This document shows, piece by piece, positions 1-45,436 of a stretch of DNA of 45,436 nt. Position 1 is the first letter of the stretch. The number at the start of each line of letters is the position of its first letter. The position numbers were made by a program, and so were the translations under genes. Under the pieces are notes generated by a model, which made no database searches, was not told the DNA's origin, and worked only from the letters and a program-made list of their open reading frames with translations. Where the stretch lies: the NCBI GenBank assembly GCA_003023565.1, contig PXSA01000035.1, forward strand, positions 9,101 through 54,536, in the 5' to 3' direction. The DNA comes from Halobacteriales archaeon QS_9_68_17. Its GTDB lineage: Archaea; Halobacteriota; Halobacteria; Halobacteriales; Natronoarchaeaceae.

Positions 1-462
1 GTCGACGCCGGCGTCGACCGCGTCGTCTTCGCCTCCTCGAACCACGCCGTCGGCGCGTACGAGACGGCCGACCGAACCCCCGAGATGTACCGACCGGCGG
101 ACGACTTCCTCCTCGACGGCTCGGAGCTGCAGCGGCCGAGCAACCTCTACGGCGTCTCGAAGGCGACCGGCGAAGTGCTCGGGCGCTACTACCACGACAA
201 CCACGACCTCTCGGTCTGTTGCGTCCGCATCGGCAACCTCACGGAGAACCACCCGCCGATCGACTACGAGCGCGGACAGGCCATGTGGCTCTCCTACCGC
301 GACTGCGCGCACCTGTTCGACCGCTCGCTCAGGGCCGACTACGGCTACGAAGTCGTCTACGGCATCAGCGACAACGACCGCAGGTACTACTCCCTCGACC
401 GCGCCCGCGAGGTGCTGGGCTACGACCCGCGGGACAACTCCGCGCACCACGACGACGCGTAG
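1..462 (+). CDS. azf: NAD-dependent glucose-6-phosphate dehydrogenase (Azf-type extended SDR), 5' end outside window
   Basis: The reading frame is open from base 1, so the N-terminal Rossmann nucleotide-binding motif lies outside the window. The visible C-terminal part (153 codons) has the SDR active-site motif YGVSK and the segments RIGNLTENHPPIDYERGQ, LSYRDCAHLF and YGISDNDRRYYSLDRARE. From memory these match the Haloferax volcanii NAD+-dependent glucose-6-phosphate dehydrogenase Azf, which feeds the oxidative pentose phosphate pathway in haloarchaea. The fold is that of an NAD-dependent epimerase/dehydratase, so another sugar dehydrogenase or epimerase is the main alternative. It converges on the DUF309 gene with a 19-base gap. 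Confidence 0.75.
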   Translation, partial: VDAGVDRVVFASSNHAVGAYETADRTPEMYRPADDFLLDGSELQRPSNLYGVSKATGEVLGRYYHDNHDLSVCCVRIGNLTENHPPIDYERGQAMWLSYRDCAHLFDRSLRADYGYEVVYGISDNDRRYYSLDRAREVLGYDPRDNSAHHDDA

Positions 463-481
463 AGCATCGCCCGAACGCCGC

Positions 482-1102
482 TTATTCGAACAGCCCCTCG
501 ACGTCCGCCGCCCGCCGGTCGCGCCGCGACACGTGGTCGGCGAGACGCTGGTGGACGATGTCGCGGTTCGTCTCGTCGCGTGCGAAGTCCATCACGAGCG
601 TGACGAACTCGTTGGTGCCTCGCCCCGCGTTCAGGTCCTCGCGGGCGTACGTCGTCGCCGTCGCCAGTACGTCCGCGTCGTATCGCTCGTACTCCCCGGC
701 GAGGACTTCCGCCGCGGTCGCCGCCGACTCGAAGCGGAGGCCCCCGAGCGAGAGCACCTCGCCGTCGTGCGCGAGCCGCGGTGCCGGGCCGCGCTCGATC
801 CGCTCCGGGTCCGCCCGTAGCCGCGAGAGGTGGGACCGGACCGTCGCGACGTCGACGCCGCGGTGCTCGTCCGGCAGGTCCGCGAAGTAACCGCCAGCGC
901 TCTCGGCGAGGCCGACCGCGCCCTCCCAGTTCCGCTCTGCGGCGTGGTGGACCGCCGCCGTGAACTGGATGAGACCGTGGAGCAGTCGCTCGTCGTCGGT
1001 GCCGCGTTCGAGGTCCAGCCAGTAGTCCTCCCAGGCGTCGTGCGCGGCGTGGTGCTCGCCCGCGTTGTACACCGCGATCCCCGCCCGGAGGTGGTCGCGC
1101 AT
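482..1102 (-). CDS. DUF309 family protein
   Basis: A 206-residue protein with the DUF309 signature near the N-terminus, HAAHDAWEDYWL, where the spaced His and Glu/Asp residues are typical, followed by LLHGLIQFTAAVHHAAERNW. The family is all-helical and has no established biochemical role. The frame continues upstream to a TTG at 1150, but the ATG at 1102 (MRDHLRAGIAVYNAGEHH) puts the motif at the usual distance from the N-terminus, so I prefer it. The gene converges with azf, and tRNA-Arg lies upstream on the same strand. Confidence 0.8.
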   Translation of the reverse strand: MRDHLRAGIAVYNAGEHHAAHDAWEDYWLDLERGTDDERLLHGLIQFTAAVHHAAERNWEGAVGLAESAGGYFADLPDEHRGVDVATVRSHLSRLRADPERIERGPAPRLAHDGEVLSLGGLRFESAATAAEVLAGEYERYDADVLATATTYAREDLNAGRGTNEFVTLVMDFARDETNRDIVHQRLADHVSRRDRRAADVEGLFE

Positions 1103-1198
1103 GCCCCACGTTCGGCCGAGAGCGAGAAACGCGTTTCGTTCGGGGCGCAAGCGGCGACCGCGAGGAGGCGACGCTGGTGAAGCCGAAACCGGAAGAAG

Positions 1199-1271
1199 CG
1201 TCCGGACGGCGATTTGAACGCCGGTCCCTGGCTCCGCAAGCCAAGAGGATAGTCCACTACCCTACCCGGAC
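1199..1271 (-). tRNA. tRNA-Arg (anticodon GCG)
   Basis: On the minus strand a 73-nt cloverleaf can be folded. The acceptor is GTCCGGG with TCCGGAC, the D arm starts GGGT, the anticodon stem is TTGGC with GCCAG, the loop is TTGCGGA (anticodon GCG, reading CGC), and the T arm contains GTTCAAATC. The discriminator is G and no CCA is encoded, so the CCA tail must be added enzymatically. No intron is seen. Upstream on the minus strand, an AT-rich CTTTACGTATC box (1290-1300) is at TATA distance. Confidence 0.93.
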
Positions 1272-1288
1272 TCGGTTCCACGTACCCG

Positions 1289-1301
1289 GGTGATACGTAA
1301 A
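1289..1301 (-). promoter_or_regulatory. TATA-like box for tRNA-Arg
   Basis: On the minus strand, GCTTTACGTATC lies about 20-30 nt upstream of the tRNA-Arg 5' end at 1271, the expected position for an archaeal TATA box. This rests on position and base composition only. Confidence 0.45.
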
Positions 1302-1496
1302 GCGGTTACGGTATTCCCCCGTAGTGCGTCGGGGTCACACGGCGCGTTCGAACCGATCGGCGGTGAGGCCTCGCCGGACGGCGGCGAGAGCGGCCGAACC
1401 GTCCGCGACGGCTCGGTCGAGTCGCGTGCCGGCGAGGGTAAAACGCCGCTTTGACCGTACGAAAGGGTTTTTCCCGCGGATGGTACATTCGAAGGC

Positions 1497-2003
1497 ATGA
1501 AACGACGAGATCTGATCCGGCGGACGACCGCTGCACTCACCGTCGGTGCGACGGCGGGGTGCCTCTCGGAGTCGGACGACGCGGCCAGCGAGGACGACGG
1601 CGATGGGGAGTCGACGACCGACGACGAGGAAACGACGACCGGGAGCGACGACGCCGCGGTCCGCGCCACGTCCATGTCGGCGAGCGAGGCGGAGTGTCAG
1701 TCCGCCGACGGCGAGGAGTCGGTCGAGGTGACGTTCGGGGACGGGCAGGTCGTCGTCAGCGGTGCCGTCTCCCTGCCGGACCCCTGTCACACGCCGGCAC
1801 TCGCGGCCGCGGAGTACGACGGCGACGGCGAACTCCTCGTCGCTGTCGACGCGGGGCAGACGGGCTCCGAGGCGTGCACGCAGTGTACCGGTATCGCCGA
1901 GTACGAGGCGACGGTGTCGTTCGACGACGAGGGACCCACAGCGGTGCGAGTCGAGCACCGGACGATGGGGGAGACGCGGACGATAACGGACACCTCGCGG
2001 TAG
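1497..2003 (+). CDS. Predicted Tat-exported lipoprotein, function unknown
   Basis: A 168-residue protein beginning MKRRDLIRRTTAALTVGATAGC. It has arginine pairs (KRRD, RR), a short hydrophobic stretch and a lipobox ending in AGC, the typical haloarchaeal Tat lipoprotein signal. The mature part starts with a very acidic Ser/Thr/Asp/Glu linker (about residues 24-55) expected to hold the domain away from the membrane. The C-terminal domain has four cysteines (SEAECQSADG, DPCHTPAL, EACTQCTG) that could form disulfides. I do not recognise the domain. A T-rich promoter-like stretch (AAAGGGTTTTT, 1460-1470) is about 30 nt upstream, consistent with a leaderless transcript. Confidence 0.75.
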   Translation: MKRRDLIRRTTAALTVGATAGCLSESDDAASEDDGDGESTTDDEETTTGSDDAAVRATSMSASEAECQSADGEESVEVTFGDGQVVVSGAVSLPDPCHTPALAAAEYDGDGELLVAVDAGQTGSEACTQCTGIAEYEATVSFDDEGPTAVRVEHRTMGETRTITDTSR

Positions 2004-2101
2004 CGAGGGTTTATCCCGGATGCGGGGGCAAACCGGGAACGAGATGGCAGCGACAGACGGCAGACGATCGGCGGACGGCGGCGGGGAGAACGGGCAAGGA
2101 C

Positions 2102-2113
2102 AACGCTTAAGCG
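2102..2113 (+). promoter_or_regulatory. TATA-like box for the RPA-like gene
   Basis: CGCTTAAGC lies about 30-35 nt upstream of the ATG at 2142, the spacing expected for an archaeal leaderless or short-leader transcript. No Shine-Dalgarno-like GGAGG precedes the start. Confidence 0.4.
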
Positions 2114-2141
2114 CGGCCCAGCCCTGCCTGTCCGTATATTC

Positions 2142-3590
2142 ATGGGCGAGATAGAGGATATCTATGCGGACTTAGACGCCGACGTCTCTCTCGAGGAGTT
2201 CCGGGAGGCCGTCGAGGAGAAAGTCGAGCAGATGGGTGGGTTAGCCGACGAGGAGACGGCGGCGATGCTCATCGCCCACGAACTCGACGAGGGCGAGGTC
2301 GACGGCGTGGCGGACGTCGAACCGGGGATGGAAGACGTCGAGTTCACCGCGAAGGTGGTCGGCATCGGCGACGTGCGCACGTTCGAGCGCGACGGCGAGG
2401 ACGAGGAGGACGGCCGCGTGGTCAACGTCGAACTGGCCGACGAGACCGGCTCCGTCCGCGTCACGTTCTGGGACCAGATGGCCGAGGGAGCGGTCGAACA
2501 GCTCGCGGTCGGCGACGTCATCGGGATCAAGGGCCGCCCGAAGGAGGGGTACAACGGCGTCGAGGTGAACGTCAGCGACGTCGACCCCGACGCGGACGAG
2601 GAGATAGACGTACAGGTGCAAGACACCTACCGCGTCGAGGACCTCTCGCTCGGTCTCTCGAACGTCAACCTCGCCGGCAAGGTGCTCGACACGGAGTCCG
2701 TGCGCACCTTCGACCGCGACGACGGCAGCGAGGGCAAGGTGTCGAACCTCGTCCTCGGCGACCCGACGGGCAAGGTCCGCGTGACGATGTGGGACGACAT
2801 GGCCGACCGCGCGACGGAGCTCTCCTCGGGGGGCTCCGTCGAGGTCGTCGACGGCTACGTGCGCGAGCGTGACGGGTCGCTCGAACTCCACGTCGGCGAG
2901 CGCGGCGCGATAGAGGAGATCGACGAGGTGGTCGAGTACGCCCCGGAGAGCACGCCCATCGAGACGCTGGAGATCGGCCAGACCGTCGACATCAGCGGCG
3001 TCGTCCGCTCCGCCGACCCGAAGCGGACGTTCGACCGCGACGACGGCAGCCAGGGGCAGGTCCGGAACGTCCGCGTGCAGGACGACACCGGCGACGTGCG
3101 CGTGGCGCTGTGGGGCGACGAGGCGGACAAGGACATCGCGCCCGGCGACGAGGTCGCGGTGGCCGACGTGGAGATTCAGGACGGCTGGCAGGACGACGTG
3201 GAGGCCTCGGCCGGGTGGCAGTCGACGGTGACCGTACTGGACGAGGGCGACGCCGTCGGCGGGGGCGGCGCGAGCGACGACGGCGACGGATCGGCAGACC
3301 TCGGGTCGTTCGGCGGAAGCGACGGCGCGTCGAGCGATGCGGCGTCGGACGGCGAGGACGACGCGGCGTCCGGCGGGACCGCGTCGGGCGGGGCCGCCGC
3401 GGCGGTCACGGCGGACGGCGAGGACGTGGAGTTCACGGGCACCGTCGTGCAGGCCGGGGAACCGGTCGTACTCGACGACGGCGAGGAAACCATGAGCGTC
3501 GACACCGACGAGGACGTACGATTGGGACAGGAAGTGACGGTCAGGGGGACCGCCGCGGACGGCCGGATCGACGCCGACGACGTGTTCTGA
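2142..3590 (+). CDS. rpa2: Replication factor A-like single-stranded DNA-binding protein, multiple OB folds
   Basis: A 482-residue acidic protein. A helical N-terminal segment (about 1-60) precedes three similar OB-fold repeats at about 65-150, 165-265 and 270-370. Each repeat has a VRTFxRD...G(K/R/Q)V..L..D.TG.VRV..W.D core, typical of archaeal RPA. A Gly/Ser/Ala/Asp-rich linker (about 370-425) leads to a smaller C-terminal OB-like segment. This layout matches the single-gene haloarchaeal RPA (RPA2 or RpaC, recalled as HVO_0519 and essential in H. volcanii). It would coat ssDNA in replication, recombination and repair. There is no zinc finger. It lies just upstream of the histone gene but has its own promoter and an 87-nt gap after it. 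Confidence 0.9.
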   Translation: MGEIEDIYADLDADVSLEEFREAVEEKVEQMGGLADEETAAMLIAHELDEGEVDGVADVEPGMEDVEFTAKVVGIGDVRTFERDGEDEEDGRVVNVELADETGSVRVTFWDQMAEGAVEQLAVGDVIGIKGRPKEGYNGVEVNVSDVDPDADEEIDVQVQDTYRVEDLSLGLSNVNLAGKVLDTESVRTFDRDDGSEGKVSNLVLGDPTGKVRVTMWDDMADRATELSSGGSVEVVDGYVRERDGSLELHVGERGAIEEIDEVVEYAPESTPIETLEIGQTVDISGVVRSADPKRTFDRDDGSQGQVRNVRVQDDTGDVRVALWGDEADKDIAPGDEVAVADVEIQDGWQDDVEASAGWQSTVTVLDEGDAVGGGGASDDGDGSADLGSFGGSDGASSDAASDGEDDAASGGTASGGAAAAVTADGEDVEFTGTVVQAGEPVVLDDGEETMSVDTDEDVRLGQEVTVRGTAADGRIDADDVF

Positions 3591-3637
3591 GTTCCATACT
3601 TTCGGTCTGAAACCCACGCAGACCGACGAAACGCCGC

Positions 3638-3653
3638 TACGAAAAAGGTTAAG
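3638..3653 (+). promoter_or_regulatory. TATA box for the histone-deacetylase operon
   Basis: GAAAAAGGTTAAGGGC is centred about 30 nt upstream of the histone ATG at 3678. A purine-rich AAAAAGG followed by TTAA fits BRE/TATA at the expected distance. The downstream deacetylase overlaps the histone stop, so this box probably drives both genes. Confidence 0.5.
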
Positions 3654-3677
3654 GGCGCGACCGACCCGGGGTTTGGT

Positions 3678-4109
3678 ATGAGCGTCGAGTTACCGTTCGC
3701 CCCGGTCGACACCGTTATTCGACGAAACGCCGGGGATCTGCGGGTGAGCGCGGACGCGGCGGAGGAACTCGCGCGTCGGATCCAGGACCACGGGGCGATG
3801 CTGGCCATCGACGCGGCCGAGCACGCCACCGGGGAGGGGCGCAAGACGCTGATGGCCGCCGACTTCGGCGTCGAGCAGGTCGTCGACAAGGACTCGCTGG
3901 AGCTCCCGGTCGCGCCAGTGGACCGCATTGCGCGCATCGATATCGACGACAGCTACCGCGTCTCGATGGACGCCCGGACCGCGCTCGCGGACATCCTCGA
4001 GGACTACGCCGACAACGTCGCGGCGGCGGCCGCGACGCTCGCGCGACACGCCGACCGGCGAACCATTAAGGCCGAGGACATCGAGACGTACTTCAAGCTC
4101 TTCGATTGA
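3678..4109 (+). CDS. hstA: Haloarchaeal histone with two fused histone folds
   Basis: A 143-residue protein made of two histone-fold repeats. Repeat 1 (about 1-68) starts VELPFAPVDTVIRRNAG and repeat 2 (about 75-143) starts LELPVAPVDRIARID. Both have the central long helix (SADAAEELARRIQ and SMDARTALADILEDY) and the terminal K/R-T-(L/I)-x-A-x-D motif (RKTLMAADFG and RRTIKAEDIE). Haloarchaeal histones are such doublets, with an acidic surface and poor compaction compared with other archaeal histones. They behave more like transcription regulators than bulk packaging proteins. The TGA stop shares its last A with the ATG of the deacetylase-like gene. Confidence 0.93.
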   Translation: MSVELPFAPVDTVIRRNAGDLRVSADAAEELARRIQDHGAMLAIDAAEHATGEGRKTLMAADFGVEQVVDKDSLELPVAPVDRIARIDIDDSYRVSMDARTALADILEDYADNVAAAAATLARHADRRTIKAEDIETYFKLFD

Positions 4110-5125
4110 TGAAGTTCGGCTACAGCGAGGTCTGCCTCGAACACGACACGGGCGATCGCCACCCCGAGATCCCCGACCGCCTGCGGGCGATCCGAGAGGG
4201 ACTGAAGCGGGAGTACGGCGTTCGGTACGTCGACCCCGACCCCGCGGACAGGTCGGCGGTCGAGGCGGTCCACGACCCGGACTACGTCGCGGAGTTCCGC
4301 GAGTTCTGCGAGGGCGGCGGCGGGAACTGGGACCCCGACACGGTCGCCGTCGAGCGAACGTGGGACGCCGCGCTCAAAAGCGCCGGTATCGCCCAGTGGG
4401 CGGCCGAGGCGGCGCTCGCTGGAGCCGACGGCCGGGAGACGCCGTTCTCGATCGGCCGACCGCCGGGGCATCACGCCGTCACCGACGACGCGATGGGGTT
4501 CTGTTTCGTCAACAACGTCGCCGTCGCCGCCCGGACCGCGCTCGACGAGTACGAGGGAGTCGACAGCGTCGGCGTCGTCGACTGGGACGTCCACCACGGC
4601 AACGGCACGCAGGAGATATTCTACGACCGCGACGACGTCTACTTCGTCTCGACCCACGAGGAGGGGATCTACCCCGGGACGGGCGAAGTCGGCGAGACCG
4701 GCGAGGGCGACGGGTCGGGACACACGCTGAACGCGCCGCTTCCCGCCGGGTCCGGCGACGCGGAGTTCGCCGCCGTGTTCGACGACGTCATCGCGCCGGC
4801 GGTGGCGGAGTACGACCCGGACCTTCTGCTCGTCTCCGCCGGGTTCGACGCCCACCGCCACGACCCCATCTCCCGACTGCGCGTCTCGACGGAGGGGTAC
4901 GGCGTCCTCACCGACCGCGTCCGGCGCATGGCCGACGAGACGGACGCGCCGCTGGCGTTCGTCCTCGAAGGCGGGTACGGCCTCGACGTGCTCGCGGAGG
5001 GCGTGCGGATGGTCCACGAGGTGTTCGACGGACGGGAGCCGGTGGAGACGGACGACGACGTCGACGAGGACGTCGAAGAGCGGGTCGAGGAACTACGCGA
5101 GACTCACGGCCTCGGCGAGAAGTAA
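4109..5125 (+). CDS. hdaI: Zn-dependent histone-deacetylase family protein (HdaI-like)
   Basis: A 338-residue protein of the arginase/deacetylase fold. Diagnostic motifs in order are ERTWDAALKSAG, the catalytic His pair in GRPPGHHAVTDD, zinc-binding VVDWDVHHGNGTQE, the third zinc ligand in SAGFDAHRHDP, and LEGGYGLD with the Tyr that stabilises the transition state. All catalytic positions are present. Family members remove acetyl or other acyl groups from lysine or small amines. In H. volcanii the homologue HdaI was reported, as I recall, to be essential. The start chosen is the ATG at 4109 inside TGATG, so it is translationally coupled to the histone gene. A TTG one codon upstream is less likely. 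Confidence 0.9.
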   Translation: MKFGYSEVCLEHDTGDRHPEIPDRLRAIREGLKREYGVRYVDPDPADRSAVEAVHDPDYVAEFREFCEGGGGNWDPDTVAVERTWDAALKSAGIAQWAAEAALAGADGRETPFSIGRPPGHHAVTDDAMGFCFVNNVAVAARTALDEYEGVDSVGVVDWDVHHGNGTQEIFYDRDDVYFVSTHEEGIYPGTGEVGETGEGDGSGHTLNAPLPAGSGDAEFAAVFDDVIAPAVAEYDPDLLLVSAGFDAHRHDPISRLRVSTEGYGVLTDRVRRMADETDAPLAFVLEGGYGLDVLAEGVRMVHEVFDGREPVETDDDVDEDVEERVEELRETHGLGEK

Positions 5126-6264
5126 CGCGCGAGTGCCGCGCCGAACGCCGACGCGAGGGCCGCGACCTCGTCCCCGACCAGCACCTCGTAGCCGTCGCGG
5201 AGTGCCTCCTCGACCGTCGCGCCGAGGCCCACGTCGAACAGCGCGTCGCTCGCGACGAAGTCGGCGGCGCTGGGGTGTGCACGGTCGCGCTCGACGACGT
5301 AGCGGTCGCCGTCGACGAACGGCCCGTAGTCGTCGCCGTCGGCGTACTTCTCGAAGAAGCCGGTCGCGTGCTGGCGGACGTGGACCGGCGGGCCGTCGTG
5401 GCGCTCGACCGCGGGGAGTTCGGCGACGGCGAGTTCGACGAACAGCACCGCGTCGTCGCCGGCGAACGCCGCAGCGCGCAGCACGTCGAACCCGCGGCGG
5501 TCGAGTTCCTCGGTCACGCCGGACAGCGACTTGCGCAGTTGCGGGTACAGCTGGTCCTCGACGACGTCCGGCGCGTCGAAGCGGACCGCGACCGGCGACG
5601 TCCCGCGGTCGGCGAGGTGCTCGCGCACCGCGTCGGCAGCGATCGGTTCGGGGGGGTCGGGGAAGAACAGGTCGGACCGCGGGTCGGCAAGGAGTTCGCG
5701 GGCGTAGTGCTGGACGCGGGCCACGTTGTCGGGCGACAGCACGGCGGCGACGTTGCGCTCGGGGTCGGTCGGGTCGACGACGACGAGCGGGTCGTCGAAC
5801 GTCGCCTCGCCGTGGTCCTCGGGGTCGAGTCGGACCGGCGGATGCCAGTCGGCGGCGGCCTCGACGAACTCGCGGAAGCCGCCGTACCGCAGGACGAGCA
5901 GTTCGGTGAGGTAGCCGCTGAACCCGCGGGTCCCGGTGACGTACGGGTGTTCGGCGTACTCCTCGTGGCCCTCCGGCAGCACCTCGTCGCCGACGCGGAG
6001 GCCGTACTTCTCCAGCGTCTCGCGGTCGAGGTCGGCCGGGAACCGGACGAACACGTCGATGTCGCGGTCGCCGCCGATCCACGTCCCCCGCGCCGTGCTG
6101 CCGACGAGCAGGGCGTCGGCCGCCACGTCCAGGTCGGCGACCGCGTCCTCGGCGCGCTCGATCAAGTCCTCGGCGGCGGCCGCGAGGCGCTCGCGCTCCC
6201 CCGGGGCCGGGTCTATCTCCTCGCGGACCGCCCGAACGGCGGCGTCGAACGCGTCGTCTGTCAT
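5104..6264 (-). CDS. cca: CCA-adding tRNA nucleotidyltransferase, archaeal class I, missing an internal segment
   Basis: The enzyme adds CCA to tRNA 3' ends, which is needed here because the tRNA genes lack CCA. The 386-residue product has the nucleotidyltransferase signature GSTARGTWIGGDRDIDVF with the two metal-binding Asp residues, and the archaeal C-terminal domains. The start is the ATG at 6264 (MTDDAFDAAV). The frame jumps from EEYAEHPYVTG directly to TRGFSGYLTELLV at about 5931. In archaeal enzymes I recall these blocks being separated by roughly 60 residues containing the VDVVPC strand with the third catalytic Asp and SAVDRTPFH. That block is absent and the frame is kept. The protein is correspondingly shorter than the usual 440 or so residues. 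As written it should be inactive. The last codons overlap the convergent deacetylase gene by 22 bp. Confidence 0.88.
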   Translation of the reverse strand: MTDDAFDAAVRAVREEIDPAPGERERLAAAAEDLIERAEDAVADLDVAADALLVGSTARGTWIGGDRDIDVFVRFPADLDRETLEKYGLRVGDEVLPEGHEEYAEHPYVTGTRGFSGYLTELLVLRYGGFREFVEAAADWHPPVRLDPEDHGEATFDDPLVVVDPTDPERNVAAVLSPDNVARVQHYARELLADPRSDLFFPDPPEPIAADAVREHLADRGTSPVAVRFDAPDVVEDQLYPQLRKSLSGVTEELDRRGFDVLRAAAFAGDDAVLFVELAVAELPAVERHDGPPVHVRQHATGFFEKYADGDDYGPFVDGDRYVVERDRAHPSAADFVASDALFDVGLGATVEEALRDGYEVLVGDEVAALASAFGAALARYFSPRP

Positions 6265-6331
6265 GCCCGGCGGTTCTCGCCGTCGCGCCGAAAGGGTGTC
6301 GGTGCCGCCGCCTTGCGGCGAAAACGAAAGC

Positions 6332-6345
6332 CCTATCAAATACCC
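6332..6345 (+). promoter_or_regulatory. TATA-like box for tRNA-Asn
   Basis: TATCAAATACC lies about 28-40 nt upstream of the tRNA-Asn 5' end at 6372, where an archaeal TATA box is expected. It is between the divergently transcribed cca and the tRNA. Confidence 0.45.
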
Positions 6346-6371
6346 CACCGCTACGGGTGAATGACGGCGGA

Positions 6372-6444
6372 GCCGCCGTAGCTCAGCTGGTAGAGCACCT
6401 GGTTGTTACCCAGGTTGTCACAGGTTCGAGCCCTGTCGGCGGCG
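6372..6444 (+). tRNA. tRNA-Asn (anticodon GTT)
   Basis: A 73-nt cloverleaf. The acceptor is GCCGCCG with CGGCGGC, the D arm contains GCTC...GAGC, the anticodon stem is CCTGG with CCAGG around loop TTGTTAC (anticodon GTT), and the T arm is ACAGG with CCTGT around TTCGAGC. The discriminator is G and CCA is not encoded. No intron. Confidence 0.96.
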
Positions 6445-6528
6445 CTTCTCTCGGACGCTCGCTCCGATAGACAGCCGTCCGCGTCGCTTCAAAAGACTTG
6501 AAAAGCGCCCCGTCGTACCCGGTACTGA

Positions 6529-6603
6529 GGGCCCGTAGCTAAGTCCGGTAAAGCGCCCGGCTCATAACCGGGCGATTCCTTGGTTCGAATCCGAGCGGGC
6601 CCA
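6529..6603 (+). tRNA. tRNA with CAT anticodon (elongator Met or Ile2)
   Basis: A 75-nt cloverleaf. The acceptor is GGGCCCG with CGGGCCC, the anticodon stem is CCCGG with CCGGG around loop CTCATAA (anticodon CAT), and the T arm contains GGTTCGAATCC. The discriminator is A and no CCA is encoded. It is not an initiator: there is no A1-U72 pair and no three G-C pairs ending the anticodon stem in the initiator pattern. It has no intron, whereas I recall the elongator tRNA-Met of H. volcanii having one, so AUA-decoding tRNA-Ile2 (agmatidine-modified CAU) is a serious alternative. The last 22 nt of the tRNA are repeated at 6710-6731. Confidence 0.92.
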
Positions 6604-6641
6604 TCGGTTCTGCGAGGAGCGGACGCGACGAGCGAATCGTC
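6582..6641 (+). repeat. Copy 1 of a tRNA 3'-end direct repeat
   Basis: This copy covers the T arm and 3' acceptor strand of the CAT tRNA plus about 38 nt of downstream sequence. It matches 6710-6766: the first 23 bp are identical, then the match continues imperfectly through TCTGCGAGGAGCGGACGCGA. The copies are 128 bp apart. Confidence 0.85.
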
Positions 6642-7027
6642 TACGGCGCGAGGATTCTCACCCAGCAAGTCGCGCGCAGCGAGCGGTGCGAGCGAGCACG
6701 TCTTGCTTCGGTTCGAATCCGAGCGGGCCCATTTCTGCGACGAGCGGACGCGAGGAGCGAACGGTCCGTGGATGCGAACGAGAGAACGCCGGACGCGTTC
6801 GCGTAGTTCGAGCCCCTCGTTTCCGGCCGGCGGGGTCGATATCGAGCGCCCGCGAGACGACCGACGACCCCACTGTGCGACAGCCACGTCGGCCCGCGGG
6901 TACCGCCCCGAACCGAGAGGACCGCCGGAATCGGGCGTCCTATCGCGACTCAAAGACTTATTACGACGACGGGCCTGGATCCGGTAACTACCGGCCGGCG
7001 TCCCCGCACCGGCCGAACCTCTGAGAC
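6604..7027. other. 424-bp gap between the CAT tRNA and the transglutaminase operon
   Basis: I see no gene here. The gap holds the second copy of the tRNA 3' end (6710-6766) and a GC-rich repeat-like core containing GCGAGCGGTG at 6679-6688, which recurs at 17856 and 29591. An AT-rich stretch AAAGACTTATTACGAC near 6952-6967 may be the operon promoter, although it is about 65 nt from the ATG at 7028. Confidence 0.6.
6710..6766 (+). repeat. Copy 2 of the tRNA 3'-end direct repeat
   Basis: A displaced copy of the 3' end of the CAT tRNA (23 of 23 bp identical to 6582-6604) followed by related flank TCTGCGACGAGCGGACGCGA. It cannot form a tRNA because the 5' two thirds are absent. A duplicated tRNA 3' end is the classic mark of site-specific integration at a tRNA gene, but only about 70 bp lie between the copies and no integrase is present. 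Confidence 0.85.
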
Positions 7028-9535
7028 ATGGCCGGACGATCCCCCGACGACCGACAGGACGCGTCGAACGACGCCGCGACGGACGACCGCGACCTCCGGA
7101 CGGCGGCGCTCGCGGTCTGCTGTGCGGTCGGGCTCGCCGTCGCCGGGATGGCGCTGGGGTCGCTGGGCGGTCAGGACGGCGGTCTCCGCAACCAGTCCGC
7201 GGCGACGCACTTCTACGTCGAGAGCGACGAGGCCGCCTACTGGCGCACCGGCGCGTACGCGGAGTACACGGGCGACGGCTGGGAAGACGGCGGCACGAAC
7301 GGACTCGGCGCGGGGCGGACCGACGACGGCCGGCGGGTAACACAGACCGTCGAACTCGAACGGTCGGCGACGGCGCTGCCGGCGGCCTGGCGGCCGTACG
7401 ACATCGACATCGACGCGGACGTGCGGGCGGAGCGGCTCGGTCTCGTCGCCGAGGACCCGGTGCCGGCGGGGACGGAGTACACCGTGTACAGTTACCGGAA
7501 GAACCCGACCCCGTCGACGCTGCGGGCCGCGGGCGACGGCTACCGCGACGAAGTCAAGCGGTACACCCGGCTTCCGGAGTCGACGCCGGAGCGCGTCGAG
7601 TCGTTCACCAGCAGGCTGACCGCGGACGACGGGACGAACTACGACAGGGCGCGGACGATCGAGCGGTGGCTGGAGGCGAACCACGGTTACTCGCTGAACG
7701 CCTCGCACGACACGAGCGGCGACGTGGCCGACGAGCTCGTCTTCGAGATGGACCGGGGGTACTGCGAGTACTTCGCGACGGCGATGACGGTGATGCTCCG
7801 TTCGCAGGACGTCCCGGCGCGGTACGTCGTCGGCTACAGTCAGGGCGAACCGGTCGGCGAGAACCGCTATCAGGTGCGGGGGATGAACGCCCACGCCTGG
7901 GTCGAGGTGTACTTCGAGGGCGTCGGGTGGGTGAAGTTCGACCCGACGCCGGCCGCCGACCGCCAGACCGTCGAACAGCAGGCGCTCGAATCGCAGACCA
8001 ACGAGAGCGGGGAGTACGCCCACGAGGTGCAGACGGGGCCGAACGAGACGTTCGAACCGACTAACGACAGCATCGTGAACGCGGGGCCGCCGTACGACCT
8101 CCGGGTGAACCCCGACCCCGCGCCGGGCCGAGAGGTGACGGTGACGGTGGAGAAGGCCGACACCCCCGTCGAGGGCGTCGTCGTCTCGTTCGACGGCGAG
8201 CGCGTCGGCGTCACGGACGAGAACGGGGAGGTGACGGGGACGGTGCCGTACGAGGAGTCGTTCGACGTGAGCGTCGGCCCGCGGTCGAACGAGACGGACG
8301 GCGAGTTCGCGTTCGGGGAGGCCACGGGGGGCGGACCGACCGCCCCCGACGGCGACGCCGCGCCGGCGCTCGCGCCCGCGACGCGGGAGGGGGACAACGA
8401 GACCCGGACGTACGAGGTCGACACGAGCGTCTCCGTCGAGGTGGCGGGGACGCCGACGCCCGGGGCGACGGTCGACCTCCTCGCCGCCGCCGGCGGCGAG
8501 CCGATGCGGAACGCGACCGTCCGCATCGACGGCGAGCGGGTCGGCGGGACGGACCGGGGCGGGGTGATCACGGTCACGATCCCGGACGACGCGGGCGACG
8601 AGATGCGAGTGGCGGTCGAGCGCGGGTCGGTGGGCGGCGAGGCGACGGTACGACTCGGGGAACTGGACGTGAGCGTCGACGGGACGGCCGTGGCCGGCCG
8701 GGACGCGACGGTCGTCGTCACCGTCGGCGACGAACCGGTGCCGAACGCGTCGGTCGCGGTGAACGGCGAGACGGTCGGTCGGACCGACTGGAACGGCGAA
8801 CTGACGGCGTCGCTCCCCCTCTCGAACGAGGCGACGCTGACCGCGTCGGTCGACGGCCGCGAAACGGAGACGACGCTCGACTGGCTGTTGCTCCCGCTCG
8901 CCGGCGGGGCCGCCGTCGCCGTCGCCGCGCTCGCGGGCGTCGCGGCGCTGGCGCGGCGTCGGGACGTGACGCTCGACGACGTTCGGGCGCGACTGCGGTG
9001 GCTCGCCGCCGGGGCGGTCGCCGCGCTGCTGGCGCTGGGCGACGGCCTCGACGAGGCGGCGCGACTGGGCCGGCGAGCGCTCGACCGCGTCGACTGGGTG
9101 CCCGAGCGCCTGCGGGCACTGGCCGGTCGGGTCGCCGCGGTGAGCGTCGTCGCGACCGCGGTCACGGCGATGCGGCGGGTGCTCCAGCTATTCGGCGCGT
9201 CGGCGGGCGGGCGACCCGGACGGGAGGCGGCGGCGAACGGCCGCGGCGGCCGCGTCCGCGCCGCGACCGACGAAGCGGTCTCGGAGGAAAGACGGTCGCT
9301 CCGACGCTTCTGGCGGCAGTTCGTGCGGCTCGTCTCGCCGGGGGACTGGCGGACGCGGACGCCGGGCGAGGTGGCGCGGGCGGCCGTCCGCAAGGGGTTC
9401 CCGGACGGACCGGTGTACCGGCTGACGGAGGCGTTCCGGCGCGCGGAGTACGGCGAGGACCCGCCGGACGAGGAGCGACTCTCGACCGCCAGACGCGCGC
9501 TCGACCGGCTTCGCGACCGGTCGGAGGAGCGATGA
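7028..9535 (+). CDS. Membrane-anchored transglutaminase-like protein with C-terminal DUF4129
   Basis: An 835-residue protein with one N-terminal membrane segment (about 25-45). The transglutaminase-like core has Cys246 in MDRGYCEYFATAMT, His289 in MNAHAWVEVYF and Asp305 in KFDPTP, a complete catalytic triad. Several Ig-like or peptidase-regulatory-like repeats follow, with recurring V.....V.VNGE.VG.TD.NGE motifs (about 360-615), then a second membrane segment (about 618-640) and a C-terminal DUF4129-type helical domain. The fold may act as a transglutaminase or a cysteine protease on cell-surface substrates. The substrate is unknown. It is the first gene of a cluster with DUF58 and MoxR, a common haloarchaeal grouping. 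Its stop overlaps the next start (ATGA). Confidence 0.88.
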   Translation: MAGRSPDDRQDASNDAATDDRDLRTAALAVCCAVGLAVAGMALGSLGGQDGGLRNQSAATHFYVESDEAAYWRTGAYAEYTGDGWEDGGTNGLGAGRTDDGRRVTQTVELERSATALPAAWRPYDIDIDADVRAERLGLVAEDPVPAGTEYTVYSYRKNPTPSTLRAAGDGYRDEVKRYTRLPESTPERVESFTSRLTADDGTNYDRARTIERWLEANHGYSLNASHDTSGDVADELVFEMDRGYCEYFATAMTVMLRSQDVPARYVVGYSQGEPVGENRYQVRGMNAHAWVEVYFEGVGWVKFDPTPAADRQTVEQQALESQTNESGEYAHEVQTGPNETFEPTNDSIVNAGPPYDLRVNPDPAPGREVTVTVEKADTPVEGVVVSFDGERVGVTDENGEVTGTVPYEESFDVSVGPRSNETDGEFAFGEATGGGPTAPDGDAAPALAPATREGDNETRTYEVDTSVSVEVAGTPTPGATVDLLAAAGGEPMRNATVRIDGERVGGTDRGGVITVTIPDDAGDEMRVAVERGSVGGEATVRLGELDVSVDGTAVAGRDATVVVTVGDEPVPNASVAVNGETVGRTDWNGELTASLPLSNEATLTASVDGRETETTLDWLLLPLAGGAAVAVAALAGVAALARRRDVTLDDVRARLRWLAAGAVAALLALGDGLDEAARLGRRALDRVDWVPERLRALAGRVAAVSVVATAVTAMRRVLQLFGASAGGRPGREAAANGRGGRVRAATDEAVSEERRSLRRFWRQFVRLVSPGDWRTRTPGEVARAAVRKGFPDGPVYRLTEAFRRAEYGEDPPDEERLSTARRALDRLRDRSEER

Positions 9536-10200
9536 CGTACCGACGGCGGGTCGTGGTCGGACTCGGGGCCGCCGCCCTGCTCACCGGGCTCGGCCTCGCG
9601 TTCGCGCCGGAGACGGTGCCACGCGCGCTCCGGGACCCGGCGCGGAACGCGGTCGAGTCGCTCGGCGACGACCTGACGGCCGCGGCCGTCGCGATAGTCG
9701 GACTGGCCGCCGCGCTGTGGATCACCTGGTCGTCCGGCGAGCGCGACGCCGCGGCCGAACCGCTGACCGCGACGCCGCCCGAAGCCGCGACGACCGAGAC
9801 GACCGTCGCCGGCGGCGGCTTCGACGCCGCGGTCGAGCGGGTCGGCGACCGGGATGTCTCGCTGGGGGCGACCGAGCGCCCGGAGCCGGCGGACCGCCTC
9901 CGGGCGTCGGCACGGACGGTGCTGTCGCGGACCAGACCCGACGACGCGGGGGTTGAGGAGATGATGGCGACCGGGGCGTGGACGAACGACCGGGTCGCGG
10001 CGGCGTTCCTCGGGAACGAGCGGGGGCCGGGGTGGACGTTCCGCGAGCGCCTGCGTGCGTGGCTGGCCCCGGAACGCGAAACCGAGCGCCGCGCGGAGCG
10101 GACCGTCGCCGCGCTCGCGCGGGAACTGGAGCGCCACGAGCAGCGGTGGCACCGGCGGCAGGGCGACGACGGCCGCGTGGGCGAGGAGGTGCGTCGCTGA
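9532..10200 (+). CDS. DUF7269-like small membrane protein
   Basis: A 222-residue protein that starts inside the stop of the transglutaminase gene (ATGA overlap). Two membrane segments (about 6-25 and 48-67) precede a cytoplasmic Arg/Glu-rich helical region with two conserved-looking parts (GFDAAVERVGDR and RERLRAWLAPERETERRAERTVAALARE). Proteins of this size and layout regularly sit between the transglutaminase and DUF58 genes in haloarchaea, and I recall them as DUF7269. Function unknown. Translational coupling suggests it is a subunit of the same membrane system. Confidence 0.72.
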   Translation: MTYRRRVVVGLGAAALLTGLGLAFAPETVPRALRDPARNAVESLGDDLTAAAVAIVGLAAALWITWSSGERDAAAEPLTATPPEAATTETTVAGGGFDAAVERVGDRDVSLGATERPEPADRLRASARTVLSRTRPDDAGVEEMMATGAWTNDRVAAAFLGNERGPGWTFRERLRAWLAPERETERRAERTVAALARELERHEQRWHRRQGDDGRVGEEVRR

Positions 10201-11504
10201 TGCGGTCGGTCCCGCGGTGGGGCGGCGCGGCGGCCGGGAGCGCCGCGTTGGCGACGGGCGGCGTCGCGAGCGGCGAGCAGGTCCTGCTCGCGGCGGCCGT
10301 CGTCCCGCTCGTGTTCGTCTGCTACGGCGCGCTCGCCACCACGCCCCCGGCCAGGACAGTCCGCGTCGAGCGGTCGGTCCGACCGGACGCGCCGCTGCCC
10401 GGCGAGACGGTCCGGGTCGACCTGACGGTGACCAACCCGACGGAGCAACCGCTTCCCGACGTGCGCGTCGTGGACGGCGTCCCCGACGCGCTCCGCGTCA
10501 CCGCGGGGACGCCGCGGGGCGGGTTCGCGCTCCGGCCGAGCGAGTCCGCGACGCTGTCGTACTCGGTCGTCGCCCGCCGCGGCGAGTACGCGTTCGACGC
10601 GCCGACGGTGCGGACGCGCAACGTCAGCGGGACCGGATACGACACCGCGGCCGCGTCGGTCGCGGGGACCGCGCGGCTCTCCTGCGAGGTCGGCGTCAAC
10701 GACGTGTTCCTGCACGAGCGGACCACGGGCTTCACGGGACGGTTGCCGACCGACGCCGGCGGCACCGGCGTGGAGTTCTACGCCACCCGCGAGTACCGGA
10801 CCGGCGACCCGCCGAGCAGGATCGACTGGCGACACCTCGCCAGGAGCGGGTCGCTGACCACCATCGACTACCGCCGCCAGCAGGCGGCCCGCATCGTCGT
10901 CGTCCTCGACGCCCGGGCGGCGTGCGACGTCGCGCGGCGGTCCGGGTCCCCGACCGGCGTGGACCTCGGCGTCTACGCCGCGGCGCGAGTGGTCGGCACG
11001 CTCGCGGACGCGGACCATCAGGTCGGCGTCGCGGCGGTCGGGGACGGCGCGTCGGGACCGCGGATCGCGTGGGTCGAACCGTCGAGCGGGCCGGAACTCC
11101 GCGCGCGCGCCGAACGGCTGTTCGACGGCGTTCTCGACGCGTCGACGGAGGAACGGAGCGTCGCCGACGGGGGCGACGGTTCCCCGGGCGGCGACGGGGC
11201 GGGGTCGGACGCGCTCACCGAACTGCGCCAGCGCCTCGGCGGCGACGCGCAGGTGCTTTTCGTCAGTCCCTTCGTCGACGACCACCCGGCGAAGGTGGCC
11301 CCCACGCTGTCGGCCCACGGCCACGCCGTGACCGTCGTCTCCCCGGACGTGACGGGGACTGACACGGCCGGCAAGCGGATGGCGGCCGTCGAGCGGGAGG
11401 TCCGCCTCGCCGACGTGCGCGACCGGGGGATCCCCGTCACCGACTGGCACCCGGACGTGCCGCTCGCGACCGCGCTCGCGGACGCGCTGGAGGGGGTGCG
11501 ATGA
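10200..11504 (+). CDS. DUF58 domain protein (VWA-like, MoxR partner)
   Basis: A 434-residue protein starting in the TGATG overlap with the preceding stop. Two N-terminal membrane segments (about 8-50) are followed by a beta-rich segment (VDLTVTNPTEQPLPDVRVVDG). The DUF58 core follows, with EFYATREYRTGDPPSRIDWRHLARSGSLTTIDYRRQQ and a VWA-like strand IVVVLDARAAC. DUF58 proteins usually occur with a MoxR AAA+ ATPase and are thought to help assemble or activate partner proteins at the membrane. Its moxR partner downstream is broken in this sequence. Confidence 0.9.
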   Translation: MRSVPRWGGAAAGSAALATGGVASGEQVLLAAAVVPLVFVCYGALATTPPARTVRVERSVRPDAPLPGETVRVDLTVTNPTEQPLPDVRVVDGVPDALRVTAGTPRGGFALRPSESATLSYSVVARRGEYAFDAPTVRTRNVSGTGYDTAAASVAGTARLSCEVGVNDVFLHERTTGFTGRLPTDAGGTGVEFYATREYRTGDPPSRIDWRHLARSGSLTTIDYRRQQAARIVVVLDARAACDVARRSGSPTGVDLGVYAAARVVGTLADADHQVGVAAVGDGASGPRIAWVEPSSGPELRARAERLFDGVLDASTEERSVADGGDGSPGGDGAGSDALTELRQRLGGDAQVLFVSPFVDDHPAKVAPTLSAHGHAVTVVSPDVTGTDTAGKRMAAVEREVRLADVRDRGIPVTDWHPDVPLATALADALEGVR

Positions 11505-13018
11505 GCGTCCCCTTCGTCACCCCCGAGTCGGCGTCGAACGGGGACGCGACGCCGCCGCGGACGAGCAGGGTCCTCGTCACCGCGGTCGTCGGTCTCGGCG
11601 TCCTGTTCGTGGGGTCGGAGACGACCGTGCTCGGACAGGTGGTCGAGAGCGCACTGACGGGGCTGGTCGTCGCCGCGGCGCTGTCGCTGTTGAACGACGA
11701 CGAACCCGAGTCGCTGGCCGCGGGCTGTCTGCTGCTCGCGCCCGCCGCCGCGTCGCTCGCCGGGGATCTGGTCGCCATCGCGGGCGGCCCGCCGGTGCGG
11801 GCGCTGCGCGCCGTCGCGCTGGTCGTCGCGTCGTTCGGCGTCGCCGCCTGCTGGACGGGCATCGTCGGGAACCGGACGCTCACCGCCGGCATCTCGCGGT
11901 TCGGCTACGCGCTGCTGCCGCTGTCGGTCGCGGCGCTGGCCGCGATGGTGTCGAACGTCGGTGCCGAGGCGGCGGCGGCCGCGAGCACCCCCGTCGTCGA
12001 CGTGCTGTGGCGGGAACTCACCGCTCCGACGGGACCGGCACCGCGGATCGCGGACTTCCTCCTCCTGCTCGCGGTCGGCGGTTTCGCGGTTCGGGCGGCC
12101 GTCGAGCGCCTGCCGGTGGCCGAACTGGCGAGCAAGCGCGACACCGCGCGCCGGGCGGCGCAGGTAGCGCGCACGGTCGACGTCCTGCGGACGACCTCCT
12201 GGGTCTGCGCCCCGGCAGGGGTCCTGCTCGGCGTCCTCCATCTGGCGGGTACGGGGCCGTACGAGATGCTCCCCGGCGCGCTCGTCGACCTCCTCGCGGG
12301 CGTCGCGAAGACCGAGGGCTTCCGGGTCCTGCTCGTCGCCGCGACCGTCGGCGGGGCCGTCGCCGTCGCCGCCGTCGAGGCGGTGCTGTGGGCGCGCGAG
12401 GCCACGGCGTCGGACGTGGCATCAAAAGTAGTCCCGTTCGCGTCCGGCCTCGCGCTCATCGCCGGCGTTGCGGTGTTCACCGACCTCGTCCTCGCGCGGG
12501 TCCGGTCGCGGATCCCGTCGGTCGCGGCACCTGCGCTGGAGCAACTGGTGGGCGTCGTCGGCGGGACGCCGGTCGCCCTGCTGGTCGTCGCCGGCACGCT
12601 CGTGCTGTTCGTCGCGCTCGTCGGCGTCCTCGCGTTGCTCGGTCGCTGTGGCTTCCTGACCGACCGGGTCGCCCCCGTCGCCCTCGCCAGCGCGGGCCTG
12701 TTTCTCGCCGCGCTCGTCTCCGGCATGGTCGGTGACGGCCCGCTCGTCGTGTTCGCCGGCGTCGCCGCCGCGACGGTCGCATGGGACGTCGGCGAGTTCG
12801 GCGTCGGCGTGACCGAGAGCCTCGGCCGCCGGGCGCTGAGCAGGCAGGGCGAACTCGCCCACGGACTGGCGAGCGTCGCCGTCGGCGCGGTGAGCGTCGT
12901 CGCGGCGTACGTCCTCCTCGGGGCGATGCGCCGGGCGGTCCCGGAGGCGTCGCTCGTCGCCGCGGGCGCGTCGGCCGCGTTCGTCGGCACCCTGCTCCTG
13001 CTGTCGCGGTTGCGGTAG
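11501..13018 (+). CDS. Polytopic membrane protein of the DUF58/transglutaminase operon (DUF7519-like)
   Basis: A 505-residue, very hydrophobic protein with about 11-12 predicted membrane helices spread over its whole length, for example VLVTAVVGLGVLFVG, VAALAAMVSNVGAEAAAAAS, GLALIAGVAVFTDLVLA and LLVVAGTLVLFVALVGVLALL. It has no recognisable catalytic motif. The start overlaps the DUF58 stop by four bases, so it is the fourth coupled gene of the operon. I recall such proteins as DUF7519 in haloarchaea. Role unknown, possibly the membrane platform or transport part of the system. Confidence 0.75.
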   Translation: MSVPFVTPESASNGDATPPRTSRVLVTAVVGLGVLFVGSETTVLGQVVESALTGLVVAAALSLLNDDEPESLAAGCLLLAPAAASLAGDLVAIAGGPPVRALRAVALVVASFGVAACWTGIVGNRTLTAGISRFGYALLPLSVAALAAMVSNVGAEAAAAASTPVVDVLWRELTAPTGPAPRIADFLLLLAVGGFAVRAAVERLPVAELASKRDTARRAAQVARTVDVLRTTSWVCAPAGVLLGVLHLAGTGPYEMLPGALVDLLAGVAKTEGFRVLLVAATVGGAVAVAAVEAVLWAREATASDVASKVVPFASGLALIAGVAVFTDLVLARVRSRIPSVAAPALEQLVGVVGGTPVALLVVAGTLVLFVALVGVLALLGRCGFLTDRVAPVALASAGLFLAALVSGMVGDGPLVVFAGVAAATVAWDVGEFGVGVTESLGRRALSRQGELAHGLASVAVGAVSVVAAYVLLGAMRRAVPEASLVAAGASAAFVGTLLLLSRLR

Positions 13019-13123
13019 CGACGCGGTCCCGACGGGGTACGTTCCGCCGGCGTCAGCGGCCGACGACCGCGGCCGACAGGTCGAGCCGAACACATACGTA
13101 GGGGCCGCCACTACGGGGAGGTG

Positions 13124-14012
<889 letters not shown>

Positions 14013-14100
14013 GCCGGTCGGGCCGTTTCGGCGGCCGACGGCCGAGCCGCGGAGCGCCGGATCCGGGGGACTCAAGGGAGAGACGCGAGTCCCCGACCCT

Positions 14101-14814
14101 ATGAACGACACGCACTCCGGGACGCCGACGGTCGGACAGGTGGCGCTGATCGCCCTGTTCGTCACGGCGCTCGTGACGGCGCAGTTGACGGCGACGAAGA
14201 TACTCGCGTTCGAGATACCGTTCTCGCTGCCGGTGACCGGCGCGACGCTCGTCCTGCCGGGCGCGGCCCTCGCCTACGCGGTGACCTTCCTCGCGAGCGA
14301 CTGCTACGCCGAACTGTACGGACGCCGGGCGGCGCAGGTCGTGGTCAACGTCGCGTTCGCGACGAACTTCGTCGTACTAGCGTTGGTGTGGTCGACCATC
14401 GCCGCGCCGGCCGCGGGGACGGGCGTCGACCCCGCCGTCTTCGAGACGGCGCTCGGCGCGAGCACCAACATCGTCCTCGGGAGCCTGCTCGCGTACGTCG
14501 TCTCGCAGAACTGGGACGTCGTCGTCTTCCACCGCATCCGCGACTACACCGACGGCGACGCGCTGTGGCTCCGCAACGTCGGGTCGACGGCGTCCAGTCA
14601 GGCCATCGACACGGTCATCTTCGTCGCCGTCGCCTTCCTCGCCGCGCCGACCGTCCTCGGCGTCGGTCAAGCGCCCCCGCTCGCCGTCGTCGCCCAGTTG
14701 ATGGTCGGGCAGTACCTGCTGAAACTCGCCATCGCCGTCGTCGACACGCCGGTCGTGTACGCCATCGTGGGCGCCGTCCGCGAGCGCGAGGGCGACCGTA
14801 CCGCCCCCGCCTGA
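14101..14814 (+). CDS. Queuosine/archaeosine precursor transporter (YhhQ/DUF165 family)
   Basis: A 237-residue membrane protein with about six helices. It has the family hallmarks VTAQLTATKILAFEIP, DCYAELYGRRAAQ, RIRDYTDGDALWLRNVGST(A)SSQAIDTVIFV and GQYLLKLAIAVVDTPVVYAIV. Bacterial YhhQ takes up 7-deazaguanine queuosine precursors. In archaea the likely cargo is preQ0 or a related base used to make archaeosine in tRNA. The ATG at 14101 is preceded by a short gap after moxR. Its tRNA-related role fits other tRNA-processing genes in the window but implies no operon. Confidence 0.85.
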   Translation: MNDTHSGTPTVGQVALIALFVTALVTAQLTATKILAFEIPFSLPVTGATLVLPGAALAYAVTFLASDCYAELYGRRAAQVVVNVAFATNFVVLALVWSTIAAPAAGTGVDPAVFETALGASTNIVLGSLLAYVVSQNWDVVVFHRIRDYTDGDALWLRNVGSTASSQAIDTVIFVAVAFLAAPTVLGVGQAPPLAVVAQLMVGQYLLKLAIAVVDTPVVYAIVGAVREREGDRTAPA

Positions 14815-14893
14815 GCCGTTCGGATCCTCCGCGTTCGGACCGGTCAGTCGCCTTACGGCGACGCTTTTGTGCCTGCTCGTGCCGGGGACAGGC

Positions 14894-15079
14894 GTGGCAG
14901 ACACCCCGAGCACCGAGACGGTCGAAGAGGGTGACGACTACTACCACGTTCGGTACCGCGACCCCGACGAGTTCGACGGTATCCGCACGCCGGACTGGGC
15001 CGAGGAGGCGGACGCGGTCTCCGAGGGCAGTGCGGTCCCCGCTCGAACCCGAACGCACGCGCCGCGATCCGAACGCTGA
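14894..15079 (+). CDS. Small hypothetical protein, probably truncated at its 3' end
   Basis: From a GTG at 14894 the frame reads MADTPSTETVEEGDDYYHV, then RYRDPDEFDGIRTPDWAEEA and SEGSAV. This resembles a conserved small haloarchaeal protein of about 90 residues that I recall continuing with an EVRTG..DDWEVQSVLI segment. Here it runs into PARTRTHAPRSER and stops, with none of the expected acidic composition, so the 3' part looks lost or frameshifted. A CGCTTTTGTGCC stretch 25-30 nt upstream could be the promoter. The identification is from memory and is weak. Confidence 0.45.
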   Translation: MADTPSTETVEEGDDYYHVRYRDPDEFDGIRTPDWAEEADAVSEGSAVPARTRTHAPRSER

Positions 15080-15152
15080 CATACTCCTGTCCGCTACACG
15101 TTGACATGCGAGTACTCAGGACGTCCGCGACGGGGTCGGGAGGTGTACTGTC

Positions 15153-18100
15153 GTGACAGCGAGTCACAGCGACATCGATGCGGCGGGGCCGGACCCCAGC
15201 GGCGACGACCGGGCCGACTACGACTATCAGGGCGGTGACGTCGACCGGCCCGGCCTCGTCGACGACTTAGAGAAAGTCGTCGACGGCGAGGTGCGTTTCG
15301 ACGAGTACAGCCGTCAGCTGTACGCGACGGACGCCAGCGCCTACGAGCGGACGCCGATCGGCGTCGTCTTTCCGGTGTCGACCGACGACGTAGCGAGCGT
15401 CGTCGAGTACTGCGCCATGCGGGAGATACCGGTTCTCCCGCGCGGCGGCGGCACCAGCCTCGCGGGCCAGACGGTCAACGAGGCGGTCGTCCTCGACTTC
15501 ACGAAGCACATGGACGCCGTCATCGAGACGGATCCCGCGGCCCGCCACGCCAAGGTTCAACCCGGCGCAGTCCTCGGGGACCTGAACGCGCAGTTGGAAC
15601 CGCACGGTCTGAAGTTCGCCCCCGACCCCGCGTGGGGCGACAAGAGCGCCATCGGCGGGGCCGTCGGCAACAACTCGACGGGCGCGCACTCGCTGCAGTA
15701 CGGGAAAACCGACGCCTACGTCGAATCCGCCGAGGTCGTTCTCGCGGACGGCACCGTCACCCGGTTCGGCGAGGTGACGCTCGACGAAGCGCGGGAGCGC
15801 GCCGGCGACGAGGGCGTCGAATCGCGGATCTACGCCGAGGTCCTCCGAATACTCGACGAGGAGACCGACGAGATAGACGCACGCTACCCCGAACTCAAGC
15901 GCAACGTCTCGGGGTACAACCTCGACATGCTCGTCGATCAGGCGGAGGAGGGCGTCGTCAACGTCGCCAAACTGCTGGCCGGGAGCGAAGGGACACTGGC
16001 CGTCGTCACCGAGGTGACGGTGAGCCTCGAACCGATCCCCGAGACGAAGAGCATGGTGCTGCTGTCCTACGGGAGCGTCGTCGAGGCGATGGAGGACGTC
16101 GCGCCGATCCTCGAACACGACCCCGCCGCGGTCGAACTCGTCGACGACGTGCTGATCGACCTCGCGAGAGACACCGCCGAGTTCGAGGACGTGGTGGCGA
16201 TGCTCCCCGAGGGGACGAACTCCGTCCTGCTCGTGGAGTTCTACGCCGCGGACGACGACGAGGGCCGCGAGAAGGCGGCCGAACTGCTGGCGGACCGCGT
16301 GTCCGACGCCGCCCCCGACGGCGCGTCCGCCGCGGCCGGGGCCGACGACCGGCACGCGGTCGCCGCGCTGGAGGCCCACGACGACGAGGAGCGCGCGACG
16401 TTCTGGAAGCTTCGCAAGTCCGGCCTCCCGATCCTGCTCTCGCGAACCACCGACGAGAAGCACGTCTCCTTCATCGAGGACTGCGCGGTGCCGCCGGAGC
16501 ACCTGCCGGAGTACGTCGCCGACTTCCAGGAGATACTGGAGGACCACGACACGTTCGCCAGCTTCTACGCCCACGCCGGCCCCGGCGTGCTCCACATCCG
16601 GCCGCTGGTCAACACGAAAAGCGATCTCGGCGCGGAGACGATGGAGTCCATCGCCGACGACGTGACGGACCTGATCGTCGAGTACGGCGGGAGCGTCTCG
16701 GGCGAGCACGGCGACGGCCACGCCCGCACACAGTGGAACCGGAAGCTGTACGGCGAGGACCTCTGGCGGACGTTCCGCGACCTGAAGTCGGCGTTCGACC
16801 CCGACTGGCTCCTCAACCCGGGGAACGTCTGTGGCGACCACGACATGACGGAGCACCTCCGCTACGGCGGCGACTACGAGTTCGACGCCGGCTTCGACCC
16901 CGACCTCGAATGGCGAAACGACGACGGGTTCCAGGGAATGACCGAGCTCTGTCACGGCTGCGGCGGCTGTCGCGGCTTCCAGGAGACCACCGGCGGCGTG
17001 ATGTGTCCCACCTACCGCGCCGAGGACGAGGAGATCTTAAGCACCCGCGGCCGGGCGAACGCGCTCCGACAGGCGATGAGCGGCGACCTCGACGGGGCCG
17101 CCGCCACCTCGGACCGGCGGGACGACCGGTTCGCGGTCGAAGAGCGCGGAGAGGGAGCGGAGGACGCCCCGGAACAGTTCTCCGACGAGTTCCTCGACGA
17201 GGTGCTGGACCTCTGTATCGGCTGCAAGGGCTGTGCGAAGGACTGCCCCAGCGAGGTGGACATGGCGAAGCTGAAAGTCGAGGTGACCCACCAGAAACAC
17301 CAGCGCGACGGGGCCGGCCTCCGCGAGCGGGCGTTCGCCAACATCGACGCCCTCTCCGCGCTGGGAAGCGCGACCGCGCCGATGTCGAACTGGCTCCCGA
17401 AGCTCCCCGGCGCGCGGGTCGCGATGGAGAAGGCGCTCGGCATCGCCCGCGAGCGCTCGCTCCCGACGTTCCGCCGGGAGACGCTTCGGGACTGGTTCGC
17501 CGAGCGCGGCGGCCCGGCGGTGCCCGAACCGGAGGCCGAGCGGAAGGCCGTCCTCCTGCCGGACACGTTCACCAACTACAGCTACCCCGAGCGCGGGAAG
17601 GCGGCCGTCCGCGTGCTGGAGGCCGCCGGCGTGCACGTCGACCTCGCCACGCGCACGGACAGCGGTCGGCCGGCCCACTCGAAGGGCTTCCTCGACGCCG
17701 CGCGCGAGGCGGCGAGCGACACCGTCGCCGAACTCGCCCCGCGCGTCGAGGAGGGGTGGGACGTGGTCGTCGTCGAGCCCTCCGACGCCGTCATGCTCCA
17801 GTCGGACTACCTCGACCTCCTGTCGGGCAACGAGCCGCGGAGCGCCTCGGGAAGCGCGAGCGGTGACGACCCGCGAGCGGACGTCGAGACGCTCGCCGCC
17901 AACGCCTACGGCGTCTGCGAGTACCTCGACGCGTTCCGCCTCGACGACGCGGTCGACGCCGACGCGAGCGGCGCGCTCACCTACCACGGCCACTGCCACC
18001 AGAAGGCGACGAAGAAGGACCACCACGCCGTCGGCGTCCTGCGGCGGGCGGGCTACGAGGTGGACCCGCTCGACTCCACCTGCTGCGGGATGGCCGGCTC

Positions 18101-18290
18101 GTTCGGCTACGAGGCCGAGCACTACTCGATGAGTCAGGCGATCGGGTCGCTGCTGTTCGACCAGGTCGAGGAGAGCGACGGCGAGGCGGTCGTCGCCCCC
18201 GGCGCGTCCTGCCGGACGCAGTTGAAGGACCGTGACGGCGGCGAGGAGCCGGCGCATCCGGTCGAGACACTGGCGGCCGCGCTGGAGTGA
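15153..18290 (+). CDS. Fused FAD-linked oxidase and Fe-S/CCG-domain oxidoreductase (GlcD-GlcF or D-lactate dehydrogenase type)
   Basis: A 1045-residue protein. Domains: FAD-binding type 4 (about 40-240; PRGGGTSLAGQTVNEAV, GAVGNNSTGAHSLQYGKT), FAD-linked oxidase C-terminal (about 245-560; LAGSEGTLAVVTE, SGEHGDGHARTQWN), and a ferredoxin-like 4Fe-4S region (about 590-720; CHGCGGCRGF...CP and CIGCKGCAKDCPSEVD). Last is a cysteine-rich CCG domain (about 790-1045; HGHCHQKATKKDHH, STCCGMAGSFGYEAEHY). It would oxidise a 2-hydroxy acid such as D-lactate, glycolate or D-2-hydroxyglutarate and pass electrons through Fe-S clusters to the respiratory chain. The GTG at 15153 is the annotated start. An extra Gly/Ser/Arg insert at about residues 894-909 is discussed as a repeat. 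Confidence 0.9.
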   Translation: MTASHSDIDAAGPDPSGDDRADYDYQGGDVDRPGLVDDLEKVVDGEVRFDEYSRQLYATDASAYERTPIGVVFPVSTDDVASVVEYCAMREIPVLPRGGGTSLAGQTVNEAVVLDFTKHMDAVIETDPAARHAKVQPGAVLGDLNAQLEPHGLKFAPDPAWGDKSAIGGAVGNNSTGAHSLQYGKTDAYVESAEVVLADGTVTRFGEVTLDEARERAGDEGVESRIYAEVLRILDEETDEIDARYPELKRNVSGYNLDMLVDQAEEGVVNVAKLLAGSEGTLAVVTEVTVSLEPIPETKSMVLLSYGSVVEAMEDVAPILEHDPAAVELVDDVLIDLARDTAEFEDVVAMLPEGTNSVLLVEFYAADDDEGREKAAELLADRVSDAAPDGASAAAGADDRHAVAALEAHDDEERATFWKLRKSGLPILLSRTTDEKHVSFIEDCAVPPEHLPEYVADFQEILEDHDTFASFYAHAGPGVLHIRPLVNTKSDLGAETMESIADDVTDLIVEYGGSVSGEHGDGHARTQWNRKLYGEDLWRTFRDLKSAFDPDWLLNPGNVCGDHDMTEHLRYGGDYEFDAGFDPDLEWRNDDGFQGMTELCHGCGGCRGFQETTGGVMCPTYRAEDEEILSTRGRANALRQAMSGDLDGAAATSDRRDDRFAVEERGEGAEDAPEQFSDEFLDEVLDLCIGCKGCAKDCPSEVDMAKLKVEVTHQKHQRDGAGLRERAFANIDALSALGSATAPMSNWLPKLPGARVAMEKALGIARERSLPTFRRETLRDWFAERGGPAVPEPEAERKAVLLPDTFTNYSYPERGKAAVRVLEAAGVHVDLATRTDSGRPAHSKGFLDAAREAASDTVAELAPRVEEGWDVVVVEPSDAVMLQSDYLDLLSGNEPRSASGSASGDDPRADVETLAANAYGVCEYLDAFRLDDAVDADASGALTYHGHCHQKATKKDHHAVGVLRRAGYEVDPLDSTCCGMAGSFGYEAEHYSMSQAIGSLLFDQVEESDGEAVVAPGASCRTQLKDRDGGEEPAHPVETLAAALE
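17831..17880 (+). repeat. GC-rich repeat element inserted in frame in the FAD/Fe-S oxidoreductase gene
   Basis: The encoded segment NEPRSASGSASGDDPRA interrupts what would otherwise read SG-D-VETLAANAYG. At DNA level it contains CCGCGGAGCG (17835-17844), CGCGAGCGGTGA (17855-17866) and CGCGAGCG (17872-17879). The same three blocks occur in the same order at 29564-29618 in an intergenic region. It is in frame and lies in a surface-type loop. Confidence 0.65.
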
Positions 18291-18359
18291 AGCCGGCGGT
18301 CGCGCCGAGCGCGCCGGCACACCGCGACGACCGCGTGCCGCGACGGACCGCGCGCTCCG

Positions 18360-19123
18360 TCAGACCGCGTCCCGGATCGCCGGCAGCACCTCGGTGACGT
18401 CCGCCCGGAATGCGTAGTCGGCGCGGTCCTCGACCGAGGTCGGGTCGTGGTCGACGACCGCGCGTCCGCCTTCCCGGCGAGCGCCCGCGCCTCCGCGAGC
18501 GCCGCCTGCGGCAGCCGCTCGCCGAAGAGGACGGTGTCGGGCTTCAGGAGGCCGCCACAGTCGCAGTTCGGCGGCGTCTCACCGTCCTCGCGAGACGGCG
18601 TCGAGCGAGGGCTCGATGAGCTTCGCTCATCGGCGGCCTCGACGCGCTCGATGACCCCCTCGGTGTCGCGCGTCTCACCGCAGTCCCGACAGACCGTCCG
18701 GTCGCCGGTGCCGTGGAGTTCGACGACGCGCTCCGACCCCGCTTCCTGATGCAGGCCGTCGACGTTCTGCGTTACGACGGCGTCGAGGTGTCCGGCGGCC
18801 TCCAGGTCCGCGAGCGCCTCGTGGGCGGCGTTCGGGGAGACGTCGCCGCGTATCTCGGCGTGGAGGTCGAGCTAGTCCTCCCAGAACGGCCCCGGTTCGG
18901 CGAGGAAGCGCCGGACGTGGAAATCGTCCGTGTCGTAGCGCTCCCAGAGGCCGTCCTCCCCGCGGAAGTCGGGGATGCCGGAGGCCGTGCTGACGCCCGC
19001 GCCGGTCAGCGCGACGGCCTCGTCGGCGGCCGCGAGGGCGCGCGCGACCGCGTCGACGTCGTCGGCCCGTGCGGTACCGGCGTCCGCCGCGTCGTCGCGA
19101 GGGGTCTGACCGTCGTCGTCCAT
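18360..19123 (-). pseudogene. sir2: Sir2-family NAD-dependent protein deacylase, broken
   Basis: The N-terminus (ATG at 19123) has the NAD-binding motif VALTGAGVSTASGIPDFRG. An in-frame TAG at about 18870 follows PFWED. The same frame then continues with LDLHAEIRGDVSP, the catalytic TQNVDGLHQEAG, the zinc Cys pairs (TVCRDCG and NCDCGG) and LKPDTVLFGERLP. At about 18460 it jumps from LAGKAD into another frame reading VVDHDPTSVEDRADYAFRADVTEVLPAIRDAV. The segment normally holding the GSSLTVEPA NAD-site motif is missing. So there is one nonsense change and one frameshifting internal deletion. A palindromic insert lies between the zinc Cys pairs. The H. volcanii sir2 homologue is, as I recall, dispensable. 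Confidence 0.88.
18591..18632 (+). repeat. Palindromic element inside sir2 (two hairpins)
   Basis: The element contains hairpin CGAGC-GAGG-GCTCG (18602-18615) directly followed by an 8-bp perfect stem CGATGAGC-TTC-GCTCATCG (18614-18632). The first 25 bp (18591-18615) match 23561-bp-region sequence 23556-23580 in the MBL gene at 23 of 25 positions. The second hairpin resembles 27191-27209 in the acyl-CoA synthetase gene, with compensatory stem changes. In the protein it adds a low-complexity Ser/Arg stretch between the zinc-binding Cys pairs. Confidence 0.8.
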
Positions 19124-19170
19124 ACCGCCGCGTAGGGCCGCCCGGTCGAAAAAGGCGGCGTCGCAGCGCG

Positions 19171-20655
19171 TCAGTCGTCCGCCTTCAGGTTGAACACCGG
19201 CGTCAGCGTCTCCTCGACGGTCGCCGTTTCCTCGATGCGGTCGAGGACGACGTCGCGGTCCTTGTACGCCATCGGGGCCTCGTCGAGGGTCGCCTCGGAG
19301 ACGCTGGTCGAGAACACCCCGTCCATCTCGTCGGCGAACTCCGCGACCGAGAACTCCTCGTGGGCCCAGCGCCGCGACCCCCGGCGGCCGGCACCGTGAG
19401 GCGCGGACCGGTTCCACGCGTCGGCCCCCTTCCCGCGGACGATGACCGCCCCGTCGCGCATGTCGAACGGGACGACCGCGCGCTCCCCCTCGTGGACCCG
19501 GGTCGCCCCCTTCCGGATCACGTGGTCCTCGAAATCGATGTAGTTGTGCGTCGACTCGATCGTCTCCTCGACGGCGGCGTCGAGCGCGTCGGCGACGGCT
19601 CGCGTCATAACGCGTCGGCTCTCGGCGGCGTAGGTCTGTGCGAACACCATGTCGCGCAGGTAGCCGTGGCGGTCAGCGCCCTCGAGGTAGTCGAGGTCGT
19701 CCCCGTCGCCTTCCTCGCGGACCGCCTCGGTGACCGCCTTGAGGCGACCGTGGATCTCGTCGATCCGGTCGGGGTCGCTGTCCTCGAACCGCGCCGCGAC
19801 GGCGTCCATCGCCTTCCAGTCCTCGCCCATGCCGCCCTGCAACCAGTTCAGCAGGTCGCGGTCGGTCACCTCGTCGAGGTCGAAGCGGTAGAAGTCGCTG
19901 TCGACCGCCGCGAGGCTGGCGCGCGCCGTCGCGGCGCGGTCGTCGCAGGCGCGGTGGGCCTGCTCCTGCCAGTATTCGGCGATAGTGAGGCCGATGCCGC
20001 GGGACCCGGAGTGGACGACGGCCCAGAACGCGCCGGTCTCCTCGGACCGCGCTATCTCGACGAAGTGGTTCCCGCCGCCGAGCGTCCCGAGCGAGTCGAT
20101 CGCGCGCTTCGGACTGTAACCGAGGCGGTCACAGAGCCCGAGGAAGTACTCCTTCCCGTACCCCGGCGACTCGATGGGCCGGCCGTCCCAACCCTCGTTG
20201 AGCGTGCTGAGCTTCGCCTCGCATCGCTCCCACGGGAAGTCGTCGACGAGGTGGTACTCCTGTGCGGGGTAGCCCTCGTCGCCGAACGTGCTCCGCCCGA
20301 GGGGGACGGCGGCGCGGACCCGCTCGTCGAGTTCGCGCAGTCGCTCGGGCGACCCGAACTCGTCGGCGAGGCGGTCGGTGTCGCCGAGGCGGACGGCGGC
20401 CACCCCGCAACCGATGTCGACGCCGACCGTGTTCGGGCAGATCCGGTCGCCGAGTTCCATCGTGAACCCGATGACCGCGCCCGCGCCGGCGTGGGCGTCC
20501 GGCATGACCCGGACGGGGTTGCGGAACGCCTCGTGGTCCACGAGCGTCTCCACCTGCTCGATGCAGGACTCGTCGACCGCCTCGGTCTTGATCTCCGCGG
20601 TCGTGTGTTCGCCCTCGACCTCGATGGTTCCCGACCGACGGTCCCCGCCGGTCAT
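19171..20655 (-). CDS. rtcB: RtcB RNA ligase (tRNA-splicing)
   Basis: A 494-residue protein with all RtcB motifs in order: MPDAHAGAGAVIGFT, VGVDIGCGVAA (metal-binding), GTLGGGNHFVE, HSGSRGIG, HNYIDFEDHVIRKGAT, and the guanylylation region APHGAGRRGSRRWA, where the His accepts GMP. RtcB joins 2',3'-cyclic-phosphate and 5'-OH RNA ends. In archaea it ligates tRNA exons after intron removal and is GTP- and Mn2+-dependent. There is no intein and no frameshift. The ATG at 20655 has a promoter-like region in the 170-bp gap to the acyl-CoA dehydrogenase gene. Confidence 0.95.
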   Translation of the reverse strand: MTGGDRRSGTIEVEGEHTTAEIKTEAVDESCIEQVETLVDHEAFRNPVRVMPDAHAGAGAVIGFTMELGDRICPNTVGVDIGCGVAAVRLGDTDRLADEFGSPERLRELDERVRAAVPLGRSTFGDEGYPAQEYHLVDDFPWERCEAKLSTLNEGWDGRPIESPGYGKEYFLGLCDRLGYSPKRAIDSLGTLGGGNHFVEIARSEETGAFWAVVHSGSRGIGLTIAEYWQEQAHRACDDRAATARASLAAVDSDFYRFDLDEVTDRDLLNWLQGGMGEDWKAMDAVAARFEDSDPDRIDEIHGRLKAVTEAVREEGDGDDLDYLEGADRHGYLRDMVFAQTYAAESRRVMTRAVADALDAAVEETIESTHNYIDFEDHVIRKGATRVHEGERAVVPFDMRDGAVIVRGKGADAWNRSAPHGAGRRGSRRWAHEEFSVAEFADEMDGVFSTSVSEATLDEAPMAYKDRDVVLDRIEETATVEETLTPVFNLKADD

Positions 20656-20825
20656 CGGTCGTCACCTCGCGAACGTCGCCGGTGCCGACGCGACGGCCGG
20701 CGGGCGGTAGCGTTCATACCGACCCGGTTCGGGCGACCCCCTAATGCCTCTTGTTGAGAGGTGGTAACACGGCGGGGGGACCGGAATCGAGGCGATCGCG
20801 ACGGTTCAGCGCCTCTCGCTGCGTC

Positions 20826-22040
20826 TCAGCCTTCGTACCGCGTAACGCCCTCGATGGCGGACTCGTCGACGTCCGCGAAGGCGTCCCGGGCGATCACCCG
20901 GCGGTGGACCTCGTCCGCGCCGTCGATGACGCGGAACGCCCGGACGTTCTCGTAGAAGTCGGCGAGCGGCAGGTCCTTCCCGATGCCGTTGCCGCCGCAG
21001 ACCTGGATCGACTCGTCGATGGCGTGCTGGACGGTGTTGGCGGTGAACACCTTCGACATGGCGACCGGGACGCGGGCCTCCTCGCCCTCGGCGATAGAGC
21101 GGGCGGCCTGTCGGACCATCGACCGGGCGGCGTGCAGTTCCGTCTCCACGTCGGCGATGCGGTGGCGGATCGCCTGTTTCTCCGCGATGGGGCCGTCGAA
21201 GGCCTGCCGCTCGGTGGCGTACGCCTTCGCCACGTCGAGCGCCCGGTCGGCCATGCCGGAGAAGCGCATGCAGTGGGTGAGGCGAGCGGGGCCGAGTCGG
21301 CGCTGGGCGACGGCGAAGCCGGCGTTCTCCGCGCCCAGCAGGTGCTCCTCGGGCACCCGGACGTTCTCGTACCGTATCTCCGCGTGGCCCGTCCCCGTCA
21401 CCTCGCCGCCGGTATGGGGGATATCGCGGACGACCTCCACGCCGTCCGTGTCCGCGGGGACGAGGATCATCGAACAGCCCTCGTAGGGGTGAACGTCCTC
21501 GTCCGTGCGGGCCATCACGATGAGGACGTCGGCCTCCGTGCCCTGCGTCGTCCACCACTTGTGGCCGTCGATGACCCACTCGTCGCCGTCTCGCTCCGCG
21601 GTCGTCTCGATCATCTTCGGGTCCGACCCGCCGCCCTGCATCGGCTCGGTCATCGAGAAGCCGGAGCGGATCTCACCCGCCGCGAGCGGGCGGAGCCAGC
21701 GTTCCTTCTGTTCCTCCGTTCCGACCATCTCCAGCGTGTGCATGTTCCCCTCGTCGGGCGCGTCGCAGCGCAGCGCCGCCGCGCCAAGCAGGCTCCGGCC
21801 CGCCGCCTCGAAGACGGGCAGCATCTCGCGGAAGTCGAGGCCGAGACCGCCGTACTCCTCCGGGATCTGCGGACCGTACAGGTCGCGCTCGCGGGCCTCG
21901 TCGCGGAGGTCGGCGACCGTCGACTCGCCCACGGGGCCGTTCCCCAGCAGCTCTCGCTCGACGGGGATCACCTCCTCGTTCACGAACCCGCGCGTCCGCT
22001 CGGCCACCTCGCGCCCTCGCTCCGGATCGTGGTAGTCCAT
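20826..22040 (-). CDS. Acyl-CoA dehydrogenase family protein
   Basis: A 404-residue flavoprotein. N-terminal helical domain MDYHDPERGREVAERTRGFVNEEVIPVERE; middle beta domain with GFSMTEPMQGGGSDPKMIETTAERDGDEWVIDGHKWWTT; C-terminal domain with YATERQAFDGPIAEKQAIRHRIAD and VCGGNGIGKDLPLADFYENVRAFRVIDGADEVHRR. It would oxidise an acyl-CoA at the alpha-beta bond and pass electrons to ETF. The substrate cannot be told, and the divergent start and length resemble the ACAD10/11-like bacterial and archaeal branch. I chose the ATG at 22040 (another is at 22052). On the minus strand a GTTTTTACC box at about 22065-22075 is a plausible TATA. The gene is divergent from the R2-like gene. Confidence 0.88.
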   Translation of the reverse strand: MDYHDPERGREVAERTRGFVNEEVIPVERELLGNGPVGESTVADLRDEARERDLYGPQIPEEYGGLGLDFREMLPVFEAAGRSLLGAAALRCDAPDEGNMHTLEMVGTEEQKERWLRPLAAGEIRSGFSMTEPMQGGGSDPKMIETTAERDGDEWVIDGHKWWTTQGTEADVLIVMARTDEDVHPYEGCSMILVPADTDGVEVVRDIPHTGGEVTGTGHAEIRYENVRVPEEHLLGAENAGFAVAQRRLGPARLTHCMRFSGMADRALDVAKAYATERQAFDGPIAEKQAIRHRIADVETELHAARSMVRQAARSIAEGEEARVPVAMSKVFTANTVQHAIDESIQVCGGNGIGKDLPLADFYENVRAFRVIDGADEVHRRVIARDAFADVDESAIEGVTRYEG

Positions 22041-22203
22041 GGCGCTTACCATGCGCGGCGCGGGGTAAAAACTTTCCCCGGATTGGCTGTTCACACGGTT
22101 GCCTCCGGTCGGCCATCGCGCGGAACCGCGCCGCCGGGAACCGCTTCGAGACACGCTGCCGGTTGCACCCGCGTTTGTTCCGGGTCGTGGTGACGAGTAC
22201 CGT

Positions 22204-23093
22204 ATGAGGGAGACGCCGCGGCTCACCCTGACTCCGGACGACCGGCGCTACCGGTACTACCGGAACGCGGTCGAGCGTCACCGGGACCCCGGCGAGTTCG
22301 ACCTTTCGGCCGACCGCGGACGCATCACCGCGCTCCCGGAACGCGGCCTCACCGACTTCCGCCGGACGCCGGCGCTGTTCAGTGCCGGGGAGCAGGCCGT
22401 CACGGAAGCCCTCGCGCCGCCTGCCGTCGTACTGGAGGACCCGAACGATCGGGCGTTCGTGGCGAGTCAGGTCTACGAGGAGGAAGCACGCGGACTTCTT
22501 CGACAGGTACCGGCGAGAGGTGATCCGCCACGCCGAGGACGAACTCGGCGTCGAGCGGACCGACCCGTCGGACCCCCGGTGGTTCGCCGACGCTTGCGAG
22601 GAGCTGTTCGACCGCGACGAGCGCGCGATGGGACGCTTACTGACAGAGGACAGGTCGGAGACCCGCGCCGGCGCGTACTACCACTGCCACCTCACCGTCG
22701 AGGGGATACTGGCGCGGACCGGCTACTACGGCGTGCGGACGAACTTCGGCGGCGACGCGGCGGAACTGCCGACCCTTCCCGGACTCGTCGGGGGCCTCTC
22801 GAACACCCGCAGCGACGAGGGGCGACACGGGGGTCCGGGATGGCGAAACCGAAGGCCCTCGTCGGCGACGGGAGCGTCGACCCCGAGTTCCTCCGGGAGA
22901 CGGTCGGCGAACTCGTCCCGCTCACGCAGTCTATCGTCGGCGCGTCGGCCGACGACAGTCGCCCGGCCTCGGGGAGGACGACCTCATCGCCTACGCCGCC
23001 GAGCGTCACACGGACAGGATGACCCGGATCGCCGACAGCGGTGCCGGACTGCCGAGCGTCGCGGAACCGACGCGGCTGGAGGAGAACTATTAG
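22204..23093 (+). pseudogene. R2-like di-iron oxidase (ribonucleotide reductase small-subunit-like), three frameshifts
   Basis: Conserved blocks are spread over three frames. Frame 1 from ATG 22204 reads MRETPRLTLTPDDRRYRYY to FVASQVYEEE. Frame 2 from about 22488 reads KHADFFDRYRREVIRHAED, YHCHLTVEGILARTGYYG and LSNTRSDEGRH. Frame 1 resumes at about 22838 with GMAKPKALVGDGSVDPEFLRE. Frame 3 from about 22965 reads GLGEDDLIAYAAERHTDRM to LEENY and stops at 23093. The iron-binding ExxH, E and ExxH residues of the ferritin-like fold are all recognisable (EEEKH, VEG, DEGRH). Each shift needs only a 1-2 nt correction, so this is either a very recent pseudogene or uncorrected sequencing error. It matches R2-like ligand-binding oxidases more than true RNR subunits. 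Confidence 0.75.
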
Positions 23094-23110
23094 TCGTGAA
23101 AACTACACTA

Positions 23111-23125
23111 AAATTTAATATTTAT
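23111..23125 (+). promoter_or_regulatory. TATA promoter for the MTH865-like gene
   Basis: AAATTTAATATTTATG is the most AT-rich stretch nearby and is centred about 26 nt upstream of the ATG at 23144. GGAGG at 23135-23139 sits 5 nt before the start codon, an unusually clear Shine-Dalgarno for this genome, so a short-leader transcript is likely. Confidence 0.65.
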
Positions 23126-23143
23126 GCCCCCGAAGGAGGCGGT

Positions 23144-23395
23144 ATGGCGGACGAACAAGAGATCCGACAGCAGATGATCGACGCTTTCGAAGGCGCAGAC
23201 TACCCCATCTCCAGCCCCATGGACCTCGTTCCCGCGCTCCCCGACGGCCCGGGGACGAAGTTCGAGTCCGGCGACTTCTCGATGACGGCGATGGAACTGA
23301 ACACGAAACTGCCCGGCGGCGACTTCCCCTACGACTCCCCCGAGGCGTTCGTCGACGACGTCATCCAGAACCTCAAAAGCGAGGACTACATCTAG
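23144..23395 (+). CDS. MTH865-like small protein
   Basis: An 83-residue acidic protein: MADEQEIRQQMIDAFEGADY, then PISSPMDLVPALPDGPGTKFESGDFSMTAMEL and PYDSPEAFVDDVIQNLKSEDYI. Length and the PI.S..DL..ALP.GP.T.F..GDF...A.EL pattern fit the MTH865-like EF-hand-fold family of archaeal proteins of unknown function. It is intact between two frameshifted genes and has its own strong TATA box and Shine-Dalgarno sequence, which implies high and independent expression. Confidence 0.82.
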   Translation: MADEQEIRQQMIDAFEGADYPISSPMDLVPALPDGPGTKFESGDFSMTAMELNTKLPGGDFPYDSPEAFVDDVIQNLKSEDYI

Positions 23396-23404
23396 GCCGG
23401 CCCG

Positions 23405-24241
23405 ATGGTCGAGCCGGTCGATGACCGCCCCGACGTGTACGCCGTCGATACCGAACTCCTCGACTCTCCGGGGCCGATAGCCGCCCACGTCGTCGACGCG
23501 GAACGGCCCGCCGTCGTCGACCCCGGCGCGGCCACCGTCACCGGTCCCGTCCCCACGAGACGGCGTCGAGTGGGGGCTCGTGGAACTCGTTCCACGGCGT
23601 TCTCGACGCGCTCGACGAACTGGGCATCGCGCCCGATGGCGTCGCGTATCCGTTCCCGACGTACGTCCACCTCGACCACGCCGGCGCGGCCGGGGCGCTC
23701 GCCGACGCCCGTCCGAACGCGACAGTGCTGGTCCCCGAGGACGGCGCGCCGTACGCCACGGACCCGGAGCGACTCGACGCGCCGTTCGAGAGCGCGAAGC
23801 GGGCCATCGCCGAAGTCGCAGAGGCGTACGGCGAACCCGACCCCGTACCCGCCGAGCGGTGCGAGACGCTGGCCGACGGGGACGTTATCGACCTCGGCGA
23901 CCGCCGCCTCGAAGCGGTCGACGCGCCGGGACACGCGCCCCACCAGCACGCGCTGCTCGCGGAGGACGGCACCCTGTTCGCGGGCGCGCCGCCGGCGCGT
24001 GGCCGGGCGACCGCTGTATCCGACCAGGCCCGGTCCGGACTTCGGTCCGGAGGAGGCGGTCGACACCGTCGAGCGCCTGCGCGACCGCGCCCCGGACGCC
24101 GTGCTGTACGGGCACTTCGGTGCCCGCGAGGGGTGCGACGACGCCGACGCCGTCGTCTCGAACCTGCCGTCGCGGTGGGCGTCCAGTCCGGCAATAGCGG
24201 GCGACGTGCGGGGCGTCCTCCGCTACCTGCGGACTGAGTGA
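23405..24241 (+). pseudogene. MBL-fold metallo-hydrolase, three frameshifts
   Basis: Frame 2 from ATG 23405 gives YAVDTELLDSPGPIAAHVVDAERPAVVDPG. After a palindromic insert (23553-23583), frame 1 gives WNSFHGVLDALDELGIAPDG, the metal-site block FPTYVHLDHAGAAGALAD, PVPAERCETLADGDVIDLGDR and VDAPGHAPHQHALL. Frame 3 at about 23990 gives AAGAWPGDR. Frame 2 again from about 24018 gives LYPTRPGPDFGPEEAVDTVERL and LYGHFGAREG to the stop at 24241. The zinc-ligand motifs HxHxDH-like (HLDHAG), GHAPHQ and YGHFG are kept. Normally this would be a metal-dependent hydrolase of unknown substrate. The two later shifts need only 1-2 nt corrections. Confidence 0.8.
23553..23583 (+). repeat. Palindromic element inside the MBL gene
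   Basis: The outer stem CCACGAG (23553-23559) pairs with CTCGTGG (23577-23583). The internal 25 bp (23556-23580) are 23 of 25 identical to 18591-18615 in the sir2 gene. The insertion falls exactly between the first beta-strand block and WNSFHGVLDAL of the MBL protein and coincides with the first frameshift, which suggests the insertion or its later decay broke the frame. Confidence 0.8.
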
Positions 24242-25041
24242 GCGGTCCCCGCCACCGGTGACCGATGCCGGTTACCCGAGGCCCGAGGTCCGCGCGCCGA
24301 TCCGCCGCGGCGGTCCCCTCGTCGTGCCGGCGGATGGGGGCGGAACCCCGCCGACGGTTATCGCCGGTGGTCCACCGAGGGAACGGCGTACCTTCCGCGA
24401 ACGCTTTGGTTGTTATTCACACCCATGGCACCGGAAGGTTTACTTTCCCGACCGTTCACAGTTGGAGCTACATCGCACGCCCGGTACTCCGGGCACTCTG
24501 GGTGAATCACGATGACCATCGCACTACCATCACGGACGGCCGCTCCCTGGAAGAGCGGGATGTTCGTTCCTGCCGGCTATGACCCGGCTGTCGCCAACGA
24601 TGGCGAGGAACGCCGTGATGGGTGCGTCGTCGTGACTCGCCCGCGCGCTCTGTCCGGCACCCTCGCCGCGTAAGGCGTCGCCGAGGGGCGGACCGTTTCT
24701 CCGGGACTCCACGTCGCCGGGGACGAGTCCGTCCCCGACGGGTGTCGGGGCCGAGCGCGGTTCTCCGGCGCGTCCGTCGTTTTCAGTGACTCCTTTCGAC
24801 CGGCGAGACACGGGCACGCGATGATCGTCGCGGGGCGGTCCCACGACGCAGTCCGCGACCCGCTGACGCCTCGACCCCGGCGTTCTCCGTGACGCCGCCG
24901 GGGTGTACGGCACCGGAGAGAGGCATCGCTGTGGACGGCCGACAGTATCGCGGCCGGCCGACTCGCCCCCGCCGCGGCCCGCGACCGCGGACGGACCGTC
25001 GCCTCGCGCGACGGGCGCGTTCGACTCGCGCCGGGGGTCTC
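24242..25041. other. 800-bp gap, mostly without a supported gene
   Basis: No frame here gives a haloarchaeal-type acidic protein of useful length. A more AT-rich patch (24405-24510, including TTTGGTTGTTATTCACACCC and GGTTTACTTTCCC) precedes one small possible ORF (24511-24672). The rest is GC-rich and could be a decayed gene. I see no tRNA, IS or CRISPR in it. Confidence 0.5.
24511..24672 (+). CDS. Possible small protein, unknown
   Basis: An ATG ORF of 53 residues: MTIALPSRTAAPWKSGMFVP, then AGYDPAVANDGEERRDGCVV, ending LSGTLAA. It has no recognised family. Support is limited to an AT-rich promoter-like stretch (GGTTTACTTTCCC, 24438-24450) about 60 nt upstream and reasonable amino-acid composition in its middle. 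It may be chance. Confidence 0.25.
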
Positions 25042-25350
25042 ATGCAAGCGCGACGAACGCCAACGACGACCGCGACCGCCGAGGTGGAGATCCGGGTGCC
25101 CCGCGACGGCGACACGCTGGAGCGCGACGCCGAGGCCGTCCTCGAACGGGTCGACGCCGTCGACCGCGCGGAGGTCGACGGCTTGACCGGCGTCACGCCG
25201 ACGCTGAACGACCTCGAAGTCGGCGCGACCGTCCGACTGACGCTCCGACTCGACGACGCGGCCGACCCCGTCGCGGCGACCCGCGAGGCGCTCGCCGACG
25301 GCTTCGGCGTCCGCGACGTGTCGGCCGTCGAGGTCCGCGAGCCCGCCTGA
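25042..25350 (+). CDS. Small acidic hypothetical protein
   Basis: A 102-residue protein. After a short Thr-rich start it reads AEVEIRVPRDGDTLERDAEA, VLERVDAVDRAEVDGLTGVT, PTLNDLEVGATVRLTLRLDD, then AADPVAATREALADGFGVRDV. The alternating beta-alpha pattern and acidity support a real gene, but I do not recognise the family. The frame is open upstream without a convincing earlier start, so I used the ATG at 25042. Confidence 0.6.
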   Translation: MQARRTPTTTATAEVEIRVPRDGDTLERDAEAVLERVDAVDRAEVDGLTGVTPTLNDLEVGATVRLTLRLDDAADPVAATREALADGFGVRDVSAVEVREPA

Positions 25351-25491
25351 CCCGGCCCGCAGCGGTTCGGGACCGGGCTCGCCCCCCGGCCCCGCCGGGA
25401 ACGGACCGGGATGCACCGACGACCGGTCGTCCGGGGGCCAGCCCCGTATCGCTCGCAAACCGACGCTTCACGCACGCAAAACCGATAGACC

Positions 25492-25836
25492 GTGTTACGC
25501 GAATACGCCCACTCGGTCGCCGAGGCCGAGTGGCCCGACAGCCTCGCATCGGCTTCCGAACGCGCGTCCGCGGCCGCCGCGGACGCGTACGCCCGCTCGC
25601 CGCTCGCCACGCGCCGGCTGCCACCGGTGCCGAACGGCGTCGTCGCCGTCGCGCTCGTCGCCGTGCTGTTCGGCGCGGCCGCCGCGTCGGCCCTCGCCGT
25701 CGCCGTCGCGCTCGCGGTGTTGCCGGCCGTCCCCGCGCTGCAGGCGGTCGTCGTCGCGACGGGTGCCGCGAACGTCTTCGTCGGCCTGCCGCTGGTCGCG
25801 GTCAAGGCCGCCGAGGTCGTCGCGGAGCGGCTCTAG
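25492..25836 (+). CDS. Small membrane protein, unknown
   Basis: A 114-residue protein from a GTG at 25492: an N-terminal amphipathic segment (LREYAHSVAEAEWPDSLASA), then two membrane helices (about 49-75, GVVAVALVAVLFGAAAASALAV, and 80-105). It has no enzymatic motif. The 3' end overlaps the convergent enoyl-CoA hydratase gene by four bases. Such small Ala-rich membrane proteins are common in haloarchaea without an assigned role. Confidence 0.6.
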   Translation: MLREYAHSVAEAEWPDSLASASERASAAAADAYARSPLATRRLPPVPNGVVAVALVAVLFGAAAASALAVAVALAVLPAVPALQAVVVATGAANVFVGLPLVAVKAAEVVAERL

Positions 25837-26627
25837 CGGCCCTCGAACTCGGGGGACCGACCCTCCATGAACGCCTCCGCGCCCTCGCGGTGGTCGTGCG
25901 TCTCGAACACCGCGCCCTGGGCGTCGGCCTCGCACTCTATCGCCTCGCGGAGCGACCGGTCGAGACCGCGGTTGAGCTGCCGCTTCGACGTGCGGAGCGC
26001 GACGGTCGGGCCGGACGCTATCTCCTCGACCAGTTCCGCCGTTTCCGCTTTGAACTCGTCGTCCGGGTAGACGTGGTTCACGAGACCGATCGCCTCGGCC
26101 TTCGCGGCGGAGATGCGTTCGCCGGTGAACACGAGTTCCTTCGCGACGTTCTCGCCGACGATCCGGGGGAGGAGATACGACGTGCCGGAGTCGACGGCCA
26201 GTCCGACCTGCCGGAAGCCGAAGCTCATCGACGACGACTCGCTGGCGACCTGCAGGTCGCAGGCGATAGCGAGGTTCGCGCCCGCGCCGAAGGCCGCGCC
26301 GTCTATCTTCGCGACGGCGGGGAGCGGGCACTCCACGACGCGGGCGACGGCCCGACTCGTCTGCTCGATGACGAGGCGGACCTTCTCGTCGGTCGGGACA
26401 TCGCCGGAGAGCCCCTCGATCATCGAGTTGATGTCGCCGCCGGCGGAGAACGTCGACCCTTCGCCCTCGACGACGAGACAGCGCGCGTCGCCGTCCTCGA
26501 CCTCGTCGATGGCCGCTATCAGCTCGCTCGATATCTCGTGGGTGAGGGCGTTGCTGGTCCCCGGCTGGTCGAGCGTGATCGTCGCCACGTCGTCCTCGTG
26601 CGTGAGATGGACCGCCTCGTCGCTCAT
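25833..26627 (-). CDS. Enoyl-CoA hydratase/isomerase family protein
   Basis: A 264-residue crotonase-fold protein. The oxyanion-hole segments are FSAGGDINSM and KIDGAAFGAGANLAIACDL, followed by SSMSFGFRQVGLAVDSGTSYLLPRIVG and FTGERISAAKAEAIGLVNHV. The first catalytic Glu of classic hydratases is not obvious in FGFRQVGLAVDSG, where an Asp (VDSG) sits near the second acid position. Hydratase, isomerase or a thioester-related activity are therefore all possible. It overlaps the upstream acyl-CoA synthetase gene by four bases (ATGA), so the two form an operon acting on CoA-activated acids. Confidence 0.87.
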   Translation of the reverse strand: MSDEAVHLTHEDDVATITLDQPGTSNALTHEISSELIAAIDEVEDGDARCLVVEGEGSTFSAGGDINSMIEGLSGDVPTDEKVRLVIEQTSRAVARVVECPLPAVAKIDGAAFGAGANLAIACDLQVASESSSMSFGFRQVGLAVDSGTSYLLPRIVGENVAKELVFTGERISAAKAEAIGLVNHVYPDDEFKAETAELVEEIASGPTVALRTSKRQLNRGLDRSLREAIECEADAQGAVFETHDHREGAEAFMEGRSPEFEGR

Positions 26628-28231
26628 TCGTCGGCCTCTCGGAGTTCGAACTTCTGGACCTTGCCGGTGGTCGTGCGGGGCAGTTCCTCGACGAAGTCGA
26701 CCTGGCGGGGGTGCTTGTACTCCGCGAGGGTCGACAGGCAGTACTCCCTGATCTCGTCTTCGGTCACGTCCGCGTCGGGCGTCGGCACAACGTAAGCCTT
26801 CACGGTCTCGCCGCGGCGCTCGTCCGGGATCCCCACGACGGCGGCGTCGGCGACGGCCTCGTGTTCGAACAGCAACTCCTCGACCTCGCGCGGGTAGACG
26901 TTGTACCCGCCGGTGACGATCACGTGCTTCTCCCGGTCGATGACGTAGAAGAAGCCGTCCTCGTCGTGGTAGCCGATGTCGCCGGTGTGGAACCAGCGCT
27001 TGCCGTCGCGCTCGGTAAACGCCTCCTCGTTCGCCTCCGGCAGCCCGGAGTAGCCCTTCATCACGTTCGGGCCGGCGACGACGACCTCGCCGGTGATCTC
27101 GTCGAGGTCGACCGCCTCCTCGTCGACTGGCCCCGTCTCTATCGGCGGCACCTCCTCGAACCCCTCGTTATCGGACGCTGTCCGGTCGCTCGAGGCGCTT
27201 CGTGCCTCGGTGTCGACCACTCTCGAGTCGACGCCCGGCAGGGACTTGCCGATGCTGCCGACGCGCCGACCGGCTTCGGGGCTGTTGAAGTGGGTGACGG
27301 GGCTGGTCTCGGTGAGGCCGTACCCCTCGTAGACCGTCGCGTCGTACAGTTCCTCGAACCGGCGAAGCACCTCGACCGGGATACCGGAGCCGCCGACGCC
27401 GCAGAGCCGCAGCGACGAGAGGTCGAACTCCTCGGCGTCCGGCTGGTTGATGATGTCGTTGTACATCGCCGGTACACCTTGGAACAGCGATAGCCCCTCG
27501 GACTGGATGAGCCCCACCGCCTGCTCGGCGTCCCACGACGGCAGCGGGTAGTACGCGCCGCCGCTGAACAGCGTCGCGTTCATCACGACGGTCATCCCGT
27601 AGATGTGAAACAGCGGCAACACGCCCAGGCTCTTGTCGTCCGGGCGAATGCCGTCGGGCACCAGATCCGCGGCGACCTCCGCGTTCGACGTGAGGTTGTC
27701 GTGCGTTAGCTGGACCCCTTTCGGCTGTCCCGTCGTCCCACTGGTGTACGGCTGGACGGCGAGGTCGTCGTCCCCGCGGTCGACCACGTCGTGCGTCCCG
27801 TCGGCGAGGAACTCCTCGAACGGGGTCCCCGTCTCGGCCTCGCCGCCGACCGTGATCAGGTGTTTTACCGCCGTCTCGTCGCGAACCGCCTCGACGAACG
27901 GCGCGAGGTCCGCGAGCGCGACGACCGCCTTGGCCCCGCTGTCGCCGAGCAGGTGGCTGATCTCCCGCGACTTGTACTGCGGGTTCATCGGCACGACGAC
28001 GCCGCCGGCCCGGAGCGTGCCGTGGAACGCGGTGACGAACTGCGGCAGGTTCGGCAGGTACACGCCGACCGGGTCGTCGGGTTCGAGCCCGTGGTCCGCG
28101 AGCGCCTGCGCGAACTGCCCAGTCCGCCGCCAGAGCGCCCCGTAGGAGACGTCCGTCCCGTCGAACTGTACGGCCGTCCCCTCCGGCCGCTCGTCCGCTC
28201 CCGAGGCGACGTTCCTGACGAGATTTGTCAT
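26624..28231 (-). CDS. Long-chain or medium-chain acyl-CoA synthetase (class I adenylate-forming)
   Basis: A 535-residue AMP-forming ligase that activates a carboxylic acid to acyl-CoA. The motifs are PYTSGTTGQPKGV (P-loop), YEGYGLTETSP, WFHTGDIGYHDEDGFFYVIDREKHVIVTGGYNVYP, and the C-terminal catalytic Lys in ELPRTTTGKVQKFEL. A low-complexity insert (residues about 341-355, EARSASSDRTASDNE) splits VVDTE from GFEEVPPIETG. At DNA level it is a two-hairpin palindromic element that keeps the frame. A TTTTATAGCC box about 30 nt upstream of the ATG at 28231 is the likely promoter for this gene and the downstream hydratase gene. Confidence 0.92.
   Translation of the reverse strand: MTNLVRNVASGADERPEGTAVQFDGTDVSYGALWRRTGQFAQALADHGLEPDDPVGVYLPNLPQFVTAFHGTLRAGGVVVPMNPQYKSREISHLLGDSGAKAVVALADLAPFVEAVRDETAVKHLITVGGEAETGTPFEEFLADGTHDVVDRGDDDLAVQPYTSGTTGQPKGVQLTHDNLTSNAEVAADLVPDGIRPDDKSLGVLPLFHIYGMTVVMNATLFSGGAYYPLPSWDAEQAVGLIQSEGLSLFQGVPAMYNDIINQPDAEEFDLSSLRLCGVGGSGIPVEVLRRFEELYDATVYEGYGLTETSPVTHFNSPEAGRRVGSIGKSLPGVDSRVVDTEARSASSDRTASDNEGFEEVPPIETGPVDEEAVDLDEITGEVVVAGPNVMKGYSGLPEANEEAFTERDGKRWFHTGDIGYHDEDGFFYVIDREKHVIVTGGYNVYPREVEELLFEHEAVADAAVVGIPDERRGETVKAYVVPTPDADVTEDEIREYCLSTLAEYKHPRQVDFVEELPRTTTGKVQKFELREADE
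27166..27209 (-). repeat. Palindromic element inserted in frame in the acyl-CoA synthetase gene
   Basis: A 42-nt in-frame insert bounded by GAG codons. It carries hairpin CGGAC-GCT-GTCCG (27172-27184) and hairpin CGAGGCGC-TTC-GTGCCTCG (27191-27209), given in plus-strand orientation. The second has the same loop, stem length and flanks as the sir2 hairpin at 18614-18632, with base pairs exchanged in both stem strands. Confidence 0.78.
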
Positions 28232-28255
28232 AGTCCATCGTGAACATGAGGGGCA

Positions 28256-28269
28256 CGGCTATAAAACAT
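28256..28269 (-). promoter_or_regulatory. TATA box for the acyl-CoA synthetase operon
   Basis: On the minus strand TGTTTTATAGCC lies about 28-38 nt upstream of the ATG at 28231, a clear archaeal TATA element in the 171-bp divergent gap with the M29 peptidase gene. Confidence 0.6.
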
Positions 28270-28402
28270 TCCGCTCGTTGGGTGTTTCTGCCGCCGCCAC
28301 CGCTCGCGGCGGCGGATCGACGGGTCGCCGTGGTAGCGTCGCCCGACCCGACGCGGACCGTGGATCGCTGGAACTTACTGGCGTTCGCCCGTCGCCGGGC
28401 GT

Positions 28403-29399
28403 ATGGACGACCGAGTGCGCGAGCACGCCGACGTGCTCGTCGACTGGAGCGCGCGCATCGAGGAGGGCGACGACGTCGTGGTCGACGTCGGGCCGGACGC
28501 CCACGACCTCGCGGTCGCCGTCGCGGAGGAACTCGGCGACCGCGGCGCGAACGTCGTCACGCTGTATCGCTCGGACGAAGTGAGGCGGGCGTACCTCCGC
28601 GCACACGACGGCGACTTCGACGAGGACCCCGACCACGAACTCGCGCTGCTTGAGAACGCCGACGCCGTCCTCGCGCTCGGCGGCGGGCGAAAAACCGCCG
28701 CCACCGCGGACGTGCCGAGCGAGCGACGGCAGGCGAACCGGAAGGCGAAAGAGGGCGTCCGCGAGGCGTACATGGACGCGGACTGGGTATCGACGGTCCA
28801 CCCCACGCGGTCGCTGGCCCAGCAAGCGGGGATGGCGTTCGAGGAGTACCGCGACTTCGTTTACGACGCTGTGCTCCGCGACTGGGAGGAACTGGCCGAC
28901 GAGATGGCGAAGATGAAGGACGTCCTCGACGAGGGGAGCGAGCAGCGGCGAGGTGTTCACCGCGCCGTACGACACGGAGGGCACCGTCTACTTCGACGTG
29001 CCGATGACGCTACAGAGCGCGTCCGTCCGCGGGGTCCGCCTCACCTTCGAGAACGGCGGAGTCGTCGACTACAGCGCCGAGCAGGGCGAAGAGGTCGTCG
29101 GCGACGTCCTCGACACCGACGAGGGGGCGCGCCGACTGGGCGAACTCGGCATCGGCATGAACCGCGGCATCGACCGCGTCACCGACACCGTCCTCTTCGA
29201 CGAGAAGATGGGCGACACCGTTCACCTCGCGCTCGGCCGCGCCTACGACAGCAACCTGCCAGAGGGCGAGTCCGGCAACGACAGCGCCGTCCACGAGGAC
29301 ATGATCACCGACGTGAGCGGGGACTCCCGCCTCGAAGTCGACGGGGAAGTGGTCCAGCGCAGCGGGACGTTCCGGTGGGAAGACGGCTTCGAGGAGTAA
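28403..29399 (+). pseudogene. M29-family aminopeptidase (AmpS/AmpT-like), internal deletion with frameshift
   Basis: Frame 2 from ATG 28403 reads DDRVREHADVLVDWSARIEEGDDVVVDVG, LLENADAVLALGGGRKTAATADVP, DWVSTVHPTRSLAQQAGMAFEEYRDFVYDA and EMAKMKDVLDEGSE. At about 28943 it jumps to frame 3, GEVFTAPYDTEGTVYFDVPM, ELGIGMNRGIDRVTDTVLFDEKMGDTVHLALGRAY and SAVHEDMITDVS, with the stop at 29399. The roughly 30 residues usually between them are gone; in M29 enzymes I recall a beta-rich stretch ending NMPGGEV. Metal-ligand regions around GEVFTAP, HLALG and HEDMI remain. The normal enzyme is a metal-dependent leucyl-type aminopeptidase. A GGAACTTACTGG box (28370-28381) is a plausible promoter. Confidence 0.85.
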
Positions 29400-29440
29400 G
29401 ACCGCGGAGCGTGGCGCGACGCGCCGCGGAGTCGCGAGCC
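29364..29440 (+). repeat. Copy 1 of the M29-gene 3'-end repeat
   Basis: The last 36 nt of the M29 gene and about 40 nt of downstream sequence. The first 23 bp (29364-29386) are identical to 29526-29548, then the match continues imperfectly through CCGCGGAGCG and GTCGCGAGC. Copies are 162 bp apart. Confidence 0.8.
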
Positions 29441-29450
29441 TAACGAGCGC

Positions 29451-29476
29451 GGTCTTTTTCGCCCACGTTTTTGCGC
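29451..29476 (+). terminator. T-rich transcription stop for the M29 gene
   Basis: Two T runs, GTCTTTTTCG and ACGTTTTTGCG, begin about 50-70 nt after the stop codon at 29399. Archaeal termination typically occurs at T5 or longer runs. The spacing and the absence of other T runs nearby make this the likely 3' end. Confidence 0.5.
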
Positions 29477-29525
29477 CGAGCGGGCGCGAACGGAGAGCGC
29501 CCCCGAGGCGGAAAAAGGTGGTACT

Positions 29526-29618
29526 GGGACGTTCCGGTGGGAAGACGGGGTCGAGGGGGAAGGCCGCGGAGCGCAACCCGCCGCGGGATCGCGAGCGGTG
29601 AAACCGCGACCGCGAGCG
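29526..29618 (+). repeat. Copy 2 of the M29 3'-end repeat plus dispersed GC-rich element
   Basis: It begins with 23 bp identical to the M29 coding end, continues with CCGCGGAGCG (29564-29573), CGCGAGCGGTGA (29590-29601) and CGCGAGCG (29611-29618), and abuts the end of the YihY-type gene. The last three blocks match the in-frame insert at 17835-17879. The copy no longer encodes the stop codon in frame, so it is not functional coding sequence. Confidence 0.78.
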
Positions 29619-29619
29619 A

Positions 29620-30338
29620 CTACGCCGGCCTCGTCTTCGGACCCCGTCTGACGGCGTTCACCGCCGCGCCAAGCAGCACCACGATGCCGCCGAAGTAGAG
29701 CCACGTGACGAACAGCAGGACCGCGCCGATGACGCCGTACGCTCGGTAGCTCCCCGCGTTGGCGGCGTAGATACGGAGCCCGACCTGCAGGAGAACCCAC
29801 CCGACGGCGGCGACCACCGTTCCCGGAAGCACCTCCGCACGGCCACCAGCACCAGCGTGCCGAGGACGTTGACAAACGGTATCTGGAGGTTCAGTACCGA
29901 GAGCGCCGCGCCGGTCGCGACCACGAGAGCGACGGCGAGCGCGATGCCCACGATCACGACGATGCCGTCCCTAACCTGGTCGAGGAGGGAACTCTCGACG
30001 TCGTCCTCGTACACCTCGTCGAACGCCTTATCGAGGCCGCGAAAGAGTTTCAGGGCGCTCCAGCCCAGCCCGACGAACCCGACGACCGAGGCACCGGCCC
30101 GGCCGCTCGACCCGGTCAGGGCCTCGGTGACGAGTTCCTGTCCGGACGACGAGAGCTGCTGGTTGAGCACGTCCGCGACCCGGTCGGCCAGCGCCTCGCC
30201 GCCGACGAACGACGCCACCGCCAGCGCGACCAGGAGGAGCGGAACTACCGAGACGAACGCGTAGTAGGCGATCGCCGCCGCCAGATAGGTCAGGTTCCGG
30301 TCCCGCGCGAGGTCGATGACGGAGCGAGCGGTTGACAC
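29620..30338 (-). pseudogene. YihY/virulence-factor BrkB family membrane protein, internal deletion with frameshift
   Basis: From a GTG at 30338 the first frame has the family pattern LTYLAAAIAYYAFVSVVPLLLVALAV, VGFVGLGWSALKLFRGLDKAFDEVY and a helix ending FVNVLGTLVLVA. At about 29839 the frame changes to EVLPGTVVAAVGWVLLQVGLRIYAANAGSYRAYGVIGAVLLFVTWLYFGGIVVLLGAAVNAV, the conserved C-terminus, with the stop at 29620. Roughly 20-25 residues (a membrane helix and loop) appear to be missing. The normal protein has six helices and an uncertain transport or membrane role. It converges with the M29 gene across the repeat-rich 29.4-29.6 kb gap. Confidence 0.84.
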
Positions 30339-30387
30339 GTCCGCCCTACAACACCCAGAACCACGTTCGTTGGGTTCCGGGAGCCGG

Positions 30388-31365
30388 TCACCGCCACCAC
30401 TCGCTCCGGCGGTCGCCGCTGTCGGCGTCGCGGAAGGGGTCCGGCCAGTCCGACCCGTCGGTGAAGCCGAAGCCGTAGCCGAGCCAGTACCCCACGTGCC
30501 AGCCGACCGCGTCCGTGTTCACACCCGACACCGAGATCCGAAGCCGGTTGTAGCGTTCGAGTTCGCCGTCGTCGTCTACATCCACGCCGCCGCGCGTGCC
30601 ACAGGATCCGGTGCCGTCGTCGCAGGGCAACTCGTCGGTAAAGTCTATCACTACGTCCGCCATAGACCGGTTCCCGACGAGGCGGAACGACACGTTCTCC
30701 GGCACCGTCGCCTCGCCGCCGCGCTCGTAGTAGTCGAGCGCGTGCCGGACTTGCTTTCGCGCGCCGTCCGGGTCCGACGCGTTCGCGGCGTCGACGGCGA
30801 CCGTGAGCGTCGAGTCGTTCCAGGGGAGCGCGCGCTCGGTCGCGTCCGGCTCGGGAAGCGTCGCGAGCGACGACTCGTTGCCCATCACGTCCTGCGGTTC
30901 GTCGTCGTGGGTGAGTCCCAGAACGTGGCCGAACTCGTGTTTCACCACGAACGTCGTCGACTCGTTCGAGAGGTCCGACTGTATCTCCACGGTGAGCGGC
31001 GTATCGACGCGGTCGTCGGCCGACAGACGTGGCGCGCACCCGGCCGGCCCGCTGACGTCGCCACACTGCCCGACCTCCGGGACGAAATCGACGACGAGGT
31101 CGGGATCCCCCGCGTCGGGCCGGAGAACGAACTCCGCATCGTACGCCGCGTACCGGCTCCCGTTCGTCTCCCAGTAGTCGACCGCCTCGCGGACGAACGG
31201 AGCGTAGTTCCGGTCGTCGTCGCCGTCGATAGCGACGACTATCGGGTCGTCGCCCCACTGCTCGCCCGTCGTCGCACCCTCGTCTTCGAAGTCCGTAACC
31301 TCGCCGAGGCCCGCGACGCAACCGGCGAGAGCGATCAGCGCGGCGACGGCCAAAGCCCGATGCAT
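30388..31365 (-). CDS. Matrixin-like zinc metalloprotease lipoprotein
   Basis: A 325-residue protein from the ATG at 31365 (MHRALAVAALIALAGCVAG), with a hydrophobic signal and a lipobox ending in GC, so it is a predicted membrane-anchored lipoprotein. The metzincin zinc site is complete: VKHEFGHVLGLTHDDEPQDVMG, with three His ligands, catalytic Glu and the following Met-turn-like VMG. Cys pairs (GQCGDVSGPAGCAP and LPCDDGTGSCG) suggest disulfides. It would act as an extracellular endopeptidase. The upstream gap on this strand holds rnpB. Confidence 0.85.
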   Translation of the reverse strand: MHRALAVAALIALAGCVAGLGEVTDFEDEGATTGEQWGDDPIVVAIDGDDDRNYAPFVREAVDYWETNGSRYAAYDAEFVLRPDAGDPDLVVDFVPEVGQCGDVSGPAGCAPRLSADDRVDTPLTVEIQSDLSNESTTFVVKHEFGHVLGLTHDDEPQDVMGNESSLATLPEPDATERALPWNDSTLTVAVDAANASDPDGARKQVRHALDYYERGGEATVPENVSFRLVGNRSMADVVIDFTDELPCDDGTGSCGTRGGVDVDDDGELERYNRLRISVSGVNTDAVGWHVGYWLGYGFGFTDGSDWPDPFRDADSGDRRSEWWR

Positions 31366-31420
31366 CCGACAGGGTATAAAACGCTCTCCGATATGAACCT
31401 TGTCGCTTTCGGTCGGAAAA

Positions 31421-31727
31421 CTGGCAGAGAGGAGTAAGCCCCCTTCTGTTCGTTCCGGCATTCGGCTGAGCGTCCGCGCCGCGTCCGGGCTACCCCGTAG
31501 CGCGGACTTGCACCGGCGAGGTTTCGCCGTTCCATCGTTCCTCGACCGTCTGTCCTCGGCGGGTCAACTCCCCTCCCTCGCGGTCGGGTTCGCGCGCCCT
31601 CATCGGTCACCCGCCCGGACGGTGGGGGGACTTTCCTCGCGGGCGCGGGCCGCCCTGAGGCAGGCCCGCGTTGGACGAACGGGACGTCTCCGACCCGAAC
31701 GCCGCGGCAGCCGGACTCTCTCTACCG
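31421..31727 (-). ncRNA. rnpB: RNase P RNA (archaeal type A)
   Basis: On the minus strand the 5' conserved box GAGGAAAGTCCCCCCACC (about 31619-31636) and the 3' box ACAGAAGGGGGCTTA (about 31434-31448) form the P4 helix (CCCCC with GGGGG). GGTAGAGAG (about 31718-31726) pairs with CTCTCTGCC (31423-31431) as P1. GAACGGCGAAACCTCGCCGG resembles the P10-P12 region. It is the catalytic RNA for tRNA 5' maturation. A CTTAACG box (about 31749-31756) sits 25 nt upstream as TATA. At about 307 nt it is shorter than the haloarchaeal RNAs I recall (roughly 350-435), so a helix may be missing. The ends are estimated from P1. Confidence 0.88.
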
Positions 31728-32009
31728 GTCTCCTTTAGATCACTCCGGGCGTTAAGTGGATCGGTCGCCCCCGCGGAACCGCCGGGAAACACCACATTAC
31801 CTCTAGTAGGAGGCTGCTTCGCCGCCCGATTTCGGGTAACCTCCGCTTTCCAGTCCGTCTCCGATATCGACGCTTCGCCCTCTGCGTCGCGGCCCCGATC
31901 GCATCGGGAAATCCGAACGTTCTCGTTTCTGAGCCTCTGTCCGTCGAATTATGTCAGCTCTGACCGGTAGAAGGGAAGGGTTCAAGGTCGTCCTACTCCT
32001 TGTGCCCGT
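31728..32009. other. Divergent intergenic region between rnpB and the AMMECR1 gene
   Basis: It holds the rnpB promoter (CTTAACG on the minus strand near 31750). I see no ORF of coding character. Near 31800-31812 there is TCTAGTAGGAGGCTGC, and the AMMECR1 gene starts after GGTTCAAGGTCGTCC without a clear TATA box. Confidence 0.5.
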
Positions 32010-32612
32010 ATGTCTCAGGTACAGAGTATCGATCTATCGTATGAAGACGGCGCGCGAGCGGTCAAGCTGGCGCGGGAAGCCGTCGAATCGTACGTTCGCA
32101 ACGGACAACGCAAGCAGCCGGGCAGCATGCGTGACGCGTTCTACGCGCGCACCGGCGCGTTCATCCGTCTGGAGTCGACGCGAGGGCGAGGGAGTCTTCG
32201 GGGCTGTTCCGGCGGGTATCAGGGCGACGAACAACTGGGCCACGTCATCGTCGACTCGGCCATCCGCGCCGCGAGCGACGACTCCTGTAGCTCCGAGGTG
32301 ACCCCTGCCGAACTCTCGAACCTCACCGTCTCCGTCTTCGCCGTCCGCAACGTCGTGCTGACCGACGACCCCGTCGGCGACATGGAACTGGGCACGCACG
32401 GCGTCGCGGTCGACGCCGGCGGCGACAGCGGCTGGCTCTATCCTACCGTCCCCGTCGAGAACGACTGGTCCGAGTCCGAGTACCTCGCGCGCGTCTGCCG
32501 CAAGGCCGGCCTTCGGCCCGACGCGTGGCGGGACGACGACGTGATGGTCTCTCTTTTCGAGGGGCAGACCTTCCGGGAGCGCGACCCGGAAGGAAGCATC
32601 GAGGAACTGTAA
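32010..32612 (+). CDS. AMMECR1 domain protein
   Basis: A 200-residue protein with the AMMECR1 hallmark LRGCSGGYQ (the strictly conserved LRGCIG-type motif), then LGHVIVDSAIRAASDD, LSNLTVSVFAV and GSIEEL at the end. The archaeal family has about 200 residues, so length is normal. In archaea it is widespread with no proven activity; its fold and invariant Cys suggest an enzyme, and genes for MEMO-like and radical SAM proteins often accompany it elsewhere. The start is the ATG at 32010 (MSQVQSIDLSYEDG). Confidence 0.9.
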   Translation: MSQVQSIDLSYEDGARAVKLAREAVESYVRNGQRKQPGSMRDAFYARTGAFIRLESTRGRGSLRGCSGGYQGDEQLGHVIVDSAIRAASDDSCSSEVTPAELSNLTVSVFAVRNVVLTDDPVGDMELGTHGVAVDAGGDSGWLYPTVPVENDWSESEYLARVCRKAGLRPDAWRDDDVMVSLFEGQTFRERDPEGSIEEL

Positions 32613-32835
32613 CGCGACCTTTCTTCGTCGGGTCCGCCCGCTTCGCTCGCGCACCCCTCCTCGAAGAAACGTCGACCAGAGAAGCCCGCGAACGCCGACG
32701 GCGCTCGCGGTGAACCGCGTTCGCTGCACGCGGACGCTTTCCCATCGAACGAGTTTCCCGACGGCCCGCCCTCCCCCGAGTCGCGCGGCTCGTCGGGTCC
32801 GCTCCTCGCCGCGCTCCCGGCCGCTTGCCGTTCCT
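32613..32835. repeat. Intergenic GC-rich palindromes between the AMMECR1 and nicotinate phosphoribosyltransferase genes
   Basis: The 223-bp convergent gap has no ORF of its own. It contains the perfect palindrome CGCGGT-GA-ACCGCG (32706-32719) and CGCTTCGCTCGCG-like sequence (32640-32651), similar in style to the GCGAGCGGTGA core elsewhere in the window. T runs for termination are weak (CTTTCTTCG near 32620). Confidence 0.55.
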
Positions 32836-33984
32836 CTACTCGAACCCGACCGCCTCGGCGTCGGCCCGCGCTCGCGCCGCCGCCTCGTCGATGTCGAACT
32901 CGCGAACGATTTCGCCGTCGCGGACGAGCGGTTTCAGGAGTTCCTCGCCGTCTTCGGGGCCGTCGCGACTCGCGAGGCCGACGTGATGGCCGCCGTCCAG
33001 CGTTCGGTACACCGCCTTGACGCCCGATAGCTTGCCGCGCTTGGCGATGGGGTCGCCGTCGACCTCGACGATGTCGAGGCCGAAGTCGACCGGGTCGGCG
33101 TCGGTCACGTAGCTGCCGATGCCGAACCCGTCGGCCACGTCCCGGAGATGCCGGAGTTCGCCGGGCGTCAGCCCGCCGGAGAGGAAGATACCGACGTCCT
33201 CGCGGCCGCGGGCGTCGAGTTCCCAACGGACCTCGCGGACGATGTGGCGGAAGTCGCCGCGGCGCGACCCCGTGGTATCGAGGCGGACGCTGTCCAGCGC
33301 GTCGCCGAGGGTCTCCGCCGCGCGAACCGTCTCGTCTTTCTCGTCGGTGAAGGTGTCACAGAGCGCGACGCGGGGGACGTCCTCGTCGACGGCCTCGTCG
33401 AACGCCGCCCACGCCGCCTCCTGCCCGCCGCGGCCGAAGCAGATGACCAGGGCGTGGGGCATCGTGCCGCCGGCCTCCCGGCCGAGCACCTCGCCGGCAG
33501 CGACGTGCGAGAAGCCGTCGAGGCCGGCGATCAGGCCGGACCGCTCCACGACGGGGGTGATCGCGGGGTGGACGTGACGCGCGCCGAACGAGAGGACGAG
33601 CGACTCCGGCGCGGCCCTTCGGGCGCGCAGCGCGTTCGTCGTGAACGCGCTCGCCTGCGAGAGGAAGCCGAGCAGGGAGGTCTCGAAGCGCGCGAACTCC
33701 AGGTAGTCCCCCTTGATGCGGAGGACGGGGCCGCCGTCGAACAGTTGCCCTTCGGCCAGCGCGTCGGCGTCGACCGCCAGCCCCTCGAACAGGTGCGCGA
33801 CGTCCTTGACGCCGCCGAAGGCCTCGAACTCCCCGGTCGGGAACTGGTCGACCGTCACCTCGGCGACGACGTTCTGGTTCCGGTCGGCGCGGTCGAGCGT
33901 CCGCTCGGTGCGCTCGAAGTAGGCGTCCGTCGCGGTGCCATCGAGGATGGCGTCTGCCGACACCGTGTCGAACGGGTTCGTCAT
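32836..33984 (-). CDS. Nicotinate phosphoribosyltransferase
   Basis: A 382-residue protein. Key segments are MTNPFDTVSADAILDGTATDAYFERT, DGGPVLRIKGDY (active-site region), LSFGARHVHPAI and AGEVLGREAGGTMPHALVICFG, the phosphate-binding GGTMPH. Then come RLDTTGSRRGDF, SGGLTPGELRHL and GIGSYVTDADPVDFGLDIVEVDG. It makes nicotinate mononucleotide from nicotinate and PRPP in NAD salvage. The nicotinamidase that makes nicotinate is encoded about 3 kb away. The ATG at 33984 has a GCTTTTTCG box 20-28 nt upstream. It overlaps nothing but lies only 30 nt from the end of the lipoprotein gene. Confidence 0.92.
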   Translation of the reverse strand: MTNPFDTVSADAILDGTATDAYFERTERTLDRADRNQNVVAEVTVDQFPTGEFEAFGGVKDVAHLFEGLAVDADALAEGQLFDGGPVLRIKGDYLEFARFETSLLGFLSQASAFTTNALRARRAAPESLVLSFGARHVHPAITPVVERSGLIAGLDGFSHVAAGEVLGREAGGTMPHALVICFGRGGQEAAWAAFDEAVDEDVPRVALCDTFTDEKDETVRAAETLGDALDSVRLDTTGSRRGDFRHIVREVRWELDARGREDVGIFLSGGLTPGELRHLRDVADGFGIGSYVTDADPVDFGLDIVEVDGDPIAKRGKLSGVKAVYRTLDGGHHVGLASRDGPEDGEELLKPLVRDGEIVREFDIDEAAARARADAEAVGFE

Positions 33985-34014
33985 ACCGGCGATTGCCCGT
34001 CGACTTCGAAAAAG

Positions 34015-35331
34015 CTACCCGTTGCGGTCCGCGTGGACGTCGTCCAGGTCGTCGACCGTCGGCGCGTTGACCACGGTGACGGTACGCCCGTCGCGGACGA
34101 CACGGAACGCGTCGTCGAACGCGCTCTCTCCGGGGACGCGGTAGGTGTTCTCGCCGACCCCTTCCGCGGCGTGTTCGTTCAGCAAGTCGAGGTACGCGTC
34201 CCTGAACGCGCGGGCGTCGGCGGTCGTGTCCCACTCCGTCCGGAACACGTAACCCCGGTCGTCGCCGTTTCGGTAGGGAACGACCCGGTCGCCGGCCCAC
34301 CCGTCGGTGACCGGGTGGGAGTAGTTGTACCGCCGCTCGTCGGTCCGGAGGTGGTCCTCGGGGATGACCCCGTTCTCCCAGAAGGCGGCGTACAGCGCCC
34401 CCTCGCCGAGCGTCTCGCCGCCGCGGTCGAACCGCTCCCAGTCGGCGGCCGACCGGTCGGGCACCGACACGTCCGCGGGCGTCTCGTCGGGGTAGCGCTC
34501 GGGGTGGATCACCTGCTCGGTGCTTTCCGGGTAGTTCTCGTAGGCGTCGTTGACGGCCTCCCACCCGCCGCGGTCGTGCAGGTCACCGACCAGTTCGGGT
34601 CCCTCGGAGTACGGCAGGAAGGTGACGAGAAACAGACCCATGTCGTACGACCGGTCGCCCGACACGCGGGGCGTCCGCTCGATGCAGTCCCACTCGGCCT
34701 CACAGCGCTTCTGATACCGGTCCATCACGTAGTTCGCGTCCCCTTCGACGACCGAGGTGACGGCCTTGCGACCGTCGAGACTGTTCCGCGGTCCGCCGAG
34801 GTTGAGCTGTTGCGCCTGGAGCGCGTGCACGAGTTCGTGCACCAGCGTCGCCCGGTCGACCGCCACCGCGTCGGGGTCGTCGGCGACGAGGACGATCCGA
34901 CCGTCGGCGTAGTAGCCGGCGACCGACCCGCCGTACACCTCGTCAAACGCCTCGTCGACCGTCGTGTCCTCGCCGACGAGGAACGCCGCTTCCCAGACCT
35001 GGTCGTCCCACTCGCCGTAGCTCCCGCCGACGCCGCCGCCGGAGCGGAACTCCCCGCGGGAGACCACCTCGACGGACACCGAGTCCGTGAACTCCAGGCC
35101 GCGGAGGCGTTCGACCCGGGCCATGGCGCGCGAGGTGACCGCGCGGAGTTCGGACCGGTTCGCTCCGTCGCTCGTGTCGACCGCGACGCTGCTGTTGTGC
35201 CAGTAGCCGTCCTCCCAGCCGAGGGGGTCCTCGTCGTGGTCCGGCGGGGACGCCGGTCCCGTCGTGTCGGTCGGGGCGGTACAGCCGGCGACAACGAGCA
35301 AGCAGACGACGGCCAGCGCTCGAACTCGCAT
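34015..35331 (-). CDS. Hvo_1808-type surface protein with HELVH motif, lipoprotein form
   Basis: A 438-residue protein starting MRVRALAVVCLLVVAGCTAP, a lipoprotein signal peptide. The central motif VDRATLVHELVHALQAQQLNL has the HExxH zinc-peptidase pattern. Other repeated features are EDGYWHNSSVAVDTSDG near the N-terminus and TEQVIHPERYPDE later, both also present in the neighbouring 35370-37070 gene, so the two are paralogues from a tandem duplication. I recall these as the Hvo_1808 family of surface proteins. A peptidase activity is an inference from HExxH. A CCTTTATTTCC box (35357-35367) is the likely promoter. Confidence 0.82.
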   Translation of the reverse strand: MRVRALAVVCLLVVAGCTAPTDTTGPASPPDHDEDPLGWEDGYWHNSSVAVDTSDGANRSELRAVTSRAMARVERLRGLEFTDSVSVEVVSRGEFRSGGGVGGSYGEWDDQVWEAAFLVGEDTTVDEAFDEVYGGSVAGYYADGRIVLVADDPDAVAVDRATLVHELVHALQAQQLNLGGPRNSLDGRKAVTSVVEGDANYVMDRYQKRCEAEWDCIERTPRVSGDRSYDMGLFLVTFLPYSEGPELVGDLHDRGGWEAVNDAYENYPESTEQVIHPERYPDETPADVSVPDRSAADWERFDRGGETLGEGALYAAFWENGVIPEDHLRTDERRYNYSHPVTDGWAGDRVVPYRNGDDRGYVFRTEWDTTADARAFRDAYLDLLNEHAAEGVGENTYRVPGESAFDDAFRVVRDGRTVTVVNAPTVDDLDDVHADRNG

Positions 35332-35369
35332 CGTGTCAACGGGAGGTCCCCGAGGAAATAAAGGTGGGT

Positions 35370-37070
35370 TTACGTCCGGCGGGCGAGCAGCGCGGTGGCG
35401 GCGAGCGCGACCAGCGCCGCGCCGATGCCGAAGCCGGGCATGTCTTCGGTGCCGGACCCGTCGTCGTCGGTCGTCTCGTTCCCGCTACCGCCGTCGTCAG
35501 CGGTCGTCTCCCCGTCGTCGGACGACTCCTCGCCGTCCGGGGTCCAGTCGGACTCGCTCACGTCGGGCGCGTCGTCGTCGACGGCGCTCAGGTCGTTGAG
35601 CGTCGGCGCGTTGACGACGACGACGCGGTCGCCGCGCCGGTCGACGTAGAACGCGTCGCCGAACTCCCCGGAGTCCGGGATGCGGTAGACGCCGTCGTAC
35701 CCGTCGACGGACTCCGCGCCGCGGTACTCCAGTAGCTCCCGATAGCCGGTGACGAACTGCTCGGCGTCGGCGTCGGAGTCCCACGCGGACGCCCAGACGT
35801 AGCCGGTCTCGTTCGTCTCGGCGGAGTCGTCGGTGACGTACGGCACGAGGCGGTCACCGTCCCAGCCCTCGGTGTAGCGGTGGGTGAAGTTCAGCGGGTC
35901 GATCGGGTCTAGCTCCTGGCTCCCGTCCTGATAGTTGAAGAAGCTCCGCGCGTCGATGAGCTGGTCCTGCTGGTTCGACTCGTAGAACGGGTACATGAAC
36001 ATCGTGAACACGCCCGCCTCGCCGAGCGACGCGTGGTCGATGCTCCCGTTCAGTTCGAGGACGCTCCACTCGTCGTCGCTGCGGTCCTCGACGGTGACGT
36101 TCGTCGGCGAGTCGCTCAGGTAGCGGTCGGGGTAGATCACCTGCTCGGTGCTCTCCGGGGTCGCGTCGTACACCTCGTTCACGGCCTCCCAGCCGCCCTG
36201 GTCGTACCGGTGCTCGACGAACGCCGCGCCGTCGCTGTAGGGCTGGAAGGAGACGAGATAGAGGCCGAAGTTCGCGAGTTCGCCGCCCTGCTGACTGCCG
36301 CGGGGGTCGAGACAGTCCCACGCCTCGCCGCAGCGCTGTTCGTAGCGGTACTCGACGTAGCTCGCGTCGCCCTCGATGAGCCCGCTGTTGGCGTTGCTCC
36401 CGTCCGTCGTGTTCGCCCGAATGGACGAGAGGTTGTAGTGCTGGTCCTGGAGCGCGTGGTGGAACTCGTGGCCCAGCGTCAACTCGCCCTCCAGTCGCGG
36501 CGAGGTCTGGTTCTCGGAGACGATGACGAGGCGGTCCTCCTCCGGACTGTAGAAGCCGAGGACGCTCGACCCGAGGTTCGACGCCTGCGCGCTCACGGCG
36601 TCGGTGGTCTCGTTGACGAAGAACGTCGCCTCCCACTTGACGTTCTGGTGGAGGCGTTCCTCCCCGCTCGTGTTCCGGAACCGTTCCATGGAGATGTTCC
36701 GGTACTCGTCGCGAGAGATGACTTCGACCGGGACCGTCTCCTCGAACTCGAGGCCGCGGACCTCCTCGACGCGGGCCATCGAGCGGGCGGCGACCCGCTC
36801 GCGCTCGCTGCCGTTCAGCCCGTCGCTCCGGTCGACGTCGAGGCTCTCGTTGTGCCAGTAGCCGCCCTCCCAGCCGATGACGTCGTCGTCCGGGTCGGCG
36901 GGGGCGGTGTCGTCGTCCTCCTCCTGGTCGAGCGCCGGCGACGCGTCAGCCGGCACCGCCGTCGCCTCGGCGGCGTCCGTCGTCGCTGCGGGCGACGCGG
37001 CGGCCACAGCGGGCGTCGCGGCGGTCGCGACCAGCAGGGTCGCGATCAAGAGTGTGATGGTGGTTCGCAT
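35370..37070 (-). CDS. Hvo_1808-type surface protein with HEFHH motif and PGF-CTERM anchor
   Basis: A 566-residue protein from the ATG at 37070. The signal peptide is MRTTITLLIATLLVATAATPAVA. Domain motifs are EGGYWHNESLDVDRSDG, ELTLGHEFHHALQDQHYNL (HExxH), RCGEAWDCLDP and TEQVIYPDRYLSD. The C-terminus is a Thr/Glu/Asp/Ser linker followed by MPGFGIGAALVALAATALLARRT, a PGF-CTERM tripartite signal processed by an archaeosortase for lipid anchoring at the S-layer. It is the longer paralogue of the adjacent lipoprotein: the same ectodomain with two different anchoring modes. TTTTTTACATATCC (37094-37107, minus strand) is a strong TATA box. Confidence 0.85.
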   Translation of the reverse strand: MRTTITLLIATLLVATAATPAVAAASPAATTDAAEATAVPADASPALDQEEDDDTAPADPDDDVIGWEGGYWHNESLDVDRSDGLNGSERERVAARSMARVEEVRGLEFEETVPVEVISRDEYRNISMERFRNTSGEERLHQNVKWEATFFVNETTDAVSAQASNLGSSVLGFYSPEEDRLVIVSENQTSPRLEGELTLGHEFHHALQDQHYNLSSIRANTTDGSNANSGLIEGDASYVEYRYEQRCGEAWDCLDPRGSQQGGELANFGLYLVSFQPYSDGAAFVEHRYDQGGWEAVNEVYDATPESTEQVIYPDRYLSDSPTNVTVEDRSDDEWSVLELNGSIDHASLGEAGVFTMFMYPFYESNQQDQLIDARSFFNYQDGSQELDPIDPLNFTHRYTEGWDGDRLVPYVTDDSAETNETGYVWASAWDSDADAEQFVTGYRELLEYRGAESVDGYDGVYRIPDSGEFGDAFYVDRRGDRVVVVNAPTLNDLSAVDDDAPDVSESDWTPDGEESSDDGETTADDGGSGNETTDDDGSGTEDMPGFGIGAALVALAATALLARRT

Positions 37071-37091
37071 GCGGTAGTTAGGGATCCGCAC

Positions 37092-37108
37092 GGATATGTA
37101 AAAAAGGT
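37092..37108 (-). promoter_or_regulatory. TATA box for the PGF-CTERM surface protein
   Basis: On the minus strand the AT-rich CTTTTTTACATATCC lies 25-38 nt upstream of the ATG at 37070, in the short divergent gap shared with the nicotinamidase promoter (CCGTTTTTGAGC, 37146-37157, plus strand). Confidence 0.55.
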
Positions 37109-37177
37109 TGGAAACGCGATCGCCGGAGACAGGTCGGCGACGTAACCGTTTTTGAGCGCCCGCGAGTAGCGACGGGT

Positions 37178-37750
37178 ATGGAACTCGAGCCGGAATCCAC
37201 CGCGATAGTCGTGGTAGACATGCAGAACGGCTTCGCGCACCCGGACGGGAGCCTCTACGCCCCCGCGAGCGAGGACGTGGTCGAACCCATCGGCGAACTG
37301 GTCCGGCGGGGCAGCGAGGCCGGCGTGACGGCCGTGTTCACCCGCGACGTCCACCCGCCCGAGCAGTTCGAGGACGCCCACTACTACGACGAGTTCGACC
37401 GCTGGGGCGAACACGTCGTCGAGGGGTCATGGGAGGCCGAGATCGTCGACGGTCTCCCCGTCGGGGCGGCCGACCACGTCGTCGAGAAACACACCTACGA
37501 CGCCTTCTACGGGACGGAACTCGACGGGTGGCTGTCGGCCCGCGGGATCGACGACCTCGTGGTCTGCGGGACGCTGGCGAACGTCTGCGTCCTCCACACC
37601 GCCGGCAGCGCCGGCCTGCGGGACTACCGGCCGGTCCTCGCGGCGGACGCCGTCGGGTTCATCGAGGAGGACCACCGGGCGTACGCGCTCGACCACGCGG
37701 AGTGGCTGTTCGGCGAGGTCCGCGAGCGCGAGGCGATCGAGTTCGCCTGA
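37178..37750 (+). CDS. pncA: Nicotinamidase / isochorismatase-family amidase
   Basis: A 190-residue protein with the nicotinamidase triad: Asp14 in IVVVDMQNGFAHPDGSL, Lys104 in VVEKHTYDAFYGTEL, and Cys137 in VCGTLANVCVLHTA. The metal-binding pattern TRDVHPPEQFED is also present. It would hydrolyse nicotinamide to nicotinate and ammonia, upstream of the nicotinate phosphoribosyltransferase encoded at 32836-33984. Other isochorismatase-fold hydrolases remain possible, but the genomic partner supports NAD salvage. Its stop directly abuts the stop of the convergent histidine kinase gene. Confidence 0.87.
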   Translation: MELEPESTAIVVVDMQNGFAHPDGSLYAPASEDVVEPIGELVRRGSEAGVTAVFTRDVHPPEQFEDAHYYDEFDRWGEHVVEGSWEAEIVDGLPVGAADHVVEKHTYDAFYGTELDGWLSARGIDDLVVCGTLANVCVLHTAGSAGLRDYRPVLAADAVGFIEEDHRAYALDHAEWLFGEVREREAIEFA

Positions 37751-40138
37751 TCACTCGACGGCGACGCCGGTGACCTCGAAGCGAGCGCCGCCGGCGTCGC
37801 TCTCCGTCGCGGACACCGACCAGCCGTGAGCCTCCGCGACCTCGCGGACGATCGCGAGGCCGAAGCCCGTCCCCTTGAGCGTCGAGGAGTACCCCCATTC
37901 GAAGACCGTGTCCCGGTCCCCCGGCGGGATCCCCGGCCCGTCGTCCTCGACGTAGAACCCGACGGGGCCGCGGGACTCCCCCGCCGCCTCCGAGTCGTCG
38001 GTACGCGCATCCGCCGACAGACTGCCGACGGAGACCGAAAGCACCGCGTCGCCGGGAGCGCCGCCGGCCTCGGCCGCGCCCTCCTGTGGCAGGCGGTCCG
38101 CGGCGGCTCCTGACCCGACATCGTCCGCGGAGGGAGCGTCGAGCACGTCGTCGCGAGGGGGTGCAGTTGACCCGGCGGACGCGTCGTGTTCGACCGCGTC
38201 GTCGGCCGCCGACCGACTGCTCGCGGAACCGCGTTCCACGGCGTCCCGACGAGCATGAGCGTCGGGACTGGTCGAACCGTGTTCGACCGCGTTGCGAAAG
38301 AGGTTCTCGAACAGTTGCAGGAGGCGGCGGCGGTCGGCCCCTACCGCGGCGTCGGTCCGAACGTCGAGTCGCGCGCCGCGGGTGTCGACGTTCCCCCACG
38401 CTTCCGCGGCCGCCTCCGACAGCGAGACCGGCGACGGGTCGGTGACGTCGCGCCCCGAGCGGGCGAGTTCGAGGAGGTCGTCCGTCATGCGCTCCATCCG
38501 GTCGATCGCGTCTGCCACCTTGTCCAGGGCGTCGACGTCGCCCTCCTCGCGGGCCAGTTCCAGATAGCCGTCGGCGACGGAGATCGGGTTGCGGAGGTCG
38601 TGACTGACGACGCTCGCGAACTCGTCGAGTTGCTCGTTCTGGCGCGCCAGCGTCCGCTCGCGCTCCCGGAGCTCCGCCTCGCGTTCCGCCCGTGTCATCG
38701 CGGCCGCGGCGTTCGCGGCGAGCACCGACGCGAGCCGAACCTGTGCGTGGTCGGGGTCGAACGCGTCGGTCGTCGCCGCGCCCAGCGTGCCGCGGTCGCC
38801 GAGCGGAAACACGGCGACGCCGCTGAGCGGCGTCTCCTCGTCCCGCAGGGCGTCGACCTCGCTGACGTCGTGGTACACGATCGGGTCCCCCGTCTCCAGC
38901 ACCGTCCCCTGTACCCCCTCCCCGACCTCGAACGAGGGGACCGGGTCGTACAGGTCGAGCACCGTGTCGGTGTACGCGACGGGGCGCAACTCGCCCTGCT
39001 CGGCCAGATGGACCGACGCGTATTCGAGGCCGAAGATCTCCTGGACGGCGTCGACGGTGCGCTCGGCGACGGCCTCGGGGGTCTCGGCGCGCATCAGGTC
39101 GCGGCTGGCCGCCTGAATCGCTTCGAGCGACCGCTCCCGCGACCGCCGTCGCGTCACGTCCCGGAGGACGATGACGGCCCCCTGCCGGTCGCCAAGCGGG
39201 GTCAGTCTGGGTTCGAAGTACCGGGCGTCCGCGCCGGCGTCGAACGCGACCTCGTCGGTTATCGCGTCCGCGTCGAGGTCGACGGCGGCGGCCACTTCGG
39301 GGAACGCCCCGGGGAACTGCTGGCCGAGCGGGTCGGCCACGGCGGACAGGTCGAGCGCTGCCGGGTTGACGTCGACGACGTGCCCGCTCCCGTCGATTGC
39401 CACCATCGGGTCGTCCATCCGGTCGACGACCGCCGAGCGGGCGACCGGCGAGATGTCGAACAGCCGGTAGTCGTACAGCGCCCAGAACACGACGACGCCG
39501 TTGACGACGAAACCGAACGGCGTCAGGTCGAGGTACGGGACCGGCGAGACGCGGGTTTGGTACGCCACGTTGGCGAGCGTGGGCGCGACCGACGCGCCGA
39601 GAACGAGCAGCGACTGCCGCCGGTAGAGACCCGTCGATTGGACAGCGATGCTCGCGATGAGGACCATGCCCGCCGTCACGAGGAGGTAGCTGACGGCGAC
39701 GCTCGCCCACCAGCCGATGGCGTACTCGACGACGAGGAGCCGGTACGGCCCCTCCGTCACCAGAGCGGGGTCGGACCAGAACAGGCCGTGGACCGGGTTC
39801 GTGAACGAGAGCGCCGCCGTGACCACCGCCGGAGCGACGACGGCGACCACGACACTGGGGGTCATCCGGTCCCCGTAGTCCGCGTAGTCGAGCGTGAACA
39901 GCGTCCACAGCGCCGGGACGAACGCGATGACGGCCGAACGCAACTGGAACAGCGAGAGCGCCGTCGACACGTCCGTCGCGGTGAGTTCGACCGCGAACCC
40001 GAGGAGCCACAGCGCGTTCGCCGCCATCATCGCGGCGAAGTACCGCCCGCCCGGCCGCTCGCGGCGCTGCCAGGTGAACGCCGCGAGACCCCCGGCCAGG
40101 AGCGTCGCGGCGACCGTCCCCGCCAGCAGAGCAGTCAT
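37751..40138 (-). CDS. Membrane sensor histidine kinase (7TM N-terminus, PAS, GAF, HisKA, HATPase)
   Basis: A 795-residue protein from ATG 40138. The N-terminal seven-helix sensor (about 1-225; the HisKA-7TM pattern with RSAVIAFVPALWTLFTLDYADY and NPVHGLFW) is followed by a PAS domain (about 235-340, MDDPMVAIDGSGHVVDVNPAAL) and a GAF domain (about 355-500). HisKA has the phospho-His in EFASVVSHDLRNPISVADGYLE, and HATPase has the N-box NLFRNAVEHGSTS, G1 VEDDGPGIPPGD and G2 TGFGLAIVREVAEAHGW. Between N-box and G1 is an unusual low-complexity stretch of about 110 residues with degenerate N-box copies (DAVERGSAS, DAVEHDASA). No response regulator is adjacent. It would sense a membrane or redox signal, ligand unknown. 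Confidence 0.9.
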   Translation of the reverse strand: MTALLAGTVAATLLAGGLAAFTWQRRERPGGRYFAAMMAANALWLLGFAVELTATDVSTALSLFQLRSAVIAFVPALWTLFTLDYADYGDRMTPSVVVAVVAPAVVTAALSFTNPVHGLFWSDPALVTEGPYRLLVVEYAIGWWASVAVSYLLVTAGMVLIASIAVQSTGLYRRQSLLVLGASVAPTLANVAYQTRVSPVPYLDLTPFGFVVNGVVVFWALYDYRLFDISPVARSAVVDRMDDPMVAIDGSGHVVDVNPAALDLSAVADPLGQQFPGAFPEVAAAVDLDADAITDEVAFDAGADARYFEPRLTPLGDRQGAVIVLRDVTRRRSRERSLEAIQAASRDLMRAETPEAVAERTVDAVQEIFGLEYASVHLAEQGELRPVAYTDTVLDLYDPVPSFEVGEGVQGTVLETGDPIVYHDVSEVDALRDEETPLSGVAVFPLGDRGTLGAATTDAFDPDHAQVRLASVLAANAAAAMTRAEREAELRERERTLARQNEQLDEFASVVSHDLRNPISVADGYLELAREEGDVDALDKVADAIDRMERMTDDLLELARSGRDVTDPSPVSLSEAAAEAWGNVDTRGARLDVRTDAAVGADRRRLLQLFENLFRNAVEHGSTSPDAHARRDAVERGSASSRSAADDAVEHDASAGSTAPPRDDVLDAPSADDVGSGAAADRLPQEGAAEAGGAPGDAVLSVSVGSLSADARTDDSEAAGESRGPVGFYVEDDGPGIPPGDRDTVFEWGYSSTLKGTGFGLAIVREVAEAHGWSVSATESDAGGARFEVTGVAVE
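38183..38293 (-). repeat. N-box-derived repeats with a long palindrome inside the histidine kinase gene
   Basis: Three related copies of the N-box coding sequence are at about 38270-38293, 38222-38246 and 38184-38203. GTGTTCGACCGCGT is exactly repeated at 38186-38199 and 38279-38292. Between the first two lies a perfect 9-bp stem, GTCCCGACG with CGTCGGGAC (38243-38268, 8-nt loop). The frame is preserved throughout. Confidence 0.75.
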
Positions 40139-40163
40139 CTCCACGGAGTAAACCACTAGCAAC

Positions 40164-40177
40164 TGAGATGTATCTCA
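40164..40177. promoter_or_regulatory. Candidate operator (perfect inverted repeat) at the histidine kinase promoter
   Basis: TGAGAT-GT-ATCTCA is a perfect 6-2-6 inverted repeat. It lies just downstream of the AT-rich CTATATAGAT (40188-40197) and upstream of the kinase ATG at 40138 (minus strand), roughly where transcription should begin. A dimeric repressor bound here would block initiation. The region is otherwise unusually AT-rich for the genome. Confidence 0.5.
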
Positions 40178-40185
40178 CAGCGTCA

Positions 40186-40200
40186 CCCTATATAGATAAC
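40186..40200 (-). promoter_or_regulatory. TATA box for the histidine kinase gene
   Basis: On the minus strand ATCTATATAGGG is a strong TATA-like element about 50-60 nt upstream of the ATG at 40138. A second, weaker box, GGTTTACTCC (40148-40157), is closer to the start. The first implies a short leader containing the inverted repeat at 40164-40177. Confidence 0.5.
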
Positions 40201-40206
40201 GGCCGG

Positions 40207-41064
40207 TCAGCCTGCTATCTCGACGGTCACGCGTTCGCCCTCGCGGAACTCGGCGTCCGGACAGATCAGTTTCGCGCCGAACCCCGCGTCCCGAGCGAGA
40301 AACAGCGAGAGGCCGGTGATCGGTTCGCCGTTCGCCACCACGGCGAGCCCGCCCCACGCGACGGTCCGACCGACGGCGACACCCAGGCGCGACCCGAGCA
40401 GCGAGACCGGGCGGTCGCCGTCGGGCGGGGCGGCACCGCCGGCGGCCAGCGCTCCCCCGCCAGCGTAGTGCGGGAGGCCGCCGTCGAGGACCGCGGGATC
40501 CCCACCGTTCGGCGACGGGTCTGCCGCGATGCCCGCGAAGCACTCGCCCGGGGCCGGGTGCGCGGGAGCGTCGAGCGCCGCGTACGTCTCCCCCGTCTCG
40601 GCGACGGTGCCGGTCCCGTCCCAGGGGAGCGCCCGGAGGTCGGCGTCGACCTCGATCGGGAGCGACCCCGACGCGCGGTACGGGTTCGCGTCCGGGTCGC
40701 GGAAGCCGAGGTGGACGTGGTTGTCGACCCAGGGCGCGAAAAAACCCGAGCGCACCATCTCGCCGAGCGAGTCGCCGACCGCCACCTCGTCGCCCGCCGA
40801 GACGGCGGGGTCGACGTGGAGGACGCGAGCGATCCGGTCGCCCCGATCGATCAGGATCAGGTGGTCGTGCTCGACGGCGTACGGTTTCTCGGGCGCGGTC
40901 ACGGTCCGCGTGTCGACCACCTCGCCTGCGACGGGGCTGGGCGCGTCGTTCGTCTCGGGGTAGAGGTCGATCGCGCACCCCTCGTCGTGGGCGTCGTACG
41001 GCGAGTTGTACAGCGAGAACCGCGGATACCGTTCGACGACGGTCTCCGGCAGCGTGACGGCCAT
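40207..41064 (-). CDS. M23-peptidase-fold-like cytoplasmic protein, unknown
   Basis: A 285-residue protein from the ATG at 41064 (MAVTLPETVVERYPRFSLYN). It has HDEGCAIDLYP, PVAGEVVDTRTV, HLILIDRGDRIARVLHVDPAVSAGDEVAVGDSLGEMVRSGFF and WVDNHVHLGFRDP. The HxxxxxxxD and HxH pattern plus the biotinyl-lipoyl-like strand order resemble M23 metallopeptidases, but there is no signal peptide, so a cell-wall role is unlikely. The second half (about 150-285) is unfamiliar, ending in a beta-rich domain LICPDAEFREGERVTVEIAG. It is divergent from the lipoate-ligase-like gene with a 53-bp gap. Confidence 0.6.
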   Translation of the reverse strand: MAVTLPETVVERYPRFSLYNSPYDAHDEGCAIDLYPETNDAPSPVAGEVVDTRTVTAPEKPYAVEHDHLILIDRGDRIARVLHVDPAVSAGDEVAVGDSLGEMVRSGFFAPWVDNHVHLGFRDPDANPYRASGSLPIEVDADLRALPWDGTGTVAETGETYAALDAPAHPAPGECFAGIAADPSPNGGDPAVLDGGLPHYAGGGALAAGGAAPPDGDRPVSLLGSRLGVAVGRTVAWGGLAVVANGEPITGLSLFLARDAGFGAKLICPDAEFREGERVTVEIAG

Positions 41065-41117
41065 CGCTTTCGCCTTCGGTCCGAGGCGTTTAGTCGTCTC
41101 GGATCCACGCCCGAGGT

Positions 41118-41795
41118 ATGCGCGTACTTCGGGGCCGCGCGGCGTCGATCGACGCCGACCGCGAGGCGACGGCCGAGATGCTCTCCGCGGTCGCAACGGA
41201 CGGCGACGCCGCGGTCCGCGTCTGGACGCCCCACCGGCAGGTCGCCTTCGGCCGCCGCGACGCCCGCGAGAACGGGTACGAGGCGGCCCGCGAGGCGGCC
41301 GGCGACCGCGGCTTCCCGCCGGTCGAGCGCAGCGTCGGCGGCCGCGCCGTCGCGTACGCGGGGACGACGCTGGCGTTCGCGCTCGCGGAACCGATCGACG
41401 ACCTGCGGGAGGGCCTCGACGACCGCTACGAGCGCGCGACCGCGGCCATCGAGCGCGCGCTCCGCGAGGTCGGCGTCGGGACCGAGCGCGGCGAACCGGA
41501 CGACTCGTTCTGTCCCGGCACCCACTCGCTCCAGTGCGACGGGAAGGTCGTCGGCATCGCCCAGCGCGTCCGACAGGACGCCGCGCTCACGGCCGGCGTC
41601 GTGGTCACCGACGAGCGCGACGCGGTCGCCGCGGTTCTCGACGACGTGTACGGCGCGCTCGGCGTGCCGTTCGACCCCGACTCCGTGGGGAGCGTCGCCG
41701 CCGCCGGCGGTACCGGCGACCCGGAGAGGGTTCGGACGGCGATAGAGCGGGAGTTCGTCGGCGACGCCGACGCCGCCGTCGAGCGCGTGGGCTGA
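41118..41795 (+). CDS. Lipoate-protein ligase A family protein
   Basis: A 225-residue protein of the biotin/lipoate ligase fold: VRVWTPHRQVAFGRRDA, the signature RSVGGRAVAYAGTTLAFAL and CPGTHSLQCDGKVVGIAQRVRQDAALTAGVVV (the SL...GKK-like segment with K and Q/R for lipoate-AMP chemistry). It would attach lipoate or a related octanoyl group to lipoyl domains, or be an octanoyltransferase. The catalytic Cys of LipM/LipL type could be the Cys in SFCPGTH. No lipoyl-enzyme gene is nearby. The ATG is at 41118, next to a divergent gene. Confidence 0.82.
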   Translation: MRVLRGRAASIDADREATAEMLSAVATDGDAAVRVWTPHRQVAFGRRDARENGYEAAREAAGDRGFPPVERSVGGRAVAYAGTTLAFALAEPIDDLREGLDDRYERATAAIERALREVGVGTERGEPDDSFCPGTHSLQCDGKVVGIAQRVRQDAALTAGVVVTDERDAVAAVLDDVYGALGVPFDPDSVGSVAAAGGTGDPERVRTAIEREFVGDADAAVERVG

Positions 41796-41912
41796 CCCGG
41801 GACACGTACGCCGGCCTCGCGTCGGGTGGGCGTGCCGTCGGTCGTAACTGTTTACACGGGGTCGCCGCAACGTACCGGAGAACCCTTTCCTTTGACTCAC
41901 GACCGACAGTAC

Positions 41913-43178
41913 ATGCTCATCGGCAACGCGACCCTGCCCGACGGTCGCGAGCGAGACGTCCGCATCGAGGGCGAAACGATCGCGGCGGTCGGCGAGGACC
42001 TCGGCGACCCCGACGTTGACGCGACCGGAAAGCGGCTGTTTCCGGGCGCGATCGACGTTCACGTCCACTTCCGCCAGCCCGGATTCCCGCACAAGGAGAC
42101 GTGGGAGACCGGCAGTCGGAGCGCCGCGGCCGGCGGCGTGACGACCGTGGTCGACCAGCCGAACACCGATCCGCCGACGGTCTCGGGCGGGGCGTTCGAC
42201 GAGAAGGCCGCCCTCGCCGAGGCGTCGCTCGTCGACTACGGGATCAACGGCGGCGTCACGCCGGACTGGGACCCCGACGCGCTGTTCGACCGGCCGCTGT
42301 TCGCCCTCGGCGAGGTGTTTCTCGCCGACTCGACGGGTGACATGGGGATCGACGCCGACCGCTTCGCGGACGCTGTCTCGCGGGCGGGCGCTGCGGACGC
42401 CACGGTGACGGTCCACGCGGAGGACGCGACGCTGTTCGACGAGGCCGCGAGAGAGCGCGACGACGCGGACGCCTGGAGCGCCTACCGAACCGCCGAGGCC
42501 GAGGCGGCGGCCGTGAAGCGGGCCGTGGAAGTGGGCGCGGACGCGGACGCCGACCTCCACGTCGCCCACACCAGCACGCCGGAGGGGATCGACGCGGCCA
42601 GCGACGCCGGCGTCACCTGCGAGGTGACGCCCCACCACCTCTTTCTCTCCCGCGACGACCTCCCCGACCTCGGGACCGTCGGCCGGATGAACCCGCCGCT
42701 CCGGAGCGAGAAGCGCCGCGGGGCGGTGTACGAGCGCGTCGCCGACGGCACTGTCGACGTGATGGCGACGGACCACGCGCCGCACACGCGCGCGGAGAAA
42801 GCCCCGGGTATCTGGGACGCGCCCAGCGGCGTTCCCGGGGTCGAGACGGTGCTCCCGCTCCTGCTGGAGGAGGCCCGGCAGGGACACCTCTCCTACGAGC
42901 GCGTTCGCGACCTGCTCGCCGCGAACCCCGCCGAGGTCTTCGGCCTGCCGGAGAAGGGGCGGATCGAGGCGGGCCGCGACGCCGACCTCGTCCTGTTCGA
43001 CCCCGACGACGCCCGCGAGATCCGCGGCGGCGACCTGCACTCGAAATGCGGGTGGACGCCGTTCGAGGGTCGCCCCGGCGTGTTCCCGGAGCTGACGGTG
43101 GTGCGGGGTAACGTGGCCTACGACGCCCGCGACGGCGAGGCGTTCGGCGACGCGAACGGCGAGAACGTCCGAACGTAG
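41913..43178 (+). CDS. pyrC: Dihydroorotase
   Basis: A 421-residue amidohydrolase. The metal-binding motif is PGAIDVHVHFRQPGFPHKETWETGS, followed by TTVVDQPNTDPPTV, TVHAEDA, LHVAHTSTPEGID, TPHHLFLSRDDL, the catalytic Asp in MATDHAPHTRAEK, and KCGWTPFEGRP near the C-terminus. It catalyses the reversible cyclisation of N-carbamoyl-aspartate to dihydroorotate in pyrimidine synthesis. The frame is open further upstream, but ATG 41913 (MLIGNATLPDGRERDVRIEG) fits the family start, with the AT-rich AACCCTTTCCTTTGAC about 20-30 nt upstream. No other pyr gene is adjacent. Confidence 0.92.
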   Translation: MLIGNATLPDGRERDVRIEGETIAAVGEDLGDPDVDATGKRLFPGAIDVHVHFRQPGFPHKETWETGSRSAAAGGVTTVVDQPNTDPPTVSGGAFDEKAALAEASLVDYGINGGVTPDWDPDALFDRPLFALGEVFLADSTGDMGIDADRFADAVSRAGAADATVTVHAEDATLFDEAARERDDADAWSAYRTAEAEAAAVKRAVEVGADADADLHVAHTSTPEGIDAASDAGVTCEVTPHHLFLSRDDLPDLGTVGRMNPPLRSEKRRGAVYERVADGTVDVMATDHAPHTRAEKAPGIWDAPSGVPGVETVLPLLLEEARQGHLSYERVRDLLAANPAEVFGLPEKGRIEAGRDADLVLFDPDDAREIRGGDLHSKCGWTPFEGRPGVFPELTVVRGNVAYDARDGEAFGDANGENVRT

Positions 43179-43225
43179 ACCTGTACTCCATCGTTGTCGG
43201 GGTCGTCTGCCGGGTCATCGCCTGG

Positions 43226-43567
43226 TCACAGCCACACCGTCGCCAGCGACGCCGCGAGCATCACGCCGAGACCGACCCCGGCCACCCCGCTCATCGCGCG
43301 TCTGGAGTCCGCTTCGGTCCAGTTCGACCCGGTCTCCATGTACCGCTGCATGTTCTCGATGCCGCGGCCGGCCATCACCGACCCCGACCAGCCCAGCAGG
43401 CCGACGCCGAACGCGAGCGCGCCCACCGCGAACGTCTGCTCGGTCGCGGTGCGCAGGTCCGCGCCGGCGGTGAGGGCGACGACGCCGACGACGCCGAGTC
43501 CGCCGCCGACCGCCGCGGCGACGAGAAAGCGGCGGGTCGCCGCGGCGAGTCGGTCGGGGAGCGCCAC
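43226..43567 (-). CDS. Small haloarchaeal membrane protein (DUF7268-like)
   Basis: A 113-residue protein with three membrane helices: AAVGGGLGVVGVVALTAGA, FAVGALAFGVGLLGWSGSVM and SGVAGVGLGVMLAASLATVWL. Between helices 2 and 3 is a charged loop, GRGIENMQRYMETGSNWTEADSRRAM, that looks conserved. It starts at ATG 43567 and lies two bases after the permease gene stop, so it is probably co-transcribed as the last gene of the ABC transporter operon. I tentatively recall the family as DUF7268. Function unknown. Confidence 0.7.
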   Translation of the reverse strand: MALPDRLAAATRRFLVAAAVGGGLGVVGVVALTAGADLRTATEQTFAVGALAFGVGLLGWSGSVMAGRGIENMQRYMETGSNWTEADSRRAMSGVAGVGLGVMLAASLATVWL

Positions 43568-43569
43568 GG

Positions 43570-44532
43570 TCAGTCGACCGCTTCCCGCATCCGCGGGTCC
43601 AGTGCGTCGCGCATGCCGTCACCGAGGAGGTTGAACCCGAGGACGGTCACCGCGAGGAACAGGCCCGGGAAGAAGGACCACCACCACTGCCCGGTGAGCA
43701 GGCCGTTGTCGACGCCGTTGGTAAGCATCAGCCCCCACGAGGGGGTGCCGGCCTGCGCGCCGAACCCCAGGAACGAGAGGGCGGCGAGGTCGATGATCGC
43801 CAGCCCGAAGTTCAGCGTGCTCTGGACGGTGATGGGCGCGAGCGAGTTCGGCAGCACGTGGCGGACGAGCACGCGGGCGTCCCGCGCGCCGAGCGCCTGC
43901 GTGGCGTCGATGTACTCGTCCTCCAGCACTTTCAGCGCCGCGCCGCGGACGACGCGCGCGAACCGCGGCGTGTAGACCAGCGTCAGCGCGATGACCGCCT
44001 TCCAGAGGCCGACGCCGAAGATGGCGACCAGCGCGAGCGCCAGCAGCAGCGACGGGAACGCGAGCAGGACGTCCATCGTGCGCATGATGACGTTGTCCTG
44101 CCACCCGCCGTAGTACGCCGCGACGATGCCGAGGCCGACGCCGAGCACCGTCGACGCGGTGACGATGATGGTGCCGTACTTCATCGCCAGCCAGGAGCCG
44201 TAGACGGTCCGGAGGAAGATGTTCCGAGCCTGGATGTCCGTCCCGAACGGGAGCTGGCAGGAGCCGACGTTGCCGAGCGCGCCGGTCAGCGTCGGTTCCC
44301 CGCAGGGACCCGCGAGGCGCGGGTTCGCGGAGAGTTGCGTCGTCGCGAGCGCGCCGGGGTCGAGGAACAGCCTGGCGTAGACGGCCATCCCGACCATCGT
44401 GACGATGATCGCGAGGCCGAAGACGGCGAGGCGATTCGACAGGAGTTCGGTGAGGAACGGGGAGGCCCGCAGTCGGTCCAGCAGACTGCGACTCGCGCGC
44501 TCCTCGGCCGCTGATTCCGTGTCCGTGCTCAT
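43570..44532 (-). CDS. Dipeptide/oligopeptide-type ABC transporter permease, DppC/OppC type
   Basis: A 320-residue inner-membrane permease with an N-terminal cytoplasmic segment (SRSLLDRLRASPFLTELLSNRLA), a first helix, a long extracytoplasmic loop with two Cys (GPCGEPTLTGALGNVGSCQLPFGTD), and then five helices. The coupling motif for the ATPase is GARDARVLVRHVLPNSLAPI (the EAA-type loop). It imports peptides, nickel or other solutes with its DppB partner; the specificity depends on the binding protein, which is not in the window. It overlaps the partner gene by four bases. Confidence 0.9.
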   Translation of the reverse strand: MSTDTESAAEERASRSLLDRLRASPFLTELLSNRLAVFGLAIIVTMVGMAVYARLFLDPGALATTQLSANPRLAGPCGEPTLTGALGNVGSCQLPFGTDIQARNIFLRTVYGSWLAMKYGTIIVTASTVLGVGLGIVAAYYGGWQDNVIMRTMDVLLAFPSLLLALALVAIFGVGLWKAVIALTLVYTPRFARVVRGAALKVLEDEYIDATQALGARDARVLVRHVLPNSLAPITVQSTLNFGLAIIDLAALSFLGFGAQAGTPSWGLMLTNGVDNGLLTGQWWWSFFPGLFLAVTVLGFNLLGDGMRDALDPRMREAVD

Positions 44533-45436
44533 TGTTGGATCCTCGGGTCGAGGGAGGAGTAGGTCAGGTCCACGAGCAGGTTCACCAGCGTGAAGACGAA
44601 CGCGAACACGAGGACGGTCCCCTGAACGATCGGGTAGTCACCGTCCTGAATGGCGTCGACGAGCAGGCGACCGATGCCGGGGATGGCGAAGACGGTCTCG
44701 GTCAACACCGCGCCGCCGAGCAGGCTCCCGAACTGGATGCCGATGACGGTGACTACGGGGATGAGCGCGTTCCGGAACCCGTGTTTCATCAGCGTGATCT
44801 TCGCGCCCTGGCCCTTCGCCCGGGCGGTGCGGATGTAGTCCTGCCGGACGACTTCGAGCATCGACGAGCGCATCATCCGGGAGATAAGCGCCATCGAGTA
44901 GATGCCGATGACGATAGACGGCAGGAACAGGTGTTTCGCCGCCGAGACGAACGCGCCGTAGCGTCCGAGCAACAGCGTGTCGACGGTCAACAGCCCCGTC
45001 AACTGCGGCACCGCGTAGTCCGTGCTGATCCGACCGCTCGTCGGGAACCACCCGAGTTCGACCGAGAACAGCAGGATCACGAGCGGGCCGCTCCAGAATA
45101 TCGGGACGCTGATCCCGGTGAGCGCGCCGAACCGACCGAGGTGGTCGGTGATGGTGTCCTGCTTGACGGCGCTGATGATGCCGACCGGGATGCCGAAGAG
45201 GATACCGGCTATCTGGCCGAAGACGGCGAGTTCCAGCGTGATGGGGAACTTCCAGCGCAGCACGTCCGAGACGGGCTGTCCGCGGCGGATGATGTAGGAC
45301 TGACCGAAGTCGAGACGCAGGAGGTCCCGGAGGAATCGCCCGTACTGTACCCAGATCGGGTCGTTGAGGCCGAGTTGGCGTTCGATCTCCCGGACGGCCT
45401 CCGTGCTGGCCCGCTCGCCCGCGATCACGCGGGCGG
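44529..45436 (-). CDS. Dipeptide/oligopeptide-type ABC transporter permease, DppB/OppB type, 5' end outside window
   Basis: About 300 visible residues of the B-type permease, open through the window end. A possible GTG at 45428 is probably internal, since ARVIAGERASTEAVREIERQLGLNDPI is the normal segment after the first membrane helix. Features are FGIPVGIISAVKQDTITDHLGRFGALTGISVPIFW, the EAA-type coupling loop DYIRTARAKGQGAKITLMKHGFRNALIPVVTV, and VLTETVFAIPGIGRLLVDAI. It is followed by the C-type permease with ATGA overlap. The ATPase and solute-binding genes are expected upstream of it, beyond the right end. Confidence 0.9.
   Translation of the reverse strand, partial: ARVIAGERASTEAVREIERQLGLNDPIWVQYGRFLRDLLRLDFGQSYIIRRGQPVSDVLRWKFPITLELAVFGQIAGILFGIPVGIISAVKQDTITDHLGRFGALTGISVPIFWSGPLVILLFSVELGWFPTSGRISTDYAVPQLTGLLTVDTLLLGRYGAFVSAAKHLFLPSIVIGIYSMALISRMMRSSMLEVVRQDYIRTARAKGQGAKITLMKHGFRNALIPVVTVIGIQFGSLLGGAVLTETVFAIPGIGRLLVDAIQDGDYPIVQGTVLVFAFVFTLVNLLVDLTYSSLDPRIQQ

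Follow-up and report, generated by a model that had tools for sequence, protein, structure and literature searches.

The window analysed here, a 45,436-nt stretch of Halobacteriales archaeon QS_9_68_17 (GCA_003023565.1, contig PXSA01000035.1, positions 9,101 to 54,536 of the forward strand), carries a sir2-type gene and an MBL-type gene (both names as given in an earlier note made from the sequence alone), each of which contains one copy of a small two-hairpin DNA element. Two further, weaker copies lie elsewhere in the window, and all four are read on the minus strand. The features are as follows.

18360–19123, minus strand: sir2-type gene carrying copy A (boundaries approximate), which in this assembly also has an in-frame TAG upstream of the insert and a frame change downstream.
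18582–18637, minus strand: copy A, in sense and in frame inside the sir2-type gene between its two cysteine pairs, encoding ..AADERSSSSPRSTPSREDG..; the best hit of covariance model R1 (E 8.1e-20), although A is one of the ten copies from which R1 was built.
18591–18615, minus strand: the 25 bp first noticed in copy A (there read on the plus strand), comprising hairpin 2 plus the start of hairpin 1.
23405–24241, plus strand: MBL-type gene carrying copy B, with the frame lost at the insert and again near position 24000.
23547–23601, minus strand: copy B, antisense in the MBL-type gene, a net insert of 50 nt after AAC|G of the minus strand that breaks the frame of the gene, with an empty site in the congener locus L175.
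23556–23580, minus strand: the 25 bp first noticed in copy B.
27165–27214, minus strand: further, weaker copy (E 1.4e-4; locus L316), DTEARSASSDRTASDNE, in frame in an AMP-ligase-like ORF.
38196–38245, minus strand: further copy (E 2.8e-8; locus L074), DAVERGSASSRSAADDA, downstream of the FRNAVEH motif of a histidine-kinase-like ORF, where the coding frame of the flanks is weak.

The earlier note reported that 18591–18615 and 23556–23580 agree at 23 of 25 positions in the same orientation, and this observation is confirmed. Dinucleotide-preserving shuffles of the window give 0.01 expected matches, and 0 of 100 shuffles had two. The similarity extends beyond 25 bp, since with 71 bases around copy A as query, copy B scores E 3.6e-10 and other contigs of the same genome score down to 2e-13. 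The statement that both copies are flanked by inverted repeats is right but understates the arrangement, as each copy comprises two successive hairpins on the minus strand, although the folding energies of the 71-base stretches are only moderately below those of shuffles (z −1.6 to −2.2). Likewise, the statement that each copy sits where the protein alignment expects nothing is correct: six of seven sir2 relatives and the congener copy of the MBL gene (81% identical over 849 nt) lack the segment. Two details differ from the note, namely that B is antisense to its gene whereas A is sense, and that R1 marks the two further copies in the window.

The note proposed a small mobile or dispersed repeat that enters coding regions, and this interpretation is supported by our analysis. 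It had named in advance two outcomes that would count against it, a genome-wide search returning only these two copies at chance frequency, or homologues containing the segment as ancestral sequence, and neither was found. R1 gives 57 hits at E≤0.01 in the source genome, of which four are copies of another repeat and several of the weakest are doubtful, and a sequence-only model gives 33 hits. R1 matches 19 of 21 genomes and 127 of 195 sampled genomes of the order (the source genome included in both counts), spanning 44 of 66 sampled genera. In a phylum-wide sample of 148 genomes, of which 134 gave no match (those outside the order were not counted), all 14 matching genomes belong to this order. 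Copies are also present in named records, among them Halorussus aquaticus (complete genome), Halomicrobium katesii, Halopiger goleimassiliensis and two Halorubrum species.

Homologues of the carrier genes show clean empty sites. For 14 genes, 131 of 133 orthologous sites in relatives are empty and 2 are occupied. For PDH E1-alpha, the empty sites were taken from 3 of 8 loci, with 5 lower-scoring paralogues dropped, while genome G009 and some loci of genomes G011 and G012 were examined for a few genes only. An in-phase GACG is present at the empty site of at least one congener in 13 of 14 genes and in 45 of 54 empty congener sites, compared with 96 phase-0 GACG in 6634 nt (about 2211 codons) of window genes. 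The net insert is 45–51 nt in 12 of the 14 genes, whereas HemC fits a net gain of only 33 nt and the MetE-like site gains 54 nt and lacks GACG. The occupied form is GAC-[RCC-hp1-AGC-hp2-GAC]-GNN, such that the unit, mostly of 45, 48 or 51 nt, consists of RCC, hairpin 1 (8-bp stem, mainly 3-nt loop), AGC, a variable hairpin 2 and GAC. It sits after GAC of GAC|GNN sites (sometimes AAC|G), so that the site appears duplicated as GAC...GAC.

Most insertions retain the reading frame, adding about 15–17 amino acids without breaking the protein. Hit length is 2 mod 3 in 125 of 134 examined hits from 56 other genomes and in 41 of 47 hits of the source genome at E≤1e-3 (all such rows). Of 42 hits in the source genome with both flanks coding, 37 lie in sense, in phase 0 and in the same frame, while GACG itself is 40% sense phase 0 and 30% antisense phase 0. 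The codon model used for this assignment was trained on four window genes only, and the flanks were too weak to judge in 15 of 57 rows of the source genome and 27 of 37 rows of relatives; of the 10 judged in relatives, 9 were sense phase 0 and 1 changed frame. The encoded peptide (about D-[TA]-x-E-[RQ]-SSSS-x-R-x-x-S-D-D-G) is hydrophilic and Ser/Asp-rich. A single-sequence AlphaFold2 model of a small cupin-like carrier protein of Halopiger (locus L115) reached a mean pLDDT of only 34, so that loop placement was not tested. Copy B contrasts with this pattern, being antisense and out of frame.

Stem sequences differ between copies but stay complementary, clearly so in hairpin 1. In 28 copies found by sequence alone (of the 33 sequence-only hits, 4 copies of another intergenic repeat and 1 hit without an R1 match were dropped), hairpin-1 pairs 7-21 and 8-20 are complementary in 20 of 28 each, which was reached by 0 of 5000 shuffles. 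In a larger set of 102 copies, the same pairs are complementary in 83% and 86%, against shuffle maxima of 57% and 48%. This set leaves out 13 of the 57 hits of the source genome (the weakest), the rows of relatives L091, L093, L094, L096–L099, L102, L108, L109, L339, L349, L350 and L352, several tandem neighbours, and bacterial loci. The other hairpin-1 pairs are nearly constant or vary too little to test, and covariation in hairpin 2 is modest (mean longest stem 5.25, against 4.21 with swapped halves). Some resident copies have decayed stems, namely sir2 in genome G001 (locus L236) and the copies at loci L076 and L078. In addition, the same codon is filled in different lineages, in three for PpsA, and also for TrxR, a Hef-like gene and an acyl-CoA-dehydrogenase-like gene, and tandem copies with a 48- or 51-nt period are observed, including three on contig C22 of the source genome and five at 48-nt period in genome G224.

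Collectively, we are fairly confident that these copies represent a family of very small, non-autonomous mobile DNA elements of haloarchaea. What the data show directly is the dispersal of related copies, the clean empty sites, insert lengths that keep the frame, the sense phase-0 bias, the covariation of hairpin 1, the filling of the same codon in different lineages and the tandem arrays. The mechanism, by contrast, is our inference: copies would spread as single-stranded hairpin DNA, recognized mainly by structure and by the GAC ends by an enzyme supplied in trans. Reuse of single sites by different lineages, and tandem arrays, suggest sequence-directed insertion, and each insertion would regenerate a GACG site, which would explain the arrays. 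Selection would then keep copies that lie in sense and in frame, because they add only a Ser/Asp-rich loop, whereas antisense or out-of-frame copies such as B would kill the gene and be lost. No transposition was observed, same-site copies in other lineages could also reflect transfer, and the source genome is an incomplete assembly (89% complete, 42 contigs), so frame breaks in the window may be sequencing errors. The stems vary so much that treating the copies as one family rests on the architecture plus several sub-families.

A possible, but in our view rather unlikely, alternative is that the elements are remnants of IS200/IS605-type (Y1, HUH) transposons, similar to the PATEs of Haloquadratum or to REP/RAYT systems, with two end hairpins fused, cut next to a short target and moved by a Y1 transposase in trans. 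The two hairpins and the short asymmetric target would fit, no true duplication would be needed (GACG at both ends can be target plus cleavage site), and a 52-bp form of one PATE is mentioned for Haloquadratum (PMC3119063). Of 21 genomes searched, 13 carry Y1_Tnp, among them the element-rich G006 and G008. However, no Y1_Tnp match was found in the source genome (57 hits) or in G015 (31 hits), both of which are incomplete (89% and 81%, respectively), and R1 found only one hit at E<0.005 (L292:56-109) in the 20 Y1 loci searched, of 27 Y1 matches. These observations do not decide whether a Y1 transposase flanked by the repeat accompanies the element. The IS605 ends of these genomes were not extracted for comparison. 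Reverse transcriptase (RVT_1) has no match in any of the 21 genomes, and TnpB counts do not follow element counts (G017 has 32 matches with one R1 hit, the source genome 5 with 57). Thus, no mobilizing enzyme was identified.

The remaining alternatives appear less likely still. Replication errors (template switching or slippage at quasi-palindromes) are improbable: palindromes are substrates for such errors, tandem arrays exist, and some stems look re-templated, for example GACGCCATC on both sides in iPGM and the target TACGAC inside hairpin 2 of HemC, but related sequences of the same architecture occur at dozens of unlinked sites, mostly at GACG sites that are empty in relatives, and local errors would not transplant a distant sequence. 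Peptide insertions selected for salt adaptation, with DNA similarity due to codon bias, are very unlikely, since pairing joins a codon's last two bases to the wobble base of a Ser codon and the first base of the next codon, with all four Watson-Crick types at 8-20, which protein selection does not predict; moreover, copy B is antisense and out of frame, and 131 of 133 orthologous sites do without the insert. A functional RNA structure kept in the mRNA is similarly improbable. Covariation is seen in the sense strand, and one shared iPGM site shows changes on both sides of two stem pairs between species, yet the window and 10 other loci that hold copies gave no Rfam match at the gathering threshold, the inserts lie in unrelated housekeeping genes and are mostly absent in congeners, and some shared copies have lost pairing. 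Chance similarity or an assembly artefact, conceivable for a draft genome, is refuted by the shuffles, the dispersal and the copies in named records.

The element conforms to protein-coding palindromic elements in the broad sense, a palindromic repeat inserted in frame in unrelated protein genes and absent in orthologues. As in the Rickettsia palindromic elements and the related protein-coding palindromes of Wolbachia and Methanocaldococcus jannaschii, short palindromic DNA of several families is inserted in frame in assorted housekeeping genes (PMC10969869, PMC2229807, PMC2996958). The inserts here are shorter than the about 105–150 bp given for Rickettsia, and are distinguished by two short hairpins, a GAC|G target with filled sites at the same codon in several lineages, tandem arrays and occurrence in most sampled genera of one archaeal order; sequence relationship to the Rickettsia families was not examined. 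The titles and abstracts seen in partial searches of the open-access literature, which left out most subscription papers, included no report of a haloarchaeal in-frame palindromic element. The CGTC-tagged REP superfamily (Di Nocera et al. 2013, PMC3733652) shares an unpaired CGTC at the foot of a hairpin, with which the element begins on the opposite strand, as the complement GACG lies within the right-end window in 65 of 82 copies chosen from the 102-copy set; no dedicated transposase is known for CGTC REPs, and some REPs lie in ORFs. In contrast, loops here are mainly 3 nt (under the fixed geometry applied) instead of 4–5 nt, the other end reads GGY instead of CCA, and the element is mostly coding instead of extragenic and is archaeal, with the ‘tag’ present in most empty sites. 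With respect to the complementary AT residues that form the first two stem pairs of CGTC REPs, hairpin 1 starts C-G, G-C, but hairpin 2, which lies beside the tag, was only inspected by eye, leaving this feature undecided.

REPINs are likewise non-autonomous units of two hairpins, but the element has GACG as its conserved end and no GTAG tag, is not formed by inverted copies of one hairpin, and has no Y1 match in the source genome. The PATEs and small mobile repeats of Haloquadratum are also haloarchaeal, too short to code for a transposase and without target duplication, and PATEs have near-terminal palindromes (PMC3119063); however, PATEs are tied to IS605-type ends, small mobile repeats are 80–110 bp with terminal inverted repeats, and neither is described there as an in-frame coding insert. 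The element does not resemble a MITE of a DDE transposon, as its ends, on reading the copies, are not inverted repeats of each other and, as a rule, only GAC/GACG plus up to two bases is repeated (in iPGM, GACGCCATC on both sides).

The element provides an archaeal, apparently recently active case of mobile DNA that survives inside housekeeping enzymes by adding loops that seem harmless, with many occupied/empty pairs between related genomes. How the transposase-less palindromes of bacteria move is described as unresolved (PMC3733652); here a target and an anatomy are at hand, and the order includes laboratory hosts. Some halophile-specific loops in haloarchaeal proteins, often read as salt adaptation, may be insertion scars. 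A more speculative possibility, which we consider unlikely although our data do not rule it out, is that an undescribed class of coding-compatible mobile hairpins pervades Halobacteriales, moving as single-stranded DNA through an unknown host or trans factor that reads hairpin shape plus GAC|G and not stem sequence. The unpaired CGTC ‘tag’ of the orphan bacterial CGTC REPs would then be the target site and not part of the repeat, joining the Rickettsia, Wolbachia and haloarchaeal coding palindromes into one ancient transposase-less system. With regard to possible carriers, a search for phage carriage with one sub-family query gave no match, while one haloarchaeal plasmid match was found, in Halomicrobium urmianum.

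The two 25-mers of the sir2 and MBL genes, which the earlier note had described as a dispersed element shared by unrelated genes, are both present, lie on the same strand and are identical at 23 of 25 positions, a similarity that is not expected by chance; the observation is therefore confirmed. The note had also proposed that they represent a small mobile or dispersed repeat that enters coding regions, and had stipulated that this would fail if a genome-wide search recovered only these two copies at chance frequency, or if homologues carried the segment as ancestral sequence. Neither outcome was found, and the proposal is supported by the results that follow. A BLAST search of the source genome (2.88 Mb, 42 contigs, 89% complete) with 71 bases around the sir2 copy (copy A) recovers the MBL copy (copy B) with an E-value of 3.6e-10, as well as copies on other contigs with E-values down to 2e-13.

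Read on the minus strand, the copies share a common plan, comprising RAC-RCC, a hairpin of 8 bp closed by a mainly 3-nt loop (typically CGATGAGC-GAA-GCTCATCG), AGC, a second hairpin of variable length and then GAC-GNN. Sub-families differ in hairpin 2, for example CCTCGCTCGACNNNGTCTCGCGAGG, GATCGGAACTCNNNGAGTTCTGAT and AGTCGGACGCAGTCCGAC, and several copies stand in tandem, 48 or 51 nt apart. A covariance model built from ten copies (R1) gives 57 hits at E<=0.01 in the source genome, including two more in the window, whereas a sequence-only model of the same ten copies (R2) gives 33 hits at the same threshold. Not all 57 hits represent the element, since several of the weakest lie out of frame and appear doubtful, and four are copies of a different intergenic repeat of about 110 bp, which R1 hits through a GGAACGAGTTCC hairpin. 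The copies of this other repeat are 96-100% identical to each other over 85-111 nt, lie in stretches without clear coding on both sides, are made of several hairpins and, in two of four cases, lie at contig ends (contigs of this genome and positions):
C30:18096, locus L304
C2:37363, locus L305
C18:32, locus L306
C28:61328, locus L315

In addition, relatives hold R1-like double hairpins without a clear phase-0 coding frame (loci L094, L091, L108 and L096), such as CTCGTGAGCGAAGCGAACGAG and CGGAAGAGCGAAGCTCTTCCG, which possibly represent an intergenic branch of the family. Histidine-kinase-like genes in several genera (locus L074, at 38196-38245 of the window, as well as loci L105, L092, L114, L089 and L351) also carry the element, often in tandem, at or shortly after an FRNAVEH-type motif. 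The DNA of this motif itself (for example AACGCCGTCGAACAC) resembles the 5' half of the element; it may be a hot spot or even a source of the family.

The stems of the element covary. Over 102 copies, pairs 7-21 and 8-20 of hairpin 1 are complementary in 83% and 86%, respectively, compared with at most 57% and 48% when the 3' letters are dealt out anew. Because R1 rewards pairing, we repeated the analysis with copies found by the sequence-only model, where each of the two pairs is complementary in 20 of 28 copies, a value reached by 0 of 5000 shuffles. Pair 11-17 also exceeds most shuffles (2 of 5000 reach it), whereas four of the other five pairs are nearly constant and pair 10-18 does not exceed shuffles (1005 of 5000). 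We note that pair 8-20 joins the last base of one codon to the wobble base of a Ser codon, such that it is not predicted by protein constraint. Hairpin 2 shows a weaker effect against swapped halves, although its best stem scores 7 or more in 44 of 102 copies, compared with 1 of 102 mononucleotide shuffles. At shared sites the picture is mixed: the iPGM gene (locus L068) holds two different elements 183 nt apart, of which the second site is also filled in two Halorubrum species and one haloarchaeal assembly, and at this second site two hairpin-1 pairs have changed on both sides in this genome against three other species, while at other sites (loci L076, L078 and L236) pairing has partly decayed.

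For 14 genes with a copy in this genome, the orthologous site was compared in 3 to 12 relatives each, giving 133 sites, of which 131 are empty and 2 are occupied (sir2 in the relative G001 and TrxR in the relative G010). NCBIfam matches support the names PpsA, thioredoxin reductase, PDH E1-alpha, PurU, iPGM, PurA, HemC, AhcY, GatA and GatD, whereas three further genes are referred to here as GET3-, Hef- and MetE-like and the name sir2 follows the earlier note. In-phase GACG is present at the empty site of at least one congener in 13 of 14 genes and in 45 of 54 empty congener sites; by comparison, GACG begins a codon 96 times in 6634 nt (about 2211 codons) of window genes. The net gain against congeners is 45, 48 or 51 nt in 12 of 14 genes, with the exceptions being HemC with 33 nt (perhaps an insertion plus a deletion) and the MetE-like gene with 54 nt, which also lacks GACG. 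Since the genus, the family and other families are mostly empty, the inserts are most simply gains in this lineage. Copies in PpsA (Haladaptatus and a Natrialbaceae assembly), TrxR (G010), a Hef-like gene (a Halobacteriales assembly) and an acyl-CoA-dehydrogenase-like gene (the genome G007) sit at the same codons in other lineages, which is reuse of a site, or transfer.

Hit lengths are 2 mod 3 in 125 of the 134 hits examined from 56 other genomes and in 41 of 47 hits at E<=1e-3 in the source genome. With a codon model, 42 of the 57 hits in the source genome have clear coding on both sides, of which 37 are sense, phase 0 and in the same frame, 4 change frame or strand between the flanks (copy B among them) and 1, a weak hit, reads antisense. 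GACG sites alone would give about 57% sense among phase-0 sites. Counting copy B as the one antisense case, 37 of 38 has a probability of about 2e-8, whereas counting the weak hit as well, 37 of 39 has a probability of about 2e-7. Selection against antisense copies, or a strand preference of insertion, would both explain this bias.

The congener copy of the MBL gene (locus L175, 81% identical over 849 nt) runs straight through the site of copy B, whereas the window copy has 50 extra nt, with the element antisense, after AAC|G. The frame is lost at this point and again downstream, so this gene is probably dead. By contrast, the sir2 gene keeps its frame across the insert, but has a stop upstream and a frame change downstream, which may be either real or errors of the draft assembly, the two not being distinguished here. 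The ORF chain between 22200 and 23095 of the window also appears to be broken by frame changes, which, together with sir2 and the MBL gene, makes three damaged genes close together, or a stretch of poor sequence.

Counting the source genome, hits at E<=0.01 occur in 19 of 21 genomes, and hits at E<=1e-5 occur in 127 of 195 genomes and 44 of 66 genera of the order. In a sample of 148 genomes of the phylum, 14 match at E<=1e-5 and all 14 are of the order; of the 134 genomes without a match, at least 10 are of the order and at least 10 lie outside it, the remaining 114 not having been assigned to either group, and copy number among the 21 genomes is uneven. The source genome (G000) has 57 hits, compared with 47, 39 and 31 in the genomes G008, G006 and G015, respectively, and 10-16 in congeners, as expected of bursts. 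A search of named genomes with a 22-base pattern finds Halomicrobium katesii, Halopiger goleimassiliensis, Haladaptatus sp. DYF46, Halorubrum amylolyticum, Halorubrum yunnanense, Halorussus aquaticus and haloarchaeal assemblies, which R1 scores at 43.9 bits or more, whereas the bacterial matches of the same pattern score 23.5 bits or less, or nothing.

Taken together, we interpret these copies as a real, dispersed, coding-compatible hairpin family that behaves as mobile DNA, namely a non-autonomous element that is recognised as folded single-stranded DNA by a trans-acting factor and inserted after GAC of GAC|G. Dispersal, target, lineage-specific gain, frame keeping and covariation of hairpin 1 are demonstrated by the comparisons described here, whereas the single-stranded intermediate and the trans-acting factor are inferred, and the mobiliser has not been identified. 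In this view, each insertion would restore GACG at its right end, which predicts the tandem arrays seen. Y1 transposases are the obvious candidate, but give no match in the available sequence of G000 and G015 (both incomplete) and, with one exception, are not linked to elements in the 20 Y1 loci searched. Similarly, reverse transcriptases (RVT_1) give no match in the 21 genomes.

In the way it works, the element resembles the Rickettsia palindromic elements (RPEs) and their kin in Wolbachia and Methanocaldococcus jannaschii (PMC10969869, PMC2229807, PMC2996958). Palindromes of this broad kind are already known, and the haloarchaeal element is, as far as the searches made here can tell, a variant among them, but it differs from the RPEs in size, double hairpin and defined target, and we therefore do not classify it as an RPE. 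The repeat class of PMC2996958 is stated there not to have been seen in archaeal genomes; however, that is a different repeat. The CGTC-tagged REPs of bacteria (PMC3733652) also lack a known transposase, and on its other strand the present element begins with CGTC, but loop size and tail do not fit, and here the CGTC is already in most empty sites. The PATEs and small mobile repeats of Haloquadratum (PMC3119063) are the nearest haloarchaeal elements met in the searches and differ from the element described here, as PATEs are tied to IS605-type ends and small mobile repeats are 80-110 bp with terminal inverted repeats.

Rfam matches within the window additionally identify an archaeal RNase P RNA and two tRNA genes:
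31423-31726 (-), archaeal RNase P RNA
6372-6444, tRNA gene
6529-6603, tRNA gene
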